Assembly: GCA_028874995.1 (NCBI GenBank)
Contig: JAPPGM010000174.1
Location: forward strand, 1 to 37,896
Direction of reading: 5' to 3'
Length of the DNA stretch: 37,896 nucleotides
Source: Gemmatimonadota bacterium
Lineage (GTDB): Bacteria; Gemmatimonadota; Gemmatimonadetes; Longimicrobiales; Gaopeijiaceae
Shown: one piece after another, positions 1 to 37,896 of the stretch
Layout: the number at the start of each line of letters is the position of its first letter
Numbering within the stretch: the stretch's first letter is position 1
Notes under the pieces: model-generated
Databases searched by the model: none
What the model was told of the DNA's origin: nothing
The model's input: the letters and a program-made list of their open reading frames with translations, nothing else
Program-made: the position numbers and the translations under genes

Positions 1-51
1 TCTGCTTCTCCAATGACAACAACGACTTACGAGTTTACGGACGGGAACTAG

Positions 52-498
52 TTAGCGGCTGAAACTGACGGTACCGCCACGGACAGCCAATCCGTACCGG
101 CAAGTGATACGGCCGGACATCTGGTCGACTGCGGAGTTTACTGTCGCCCGCACCTCGCAGTCGAGAGTCGGGGCTGGAGGGTCTTCGATTTGAAAGCTGA
201 ACACCACGGACGGGTGGTCGTAGGTTCCCGAAAAGCTGCCCGGGATGGTCGAGCCGAGGGTTGGGTTATTGGCCGTGAAGGTCCCTGACAACTGGCCGCC
301 ACGGTCGGTGACCTGTATAGTCCAGTTTGCGGAGTTACCGTTTCCCTGTACGATACCGGTCCACGTACCCGTCAGGTCAGGTTCCGGCCCGGAGTCGCAG
401 CCGGGCGACATGGAGGAAAGCACGGCGAGGAGGAGAACGCGGGTCAAGATGACCGGGGGTGCGGTTCTGGGGGTGCTGGCGGTGAGTAGGCGGCGCAT
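52..498 (-). CDS. Small secreted lipoprotein of unknown function
   Basis: The product is 148 residues long. It begins with a positively charged n-region and a hydrophobic segment (ILTRVLLLAVLSSM) ending at SPGC, about 33 residues in, which reads as a lipoprotein signal peptide with a loose lipobox. The mature part is rich in Thr, Gly and Ser with alternating polar and hydrophobic residues (LTGTWTGIV, QLSGTFTANN, VVFSFQI, MSGRITCRY), which suggests a small all-beta domain of the kind that opens with a 'GTWTG' strand. I chose the ATG at 498 because the signal peptide starts there; an open frame continues upstream to 786 but its extra residues are Arg/Ser/Pro-rich and not protein-like. Two Cys residues near the C-terminus could form a disulfide. 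I do not recognise a precise family and assign no function. Confidence 0.6.
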   Translation of the reverse strand: MRRLLTASTPRTAPPVILTRVLLLAVLSSMSPGCDSGPEPDLTGTWTGIVQGNGNSANWTIQVTDRGGQLSGTFTANNPTLGSTIPGSFSGTYDHPSVVFSFQIEDPPAPTLDCEVRATVNSAVDQMSGRITCRYGLAVRGGTVSFSR

Positions 499-1104
499 GG
501 TCGGGTTTACCGGGCTCGGACTGCCCAACGAAGTAGGACAACCCAAAAAGTGTGGCTGACGAGATCGGAGACCGCAAGGGGCGGGAGCGGGCCCATGTTC
601 AATCCAATTCACGGCTCTAAGGTGGGACTTGTTTCCCGTGCTCGCGAGAATCCCGGATGCGGATCGCCTGGCCGCGATCGCCGGAGAGGTCTTCGCGTGC
701 GAGACGGCTGCGGAGCTGGTCGAACGGGCAAGCGGGGATGGGACGGCGGAGTGATCTCCGGGTCCAAGTGGCGCGAATCGGAACACCCCAGCCGGCGCGC
801 CCGGAACCTGCGCATAGTGCTGTCGGTCGACGATGGCGGTCAGCAGTCAGTCGCGTTTCGATCTGCGCACGGTGTCATCCTCTTGTTCCCGGTTCGCGGT
901 GGGGCCGGCGCTTCCGGCACCGGTCCACGATACCCACGCCGATCGGTTTTCAGGCTATATGCCATATATGGCAAGTATGCCAGGAGCAACAGTCCCAGCA
1001 CCAGCCTTAGCCCGCTCTCGACCTGCCCCATGGATATCCGTGAGCCGACTCGCGAGAGCATCGGCCGAGGCGAACACTTCGTCCCGGAGGGAGACGGTGA
1101 CTTT
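499..1104. other. Gene-poor stretch with possible gene remnants
   Basis: About 600 bases without a convincing intact gene. On the plus strand, positions 560-754 stay open and read like the C-terminal part of a protein (segments such as LFPVLARIPDADRLAAI and GEVFACETAAELVERASG, stop at 752-754), but there is no good start codon, so at best this is a gene remnant. On the minus strand, 840-1031 could encode a 63-residue peptide with one hydrophobic segment (LVLGLLLLAYLPYMAY); it has no clear ribosome binding site and may be chance. The possible ribbon-helix-helix gene at 955-1107 lies in the same stretch. Confidence 0.35.
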
Positions 1105-1107
1105 CAT
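955..1107 (-). CDS. Possible ribbon-helix-helix (antitoxin-like) protein, probably degenerate
   Basis: A 50-codon reading frame starts at ATG 1107, 52 bases after the stop codon of nrdJ and on the same strand. The first 22 residues (MKVTVSLRDEVFASADALAS, then RL) have the shape of a CopG/VapB-type antitoxin N-terminus: a beta strand followed by an amphipathic helix starting with D-E-V-F. After RL the usual second helix ('SRSELY...') is missing and the sequence becomes Ala/Gly-rich, so the gene looks frameshifted or decayed. No toxin gene follows. The resemblance is to a general family pattern from memory; the call is tentative. Confidence 0.35.
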   Translation of the reverse strand: MKVTVSLRDEVFASADALASRLTDIHGAGRERAKAGAGTVAPGILAIYGI

Positions 1108-1129
1108 ACCGTAGTCATACTGTGGTATG
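1105..1129. promoter_or_regulatory. Short CATAC repeats at the start of the RHH-like gene (operator-like)
   Basis: On the plus strand CATAC occurs at 1105-1109 and 1116-1120 (11 bp apart), and its inverse GTATG at 1125-1129. Closely spaced short repeats of this kind are what small ribbon-helix-helix repressors usually bind at their own promoters. Here the first copy overlaps the ATG of the RHH-like frame, so it would act by autoregulation if functional. Confidence 0.25.
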
Positions 1130-1159
1130 GCGGAGGGATCAGGAGGGGGAGGGGTCCCC

Positions 1160-3688
1160 TCACCCACACTCCGAAAACCCGCACACATAGCACCGCTTAC
1201 ACCCCTCCTCAAACGCCAGCTGCCCCGCCCCGCAATCAGGACACGCCCCCAACGTCTGCGCCGTATGATCCACCACATACTCCCCCTGCCCCGCCACCCC
1301 CGCCCCCCCCACCCCACCAGCCTTCACCGTCACCGGCACCTCCATCACCAACTCCTCCTGCACCCCCTCCTTCTCCGCCAGATACCGCTCGATCGCCTGC
1401 GCAATCGCATCCGGCGCCGACAGCACCTTCTGCGCCCCCACCCCCACCGCGCGATCGCACGAAATCCCCCGCAACTGGTCCCGCACCGCCGTGATCGGAA
1501 TCCCCGACCTCAGCGACAGCGAGATCAGCCGCCCGATCGCCTCCGAATCCGCCATCGCCGCGCCCCCCGCCTTCCCCACCGTGCAGAAGACCTCGAAGGG
1601 CTTCCCGTTGTCGTCCTCGTTGATGGTGACGTAGAGGTCGCCCAGCGGGGACTCCATCTTCATGGTGTGTCCCCTCAGCATCGAGGGGCGCCGGCGCTTG
1701 TGTCGCGACGCCGCCGCCTCCCGGTCATGCTCCTTCAGCTGCACGCGAACCTTTTCCAGCACGCCCTCCAGCTCGTGCTTCTCGGCCCGTGCATCCGCCA
1801 GCTGCGCCTTCAGCTCCTCGAGTTCGGGGAACCCACCGTCCCCCTCCTCCTGCCCCGTCTTCCCCGTCGACAGCACCTGCATGGGGCGCGAGCCGTCGCG
1901 GTACACGGTCACCCCCTTGCACCCCAGTTCGAAGGCCGTCTCGTAGATCTTGCGCACATCCTCGCGGGTGGCCTCGTGGGCGAAGTTGGTGGTCTTGGAG
2001 ATGGCGGAGTCTACGTGGTCCTGGAAGGCGCCCTGCATGCGCACGTGCCACCCGGGGGTGATGTCGTGGGCGGTGCGGAAGGTGTCCTGGACCTCCTCGG
2101 GGACCTCGTCGAAGTGGATGTGGCCCTCTTCGGCGATGCGCTTCATGAGGTCGTCGGAGTGCCAGCCCCCGGCCTTTGCGCGGGCGACGAAGTCCTCGTT
2201 GACGTCGGGCATCATCACGCCGGCCTGGTTGCGCATGAAGGCCACCGCGAAGAGCGGTTCGATGCCGCCGCTGCACCCGGCGATGATCGAGATGGTCCCG
2301 GTGGGGGCGACGGTGGTGAGGTTGCAGTTGCGCAGGCGGCGGTGGTCGCGGATGCGGTTGCCGGAGGCGTCGCGGGCGCAGGTGTCGCCGGGGCCCCAGA
2401 CCGACTCCTCCCACGCGGGGAAGACGCCGCGCGATTCGGCCAGCTTCTCCGACGCGACCCTGGTCTCCTCCTCGATGAAGGCCATGACGGTGCGGCCGAG
2501 CGCCACGCCCTCGTCCGAGTCGTAGCGCACGCCGAGGCGCACGAGCAGGTCGGCCCAGCCCATGATGCCGAGGCCGACGCGGCGGATCTTCTTGGCTAGG
2601 TCGTCGATCTCGCCGAGGGGGTAGCGGTTGGCGTCGATGACGTTGTCGAGGAAGTGGGTGGAGAGGTGCACGACGCGGCGGAAGGCGTCCCAGTCGATGC
2701 CGTCCTCGGGGTGCTCGAAGTGTCCGTCGCGGGCGAAGGCGCCGACGTTGATGCTGCCCAGGTTGCAGACGTCGTAGGCCAGGAGCGGTTGCTCGCCGCA
2801 GGGGTTGGTGGCCTCGTAGGAGCCGAGCGCGGGCACGGGGTTGTGTTCGTTGGCGCGGTCGATGAAGAAGACGCCGGGCTCGCCGGTCTGCCACGCCCCC
2901 TCGACGATCATGTCGAAGATCTCGTGCGCCTTCTCGCGGCCGACGACCTGGCCGGAGCGGGGACTGATCAGGTCGTACCCCTCGCCCTCGCGCACGGCGC
3001 GCATGAAGTCGTCGGTGATGGCGACCGAGATGTTGAAGTTGGTGACCTGCGACGTGTCGTTCTTGCAGGTGATGAACTCGCGGATGTCGGGGTGGTCGAC
3101 GCGGAGGATCCCCATGTTGGCGCCGCGGCGCGTGCCGCCCTGCTTGACCACCTCCGTCGAGGCGTCGTAGAGGCGCATGAAGGAGACCGGACCCGAGGCC
3201 ACGCCCATGGTGGACCGCACGGTGTCGCCCTCGGGGCGCAGGCGCGAGAAGGAGAAGCCGGTGCCGCCCCCGGACTGGTGCACGAGGGCCATGGCGCGGA
3301 GGGTGTCGTAGATGCCGCTGGAACCGTTGGAGAGCGCGTCCTCGACGGGGAGCACGAAGCAGGCCGACAGCTGGCCCAGAGGGCGGCCCGCGTTCATGAG
3401 GGTCGGGGAGTTGGGCTCGAACTCGCCGGTTGTCATGAGCTCGTAGAAGCTCCGGGCGACCTCCTCGACGGCCGCCTCGGAGGCGCCGTACCTGCCGTCC
3501 TCGTCCGCGATGACCCGCGCGATGCGCCAGAACATGGTCTCCGGATCCTCGGTGGGCTCGCCTGCCTCGTCCTTCTTGAGGTAGCGCTTGGCAAGGACGA
3601 TGCGGGCGTTCTCCGATAGCGTGGCCGGGGGGAGGTCCGGCGGGACGTGGTCTGTGAAGACACGGGGGTCCTGGGCTGGCGGAGTCAT
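1160..3688 (-). CDS. nrdJ: Adenosylcobalamin-dependent (class II) ribonucleotide reductase
   Basis: Reduces ribonucleotides to deoxyribonucleotides in the cytoplasm using a B12-derived radical. The 842-residue product contains the class II hallmarks: LSACFVLPVED with the first redox Cys (C110), the NPCGEQPL active-site loop (thiyl Cys 297, Glu 299), YDVCNLGSINVG with the partner Cys 308, and the APTGTISIIAG phosphate-binding segment near 461. A coiled-coil-like charged stretch at about 621-657 separates the core from a C-terminal TSCPD-type domain (ESPLGDLYVTI onward), and the protein ends in a Cys cluster (CPDC, then CKRCYVC) that probably serves as the swinging-arm thiol or metal site. I chose ATG 3688 because AAGGA lies about 10 bases upstream; an in-frame GTG at 3721 would add 11 residues but overlaps an operator-like site. 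It stands alone on this strand and has its own promoter. Confidence 0.96.
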   Translation of the reverse strand: MTPPAQDPRVFTDHVPPDLPPATLSENARIVLAKRYLKKDEAGEPTEDPETMFWRIARVIADEDGRYGASEAAVEEVARSFYELMTTGEFEPNSPTLMNAGRPLGQLSACFVLPVEDALSNGSSGIYDTLRAMALVHQSGGGTGFSFSRLRPEGDTVRSTMGVASGPVSFMRLYDASTEVVKQGGTRRGANMGILRVDHPDIREFITCKNDTSQVTNFNISVAITDDFMRAVREGEGYDLISPRSGQVVGREKAHEIFDMIVEGAWQTGEPGVFFIDRANEHNPVPALGSYEATNPCGEQPLLAYDVCNLGSINVGAFARDGHFEHPEDGIDWDAFRRVVHLSTHFLDNVIDANRYPLGEIDDLAKKIRRVGLGIMGWADLLVRLGVRYDSDEGVALGRTVMAFIEEETRVASEKLAESRGVFPAWEESVWGPGDTCARDASGNRIRDHRRLRNCNLTTVAPTGTISIIAGCSGGIEPLFAVAFMRNQAGVMMPDVNEDFVARAKAGGWHSDDLMKRIAEEGHIHFDEVPEEVQDTFRTAHDITPGWHVRMQGAFQDHVDSAISKTTNFAHEATREDVRKIYETAFELGCKGVTVYRDGSRPMQVLSTGKTGQEEGDGGFPELEELKAQLADARAEKHELEGVLEKVRVQLKEHDREAAASRHKRRRPSMLRGHTMKMESPLGDLYVTINEDDNGKPFEVFCTVGKAGGAAMADSEAIGRLISLSLRSGIPITAVRDQLRGISCDRAVGVGAQKVLSAPDAIAQAIERYLAEKEGVQEELVMEVPVTVKAGGVGGAGVAGQGEYVVDHTAQTLGACPDCGAGQLAFEEGCKRCYVCGFSECG

Positions 3689-3719
3689 GGCGCGGGTTTC
3701 CTTGCGATGTGGATGGGAC

Positions 3720-3733
3720 ACACCAGATGTTGT
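3720..3733 (-). promoter_or_regulatory. NrdR-box-like operator, proximal copy
   Basis: ACACCAGATGTTGT matches the NrdR-box consensus ACACWATATMTTGT at 11 of 14 positions, as counted by hand. It lies just downstream of the predicted -10 element, around the expected transcription start of nrdJ. NrdR represses ribonucleotide reductase genes when dATP is plentiful and usually binds two boxes about three helical turns apart; the partner here is at 3752-3765. Confidence 0.6.
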
Positions 3734-3742
3734 GGGGCTTGT

Positions 3743-3771
3743 ACTTTAACACCCCTATGGCTTGTGGTCAA
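3743..3771 (-). promoter_or_regulatory. Sigma70-like promoter of nrdJ
   Basis: Reading the minus strand, TTGACC (3771-3766) is followed by a 17-base spacer and TAAAGT (3748-3743). Spacing is ideal and both hexamers are close to consensus. The expected start of transcription is near 3736, giving a leader of about 48 bases before ATG 3688. Confidence 0.6.
3752..3765 (-). promoter_or_regulatory. NrdR-box-like operator, distal copy
   Basis: CCCCTATGGCTTGT matches the NrdR-box consensus at 10 of 14 positions, weakest at its left end. It sits inside the spacer between the -35 and -10 hexamers, and its start is exactly 32 bp from that of the proximal box. That spacing equals the three-turn arrangement known for tandem NrdR boxes, which is the main reason to believe it. 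Confidence 0.5.
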
Positions 3772-3804
3772 GGGTGAGTTGCCGATTTTGCCTGATCGTC
3801 CCGG

Positions 3805-6800
3805 TCAGAAGGCGTTTCCGACCCGGACATGGTACCTGGGACCGTCTCCGTCCACCAACGGCAGCCCCGCTCCGAAGCGCACCGTGAGACCGCCCTGGTA
3901 GACCGGCACCACGATCACCGAGGCCTCGGCGCCGACGCTCATCAGGGTGGACCGGCGCGGGTTGTGATGGCTCGGCGTTTCCCCTCCCAGCAGCGGACCC
4001 CAGGCGTTGCCCGCGTCGAAGAAGACCGAGCCGTGGAGGCGGTCGACGAAGAGCGGAAGCGGGCCGATCCCGCGGTCGACCAGCACGATGGGGAACCGGT
4101 ACTCGGCGCTGGCGGACCAGGCGATCCGGCCGAACCGCATGTTCGTGCCGTAGCCCCGGACGGGAAAGAGCTCCGGGGATCCCCCGAAGAGCGCCAGGCC
4201 GCTGATGCCCTCGGGCGTGCCCTCCGCCCCCCCTACGTCGAAATGGCCCCGGTGCGCGCCGGCCCCGAAACCGATGCCGCCCGACGCTCGCAGAGCCAGC
4301 ACATGATTGGCGAACCCCCACGCGCCGAGCCCCTTGTAGACCGCCAACTCACCCGTCAGCTCGCCGAACCCCTGGTCCGCGCCGACCAACCCGCGCTCCG
4401 CGCGCTGGAGACCCGTTTCCCGCCGCGCGCGGGCGCTCACCCATGCGCTCACCCCGTCTTCCCGGGAGATGGAAAAGGACCGCCGCTGCACGTTGGAGGC
4501 CGAGAGGGTGGCGCGGGCCTGCAGGAATGTCGTCGCGGCCCCCCGAAGCGGGGGACCCGGGTTGCCCTGCAGATCCTGGATAGTGAGGTTCTCGCGCACC
4601 AGGCTGGCGCTCAGGGAGAGTCCCGCCGCGGAGCGGTAGCGCCGCCTCAGGAATGACGCGGACAGGCGCGTCCAGCGCTCGCGCTCCAGCAGGAAGTACT
4701 CCTGTGTCTCCTCTTCGGAAATGAAGACGTCCACCGAACTGGAATACGCGTCGTGGCTCTGCCCGATGGAGATCCCCAGCGGATTGCCGAGGCCGTAGTA
4801 GCTGTACCCGAGCGAGCCGGCGAAGCGTTCGCCGTCGACCGAAACGCGGCCCGAGAAGTTGTAGCGGTGTCGCCCCACCATGTCCTGGCCTTCGGTCGAC
4901 ACCCCCACATAGGGCCTGATGACCTCGTGCCAGGTGGTATCCCGGCTCAGACTCCTCTCCGCGGACGTGTAGAGCGGCCGCCAGTAGTACGGGCGCAGGG
5001 TGGACCAGGGCCGGTAGACGCGGCTGGATTCCGCGATGCCGGGCGGCTCGCCGGGAGCGGCGGGCGCCTCCGCGAACCGGTCGCTGGCCGGCTGGGGTGC
5101 GAACCACTCTTCGGGAGCGAAGGGGATCCGCTCGATGTGCCACCCGTCCGCGTGGTAGGAGGAGAAGTGGATCCAGCGGCCCTGCGGGTCCACGGAGGGG
5201 TGGGTGGCGCCCCCGAGGATGTTGGTCACCTGGCGGATCTCGGGCTCGTCCCCGTCGCGCAGGGTCGCGGCGTAGAGGTTCGGAATCCCCGTCCGGTCCG
5301 ACGACCATACCACCGTGGACCCGTCCGGGGTCCAGAAGGGGGTCATGTCCATGGCGCGATCGCCGGTCACTTCGGCGGTCACGTTCCCGTCCGGGTCAAG
5401 GATGACGAGGTCCGTCGCGCCGTGTGACCAGCGCGTCGCGGCGATGCGGTCTCCGCCGGGAGACCAGCGCGGGTGGGCCCAATGCACGTGCGGGTCGGGT
5501 TCGGCGATGGGGGTGACCGCGCCCGAGCGTACCGCTACCAGCACGAGCGCGTTGGTGCCGCCGCCCTCCTGCACCGCGACCGCCTGTTCGCCATCTCGTG
5601 ACACGTCGGCGTGGGTGAGGCGCTCGCCGCGCGTGAGACGCCGGACCGAACCGTCCAGCGAGGCGACGTAGAGGTCGCTCGTGAGGTGGTAGCGGTCGGT
5701 GAAGTCGAGTTGGGAGAAGACGAGCGTCCCGTCCGGCCCCCACGACAGGGTGCCGTTGACGCCGTTGAGACGGGTGAGACGGCGAGCACCGCTGCCGTCG
5801 GGCGCCGACACGCGGATCTGGGTCGCGTCGACCTGGTCCGAGCGCGTGAAGGCGAGGTTCGCGCCGTCGGGCGACACCATGGCCTGGCGGGCGTACCACC
5901 CCGCGGTCTCCACGCTCTCGCCGGCGGTGAGCGGCGCGTGCCCGGCCAGGCCGGCTGCCAGGTCACGGTACGCGGCGGCAGTCCGCGCGCTCCAAGCGTC
6001 CCAGCTGTCCCCCACACCGGTCCCGAAGGCGTCGCGCGCGGCCACGTTGAGGAAGTACGGCGCCCAGAGCCCGGCCACGGAGCGGGCGAAGTCGCCCAGC
6101 GCCTCCTCGCCGTAGGTGTCGGCGATGTGGTCGAAGTAGCGCGCGCCGTACACATACGCCCGGTTGCCGGCGGGCCACACCGGCGAGTCCCCCGACGCCT
6201 GGTCAAGCTTGTCGAGACCGCCTTCCAGCGCGGCGGTGCGGAGCACCATCTCCTGCCAGGTCCCCTTGACGCGCCCGGCGCCCGTGAGCGCCGACTCGAA
6301 GTAGGTGGCCAGCCCCTCGAGGACCCATGTGGGCGCGGAACCCGAGGGGAAGACCGGCCATGTCCCCGGAGTCCTCCCGAAGATGGTGCGGATCACCTTG
6401 CCGACGAGTCCGGTCATGTCGAGGTGGAAGGTGTGCACCAGCTCGTGGACGATGACCATGTCCAGCCATTCGTCGAAGTACGAGATGGCGCTCCCGTCCA
6501 TCGGCGGCCGCACGAAGATGGTGACCTGGTTGTAGGGGAACGGGGTGGCCCATCCGTTGGCCAGGTCGGTGTGGTCGGAGAGAAGGAGCTGGATCCGTCC
6601 CTCCGGGGGATCGACGAAACGGTCCGCGAGGAGCGCGTAGGCCCGTTCGGCGCTCGTGGCCGCGCGGGTGCCCAGCCCGACGAGGCCCCGGGGATAGGTG
6701 ATCACGAAGTGCTCGGTGGTGAGCTGGCGCCAGTCCTCGTTGGGGGGGACCGCCTGGCCGAAGGCGGGGCGGGCGGGCGCGAGGAGGAGGATGGTCACGC

Positions 6801-6855
6801 AGAGAATCCACCCGCACTTGGTTCCGCCAGGCGGGAACGCGGCTGCTGGTCTCAT
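3805..6855 (-). CDS. Secreted peptidase-MA-like / PD40 propeller / outer-membrane barrel protein
   Basis: A 1016-residue exported fusion protein. A signal peptide (hydrophobic core ILCVTILLLAPA, cleavage near AFGQA) is followed by a gluzincin-like peptidase region with HELVH at 137-141 and a downstream WVLEGLATYFES whose Glu 180 fits the third zinc ligand. Residues about 320-600 hold TolB-type PD40 beta-propeller repeats (for example SWGPDGTLVFSQ, RWSPGGDRIAAT, FWTPDGSTVVWSS). The rest, from about 640 to a terminal Phe, has the alternating pattern of a BamA/TamA-like surface-antigen barrel (GDRGIGPLP-type loops, FFDAGNAWG, and a FGAGLPL strand near the end). The likely location is the outer membrane with a periplasmic or surface peptidase and propeller. 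The start is 7 bases after the upstream glycosyltransferase stop, and its GGGAG ribosome binding site overlaps that stop, so the two are co-transcribed. The substrate is unknown. Confidence 0.85.
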   Translation of the reverse strand: MRPAAAFPPGGTKCGWILCVTILLLAPARPAFGQAVPPNEDWRQLTTEHFVITYPRGLVGLGTRAATSAERAYALLADRFVDPPEGRIQLLLSDHTDLANGWATPFPYNQVTIFVRPPMDGSAISYFDEWLDMVIVHELVHTFHLDMTGLVGKVIRTIFGRTPGTWPVFPSGSAPTWVLEGLATYFESALTGAGRVKGTWQEMVLRTAALEGGLDKLDQASGDSPVWPAGNRAYVYGARYFDHIADTYGEEALGDFARSVAGLWAPYFLNVAARDAFGTGVGDSWDAWSARTAAAYRDLAAGLAGHAPLTAGESVETAGWYARQAMVSPDGANLAFTRSDQVDATQIRVSAPDGSGARRLTRLNGVNGTLSWGPDGTLVFSQLDFTDRYHLTSDLYVASLDGSVRRLTRGERLTHADVSRDGEQAVAVQEGGGTNALVLVAVRSGAVTPIAEPDPHVHWAHPRWSPGGDRIAATRWSHGATDLVILDPDGNVTAEVTGDRAMDMTPFWTPDGSTVVWSSDRTGIPNLYAATLRDGDEPEIRQVTNILGGATHPSVDPQGRWIHFSSYHADGWHIERIPFAPEEWFAPQPASDRFAEAPAAPGEPPGIAESSRVYRPWSTLRPYYWRPLYTSAERSLSRDTTWHEVIRPYVGVSTEGQDMVGRHRYNFSGRVSVDGERFAGSLGYSYYGLGNPLGISIGQSHDAYSSSVDVFISEEETQEYFLLERERWTRLSASFLRRRYRSAAGLSLSASLVRENLTIQDLQGNPGPPLRGAATTFLQARATLSASNVQRRSFSISREDGVSAWVSARARRETGLQRAERGLVGADQGFGELTGELAVYKGLGAWGFANHVLALRASGGIGFGAGAHRGHFDVGGAEGTPEGISGLALFGGSPELFPVRGYGTNMRFGRIAWSASAEYRFPIVLVDRGIGPLPLFVDRLHGSVFFDAGNAWGPLLGGETPSHHNPRRSTLMSVGAEASVIVVPVYQGGLTVRFGAGLPLVDGDGPRYHVRVGNAF

Positions 6856-6862
6856 GTCGACA

Positions 6863-8617
6863 TCACTCCCGGTCGAGGATCGGCACGGTCATGGAAGCGA
6901 GCGAAGCCGAAGAAGGACTGTCTTCCCGGCCGGGGCCCGGGCACATCCGCAGCTCTCCCTCGGTCTCTTCTTCCGCCGTTGTATCATGGGTTCCCTGCGC
7001 CGTGATCGCCAACAGGGATATGGCCGGTCCAGGTCCAACCCGCAACTCCTTTACGAGGCAGAACCGGTCGGGGTGCGCGGAGACCGCCGGCAGGACATAC
7101 GCCGGCCCCGAAGTGTCCCAGCTGCCCACGACTACATAGTCCACTCCGATGGAATCGGCCTGAGCCGGCAGGCGGTCGGGGTCGGAGGTGAAGGGATAGA
7201 CAACGGCCGGGTGCCCGCTGAAGGCGTGGAAGAGCCTGGGCTTGCGGGCGAATACCACCGATCCCGGCGGGAGCCATTCCCGGGTCCAGAGGGCCATGAC
7301 CTGCAGTTCCCGGATATTGGAAGCGTAGCAGCCCATCGGCCCGCGGGTCGCGACCAGGGCCCTGCACCGGCCGGCGTACTCCGTGTCCTCCAGCCACGAA
7401 GCGCCCGCCGGCACGACAACGATTGCCGCAACCGCGACCGCCACCGCCTGCGCCACTCTCCGGGGCAGCCTCGCCACCGTTTGTACCAGTTGCTCACCGG
7501 CGTAAAGGAGAATCAGGGGATAGAGCGGCAGAGCGAAGCGGTCGCCCGACCAGGCGGCGGGCCAGACCATGATCAGTCCGGTGTAGAGGAGGGTGAAGAT
7601 CTCGGGCAGACCGGGTCCGGCCCGTACCCTGCGGAGCCATCCCGCCAGCGCCAGCCCCACCACGACCACACCCAGGACCGCCGCGGGGATTCCGCTCATT
7701 CCCGTGAGGCCGGTCGGCACGTATTCGATCGTGTATTCCCACAGGTTCGTGCCCAGCCGGGTAACCAGGCCCCATAGATCGATGGTCCCCTGGTCAAGGG
7801 CATAGGGGTTGACCAGCCAGAAAGCGGAAACGTACTCGCCGCCGGAGCGCAGATGCCACGGAATGGCGAGCGCCGCGAACGCGGCCGAAAAGATCGCCAG
7901 GGTCGCCCAACGCTTCCTCATCGCCAGCCAGATTCCCACGGCGGCCACCAGGGGCAACCCGGCCGAGCGAGTGAAATTGGCGGCGATCACCAGCGCCAGG
8001 GCGGTCATGCAATGCGGCCTGGAGAGCCAGGAAAGCGCGGCTCCGGACCCCGCGTTTCGCGCGGGATTTCGGGAATCCGGGGTCAGCAGCCAAAGCGAGG
8101 CGAAGACGAATGTGAGGAACAGCGGTTCGGAGAGTATCCACCGGGAGTGGAAGAGAAGCGCCGGGGATATGCCGAAGAAGAGCGCAACCACCCCCGCGAT
8201 CCGCGGACCGTGAAGTCTTCGGACCCACAAGAAACAGAAGGCAGTCGCCAGCGCCGTGCCCAGCAGCGAAATCGCCTTGAACACGCCCCAGGTCTTGGCG
8301 CCCAGCAGGATCAGCACGGCCAGGACCGCCGGATAGACCGGCGGGTACTGGGTATGGGGAGGCGAACCCGGATGCCACAGCTCGTGGTAGGCCCCGTCCT
8401 GGACCAGCGATTGAGCGAGCGAGACGTAAGCTGCGTTGTCCCCGCCCGTGTGGATCATGGGGGCACTCGAAATGACGCCCATGATGACGTGTGCGGCCAC
8501 GACCAGCCCGAGAACCAGGCCGGGGGTCTCCCAGCTGATCCTGGAAGCCCGCGCGGGAGGCTTCTCCTTCGCGGCGGCGACCTTCCTGCGCCGCTTCCCA
8601 CGCCGGTTTCTACCCAC
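6863..8617 (-). CDS. GT-C type membrane glycosyltransferase (ArnT/PMT-like, family 39-type)
   Basis: A 584-residue polytopic membrane protein with a basic cytoplasmic start (GRNRRGKRRRKVAAAK). After the first membrane segment comes the external loop GGDNAAYVSLAQ, whose Asp 60 corresponds to the catalytic acid of GT-C enzymes, and then YPPVYPAVLAVLILLG. At least nine further hydrophobic segments follow, then a soluble C-terminal domain of about 170 residues. Members transfer sugars from polyprenyl-phosphate donors outside the cytoplasmic membrane; donor and acceptor cannot be read here. I chose GTG 8617 because GGAGG lies 6 bases upstream and the gene then overlaps the murQ stop by 8 bases (GTGGGTAG), a typical translational-coupling arrangement. 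A longer form from GTG 8644 is possible. Confidence 0.82.
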   Translation of the reverse strand: MGRNRRGKRRRKVAAAKEKPPARASRISWETPGLVLGLVVAAHVIMGVISSAPMIHTGGDNAAYVSLAQSLVQDGAYHELWHPGSPPHTQYPPVYPAVLAVLILLGAKTWGVFKAISLLGTALATAFCFLWVRRLHGPRIAGVVALFFGISPALLFHSRWILSEPLFLTFVFASLWLLTPDSRNPARNAGSGAALSWLSRPHCMTALALVIAANFTRSAGLPLVAAVGIWLAMRKRWATLAIFSAAFAALAIPWHLRSGGEYVSAFWLVNPYALDQGTIDLWGLVTRLGTNLWEYTIEYVPTGLTGMSGIPAAVLGVVVVGLALAGWLRRVRAGPGLPEIFTLLYTGLIMVWPAAWSGDRFALPLYPLILLYAGEQLVQTVARLPRRVAQAVAVAVAAIVVVPAGASWLEDTEYAGRCRALVATRGPMGCYASNIRELQVMALWTREWLPPGSVVFARKPRLFHAFSGHPAVVYPFTSDPDRLPAQADSIGVDYVVVGSWDTSGPAYVLPAVSAHPDRFCLVKELRVGPGPAISLLAITAQGTHDTTAEEETEGELRMCPGPGREDSPSSASLASMTVPILDRE

Positions 8618-9518
8618 CGCCGGCCTCCGGGGACCCCAGAGCACTCACGACCCCGTTCACCTCGTCCAGCGCCTTCCGCGCCTCGTTTGCGTCCAGCTGC
8701 AGCCGGTGCATCGCCAGCGCGGTCTTGACGTGGCCTCCGGCAAGCGCCAGCAACTCCCGGGCATCGTCGCGGCCGAGACCGAGCGTCGCCATCAGGATCC
8801 GCTCGCCCCGGTCCTGCAACTTGGCGCAGCTGACCCGCAGGTCCACCATGAGGTTCCCGTGGACCTTCCCCAGGAGCACCATCGCCGCGGTGGTGATGGA
8901 GTTCAACACCAGCTTGGTTGCCGTCCCCGCCTTCATGCGGGTCGATCCGGTGATCACCTCCGGGCCCGTCAGGGGTGCGATCACGACATCGTGGCGGTCG
9001 CGCAGCGCCTGGGGCGGCGGCGTGCAGAGTATGAATCCCGTGCGCGCGCCAAGCTCCCCTGCCCGCGCCAGTGCACCGTGCACGAACGGCGTCGTCCCCG
9101 ACGTGGCGATCCCGATCACCAGGTCCTTCGCGGTCACCGATCTCTCGTCCATGGCGGCCGCGCCGCGATCCGGGTGGTCCTCGGCACCCTCCTGCGAGCG
9201 GACCAGCGCCGCGGGACCCCCGGCGATGACACCCTGCACCATGCCGGGATCCGTACCGTAGGTCGGCGGCATTTCGGCCGCGTCGAGAACCCCCAGCCGC
9301 CCCGAGGTGCCCGCGCCGACGTATATGAGCCGGCCGCCCGCGCGGAATGCGGCCACGGCAAGCTCCGCCGCGCGCGCGATCGCCTCCTTTTCACGTCCGA
9401 CTTCGACCGCCACCCCGGCGTCCTCGCGGTTGATGACCTCCACGATTTCCAAAGCGGAAAGGCGGTCGATGTTCTCGCTGAAGGAGTTCCTCTGTTCGGT
9501 CAGCCGCTCGTCGAGCAT
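8610..9518 (-). CDS. murQ: N-acetylmuramic acid 6-phosphate etherase
   Basis: Cleaves the lactyl ether of MurNAc-6-phosphate to GlcNAc-6-phosphate and D-lactate in cytoplasmic peptidoglycan recycling. The 302-residue length is normal for the family. Signature segments are LTEQRNSFSENIDRLSALEI at the N-terminus, the SIS sugar-phosphate site LIYVGAGTSGRLGVLDAAE, and TGSTRMKAGTATKLVLN. Glu 82 and Glu 113 fit the positions of the catalytic acids known in E. coli MurQ (E83, E114). It is the second gene of a minus-strand operon, 48 bases after a methyltransferase and overlapping a glycosyltransferase by 8 bases. No MurNAc kinase, PTS or anhydro-MurNAc kinase gene is nearby, so the source of its substrate is not evident from this window. 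Confidence 0.95.
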   Translation of the reverse strand: MLDERLTEQRNSFSENIDRLSALEIVEVINREDAGVAVEVGREKEAIARAAELAVAAFRAGGRLIYVGAGTSGRLGVLDAAEMPPTYGTDPGMVQGVIAGGPAALVRSQEGAEDHPDRGAAAMDERSVTAKDLVIGIATSGTTPFVHGALARAGELGARTGFILCTPPPQALRDRHDVVIAPLTGPEVITGSTRMKAGTATKLVLNSITTAAMVLLGKVHGNLMVDLRVSCAKLQDRGERILMATLGLGRDDARELLALAGGHVKTALAMHRLQLDANEARKALDEVNGVVSALGSPEAGGG

Positions 9519-9566
9519 GGGTTGCGCGTGGTTCTCCGGGAAGGGGCGTCCAGGATGGAGCCGGGG

Positions 9567-10328
9567 CTATGGCCTCCGGGCCACTGCGAACAGGTTCTTG
9601 CCAAGCGGCGGGCGCACCCACCGGCCCACGGCGGATGTCACCGGCACGACAAGCCGGTCGTACAGACCCACATTCCGCCGGGTGAGTGTCCGGCCCAGAA
9701 CCCGGCAACAAAGGAACCACGCGAACAGGCCCGCCAGATCCCGGTAGCCCAATCGCACAATCTCGAAACCCGCCCCGCGAATCCTCGTTGCCAGCTCGGA
9801 CTTCCGGTACCGGCGATGATGGCCGAGCATTGCGTCGAAGCGGCTGTAGAGCGCCGGAACCGCCGGGACCCACAGACACAGATGCCCGCCCGGGCGCAGC
9901 ACGGAGCGCATCAGCGCAAGTTCGCCCGCGTCGTCCTTCACGTGCTCGAGTACGTTCACCGAGACCACGGAATCCATCTCCCCGATCCGGCCCCGCTCGA
10001 CGGCCGTGGCCAGGAGGCCCCTGCACGCGACGGCATTGGCGTTCGGCTTCAACCGCTCGGCAAGCTTCTCGTGCATGTGGTGATCGGGCTCGATCGCGAG
10101 AAGACTGGTGAGACCCCGTTCCAGCAGCAAAACGGAGATGTTGCCGATCCCGGCTCCGACTTCCGCGACGCGCTGGCCGAGGTAGGGCGAAAAGCCGCGG
10201 ACGATCTCCCTGCTGTACCTGTCGGCTTCGGACATCGCCTCCAGGTCGAGTCCGAAATAGCCCGGCTCGTCGTGCCCGGAACCAGTTCCGGTGATTGTAT
10301 GCGTGCTGGCCGTGGTCCTGCTGGTCAT
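9567..10328 (-). CDS. Class I SAM-dependent methyltransferase
   Basis: A 253-residue Rossmann-fold methyltransferase. Motif I is VAEVGAGIGN (54-63), the acidic residue after beta 2 is in LLAIEPD, and the post-motif segment MDSVVSVNVLEHVKDDAGEL matches the UbiG/Methyltransf_11-type 'NVLEHV' signature; LRPGGHLCLWVPAVPALY follows. The basic segment GHHRRYRKSEL is typical of a branch found with polysaccharide and lipid genes. The substrate is unknown; the downstream murQ and GT-C genes suggest an envelope glycan or lipid. The gene is first in its operon. No ribosome binding site precedes ATG 10328, and a -10-like hexamer lies only 5 bases upstream, so the mRNA may be leaderless. Confidence 0.85.
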   Translation of the reverse strand: MTSRTTASTHTITGTGSGHDEPGYFGLDLEAMSEADRYSREIVRGFSPYLGQRVAEVGAGIGNISVLLLERGLTSLLAIEPDHHMHEKLAERLKPNANAVACRGLLATAVERGRIGEMDSVVSVNVLEHVKDDAGELALMRSVLRPGGHLCLWVPAVPALYSRFDAMLGHHRRYRKSELATRIRGAGFEIVRLGYRDLAGLFAWFLCCRVLGRTLTRRNVGLYDRLVVPVTSAVGRWVRPPLGKNLFAVARRP

Positions 10329-10333
10329 GCCGA

Positions 10334-10362
10334 ATTATCGTGGCGGCCCCGCGGTCTGGCCA
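10334..10362 (-). promoter_or_regulatory. Possible promoter giving a leaderless methyltransferase mRNA
   Basis: On the minus strand TGGCCA (10362-10357) is followed by 17 bases and GATAAT (10339-10334). Transcription would begin at or within one or two bases of ATG 10328, which also lacks a ribosome binding site. The -35 hexamer is weak. The rest of the 181-base divergent gap to the gamma-glutamyltransferase gene shows nothing else clear. Confidence 0.35.
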
Positions 10363-10509
10363 GTGCCACCTCTCCGTCACCGCTCGAATGGCGACCGGTT
10401 GTACACGGGCGACTGCCGGGTGCGACGGTGTTTCGCGGCCGTCCAACTCCACCGAAGTTTCGACCGAACCTCCCACCCCCATCTCCACCTGAACCCTTGG
10501 AGCGCACCG

Positions 10510-12324
10510 ATGCTCACCCCCCGATTCCGCAACCGGACCACCCCTCTCCGCGGCGCGGCCCCAGCCATCCTCCTGCTCGCCCTTCCCGGCTGCGACGCCC
10601 CCACCCCCCATGGCGACTTCACGCGGTCGGGCGGCACCTTCCCCGACGGCTGGCCCTTCCCCCCCGCCACCCCGCCCGTCACCGCGCGCGGCGGCATGGT
10701 CTCGACCACCGACGAGTTCGCGACACGGGTCGGGCTCGACATCCTCGCGGCGGGCGGCAACGCGATCGACGCGGCGGTCGCCACCGGGCTGGCGCTGGCC
10801 GTGGTCAACCCGGAGGCGGGCAACCTGGGCGGCGGCGGCTTCATGATGGTCCGCCTCGCCGACGGCTCCATCCACGCGCTGGACCACCGCGAGAAGGCGC
10901 CGTTCGCGGCCACGCGCGACATGTACCTGGACGAGGACGGCAACGTCACCGACCAGTCCATCGTGGGGCATCTGTCGGCGGGGGTGCCGGGCACGGTGGC
11001 CGGACTCTGGGAGGCCCACCGCCGCTTCGGCACGATGGACTGGGCCGACCTGGTGGAGCCGTCCATCCGGCTGGCCGGGGGGTTCGAGGTGACCGGACGT
11101 CTCGTCTCCACCCTGACGGCGGCCCGGGACCGCATCCTCGCCTTCCCGCACAGCGCCCGCATCTTCCTCCCCGGCGGCGCGGTCCCCCCGGTCGGCGCCA
11201 CCTTCGTGCAGCCCGATCTCGCCGCCGTCCTGACCCGGCTCCGCGACCAGGGACCGGACGACTTCTACCGGGGCGAGACCGCGCGCCTCATCGAGGCCGA
11301 GATGGTACGGGGGGGCGGCATCGTCACCCGCGAGGACCTCGAGAGCTACGAGGCCATCTGGCGCGAGCCCGTCTCCTTCGACTATCGCGGCTACACTGCG
11401 TACTCCATGCCGCCACCCTCGTCGGGCGGGGTCACCATGGCGGCCATCGCGGGCATGCTGGAGCGCTGGGACCTGGCCGGGCTGGGCTGGAACACCTCCG
11501 AGACGATCCATCTAATGGCCGAGTCCTTCCGCCGCGCGTACGCGGACCGCAATGAATACCTGGCCGACCCCGATTTCGTCGAGATGCCGCTCACCGAGCT
11601 GACTTCGGAGGCGTACGCGGACGAACGCGCCGCGACGATCTCGACCGAGCGCGCAACCCCCTCGGCCGAGGTGAAGCCGGGGCTGGACGCGGTCCTCGAT
11701 GAGAGCCACACCACGCACTACGCGGTCGTGGACGCGGCGGGCAACGCGGTGGCGGTGACGACCAGCCTGAATTCGTGGTACGGCGGGAAGGTGGTGGTGG
11801 AGGGGGCGGGGTTCTTCCTCAACAACACCATGGACGACTTCTCCGCGAAGCCCGGCACCCCGAACCAGTTCGGGCTGGTGCAGGGTGAACGGAACGCGGT
11901 CGCGCCGGGCAAGCGCATGCTGTCGGCGATGAGCCCGACGATCGTGGAGGACGCGGACGGCGCGCTCTTCCTAGTGAGCGGGACACCGGGCGGCGCCACC
12001 ATCATCACCACAGTGCTGCAGACCCTCTTCAACGTGATCGATCACGGCATGAACGTGGTCCAGGCGGTTCACGCCCCCCGCGTGCACCACCAGCACCTGC
12101 CCGACCAGGTCTTCTTCGAGTACGGTGGCCTCCCCGGGTCCACCGTGCAGGCGTTGAAAGCCCTGGGCCACACCGTGGTGGAGCGCGACCCGGGGCCCGC
12201 GGAGGCCTACTTCACCGGGGGAATGTCGGGCGACGTCCAGCTGATCATGGTAATGCCGGACGGGTCGCTGGCGGGGTGGTCCGATCCGCGGCGCGGCGGG
12301 ATGGCGCTGGGGTTTCCGGAGTAG
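10510..12324 (+). CDS. ggt: Gamma-glutamyltransferase (lipoprotein form)
   Basis: An Ntn-hydrolase that cleaves gamma-glutamyl bonds of glutathione and related peptides, normally in the periplasm. The 604-residue product has a signal peptide ending in a lipobox-like LALPGC (Cys 28), so the enzyme is probably membrane-anchored. The large-subunit region contains GGMVSTTDEFATRVGLDIL, AAGGNAIDAAVA and NLGGGGFMMV. Autocleavage should occur before Thr 401 in ESHTTHYAVVD, giving the small subunit with VAVTTSLNSWYGGKVV, FLLNN-like GFFLNNTMDDFS, MLSAMSPTIV and the GTPGGATI oxyanion loop. I chose ATG 10510 because GGAG lies 8 bases upstream and the signal peptide begins there. The last 118 bases overlap the opposing lipoprotein gene. 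Confidence 0.94.
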   Translation: MLTPRFRNRTTPLRGAAPAILLLALPGCDAPTPHGDFTRSGGTFPDGWPFPPATPPVTARGGMVSTTDEFATRVGLDILAAGGNAIDAAVATGLALAVVNPEAGNLGGGGFMMVRLADGSIHALDHREKAPFAATRDMYLDEDGNVTDQSIVGHLSAGVPGTVAGLWEAHRRFGTMDWADLVEPSIRLAGGFEVTGRLVSTLTAARDRILAFPHSARIFLPGGAVPPVGATFVQPDLAAVLTRLRDQGPDDFYRGETARLIEAEMVRGGGIVTREDLESYEAIWREPVSFDYRGYTAYSMPPPSSGGVTMAAIAGMLERWDLAGLGWNTSETIHLMAESFRRAYADRNEYLADPDFVEMPLTELTSEAYADERAATISTERATPSAEVKPGLDAVLDESHTTHYAVVDAAGNAVAVTTSLNSWYGGKVVVEGAGFFLNNTMDDFSAKPGTPNQFGLVQGERNAVAPGKRMLSAMSPTIVEDADGALFLVSGTPGGATIITTVLQTLFNVIDHGMNVVQAVHAPRVHHQHLPDQVFFEYGGLPGSTVQALKALGHTVVERDPGPAEAYFTGGMSGDVQLIMVMPDGSLAGWSDPRRGGMALGFPE

Positions 12325-13055
12325 GGTTCGGGCGGCGGCACATACACCGGCGCCCGCAGTTCGACCATGATGATCGTCCCGGCCATGATCAGCCCGGGAA
12401 CCACGGTCATCCTCCGCGCCCGGCTGGATGCGGACCTGCGCCGCCGGTCGGCCACGGGGTCCGGAATCACGGGCCGGTTGACGACCGCTCCCTCGATCGG
12501 CCGCTCGTAGCGGTCGGCCGAGAGGGTCTCGAAGCCGATCTCCAGAACAGGGGCTTCCCCCGGGCCTCCCGAGCCCATCGAGGCCCGGACGCGCCCCAGC
12601 AACCGCACTCCCTGGGGGAGAAGGAACTCGCCGTCCGGTCCCAGGACGTCGTGCGTGACCGTCACGATCACGGGGTCATCCACCCGATACTCGGCAGTTG
12701 AGATGTCCTCGTCGGGGGAGGTGCTGATGCGCGTGCCCGCCGGGATGCGAATCGCGCGCAGCGGCGCTGGGGCGGTGTCGTCGACGAGTTCTTCGTCCTC
12801 GAACCCTGCCGCATCCCCGACTTCGTCCGGATCGACTCCCTCGAGCCCCTCGTCCACGCCCGGTTCGTCCAGGTCGGTGCCGGCGGGGACTCCCGGCGCG
12901 TCATCCGTCCCCGAAGTCGTATCCGCAGCCGGCGGCGACCCCTCTTCGCCCGTCTCACCCGACGGCTCCCCATTCCCGCCGCAGGAGCCCGCAAGGACAC
13001 ACGCCAACGCCGCAAGCACCACCGGCTCCCAGCGCCGTCTTTTCGTCGCGGTCAT
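12207..13055 (-). CDS. Lipoprotein with acidic linker and VirB10/TrbI-like C-terminal pattern
   Basis: A 282-residue protein with a signal peptide (VVLAALACVLAGSC) and a long low-complexity linker rich in Glu, Gly, Asp and Pro up to about residue 95. The folded part begins RAIRIPAGTRISTS and contains VIVTVTHDVLGPDGEFLLPQ and GVRLLGRVRASM. That order of strands (an 'IPAGT' start, an 'h-h-x-D-V' strand and 'LLPQGxRLLG') resembles the beta-barrel domain of VirB10/TrbI-type proteins. This is a pattern match from memory, and no other secretion gene is nearby. ATG 13055 is chosen because the signal peptide starts there. Its last 39 codons are antisense to the end of ggt; the natural domain seems to end near VYVPPPEP, so the tail may be a read-through extension. 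Confidence 0.65.
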   Translation of the reverse strand: MTATKRRRWEPVVLAALACVLAGSCGGNGEPSGETGEEGSPPAADTTSGTDDAPGVPAGTDLDEPGVDEGLEGVDPDEVGDAAGFEDEELVDDTAPAPLRAIRIPAGTRISTSPDEDISTAEYRVDDPVIVTVTHDVLGPDGEFLLPQGVRLLGRVRASMGSGGPGEAPVLEIGFETLSADRYERPIEGAVVNRPVIPDPVADRRRRSASSRARRMTVVPGLIMAGTIIMVELRAPVYVPPPEPYSGNPSAIPPRRGSDHPASDPSGITMISWTSPDIPPVK

Positions 13056-13192
13056 TTGCCAAGTCCTCCGGAGGTCGCCTCGCCCGGACATCCCGGACCC
13101 TGCCCCGGCCGCATTAATATACAGGTCACGGCGCGAGCACGGCGGACACGCGTCCCCGCGCCACCACCTGACCCACCCTGCACCCCTCCCCC

Positions 13193-15040
13193 ATGCGCGA
13201 ACTCCGGACGGTCCTCCCCTACTTCCGCCCCTACCGCAAGCCGATGTTCTGGGGACTGGTGCTGGTGGTCCTCGCCAACGCCTTCTCGCTGGCCAACCCC
13301 TACCTCCTCAAGCTCCCGATCGACGCGCTGACCGCGAACGCCGGCGCCGACGCGGACGCGGACGCGGACGCCATCGGCCGCACCGTCCTCACCTACGCCC
13401 TCCTCATCGTCGGGGTCGCGCTCCTCGGCAACGCCGCCCGCTACGGCATGCGCGAAATCCTCAACGGCCTCAGCCGCCGCATCGAGGTGGACCTCCGCAA
13501 CGACTTCCTCCGCCACCTGCTCCGTCTCGACGCGGGCTTCTACAACCGCACCCGCACCGGCGACCTCATGAGCCTCGCCACCAACGACACCCTCGCCGTC
13601 CGCCAGGCGGCGGGCCCGGCGGTCATGTACTCGGCGAACACGATCGTCAACTTCGTCATCGGACTCGGGGTCATGATCTGGATCAGCCCCGGCCTGACCC
13701 TGGCCGCGCTCGCCCCCATGACGCTGCTCCCGCCCATCGTGCTATGGTTCGGCCGCACCATCCACAACCGTTTCGAACGCATCCAGGAGCAGTTCGCCGC
13801 GCTCTCGACGATGGTGCAGGAGAACCTCACCGGCGTCCGCATCGTGCGGGCGTATGCGCAGGAAGCGGCGCAGGCGCGCGAATTCGACGCCTTCAACCGC
13901 GGCTACCTGAAGCGCAACATGCACCTCGCGTACGTCTCGGGGGCGTTTCACCCGATCATGGGGCTGCTGACCGGCGGGGCGATGGTGGTCGTGCTCTGGT
14001 ACGGCGGCCGCCAGGTCATGACCGGCGCGATCACGACGGGCGACTTCGTGGCCTTCTCCTACTACCTGGTGCTGCTCGGCTGGCCGATCATCGCGCTGGG
14101 GTGGGTCGTCAACCTCTTCCAGCGCGGCGCGGCGTCGATGGGGCGCATCAACCGGATCATGGCGACCGAGCCCGCCATTGCACCGCCCGCGTCGCCGCAT
14201 CCGCCGCCCACCGGCGCCGCGGCCATCGAGTTTCGGAATGTGTGTTTCCGTTACCCGGGGAGGGGGGAGGAGGGGGAAGAGAGGAGGCTCGCAGGCACGG
14301 GAACATTCGTGCCGGAGCCGGACCGCCTCGTCCTCGACGATGTCTCCTTCACCGCCGAACCGGGCCGAACCGTCGCGGTCGTGGGCCCCACCGGCTCCGG
14401 CAAGAGCACGCTCGTCTCCCTCATCGCGCGCGTCCACGACCCCACCTCCGGCGCGGTGATGCTGGACGGCGTCCCGCTCACCGACTACGACCCGGCCGAC
14501 ATCCGGGCCCGCATCGGCTTCGCCCCCCAGGACACCTTCCTCTTCTCGGCGCGGCTGGGCCGCAACATCGCCCTGGGCCTCGATCCGTCCCTGCCCGAAG
14601 CGGCCCTCCACCAGCGCGTCCGTGACGCATCCGTCGCCGCCGACCTGCACGATACCGTCGAGGCCTTCCCCGAGGGCTACCGCACCCGCCTCGGCGAGCG
14701 CGGCATCAACCTTTCGGGCGGACAGAAGCAGCGGGCCACCCTGGCGCGCGCCCTCGCCACCGATCCCTCCGTCCTGATCCTCGACGACGTGCTCAGCGCG
14801 GTCGACACGGCCACCGAGTCGCGCATCCTCCAGGGTCTCCGCGACGAGTTGGAAGGGCGCACCGCCTTCATCATCTCCCACCGGGTCACCGCCGTGAAGG
14901 ACGCGGACCTGATCCTGGTGCTGGACGAGGGGCGGATCGTGGAGCGGGGGCGGCACGACGAGCTGGTGGCGCGGGGAGGGACGTATGCTTCGTTGCTGAG
15001 GAGGCAGCTGCTGGAGCAGGATCTGGCGGGGGCGGCCTGA
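13193..15040 (+). CDS. ABC exporter half-transporter with degenerate catalytic site (MdlA/BmrC-like)
   Basis: A 615-residue type IV ABC exporter half: six membrane segments in residues about 15-310, then the ATPase. Walker A is GPTGSGKST (398-406), Q-loop Gln 445, signature LSGGQ (507-511), Walker B LILD with Asp 531, D-loop SAVD and H-loop His 563. The residue after Walker B, normally the catalytic Glu, is Asp 532 (LILDDVLSAVD), as in the degenerate subunit of heterodimeric exporters such as MdlA, BmrC and TM287. A charged insert of about 20 residues (from GRGEEGEERR) lies between the A-loop region and VLDDVSF. A GADADADADA run comes from a tandem GCGGAC repeat. The substrate is unknown and no partner subunit is adjacent. 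No clear ribosome binding site precedes ATG 13193; divergent from the lipoprotein gene across a 137-base gap with a short AT-rich core near 13113-13122. Confidence 0.9.
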   Translation: MRELRTVLPYFRPYRKPMFWGLVLVVLANAFSLANPYLLKLPIDALTANAGADADADADAIGRTVLTYALLIVGVALLGNAARYGMREILNGLSRRIEVDLRNDFLRHLLRLDAGFYNRTRTGDLMSLATNDTLAVRQAAGPAVMYSANTIVNFVIGLGVMIWISPGLTLAALAPMTLLPPIVLWFGRTIHNRFERIQEQFAALSTMVQENLTGVRIVRAYAQEAAQAREFDAFNRGYLKRNMHLAYVSGAFHPIMGLLTGGAMVVVLWYGGRQVMTGAITTGDFVAFSYYLVLLGWPIIALGWVVNLFQRGAASMGRINRIMATEPAIAPPASPHPPPTGAAAIEFRNVCFRYPGRGEEGEERRLAGTGTFVPEPDRLVLDDVSFTAEPGRTVAVVGPTGSGKSTLVSLIARVHDPTSGAVMLDGVPLTDYDPADIRARIGFAPQDTFLFSARLGRNIALGLDPSLPEAALHQRVRDASVAADLHDTVEAFPEGYRTRLGERGINLSGGQKQRATLARALATDPSVLILDDVLSAVDTATESRILQGLRDELEGRTAFIISHRVTAVKDADLILVLDEGRIVERGRHDELVARGGTYASLLRRQLLEQDLAGAA

Positions 15041-15160
15041 GGGGCAGCTCCCAGCCGGGCTCGGCGTCCACTCCGTGCAACCATTCGGCACCAGATGTTG
15101 TCCTCGTGTCGGCCACATCGATTCCCATGGGGAGCACTCCACCCGACGAAGGAGGATTCA

Positions 15161-15865
15161 GTGAGTACCAGTCCCGAACGCCTGACCCGTGCGATCCGCT
15201 GGCTCCAGGCCTACGCCGCCCTTTTGACCATTGCCCTGGTGGTCCTGTTCTTCAGGAGCGGGACGAGCGCGGACGATGTGCTGCGCACGCGCGGACTGAT
15301 CATCGAGGACGAAGCCGGACGGGAACGGATCCTCATCGGCGCGCCAATTCCCGAGGCCGCCAACCGCGTTCGCACCGACGAAGCGCGTGTGCGGGAGGTC
15401 TGGGCGTCCCGGTATGAGGACGGGGAAGCCTATATGGGCTACTACCAGGACTATCGCCACGAGGCCAACGGCATCCTGATCCTCAGCGAGGACGGCTTCG
15501 ACCGGGTTGTGCTGGGCGATCCGGTGCCCGATCCGAACATCGGCAGGCGGATCGCGCCGAGCACGGGCTTGGTGATCAACGACATGCAGGGATTCGAACG
15601 GACGGGGTACGGAGTATTGGTTGTCGACGGCACCTATCGCGTGGTCTTGGGCCTCGACTCGAATCGTGGCCGGGAGGGCCTCGTATTGATGCTGGAGGAT
15701 GACGGCAGGGTCGGCGTCACCGTGGGCCATGGAGATGACATGATCTTTCTTGGCGACCTGCCCGCCGGTCTCGGGTGGTGGGGCCTCACGGAGCTGGTCC
15801 GAGGGCTGGTGATTGCGAAAGATGGCGAGATCATCCATCAGCTCAATGGCGCAGAGGAAAAGTGA
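15161..15865 (+). CDS. Membrane-anchored protein with four 'G-hh-I-x-D-x-x-G-x-x-R' beta repeats
   Basis: The 234-residue product starts at GTG 15161, which has an excellent AAGGAGG site 6 bases upstream. One membrane helix (about residues 13-33, LQAYAALLTIALVVLFF) precedes an exported region made of imperfect repeats: GLIIEDEAGRERILIGAPIP, GILILSEDGFDRVVLGDPVP, GLVINDMQGFERTGYGVLVV and GLVLMLEDDGRVGVTVGHG. The pattern G-hydrophobic-x-I-x-D-x-x-G-x-x-R-hydrophobic-G recalls short beta repeats seen in many uncharacterised bacterial proteins that follow an N-terminal helix. No catalytic motif is visible and I assign no function. It lies 120 bases after the ABC exporter and is followed by a hairpin-rich spacer. 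Confidence 0.75.
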   Translation: MSTSPERLTRAIRWLQAYAALLTIALVVLFFRSGTSADDVLRTRGLIIEDEAGRERILIGAPIPEAANRVRTDEARVREVWASRYEDGEAYMGYYQDYRHEANGILILSEDGFDRVVLGDPVPDPNIGRRIAPSTGLVINDMQGFERTGYGVLVVDGTYRVVLGLDSNRGREGLVLMLEDDGRVGVTVGHGDDMIFLGDLPAGLGWWGLTELVRGLVIAKDGEIIHQLNGAEEK

Positions 15866-15890
15866 CGCCGGGGCTCACCATACCTTGGCG

Positions 15891-15933
15891 AGTGTCATCT
15901 ACGCATTACATATTGTAAACCAGAGATGACATT
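15891..15933. repeat. Nested inverted repeat downstream of the beta-repeat gene
   Basis: AGTGTCATCT (15891-15900) pairs with AGATGACATT (15924-15933), giving a 10-pair stem including one G-U. Inside its loop, TTACA (15906-15910) pairs with TGTAA (15914-15918) around TAT. The result is a hairpin within a hairpin in an AT-rich island. There is no T-run, so it may be a transcript 3'-end structure or a palindromic repeat rather than a standard terminator. Confidence 0.45.
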
Positions 15934-15952
15934 CGTGGGACTGTAAGACCAC

Positions 15953-15969
15953 AGGGCCGTTTCGGCCCT
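15953..15969. terminator. GC hairpin between converging genes, possible terminator
   Basis: AGGGCCG, loop TTT, CGGCCCT: a perfect 7-bp stem. It overlaps the stop codon of the ankyrin gene (minus) and follows the plus-strand beta-repeat gene, so it could act on both transcripts. No T-tract is seen on either side, so the call is moderate. Confidence 0.4.
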
Positions 15970-18900
15970 ACCTCGCCGCGGAGGGCCCAGGATTGGGTCG
16001 CCTGACGGGCGTCCCCCGCAACCGCATCACCACTTCCAGCCCCTGCAGCGCGACGTTCTCCCTGGCGTAGTCCATTGGGGTCCTGCCTATGTCGTCGAGC
16101 GCCGCGGTATCGGCGCCCAGCGCGAGCAGCATCTGGAAGGCGGCGGCGGCCCTCCTCGCCGCTCCGTGCAGAGCCGTCTGGCCGCGCTGGTCGCGCGCTT
16201 CCAGATCGGCACCCGCGCGCACCAGCATCTCGATAATCTCCGGGTTTCCCCCGCGGAGAGCCGCCATGTGCAGCACGGTCGCCCCCCGTTCCTCCGGGAT
16301 CGTCATCGTGGCCGCCCCCTCCATCATCAAGGGAATCGACGCGCTGGTCACCCGTGCGTTGACGTCGGCTCCCGCTTCAATGAGCGCCGTCACGATCGCC
16401 GGGTCGCGGGTCACCCCGGCCGCTTCGAGCAGGGGCGTCCTGTTTCCGTACGCCCAGTGCGAGTCCGGAAACTCTGCCCGTGCCTCCAGTTCCGCTCCCG
16501 CGTCCAGCAGGACGGCGAGCACCGCCGGGTTCGAGGTCCGGCCGACCGCCTCGTGCAGCACCGTCCATCCCGTCGACCCTCGGGCGTGTACGTCGGCGCC
16601 GGCCTCGAGCAGCAGGGCCGCGACCGCGGGGTTGTCGTTTCCCGCCGCCTGGGAGAGCGGGGTCTCTCCCTCGTAGCCCCTGGCGTGCAGGTCGGCGCCC
16701 GCTTCCAGCAGGACCGCGGCGACTCCCGGGTCCTCGTTGTCCGCCGCCGCCACGTGCAGCGGTGTCCAGTCCCACCCGTAGTGGATGTGATACCCCTTGG
16801 CCCGTGCGTCCACCTCCGCGCCGGCCTGCAGCAGCGCCCGCACCATGGCCGGAGTCCCGTGCTGCGCAGCCAGGTGGATGGGCTGGTAGTTGTCGTTGTC
16901 GCGTGCATGTATGTCCGCGCCAGCCTCCAATAGCACCGAGACGACCGCGGTGTCCCGAGTCAATGCGTAGGCCACGTGCAGGGGTGTGGAGCCCGTCGTA
17001 ACGGCGCGGGACCTCTCCGTCCTCGCATGGACATCCGACCCGGCCGCGATGCAGCCGGAGACCTGTTCCGCTTCGGCGAGCGCGAAGAAGACCGGGGTGT
17101 TCCAGTGCTCACAGCTGAACGGGTCGGCCACCATGCCGGAATCGGTGCGCGCGGCCGGGTCCGCCCCCAGTTCCAGCAGCCGGGTGGTGACGGCGGGATT
17201 CTCTTCCCTTACGGCCAGGTGCAGCGGAGTTTCCCCGCGCCCGGTTCGTGCGTTGACGTCGGCACCGGCCCGCACAAGCAGCGAGACCATGCCGTCGTTG
17301 TCGTTGGACCAGGAGGCCGCGGCGCTGTGGAGCGGCGTACGGCCCAGGTCGTTACGTGCGTTGACGTCGGCTCCCCGTTCCAGCAGGGCAGACGCGACGG
17401 CGTTCCCGGCCGCGGGCGTGTTCGCGGCTGAATGGAGCGGGGTCGATCCATGCTCGGTCCGCTCGTTCACGTCCGCGCCGGCCTCCAGAAAGAGACGCAA
17501 CATGGCAATGGTGACATCTCCGCGGAACCCCACGCCCAATCGATGCAACGGCGGATCACCGTATTCGTTCCTCGAATCCAGCGGCGTGCCTGCTTCGATG
17601 CATCCGCGGACGCTCTCGACGGTGGCTGCATCGAAGAAGCTGTAGTCGCTCCAGTCGCAGATCGGACCGGGAATCATCCCACGGGTGTTGCGGGCCTGCG
17701 CGTCGGCGCCCAGCGAGAGAAGCCGCTCGATGACGGCGGGGTTGTCGTGTTTCCATGCCGTGTGCAGCGGCGTATCACCCGCCTCGTTGCGCGCGTTCAC
17801 ATCCGCCCCGGCTTCCACGAGCGCGGACAGGATGGTCGCATCGGCGTGAGCCGTTGCCAGGTGGGACGGTGTGTCGCCCTGGCCGGTGCGCGCGTCGACG
17901 CTCGCGCCCGCCTCGATCAGTGCGGCCACATTGTCCAAGCGCCCCTTCCGGGCCGCCCAGTGCAGCGGCGTCTCACCGTCGTCGGTCGCGGCTTCAGGAT
18001 CCGCGCCGACGTCCACCAATGCGGTGACGGTACGGGGTTGACCATACTCGGCCGCCACGTGGAGCGGCGACCGTCGCTCATAGCCCGGCAGATTCGGATC
18101 CGCCCCCGCCTCCACGAGCGCACGAATCACGCCCGGGCCCGCTTCCCAGGCCGCCGTCTGGAGCGCGTGCCCCCCGTACCTCGTCTGGATGTTCGGATCC
18201 GCGCCATGCGCCAACAGCTTTCTGGTGAGCCCGCTTAGCGTATCGGCCTCGTACCCGCTCAGCGACAGGTGGAGGGGAGTCCTCTCGAAGAACGACTCCG
18301 GGATGTCGACATCCGCCCCAGCCTCCAGGAGGGCATCGATGACGACCGTATTGGGGCGCCGCCCCATGATGCCCACCGCCAGAATCAGCGGCGTCACTCC
18401 ATCCCCACCACGTGCATTCACATCCGCGCCCGCCTCCAGCAGCATCTTCACGATCGTCGCCGCCGAGTTCCGGGCGGCAGCGTGCAGCGGAGTGTTCCCT
18501 CCTTCGCTCTCCGCGGCTGCGTCCGCCCCCGCTTCCAGCAGGGCGGTCGCAACGGCCAGGTTCTCATTCGCCGCCGCGATATGGAGTGGTGTGGTGCCGC
18601 CATTGTTGGCCACCCCGGCCGCCACACCGGCATCCAGCAGCAGCGTGGCAATGGCCGGATCCGGGTTGGAAGCCGCGTGGTGCAGGACGGTGGTGCCGTA
18701 GGCATCCGTCACTCCGATGTCGGCGCCGGTGTCCATACAGAAGCTGTAGACGGCAAAGTCGGCCGCGAGGGGGAATACCGGAGTCAGCCAGAGCTCACAG
18801 TCGGCCGGATTCGCGATCAAGCCGTCGTCGTTGCGCGCAAGCGGATCGGCGCCCGAACGCAGCAGTTCTTCCACCGCCGCCTGGTTGATCCGGGGATCCT

Positions 18901-19372
18901 GCCAGGGCATGTCGACGCCGGGGTTGCTCCAGGCGCTGTGCAGAGGCGTGTCGCCGCGGGAATCGCGGGCGTTGACGCCGGCGCCGGCCTCCAGCAACGC
19001 GGCGATGATGCCCGGGTTCAGATTCCAGCGCGCGGCTTCGTGCAGTGGTGTGAGACCGCTGAAGTCCTGCGCGCTCACGTCGGCGCCGGCCTGCACGAGG
19101 ACGCCGATGACGGTCGCGTCCGGCGCCAGCCGCGCGGCACGGTGCAAGGGAGTCCCGCCGCTTTCGTCCACCGGAGCGGAAGGGTCCGCGCCCGCGCCAA
19201 GACAGGCCAACACAGTGTCCGCCGAGGCCGTGTGGAAGAAGTTGTACGCGCCCCAATCCCCGCAGGCGGTGGGGCCGGGGTCGGGTGGGGGCTGGGCGGT
19301 GGTGGGGGTCGGTGCGGTCGCCAGGACACCGCACAGGAGGAAGAGGGAACCGATCGATACGGGGTTTTTCAT
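15968..19372 (-). CDS. Large exported ankyrin-repeat protein with four Cys-paired cap modules
   Basis: The 1134-residue product has a signal peptide (MKNPVSIGSLFLLCGVLATA, cleavage near TTAQ) and about 27 ankyrin-like repeats of the 'GxTPLHxAA...LLEAGADVNAR' type. Four short non-canonical segments interrupt the solenoid at residues 37-57, 192-212, 572-591 and 754-774. Each begins with Cys, has an aromatic/Phe-rich middle and ends 'V..C...G', and they contain all eight cysteines of the mature protein, so disulfides outside the cytoplasm are likely. They divide the protein into blocks of roughly 155, 380, 182 and 380 residues. A strong GGGAGGAG site lies just before ATG 19372. It is the downstream neighbour of the two protease genes on the same strand, 152 bases after the nearer one. 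Ankyrin proteins bind other proteins; the partner is unknown, and the adjacent proteases are candidates. Confidence 0.92.
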   Translation of the reverse strand: MKNPVSIGSLFLLCGVLATAPTPTTAQPPPDPGPTACGDWGAYNFFHTASADTVLACLGAGADPSAPVDESGGTPLHRAARLAPDATVIGVLVQAGADVSAQDFSGLTPLHEAARWNLNPGIIAALLEAGAGVNARDSRGDTPLHSAWSNPGVDMPWQDPRINQAAVEELLRSGADPLARNDDGLIANPADCELWLTPVFPLAADFAVYSFCMDTGADIGVTDAYGTTVLHHAASNPDPAIATLLLDAGVAAGVANNGGTTPLHIAAANENLAVATALLEAGADAAAESEGGNTPLHAAARNSAATIVKMLLEAGADVNARGGDGVTPLILAVGIMGRRPNTVVIDALLEAGADVDIPESFFERTPLHLSLSGYEADTLSGLTRKLLAHGADPNIQTRYGGHALQTAAWEAGPGVIRALVEAGADPNLPGYERRSPLHVAAEYGQPRTVTALVDVGADPEAATDDGETPLHWAARKGRLDNVAALIEAGASVDARTGQGDTPSHLATAHADATILSALVEAGADVNARNEAGDTPLHTAWKHDNPAVIERLLSLGADAQARNTRGMIPGPICDWSDYSFFDAATVESVRGCIEAGTPLDSRNEYGDPPLHRLGVGFRGDVTIAMLRLFLEAGADVNERTEHGSTPLHSAANTPAAGNAVASALLERGADVNARNDLGRTPLHSAAASWSNDNDGMVSLLVRAGADVNARTGRGETPLHLAVREENPAVTTRLLELGADPAARTDSGMVADPFSCEHWNTPVFFALAEAEQVSGCIAAGSDVHARTERSRAVTTGSTPLHVAYALTRDTAVVSVLLEAGADIHARDNDNYQPIHLAAQHGTPAMVRALLQAGAEVDARAKGYHIHYGWDWTPLHVAAADNEDPGVAAVLLEAGADLHARGYEGETPLSQAAGNDNPAVAALLLEAGADVHARGSTGWTVLHEAVGRTSNPAVLAVLLDAGAELEARAEFPDSHWAYGNRTPLLEAAGVTRDPAIVTALIEAGADVNARVTSASIPLMMEGAATMTIPEERGATVLHMAALRGGNPEIIEMLVRAGADLEARDQRGQTALHGAARRAAAAFQMLLALGADTAALDDIGRTPMDYARENVALQGLEVVMRLRGTPVRRPNPGPSAAR

Positions 19373-19524
19373 CTCTCCTCCCGGTCCTTGCCGGAAGCCG
19401 CGTGTCAGCAGCGGCCTCTACCCCAATCTGGAGTCATACCACCGCCGCGACCAGCGGGGCGACCGACCGGCGGACCCACAACCCCGCACCACATGGCGCA
19501 TCATGACATCATCGCATCACGTCA

Positions 19525-22137
19525 TCAGCGCTCCCATTCCACCGCGTCCGGAAGCCCGCGGCTGAACAGGACCTCAAGCCCCGGCTCCGGTGACAGGGCA
19601 ACCGCGTCCGCACGTGTGCTGCCCGGCGAGAGACCGGTGAAGATCCCCCGAATCCGCCCGGTACGCGGATCCCGGATGATCGCCCCCGCGCGCTCACTCT
19701 CCCCGTCCAGCGAGACGGAGCCCCCGGGACCCGTCAGCGAGATACGCACCAGGTCGCTGCCCCACGAGGTTTCCGCCGGGATGGCGAAAACGAAGGACGA
19801 GCCTCCCTCTCCATCGGCCGTTTCCGTCATGGCGAAGCTCAGCGAGAAAAGCTCGCGCCCGTTCACGCCGACGCCCGTCAGCCGGTACGGACCCGGCTCC
19901 CTTGGCAAGGACACCCCATCATCCAGGACGAATGCCGGCTCCAGATGGGGCGTGCCGTCCGCACCCACACCACCCCAGACGAGCAGCGAAGGCCCCGCGG
20001 CGCTCGGAGTCGGCCTGTCGTCCAGATCTCCCAACTCGAACCGGTACCGGAACATGTTCGAGTAGTAGTACTCACTGACCCAAATGTCGGGACCGCAGTA
20101 CGACATGAAGTCGGGCTTGGTGGGCGGAACGAGCACGCCGCCGGCCATCCTGTATCCCCACGCCCCGATCTTTCCGGTGGGATCGGGGAACATCGGGTCG
20201 GTGTTCGTCAGATTGGGACCGCAATCGGCGTGCAGCAGGCCGAGGTTGTGTCCGAGTTCGTGAACCATGACCCAGGCATCTGGAATGGAGAAGCTCGACC
20301 AGCCCGTGCCGATGGTGGAGACCCCCGGGTAGTTCGCCTGGCTCGCCGACAGGGTGCCCATGAAGTAGCCCCGGCCGCTCTCCGCGACCCGGATCGCTTC
20401 CGTCCGTCTCTGTAGCACGAGTGGAGAGGTCGTGTTGGTGGAAACGGGTTCGTGCACCGTCAGGTCCACCTCACGCACCGGCATGAGCGTCCTAATGCCC
20501 CAGAGCAACGTGTCCTCCGCCGTCATTCCGTCGGTGAGTTCCAGTAGTGAGGAGTCCGGATCCGGGGCATAGAGGAACGGGATCAGCGTAAGGGGTAGTA
20601 CGGGCATTTCCCGCACGTCCAGGCCGGTTCGGCCGGTTTCGGGGATCCGTGTGGCCACTCCCAGTTCCGGATCCATCGTGCCGTCCGGGTCGATCTCGAC
20701 CACCATCTCCAGCCCGGGACGAATCACCGAAGCGGGAACCACGGCGTTGGCCGAGGACGCCAAGTCGTCTTCGCCCACCTCATCGCGGATGAAAGACGAA
20801 TCAGGAGTGATCTCCACGACCTCCGCTTCGGCTCCGTCCAGGTAGAAGGTCGCCCGAACCGGTGGGATCAGCTGTCCCGCTGCCTCGGGCGCAACCACGA
20901 AGACGCGCAGCAGCGCCTCCTCGCCCGCGACCAGCGAAACGGGGAACTCCCTCGACTGTACCTGCTGCACCAGATAGGCGGCGGACACGGTCTCCGGTCC
21001 CGTGCAGGGGGCGACCCGTTGTTTCTGCACGCCCCTCAGCCATTTCCGGAAATGCTCGTCGTCGGGACCGCACAGTTCGGTGCCCCCCGTCAGAAGCGTG
21101 TCCAGCGCCTCAATCTCGGTAAGGCCGAGGGGCAGAGTTCCCGACATGCCGGTCTTCGTCAGATTGAGACCGGTCAGGGTGGACAGGCGGCCGATGTCCT
21201 CGGGCAACGAGCCGGTTATCCTACCGTTGTACAATAGACTCAGGTTGGCGAGGTGGGGCATCCTGACGATCCCGGGTGGAATCGTTCCCGTGAGATACCC
21301 CCCTCCCAGATCGAGGTTGCGAAGCTCGGTATGACCGCCCAGTTCCGGAGGCAGGGGACCCGACACGCCGCTGCCGCGGAGATCCAGGGTTCGCAGGCGG
21401 GGCAGTCCGAGGAAGTCGCTCAGCGTCGTGGTTCCCATGTCAGTGTACGAGAGGATGAGTTCTTCGAGCATCTCCAGCTCGTAGAGTTCGGGGGGCGGTG
21501 TCCCCACCTCGGGGTTGTAGCCGAGATCGAGCACCTTGAGCATCTCCATGCGCCCGAGCTCGGGCGGCAGGGTGCCATTCATGTTGTTCCACGGAAGTTC
21601 CAGCCCTGTAACCCGCCCCTGCCCGTCGACCTCGACGCCGTCCCATTCGCCAAGGGGCGCGTCGGTCAGCCAATTCCCGCGCTGCACCCATTCGGATCCA
21701 CCGGTGGCGTTGTACAGCGACATCAGACCCGCCCGGTCCGGATCCACTATCACCGTGATCGCCGACGTCGCAGAAACCGAATCCGCCGTAGCCCTGATCG
21801 TGGCATCGCCCTCGGCGGCGGCGCGCACGAACCCTGATGGGCCCACCGTCGCTACCGCCACGTTGCTGCTGGACCATGAGACCGGAAATCCGGCAATCAC
21901 CCGCTCATACTCATCGTGGACCCAGGCTACCAGCCCGACGGTGTCGCCCACGCTGGTCAGCAACGCCGTCTCCGGGGTTACGGTGATCGACGCCGGTGGG
22001 GGGAATTGGGGAAGCGTGGGTTCGTCATCGCATGCCGGCGTCGCGATCGTCGAGAAGGCGGCCGCAATGGCGATCGCCGGGACCAGCTTCGGGGGTGCTT
22101 GGGGTGATCTCCGACTGGCTCCATGGGTCGGCCGCAT
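19525..22137 (-). CDS. Big2-LRR-metzincin zinc protease lipoprotein, copy 1
   Basis: An 870-residue lipoprotein (lipobox-like TPAC, Cys 36, followed by Asp-Asp). Residues about 50-130 form a Big2-type immunoglobulin-like domain (ITVTPETALLTSVGDTV, VSWSSSNVAVATV). Residues about 135-345 are plant-type LRRs starting LYNATGGSEW and containing repeats such as LPPELGRMEMLKVLDLGYN and LTGTIPPGIVRMPHLANLSL. After a linker of about 270 residues comes a metzincin site, HELGHNLGLLH (626-636), with the Met-turn in DFMSYCGP (Met 678). The last 160 residues look like beta-rich accessory domains. The likely role is a cell-surface or periplasmic protease whose LRRs choose the target; this is inference. The ATG is preceded by AAGGAGAG at 6 bases. 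It is paralogous to the gene at 22595-25195 and is followed by the ankyrin gene. Confidence 0.9.
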   Translation of the reverse strand: MRPTHGASRRSPQAPPKLVPAIAIAAAFSTIATPACDDEPTLPQFPPPASITVTPETALLTSVGDTVGLVAWVHDEYERVIAGFPVSWSSSNVAVATVGPSGFVRAAAEGDATIRATADSVSATSAITVIVDPDRAGLMSLYNATGGSEWVQRGNWLTDAPLGEWDGVEVDGQGRVTGLELPWNNMNGTLPPELGRMEMLKVLDLGYNPEVGTPPPELYELEMLEELILSYTDMGTTTLSDFLGLPRLRTLDLRGSGVSGPLPPELGGHTELRNLDLGGGYLTGTIPPGIVRMPHLANLSLLYNGRITGSLPEDIGRLSTLTGLNLTKTGMSGTLPLGLTEIEALDTLLTGGTELCGPDDEHFRKWLRGVQKQRVAPCTGPETVSAAYLVQQVQSREFPVSLVAGEEALLRVFVVAPEAAGQLIPPVRATFYLDGAEAEVVEITPDSSFIRDEVGEDDLASSANAVVPASVIRPGLEMVVEIDPDGTMDPELGVATRIPETGRTGLDVREMPVLPLTLIPFLYAPDPDSSLLELTDGMTAEDTLLWGIRTLMPVREVDLTVHEPVSTNTTSPLVLQRRTEAIRVAESGRGYFMGTLSASQANYPGVSTIGTGWSSFSIPDAWVMVHELGHNLGLLHADCGPNLTNTDPMFPDPTGKIGAWGYRMAGGVLVPPTKPDFMSYCGPDIWVSEYYYSNMFRYRFELGDLDDRPTPSAAGPSLLVWGGVGADGTPHLEPAFVLDDGVSLPREPGPYRLTGVGVNGRELFSLSFAMTETADGEGGSSFVFAIPAETSWGSDLVRISLTGPGGSVSLDGESERAGAIIRDPRTGRIRGIFTGLSPGSTRADAVALSPEPGLEVLFSRGLPDAVEWER

Positions 22138-22214
22138 GGCGGACTCTCCTTCGCGGTTGCTTCAACGCCGGGCCCTGCCGCGAAGAACAACGCGGACGAG
22201 GGCAGGACATACAT

Positions 22215-22245
22215 GTTATAGCCGGGTTCGAAGGGAAGGTTACAA
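22215..22245 (-). promoter_or_regulatory. Promoter of protease copy 1
   Basis: On the minus strand TTGTAA (22245-22240), a 19-base spacer and TATAAC (22220-22215) form a sigma70-like pair. The same elements with the same spacing stand at 25274-25304 before the other copy, while the bases around them differ, so they appear to be conserved. The leader would be about 70 bases. Confidence 0.5.
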
Positions 22246-22457
22246 CGCGCCACGATTCGGGTTCGGTCGCAGGGCGTTGTTTCCCGTGGGTATCTTGTAG
22301 TGTCCCAAAGTCTTGCGGCGAAAATGCCAGGCTTGAACTCCAAAGCGCTGCATCTCCAGAGGGTCCTCCACACCGGTTCAGGTGACCTCCGTGAATGACA
22401 ATGCTCTCACGCAGGGCCCGGCAGGCATCGCCCCTGCTCCACACCCTCGGATCGGCG

Positions 22458-22555
22458 GGTTCGCCGGCGTCGTTGCGTGCAAGCGGATCGGCGCCGGTCG
22501 AGCAGAAGTGCCTCCACAGCGGTCGCGTTAGACCCGGGCATCCTGCCACGGGCAT
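22458..22555 (-). pseudogene. Decayed ankyrin-gene fragment between the two protease genes
   Basis: About 100 bases match the ankyrin gene around its residues 155-188. Shared blocks include GCAAGCGGATCGGCGCC (plus strand), the wording for GADPLARND, and ATCCTGCCA near the ATG-like end. At least one frame change and an in-frame TAA (after CCCGGGTC) prevent translation. The rest of the ankyrin gene is absent: only about 40 bases separate the fragment from the stop of protease copy 2. The order protease, ankyrin fragment, protease, ankyrin implies that a two-gene unit was duplicated and one ankyrin copy was then lost. Confidence 0.7.
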
Positions 22556-22594
22556 GGGAGGTCCGCCGCATTACGACATCATCGCATCACGTCA

Positions 22595-25195
22595 TCAGCG
22601 CTCCCATTCCGCCGCGTCCGGAAGCCCCCGGCTGAACAGGACCTCAAGCCCGGGCTCGGGTGACAGAGCGACCACTTCCGCACGCGTCGTGCCCGGTGCG
22701 AGACCGGTGAAGATCCCCCGAATCCGCCCGGTGCGGGGATTTAGCACGATCGCCCCCGCGCGCTCACTCTCCGCGTCCAGCGAGACGAAACCCTCGGGAC
22801 CCATCAGCCCGATACGCACGAGGTCGCTGCCCCACGAGGCCTCCGCCGGGACGGCGAACACGAAGGACGAGCCTCCCTCTCCGTCCTCCGTTTCCGTCAT
22901 GTGGAAGCTCAGGGAGAAAAGCTCGCGCCCGTCCGCGCCGACACCCGTCAGCCGGTACGGACCGGTCTCCCGCGGCAAGGTCACGGCACCATCCAGGACG
23001 AACGCCGGCTCGAGGAAGGGCGTGCCGTCCGGCCTCACACCACCCCAGACGAGCAGCGAAGGCCCAGCGGCGGTCGACCCGTCGTCCACATCTCCCAACT
23101 CGAACCGGTACCGGAACATGTTGGAGAAGAAGTAGTCGCTCACCCACACGTCGGGACCGCAGTACGACATGAAGTCGGGCTTGGTCGGCGGGACGAGCAC
23201 GCCCTCGGCCATCCTGTATCCCCACGCACCTATCTTACCGTTGCGGTCGGGAAACGCCGGGTCGGTGTTCAACACATTGCGACCGCAAGGGGCGTGCCAT
23301 AGGCCCAAGTTGTGTCCGAGCTCGTGAACCATGACCCAGGAATCGGGTATGGAGAAGCTCGACCAGCCGGCAGAGGAGGCCCCCGGGAAATCCGCCTGGC
23401 TCGCCGGAAGGATTCCCATGAAGTAGCCCCGGCCATTCTCCGCAACCCGGATCGCTTCCGTCTGGGTCACCAGCGCGAATGGACTGGTCGTGTTGGTGGA
23501 AACCGGCCCGTGTACCGCCAGGTCCAGCTCGTGCACCGGTATGAGCGTCCGGATGCCCCACAGCAACGTGTCCCCCGCCGTCATTCCGTCGGTGAGTTCC
23601 AGTAGTGAGGAGTCCGGGTCGGGGGCGTAGAGGTACGGGATCAGCGTAAAGGGCAGAACGGGCATCTCCCGCACGTCCAGGCCGGTCCGGCCCGTCTCGG
23701 GAATCCGTGTGGCCACTTCCAGTTCCGGATCCATCGTGCCGTCCGGGTCGATCTCGACCACCATCTCCAACCCGGGGCGTATCACCGAAGCGGGGATCAC
23801 GGCGTTGGCCGAGGACGCGAGTTCGTCTTCGCCCACCACATCACGGATGAACGACGAATCCGGGGTGATCTCCACGACCTCAGCTTCGGCTCCGTCCAGG
23901 TAGAAGGTCGCGCGAACCGGAGGAATCAGCTGTCCCGCCGCCTGTGGCGCAACCACGAACACGCGCAGCAGCGCCTCCTCGTCCGCGACGAGTGGAACGG
24001 GGAACTCTCTCGACTGCACCTGCTGCACCAGATAGGCGGCGGACACGGTGTCCGGTCGCGTGCAGGGAGCGACCCGTTGTATCTGCACGCCCCTCAGCCA
24101 TTTCCAGAAATGCTCTTCATCGGGCCCGCACAGTTCGGTGCCTCCCGTCAGAAGCGTCTCCAGCCCCTCGATCTCGGTCAGGCCGAGGGGCAGAGTTCCG
24201 GACATGCCGGTCCCCGTCAGATTGAGACCGGTGAGGGTGGACAGGCGGCCGATTCCTTCGGGCAACGAGCCGGTTATCCGGGCGTTGCCGCGGAGACTCA
24301 GGTTGGCGAGGTGGGGCATCTCGACGATCCCGGGAGGAATCGTTCCAGTGAGTAGCCCCAATCCCAGATCGAGGTTGCGAAGCTCGGGATGACCAGCCAG
24401 TTCCGGGGGCAGGGTACCCGACACGCCGCTCCCGTAGAGATCCAGCGTCCGCAAGCGGCGCAGGCTGAGGTAGTCCCTCAGCGTCGTGGCTTCCACGTTA
24501 TTGTACGGGAGGTGGAGCTCTTCGAGCGACTCAATCCCGTACAACTCGGCGGGCAACGGTGCTACCAGATAGTTGAACCCGAGATTGAGCACTCTGAGCA
24601 TCTCAAGGTTGCCGATTTCGGGCGGTAGGGACCCCTCCAGGTTGTTCGCCGACAGATCCAGCCCTGTCACCCGCCCCTGCTCATCGACTTCGACGCCGTA
24701 CCATTCGCCGAGGGGCGCGTCGGTCATCCAATTCCATCGCACCCACCATTCGGATCCTCCAGTGGCGTGGTACAGCGACATCAGACCCGCGCGGTCCGGA
24801 TCGAGTACCACCGTGATCGCCGACGTCGCAGAAACCGAATCCGCCCTAGCGGTGATCGTGGCCTGGCCCTCGGCGACGGCGCTCACGAACCCTGATGGGC
24901 TCACCGTCGCTACCGCCACGCTGCTGCTGGACCATGAGACCGGGAATCCGGCAATCACCTGCCCAAACTGATCGTGGACCTCGGCTACCAGCCCGACGGA
25001 GTCGCCCGCACTGGTCAGCAACGCCGTCTCCGGGGTTACGGTGATCGACGCCGGCGGGGGGAATTGGGGAAGCGTGGGCTCGTCATCGCACGCCGGCGTC
25101 GCGATCGTCGAGAAGGCGGCCGCAATGGCGATCGCCGGGACCAGCTTCGGGGGTGCTAGGGGTGATCTCCGACTGGCTCCATCGGTCGGTCGCAT
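22595..25195 (-). CDS. Big2-LRR-metzincin zinc protease lipoprotein, copy 2
   Basis: The 866-residue paralogue of the 19525-22137 gene has the same layout: lipobox TPAC (Cys 36), Big2-like domain, LRRs, HELGHNLGLWH (624-634) and the DFMSYC Met-turn. Two 2-residue gaps (near SSAGWSS and DVDDGSTAAG) explain the length difference. By hand alignment residues 401-500 are about 93% identical to copy 1, but 171-250 (the first LRRs) only about 59%. Protease function should be retained because every zinc ligand is present. I chose ATG 25195, preceded by AAAGGAGAG; an open frame continues to 25267 but starts in the leader. The gene is first in line, with its own promoter at 25274-25304. Confidence 0.9.
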   Translation of the reverse strand: MRPTDGASRRSPLAPPKLVPAIAIAAAFSTIATPACDDEPTLPQFPPPASITVTPETALLTSAGDSVGLVAEVHDQFGQVIAGFPVSWSSSSVAVATVSPSGFVSAVAEGQATITARADSVSATSAITVVLDPDRAGLMSLYHATGGSEWWVRWNWMTDAPLGEWYGVEVDEQGRVTGLDLSANNLEGSLPPEIGNLEMLRVLNLGFNYLVAPLPAELYGIESLEELHLPYNNVEATTLRDYLSLRRLRTLDLYGSGVSGTLPPELAGHPELRNLDLGLGLLTGTIPPGIVEMPHLANLSLRGNARITGSLPEGIGRLSTLTGLNLTGTGMSGTLPLGLTEIEGLETLLTGGTELCGPDEEHFWKWLRGVQIQRVAPCTRPDTVSAAYLVQQVQSREFPVPLVADEEALLRVFVVAPQAAGQLIPPVRATFYLDGAEAEVVEITPDSSFIRDVVGEDELASSANAVIPASVIRPGLEMVVEIDPDGTMDPELEVATRIPETGRTGLDVREMPVLPFTLIPYLYAPDPDSSLLELTDGMTAGDTLLWGIRTLIPVHELDLAVHGPVSTNTTSPFALVTQTEAIRVAENGRGYFMGILPASQADFPGASSAGWSSFSIPDSWVMVHELGHNLGLWHAPCGRNVLNTDPAFPDRNGKIGAWGYRMAEGVLVPPTKPDFMSYCGPDVWVSDYFFSNMFRYRFELGDVDDGSTAAGPSLLVWGGVRPDGTPFLEPAFVLDGAVTLPRETGPYRLTGVGADGRELFSLSFHMTETEDGEGGSSFVFAVPAEASWGSDLVRIGLMGPEGFVSLDAESERAGAIVLNPRTGRIRGIFTGLAPGTTRAEVVALSPEPGLEVLFSRGLPDAAEWER

Positions 25196-25273
25196 GGCGG
25201 ACTCTCCTTTGCGGCTGCCTTCAACGCCTGGCCCTGCCGCGAAGAACAACGCGGACGAGGGCAACACCTACAT

Positions 25274-25304
25274 GTTATAGTCTGGCCGGAAGAAAAGGTT
25301 ACAA
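25274..25304 (-). promoter_or_regulatory. Promoter of protease copy 2
   Basis: TTGTAA (25304-25299), 19 bases and TATAAC (25279-25274) on the minus strand, with a leader of about 75 bases to ATG 25195. Both hexamers and the spacing are identical to those of copy 1 although the spacer sequence has changed. Confidence 0.5.
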
Positions 25305-33721: not shown

Positions 33722-34528
33722 TCACCCGCCCGCCCCGAAAACCAGCGACACACCCAGCGCGATCATCGTGTTGAAGATCACGTTGCCGAAGAGAACCGCC
33801 GTCATCACCGCGGCCATCGAGTACCGCATGTACGCCATCGGGATGACCAGGAGTTCATTGGAAAACGGCACGAAGGCCGCGTAGAGGAAGAGAAGCCCCA
33901 CGGGAAGGAAGCGGTGGCGGTCGTGCAACGCCTCGGCGCGGGCACGAAAGCGCGCCATGCGGTAGGACGAAATGTTGCGAGTCGTATTGCCGATGAGGTA
34001 TCCCAGCAGGTCGCCCATCGTCATGCCCAGCGAGATCGTGGCCAGAATGGGCACCGGCTCCAACCCCGCCTCGATGAAAAAGAGATAGAAGGAGGCTACC
34101 GGGACCGGCCACACCACGCTGAAGCCGCTGACCAGCGAAACCAGGAGCAGCCCGGGATACCCCGCGGCCGCCGCCGCGTCCGTTGCCCCCTCCATGTCCC
34201 CCACCCGCAGGTTCACCCACACCATGACAGCGACGAGCCCCAGGATCGCCAGCAGCTTGAACGCCAGCGGCACACGCCCACGCGGCCGCATCCGCCGGCG
34301 CATCTCCGCCGACCAGGTCACGAAGCGCGCGATCTCGTCGGCGGGCGGCACGGCGTCCGGTTCGCCGTAGGCCGTCTCCAGCCGCCACCGCATGTACGCC
34401 TTCGACGGCAGCGGCAGGAACGGGGGCTTGCGGTACCAGTCCCTGGAGCGGAAGGCCCACGCGGCGGAGAGCAGCGCGGGCCAGAGCCGGGGGCGGCGGA
34501 GCGCCAGGAGCAGGAATGGGCGATACAT
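33722..34528 (-). CDS. VTT/DedA-like membrane protein with N-terminal cytoplasmic region
   Basis: A 268-residue membrane protein. The first 90 residues look cytoplasmic and contain a distinctive block, WYRKPPFLPLPSKAYMRWRL followed by ETAYG, seen from memory in small uncharacterised proteins of other phyla. One helix (LAILGLVAVMVWVNL) and then a region like the VTT fold follow: GLLLVSLVSGFSVVWPVPVA, a re-entrant-like segment, MTMGDLLGYLIGNTTR and LLFLYAAFVPFSNELLVIPM. VTT proteins include DedA/TMEM41-type lipid transporters and scramblases; assignment here is probable, not certain. It begins 6 bases after the Fic gene and ends next to coaE, so all three form one operon. Confidence 0.7.
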   Translation of the reverse strand: MYRPFLLLALRRPRLWPALLSAAWAFRSRDWYRKPPFLPLPSKAYMRWRLETAYGEPDAVPPADEIARFVTWSAEMRRRMRPRGRVPLAFKLLAILGLVAVMVWVNLRVGDMEGATDAAAAAGYPGLLLVSLVSGFSVVWPVPVASFYLFFIEAGLEPVPILATISLGMTMGDLLGYLIGNTTRNISSYRMARFRARAEALHDRHRFLPVGLLFLYAAFVPFSNELLVIPMAYMRYSMAAVMTAVLFGNVIFNTMIALGVSLVFGAGG

Positions 34529-34534
34529 GCCGGC

Positions 34535-35554
34535 TCAGCGGAACTCCGTGTCCGCGAAGCACTTGGCGTAGAGGACCTCGACCCGCTCCACTTCGGGCGC
34601 CGTCAGCAGCCGGAATTCGCCGCGGCGGGCCCGACCGGAAAGTCTGCCCCGATTCCGGGCGAGGAACCGGGTCAGGATATCGATCGTCCCTTCGGGCATG
34701 TCCGCGATCTCCTCCTGTATTCGGGCCGAGAAGTCGTCATACCTCTCAAGGTAATCGACTTCGCGGGGGAGGTCCTCGCGGACGGTGCGCTCGAGACACC
34801 GGTAGAGGAATTCGGCGTGGGGCGTGGCGTCGAAGTAGCGATAGTAGTCGGCGGTCTCGTTCAGCACCTCCGCATTGCCGCGCTTCGTAGGGCGCCAGTC
34901 GACCAGGGGCAACACGCGCGCGGAATGGCCGGAGAGAACGCCACGGTACTCCGCGACCTGCTCCAGCATCGGAACGCTGACCGGGAAGACCAGGCCCGGC
35001 GGACTGAACCCCGCCCGCGCGAGCACATGGTGGACCAGCCAGCGACGAATGCGCCCGTTTCCGTCCTCGAACGGATGGATGTACACGAATCCGAATGAAA
35101 GCGCGGCCGCCGTCACGACCGGATCCACGCCGGACCCTTCGGCACGCTCACCGTACTCCACGACGCCCCGAATCAGTTCGGCAAGGTCGCCGGGACGCGC
35201 GCTGAAATGTTCCGGAATGGGCGCCCCTGTCGCCCGGTCCCGTCTCCCGACCCAGCCACCTTCGGTTCGCAGGCCGAGCCGGGTGAACCTTCTGTCGCCA
35301 ATCAGCGCTTCCTGCAGTACCAGGAGTCTGTCGGTGGTGAGAACACCCCGCCCGGCCTCACCGATCGCCCAGCCCCAGCGCAACGCCCGTTTGTGCGGGG
35401 GCCGCTCTCCCTCGAGTCCGAACGACGCCCTGCTGTCGGCGAACAGGAGAAAGGCAGCGGCACGGCGGTCACCTTGCCCGCGTCCGGAACGTCGACGCGG
35501 ATGTCCGTCAGCACAATCAGAGCTGGTCAACCTGAAGACCCGGCATCTACACAC
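34535..35554 (-). CDS. Fic-family AMP transferase, 5' end uncertain or disrupted
   Basis: Fic proteins transfer AMP (or other nucleotide parts) to hydroxyl groups of target proteins. The catalytic motif [12 protein letters not shown] (160-171) is complete. Before it, SFGLEG (44-49) fits the inhibitory helix motif [S/T]xxxE[G/N] of self-restrained Fic enzymes, so Glu 48 could block ATP binding until released. Conserved-looking segments [16 protein letters not shown] and [15 protein letters not shown] follow. The start is doubtful: the first 33 residues (from GTG 35554) are Arg-rich and unlike the rest, while a neighbouring frame over 35455-35510 reads well ([20 protein letters not shown]). A frameshift near 35455 is therefore likely, either in the gene or in the assembly. 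It is the first gene of the unit with the VTT-like gene and coaE. Confidence 0.8.
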
Positions 35555-35741
35555 ATCTAGGCCATGCTCCCTCCGCCCGTCGGCCCGCGGGCCCCGGGGT
35601 CCTGCCTTCCGCCCCCTTCAGCGGGAGGAGCGCGGAAGTCCGATGACCGGTGGCCTACATCCGATCTGTGCGCGGACGACGGCAATGCTGTATCCTTCCG
35701 TTCGTTTCCCGCAACTCCGCCAGCACCCACCCCCCTCCCCC

Positions 35742-37802
35742 ATGCCCAACCGCCTCGCCTCCGAGACCAGTCCCTACCTGCTGCAGCACGCGCACAACCC
35801 GGTCGACTGGCACCCCTGGTGCGACGAGGCCCTCGCCCTGGCTCGCGAGCAGGACCGCCCCATCCTCCTCTCGATCGGCTACTCGGCGTGCCACTGGTGC
35901 CACGTCATGGAGCGGGAGTCCTTCGAGGACGACGAGACCGCGGCGCTGATGAACCGGTCCTTTGTCAACATCAAGGTGGACCGCGAGGAGCGGCCCGACG
36001 TGGACTCGATCTACATGCGCGCCGTGCAGGCGATGACCGGGCACGGGGGATGGCCGCTGACCGCCTTCCTCACGCCCGCGGGCGTCCCCTACTACGGCGG
36101 CACCTATTTCCCCCCCGAACCCCGCCACGGCATGCCCTCCTTCCGGCAGGTGCTCGCCGCAGCCGCCAACGCCTACCACTCGCGGCGGGACGAGGTGGCG
36201 CAGGCCGGCGCCCAGCTGACAGCCGTTCTGAACCGCAACGCCACCGAACCGCAGCCCGCCTCCGGTCCCTTCGATCTGAGCGACGGCAGGCTCTTCGCCC
36301 ACGCCGTCTCCGCCGCCGGACGCACCTTCGACCCAACGAACGGCGGCTTCGGCGGCGCGCCCAAGTTCCCGCAGCCGGACTTCCTCGACTTCCTGCTGCG
36401 GACGGGCGGGCCGGAGTCGCACGGGGTCTCCATGGCGTCGCACACGCTGTCGCGCATGGCGGCGGGCGGCATCCGCGACCACGCCGGAGGCGGCTTCCAC
36501 CGCTACTCCGTCGACGCGCGCTGGCTGGTCCCCCACTTCGAGAAGATGCTCTACGACAACGCGCTGATCGCGCGGGCGCTGACGCGGGCGCACCTGCTCG
36601 GGGCGCGCCATCTGGGGCCGGTCGCGGAGGAGACGCTGGACTACGTGCTCGAGGACCTGACTTCACCCGAGGGGGTGTTCTACTCGGCGCGCGACGCCGA
36701 TTCGGAGGGGGAGGAGGGGCTCTTCTACCTGTGGACGCCCGCGGAGGTGGCCGCCGTGCTCGGCCGCGACGAGGCGCGCCTGGTGTCGCGGGTCTACGAC
36801 GTGAGCGAGGCGGGGAACTTCGAGGGGCGAAACATCCTCCACCTGCCCCACGATCTGGACGCGGTCGCCCGCCAGGAGGGGATCGGCCGGGAGGAGCTGG
36901 ACCGGCGGCTGCGTGACTCGCTGGCCGCGCTGAAGGACCACCGCGCCGCGCGTCCCGAGCCGCTCCGCGACGATAAGGTGCTCACTTCGTGGAACGGCTT
37001 CACCATCCGCGCGCTGGCGGAAGCCGGACCCGCGCTCGGGCGTCCCGACTACACGGCGGCGGGTGCGCGCGCGGCCTCGTTCCTGCTCGAGACCGTGCGG
37101 CGCGGCGACCGCCTGCTGCGCGTCTTCGCGGCCGGCCGCGCCCACATCGACGGCTTCCTGGAGGACTACGGCGCACTCGGCAACGCCTGCATGTCGCTCT
37201 ACGAGGCGACGCTGGACGCGCGCTGGCTCACCGAGGCGACGCGGATCGCGGACGCCACCGTCGCCCACTTCTGGTCCCCCGCCGAACAGGTCTTCCATGA
37301 CGCCCCCGCGGACGGGGAGGCGCTGGTGGTCCGTCCCCGCGACATCATGGACAACGCCACACCGTCCGGGAACTCGCTTGTGGTCGAGCTGCTCGTCCGT
37401 CTGGCGGCGATCACCGGGTCGGCCGCGCACGGCGGGATCGCCGAGGCCGTCTTCGCGCGGGAACGCGGCACGATGGAGCGCTATCCCTCCGCGGTGGGCC
37501 GGCTTCTCACCGCTACGGTCCAGCACGCGACCCCCCGCCTGGAGATCACGCTGGTGGGATCCCCCCCGGCGCTCTCGGGTATGCTGGACGTGGCTCACCG
37601 ACACCCCCACCCGAACCGGGTCATCGCCGGCGGCCAACCGGAAGACGCCGCGGTCGCCGCGCTGCCAACGATGGAGGGCAGGCTGGACCGCGCCGGACAG
37701 GCCTTCGTCTGCATCGGGACGACCTGCCAGGAGCCGGTGTCCGATCCGGCGGCTCTGGACGCGGCGCTCGCGCGGGCCCAATCTGTCAGTCCTGCGGGCT
37801 GA
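35742..37802 (+). CDS. DUF255/YyaL-type thioredoxin-domain protein
   Basis: A 686-residue cytoplasmic protein of the YyaL/SPATA20 family. It begins [20 protein letters not shown], the family's opening signature, and has a thioredoxin-like domain with CHWC (Cys 50, Cys 53) in [20 protein letters not shown], then [17 protein letters not shown] and [20 protein letters not shown]. The C-terminal two-thirds match an (alpha/alpha)6-barrel of the N-acylglucosamine 2-epimerase type ([57 protein letters not shown]). The function of the family is unknown. ATG 35742 is chosen because the family start lies there; an upstream in-frame ATG at 35686 would add 19 unusual residues. Divergent from the Fic gene with a 187-base gap. 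The remaining 94 bases of the window show no feature. Confidence 0.93.
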
Positions 37803-37896
37803 CCGGAAACTCCACCTGGCAGTCCGTGGATAGACCCACGCGAGCACCGAGAGCGGTGAGGCGCCGGGCTGGCATGACGGAAGTATCGCAAATCAA

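What the first reader, a model, noticed from the sequence alone, without database searches (positions are those of the whole stretch)
15968..19372. All mature cysteines of the ankyrin protein form four evenly spaced pairs in repeated cap modules
After the signal peptide the protein has exactly eight Cys: 37/57, 192/212, 572/591 and 754/774, spaced 20, 20, 19 and 20. Each pair brackets a similar non-ankyrin-like segment (C-x-x-W or C-D-W, Phe-rich middle, 'V..C...G') that opens a new block of ankyrin repeats. An exported ankyrin solenoid built from disulfide-capped blocks is an unusual higher-order architecture and may mark a new extracellular module.
Basis: partly seen in the sequence, partly recalled or inferred. 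Interest (0 to 1): 0.72.

Follow-up and report, generated by a model that had tools for sequence, protein, structure and literature searches.

The report
Disulfide-pinned caps in secreted ankyrin proteins
A bacterium related to sponge-associated Gemmatimonadota exports a large family of about 1,100-residue binding-type (ankyrin) proteins, each apparently built as four ankyrin blocks whose first repeat carries an invariant, probably disulfide-bonded cysteine pair; this is an undescribed way of stabilising such proteins outside the cell.

Summary
The segments are not non-ankyrin. AlphaFold2 models of cap 1 superpose on the N-capping repeat of DARPins, with Cys2 at the core-Leu position of helix 2 and Cys1 just before helix 1. 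Caps 2 and 3 bound the longest continuous ankyrin solenoid in the model. The genome encodes 14 exported paralogues. In related genomes 46 proteins examined have the same four-cap layout, and 177 of 184 of their caps best match the same ordinal cap. With both Cys columns masked in the profile, 224 of 226 full caps carry both Cys. 85 of 88 mature proteins have an even Cys count. Small single-cap relatives, some apparently lipoproteins or C-terminally membrane-anchored, suggest a single-capped precursor. A DsbA-like gene sits beside VKOR. No Pfam family or solved structure covers the whole cap. Best reading: Sec-exported, disulfide-stapled N-capping ankyrin repeats fused into a four-block extracellular binder with unknown targets (possibly the sponge host). 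Cys-Cys distances could not be measured, no bond was shown, and range outside Gemmatimonadota is hardly tested. New variant of a known kind.

The parts
15968..19372 (-). gene for exported four-cap ankyrin protein, 1134 aa (P0001)
   Evidence: open reading frame, Ank Pfam E 1e-135
19295..19372 (-). Sec signal peptide, residues 1-26 (cleavage about TTA|Q)
   Evidence: hydrophobic core and AxA-like site before first Cys; same in all 14 paralogues by sequence inspection and hydropathy; no dedicated signal-peptide predictor available
19175..19264 (-). cap 1, residues 37-66, Cys37/Cys57
18824..19174 (-). block 1 ankyrin repeats
   Evidence: AF2 and repeat register
18710..18799 (-). cap 2, residues 192-221, Cys192/Cys212
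   Evidence: Cys 15/15; solenoid match begins here
17681..18709 (-). block 2, longest run of ankyrin repeats
   Evidence: ankyrin-1 7v0x Z 38.2, rmsd 2.5 over 356 residues, model 165-532
17573..17659 (-). cap 3, residues 572-600, Cys572/Cys591, spacing 19
   Evidence: Cys 13/15 at each column; one of the two exceptions lacks both
17135..17572 (-). block 3 ankyrin repeats
   Evidence: AF2 helix pairs and repeat register
17024..17113 (-). cap 4, residues 754-783, Cys754/Cys774
   Evidence: Cys 14/15 and 15/15
16019..17023 (-). block 4 ankyrin repeats to C-terminus
   Evidence: AF2 helix pairs; C-terminal tail has low pLDDT

Best explanation
The protein is a Sec-exported ankyrin protein made of four ankyrin blocks. 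Each block starts with an N-capping ankyrin repeat of the DARPin type (short Phe helix, Trp, helix 2). I infer that this cap is closed by a disulfide between a Cys just before helix 1 and a Cys that replaces the buried core Leu (repeat position 23) of helix 2. The staple would keep the exposed first repeat of each block folded outside the cell. The bonds would be made after export by the genome's DsbA-like/VKOR pair. The four-block chain then acts as a multivalent binding scaffold. Its concave-face positions vary most while framework and Cys stay fixed, and the gene is amplified in arrays, as expected for a repertoire of surface or secreted binders. In sponge-associated relatives the partners may be host molecules. 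Shown: the Cys pairs, their conservation as pairs, the ankyrin-cap fold in prediction, the four-block architecture, amplification, presence of oxidising enzymes. Inferred: export (from signal peptides and anchored relatives), the bond itself, which enzyme makes it, the surface or extracellular end point, and the binding function.
For: Cys pairs exact. Conserved in paralogues. Masked profile 224/226 full caps with both Cys. Even Cys count in 85 of 88 mature proteins, 47 with exactly 8; at least two of the three odd ones contain Cys in stretches that look out of frame. Extra caps come with both Cys, and a paralogue lacking cap 3 lacks both. AF2 of block 1: pLDDT 88.8, pTM 0.86, Cys1 in a short helix, Cys2 in helix 2. 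Superposition on DARPins from N-cap onwards, e.g. 2qyj model 11-163 on 13-162, 1mj0 7-163 on 12-166, Z about 19, rmsd 2.4-2.7 over about 140 residues. Continuous solenoid bounded by caps 2 and 3. Signal peptides in all 15 proteins. Single-cap relatives with lipobox-like N-termini or a C-terminal hydrophobic helix followed by Arg. VKOR E 2e-26 beside a DsbA-like gene, and a DsbA-like CSAC protein beside one ankyrin cluster. Four-cap order kept: 177/184. dN/dS 0.52-0.90 at concave positions 2, 3, 5, 10, 13, 14 against 0.01-0.21 at most core framework positions (6-9, 11, 12, 23, 27-29) with similar average pS.
Against: No coordinates, so no Cys-Cys distance. No direct evidence of oxidation. High dN/dS at exposed positions may be relaxed constraint; no class exceeds 1, and some convex positions (18, 21) reach 0.5-0.6. 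One paralogue (C171:57041) keeps only the second Cys of a cap-like segment near its C-terminus. The window genome's own habitat is not known; sponge association is inferred from record names of relatives. Outer-membrane passage is unexplained: one secretin gene only.
Confidence: 0.8

Rival explanations
1. The Cys pairs form metal sites or redox switches (free thiols) rather than structural disulfides.
For: Two Cys 20 apart with a nearby Trp could in principle bind metal; vicinal CC pairs occur in the repeat after some cap 3 variants.
Against: The cap consensus shows no conserved His and no third Cys; signal peptides and anchored relatives place the protein in an oxidising compartment; spacing varies 18-26 without loss of the pair, unusual for a metal ligand set.
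Confidence: 0.07
2. The Cys make bonds between caps or between molecules, linking blocks or chains into a fibre or a multimer.
For: Even Cys count fits any pairing; the cap lies at a block boundary.
Against: Small relatives with a single cap still have the pair, some with no other mature Cys; a paralogue lacking cap 3 lacks both Cys while its other caps remain intact.
Confidence: 0.1
3. Same fold and bonds, but the role is not host binding: a periplasmic or envelope scaffold, inhibitor or partner of the neighbouring secreted LRR metallopeptidases.
For: Upstream genes on the same strand are two paralogous LRR-Big_2 proteins with HELGHNLG motifs; no outer-membrane route identified; some relatives look membrane- or lipid-anchored.
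Against: The other own-genome ankyrin clusters are long arrays on other contigs, not obviously tied to such peptidases (flanks not surveyed in full); amplification and concave-face variation suggest many partners.
Confidence: 0.35
4. Pairs are kept only because the paralogues are young copies, without a functional need.
For: Tandem arrays, duplication within the genome.
Against: Aligned proteins from different genomes are about 47% identical and many synonymous sites differ (pS about 0.4), yet caps keep both Cys, including in single-cap relatives of another family.
Confidence: 0.03

Closest known systems
Ankyrin repeat (Pfam PF00023/PF12796); ankyrin-1 solenoid
   Same: 33-residue helix-loop-helix repeats; block 2 superposes on ankyrin-1 (Z 38)
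   Different: exported; split into blocks by reiterated Cys-paired N-caps
DARPin / natural N-capping ankyrin repeat
   Same: first repeat with modified surface that closes the core; superposes from N-cap onwards
   Different: adds Cys before helix 1 and Cys at core position 23, Trp and Phe-Phe; occurs inside the chain three more times. PDB matches to the cap profile cover only helix 2 and the GAD tail in the rows shown
Ankyrin-repeat eukaryote-like proteins of sponge symbionts (Nguyen 2014, cited in PMC8163846)
   Same: ankyrin proteins in sponge-associated bacteria; Gemmatimonadota ankyrin proteins 0.25% of genes in sponge MAGs against 0.09% in seawater MAGs (PMC8163846)
   Different: the passages read there do not mention Cys caps or Sec export; function here untested
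Legionella Dot/Icm ankyrin effectors (NCBIfam AnkY, AnkH and others)
   Same: ankyrin repeats only
   Different: scores far below the curated cut-offs; signal peptide present

Membership tests
Ankyrin repeat protein | tandem 33-residue repeats with TPLHxAA and GADxNA, helix-loop-helix | tested here: met
   Pfam E 1e-135; AF2 helix pairs; PDB superposition
Ankyrin N-capping repeat (DARPin type) | first repeat superposes on N-cap and precedes regular repeats | tested here: met
   cap 1 by model; cap 2 by solenoid match starting at 163-168; caps 3 and 4 only by secondary structure and sequence
Disulfide-stapled cap | paired Cys conserved together | tested here: met
   224/226 with Cys columns masked; 85/88 even counts
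Disulfide-stapled cap | Cys-Cys within bonding distance / bond formed | not testable with these tools
   no coordinates returned; no experiment
Sec-exported protein | signal peptide with AxA site | tested here: met
   15/15 by inspection and hydropathy, no dedicated predictor
Dot/Icm ankyrin effectors | score over NCBIfam equivalog cut-off | tested here: not met
   AnkY 284 of 600 bits, AnkH 226 of 600
Sponge-symbiont ankyrin proteins acting on phagocytosis | sponge-associated host | tested here: inconclusive
   relatives in MAGs named RHO1, RHO3, SB0662; reading RHO as Rhopaloeides odorabile and SB06 as a sponge sample is from memory; a paper search for SB0662 did not help
Sponge-symbiont ankyrin proteins acting on phagocytosis | changes phagocytosis when expressed | not testable with these tools
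   needs experiment

The most novel reading that the evidence does not exclude
The cap is a new extracellular module: a disulfide-stapled ankyrin N-cap that lets bacteria export ankyrin binders through Sec, and that was multiplied into a diversifying repertoire of host-interacting proteins in animal-associated Gemmatimonadota, giving a delivery route for symbiont ankyrin proteins in lineages that lack classical effector secretion systems.
Probability: 0.35. Interest if true: 0.72.

Novelty: new variant of a known kind. Interest (0 to 1): 0.55.

Why it matters
Ankyrin repeats are usually thought of as cytosolic and free of disulfides. A conserved cap that looks disulfide-pinned shows how nature may adapt the fold to the outside of the cell, and gives a simple sequence signature to recognise exported ankyrin binders. 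PMC8163846 notes that few sponge-symbiont lineages encode the secretion systems that would deliver eukaryote-like repeat proteins; Sec export plus oxidative folding would make at least part of this repertoire testable. The cap could also be a design part for stable extracellular DARPins.

Tried and rejected
Chance clustering of Cys: rejected. 'Non-ankyrin module': rejected by structure. Type IV effector membership: scores below cut-off. Cap in viruses: none in IMG/VR with the patterns used; matches in phages and plasmids are to ankyrin repeats in general as far as inspected; the three plasmid proteins read (Salinibacter, Thermus, Mycobacterium) have no cap and no Cys pair. Cap in Pfam: only 2 of 46 caps weakly match Ank, plus three stray weak hits. 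Search outside Gemmatimonadota was limited to phages, plasmids, viral contigs and one pattern scan of genome contigs, so absence elsewhere is not shown. Positive selection: no ankyrin position class above dN/dS 1. The Cys-Cys row is circular (only Cys-Cys pairs entered it) and is not used.

Full report
OBSERVATION. The gene at 15968-19372(-) encodes 1134 aa. Cysteines are at 14 (signal peptide), 37, 57, 192, 212, 572, 591, 754 and 774. For eight random Cys the chance of four pairs spaced 19-20 is about 1e-8.

WHAT THE SEGMENTS ARE. Read in ankyrin register, Cys2 stands at position 23, the core Leu of 'LLEAGAD'. The Phe-rich part takes the place of 'PLHxAA'. AlphaFold2 on the mature protein with nine relatives from other genomes gives pLDDT 83.5, pTM 0.51. 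Block 1 alone gives pLDDT 88.8, pTM 0.86, with the cap at 90-96. Its best PDB matches are DARPins aligned from their N-cap (Z about 19). In the full model the part matched by solved ankyrins runs from 165 to 546. That is Cys192 to about Cys572: one solenoid between two caps. The tools give no coordinates, so Cys-Cys distance stays unmeasured.

FAMILY. The genome (4.5 Mb) holds 14 more such proteins, in arrays on three contigs. All have a signal peptide ending shortly before the first Cys. Aligned Cys columns are 13-15 of 15. An ordinary ankyrin protein of the same genome (C161) has an ordinary start and no pairs. Most genomes of the same genus carry caps, with very unequal numbers (0 to 59 matches); in the phylum 39 of 395 genomes do, in two families. 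Named relatives are Gemmatimonadota MAGs, several with what I take to be sponge sample names. The placement of the window genome itself is not known to me; one relative is called Longimicrobiales.

PAIR CONSERVATION. I masked both Cys columns in the profile and searched 107 ankyrin ORFs (frames with ankyrin-like motifs; some are fragments) of many genomes. 224 of 226 full cap matches carry both Cys. The count of Cys in the mature part is even in 85 of 88 proteins. These counts are not independent, because the proteins are related. Spacing varies (18-26) yet the pair stays.

ORIGIN. Small proteins with one cap and a few repeats occur in other genera and another family of the class. Some look like lipoproteins (L109, L113, L117, L118, L120). 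Some have a signal peptide at one end and a hydrophobic helix plus Arg at the other (L111, L114-L116), which places the cap outside the cytoplasm. In 46 four-cap proteins of other genomes, caps at positions 1-4 are best matched by the profile of the same position in 177 of 184 cases, and the blocks have similar lengths. So the four-block fusion is old, and whole genes were then duplicated. That a single-cap protein was the starting point is inferred, not shown by a tree.

OXIDATIVE FOLDING. VKOR and a membrane-anchored DsbA-like gene are neighbours. A second DsbA-like protein with CSAC lies beside one ankyrin cluster.

FUNCTION. Between related copies, non-synonymous change is highest at the concave-face positions 2, 3, 5, 10, 13, 14 (dN/dS 0.52-0.90) and low at most core framework positions (6-9, 11, 12, 23, 27-29; 0.01-0.21), with similar average synonymous change; position 4 (0.49) and some other positions fall between. 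This fits a diversified binding face, though relaxed constraint on exposed positions fits too. Sponge MAGs are enriched in ankyrin proteins but few lineages there have effector secretion systems (PMC8163846). A Sec-exported, disulfide-stabilised ankyrin would need none of these for the first membrane. How it would pass the outer membrane is open (one secretin). Host binding is inference, about even with a role in the cell envelope.

NOVELTY. No Pfam model covers the cap; the PDB matches shown reach only helix 2 and the GAD tail. The papers I searched did not describe it, but the library is incomplete. I call it a new variant of the ankyrin repeat.

Noticed in passing
window 19525-22137(-) and 22595-25267(-): Tandem paralogous exported proteins with LRR, Big_2 and a HELGHNLG zinc metallopeptidase motif (weak Peptidase_M57/M66 matches), directly upstream of the ankyrin gene.
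   Followed up: partly
window 26944-30759(-): Sortilin-Vps10/BNR-repeat protein, E 2e-28; the long frame extends upstream of the probable start.
   Followed up: no
L035 (C136) proteins and their relatives: Cap 3 variants with long spacing (23-26) are mostly followed by a vicinal CC in the next repeat ('CCADFENV'); 'DRCCW' vicinal pairs occur in a few block 4 repeats. Possible vicinal disulfides.
   Followed up: partly
L032, C93:19113 protein, residues 93/127 of the open frame: Two Cys at the same ankyrin position in neighbouring repeats, a possible cross-repeat disulfide.
   Followed up: no
L104 (C50): DsbA-like (CPVC) gene next to a VKOR gene, a complete oxidative folding pair.
   Followed up: partly
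C93:7273 protein (1797 aa) and L066, L067: A five-cap ankyrin protein of about 1,800 aa with similar cap positions is found in another family of the class; it may be an old orthologue.
   Followed up: no
window 15095-15865(+): 256-aa membrane-anchored protein without any Pfam or NCBIfam match next to the ABC transporter.
   Followed up: no
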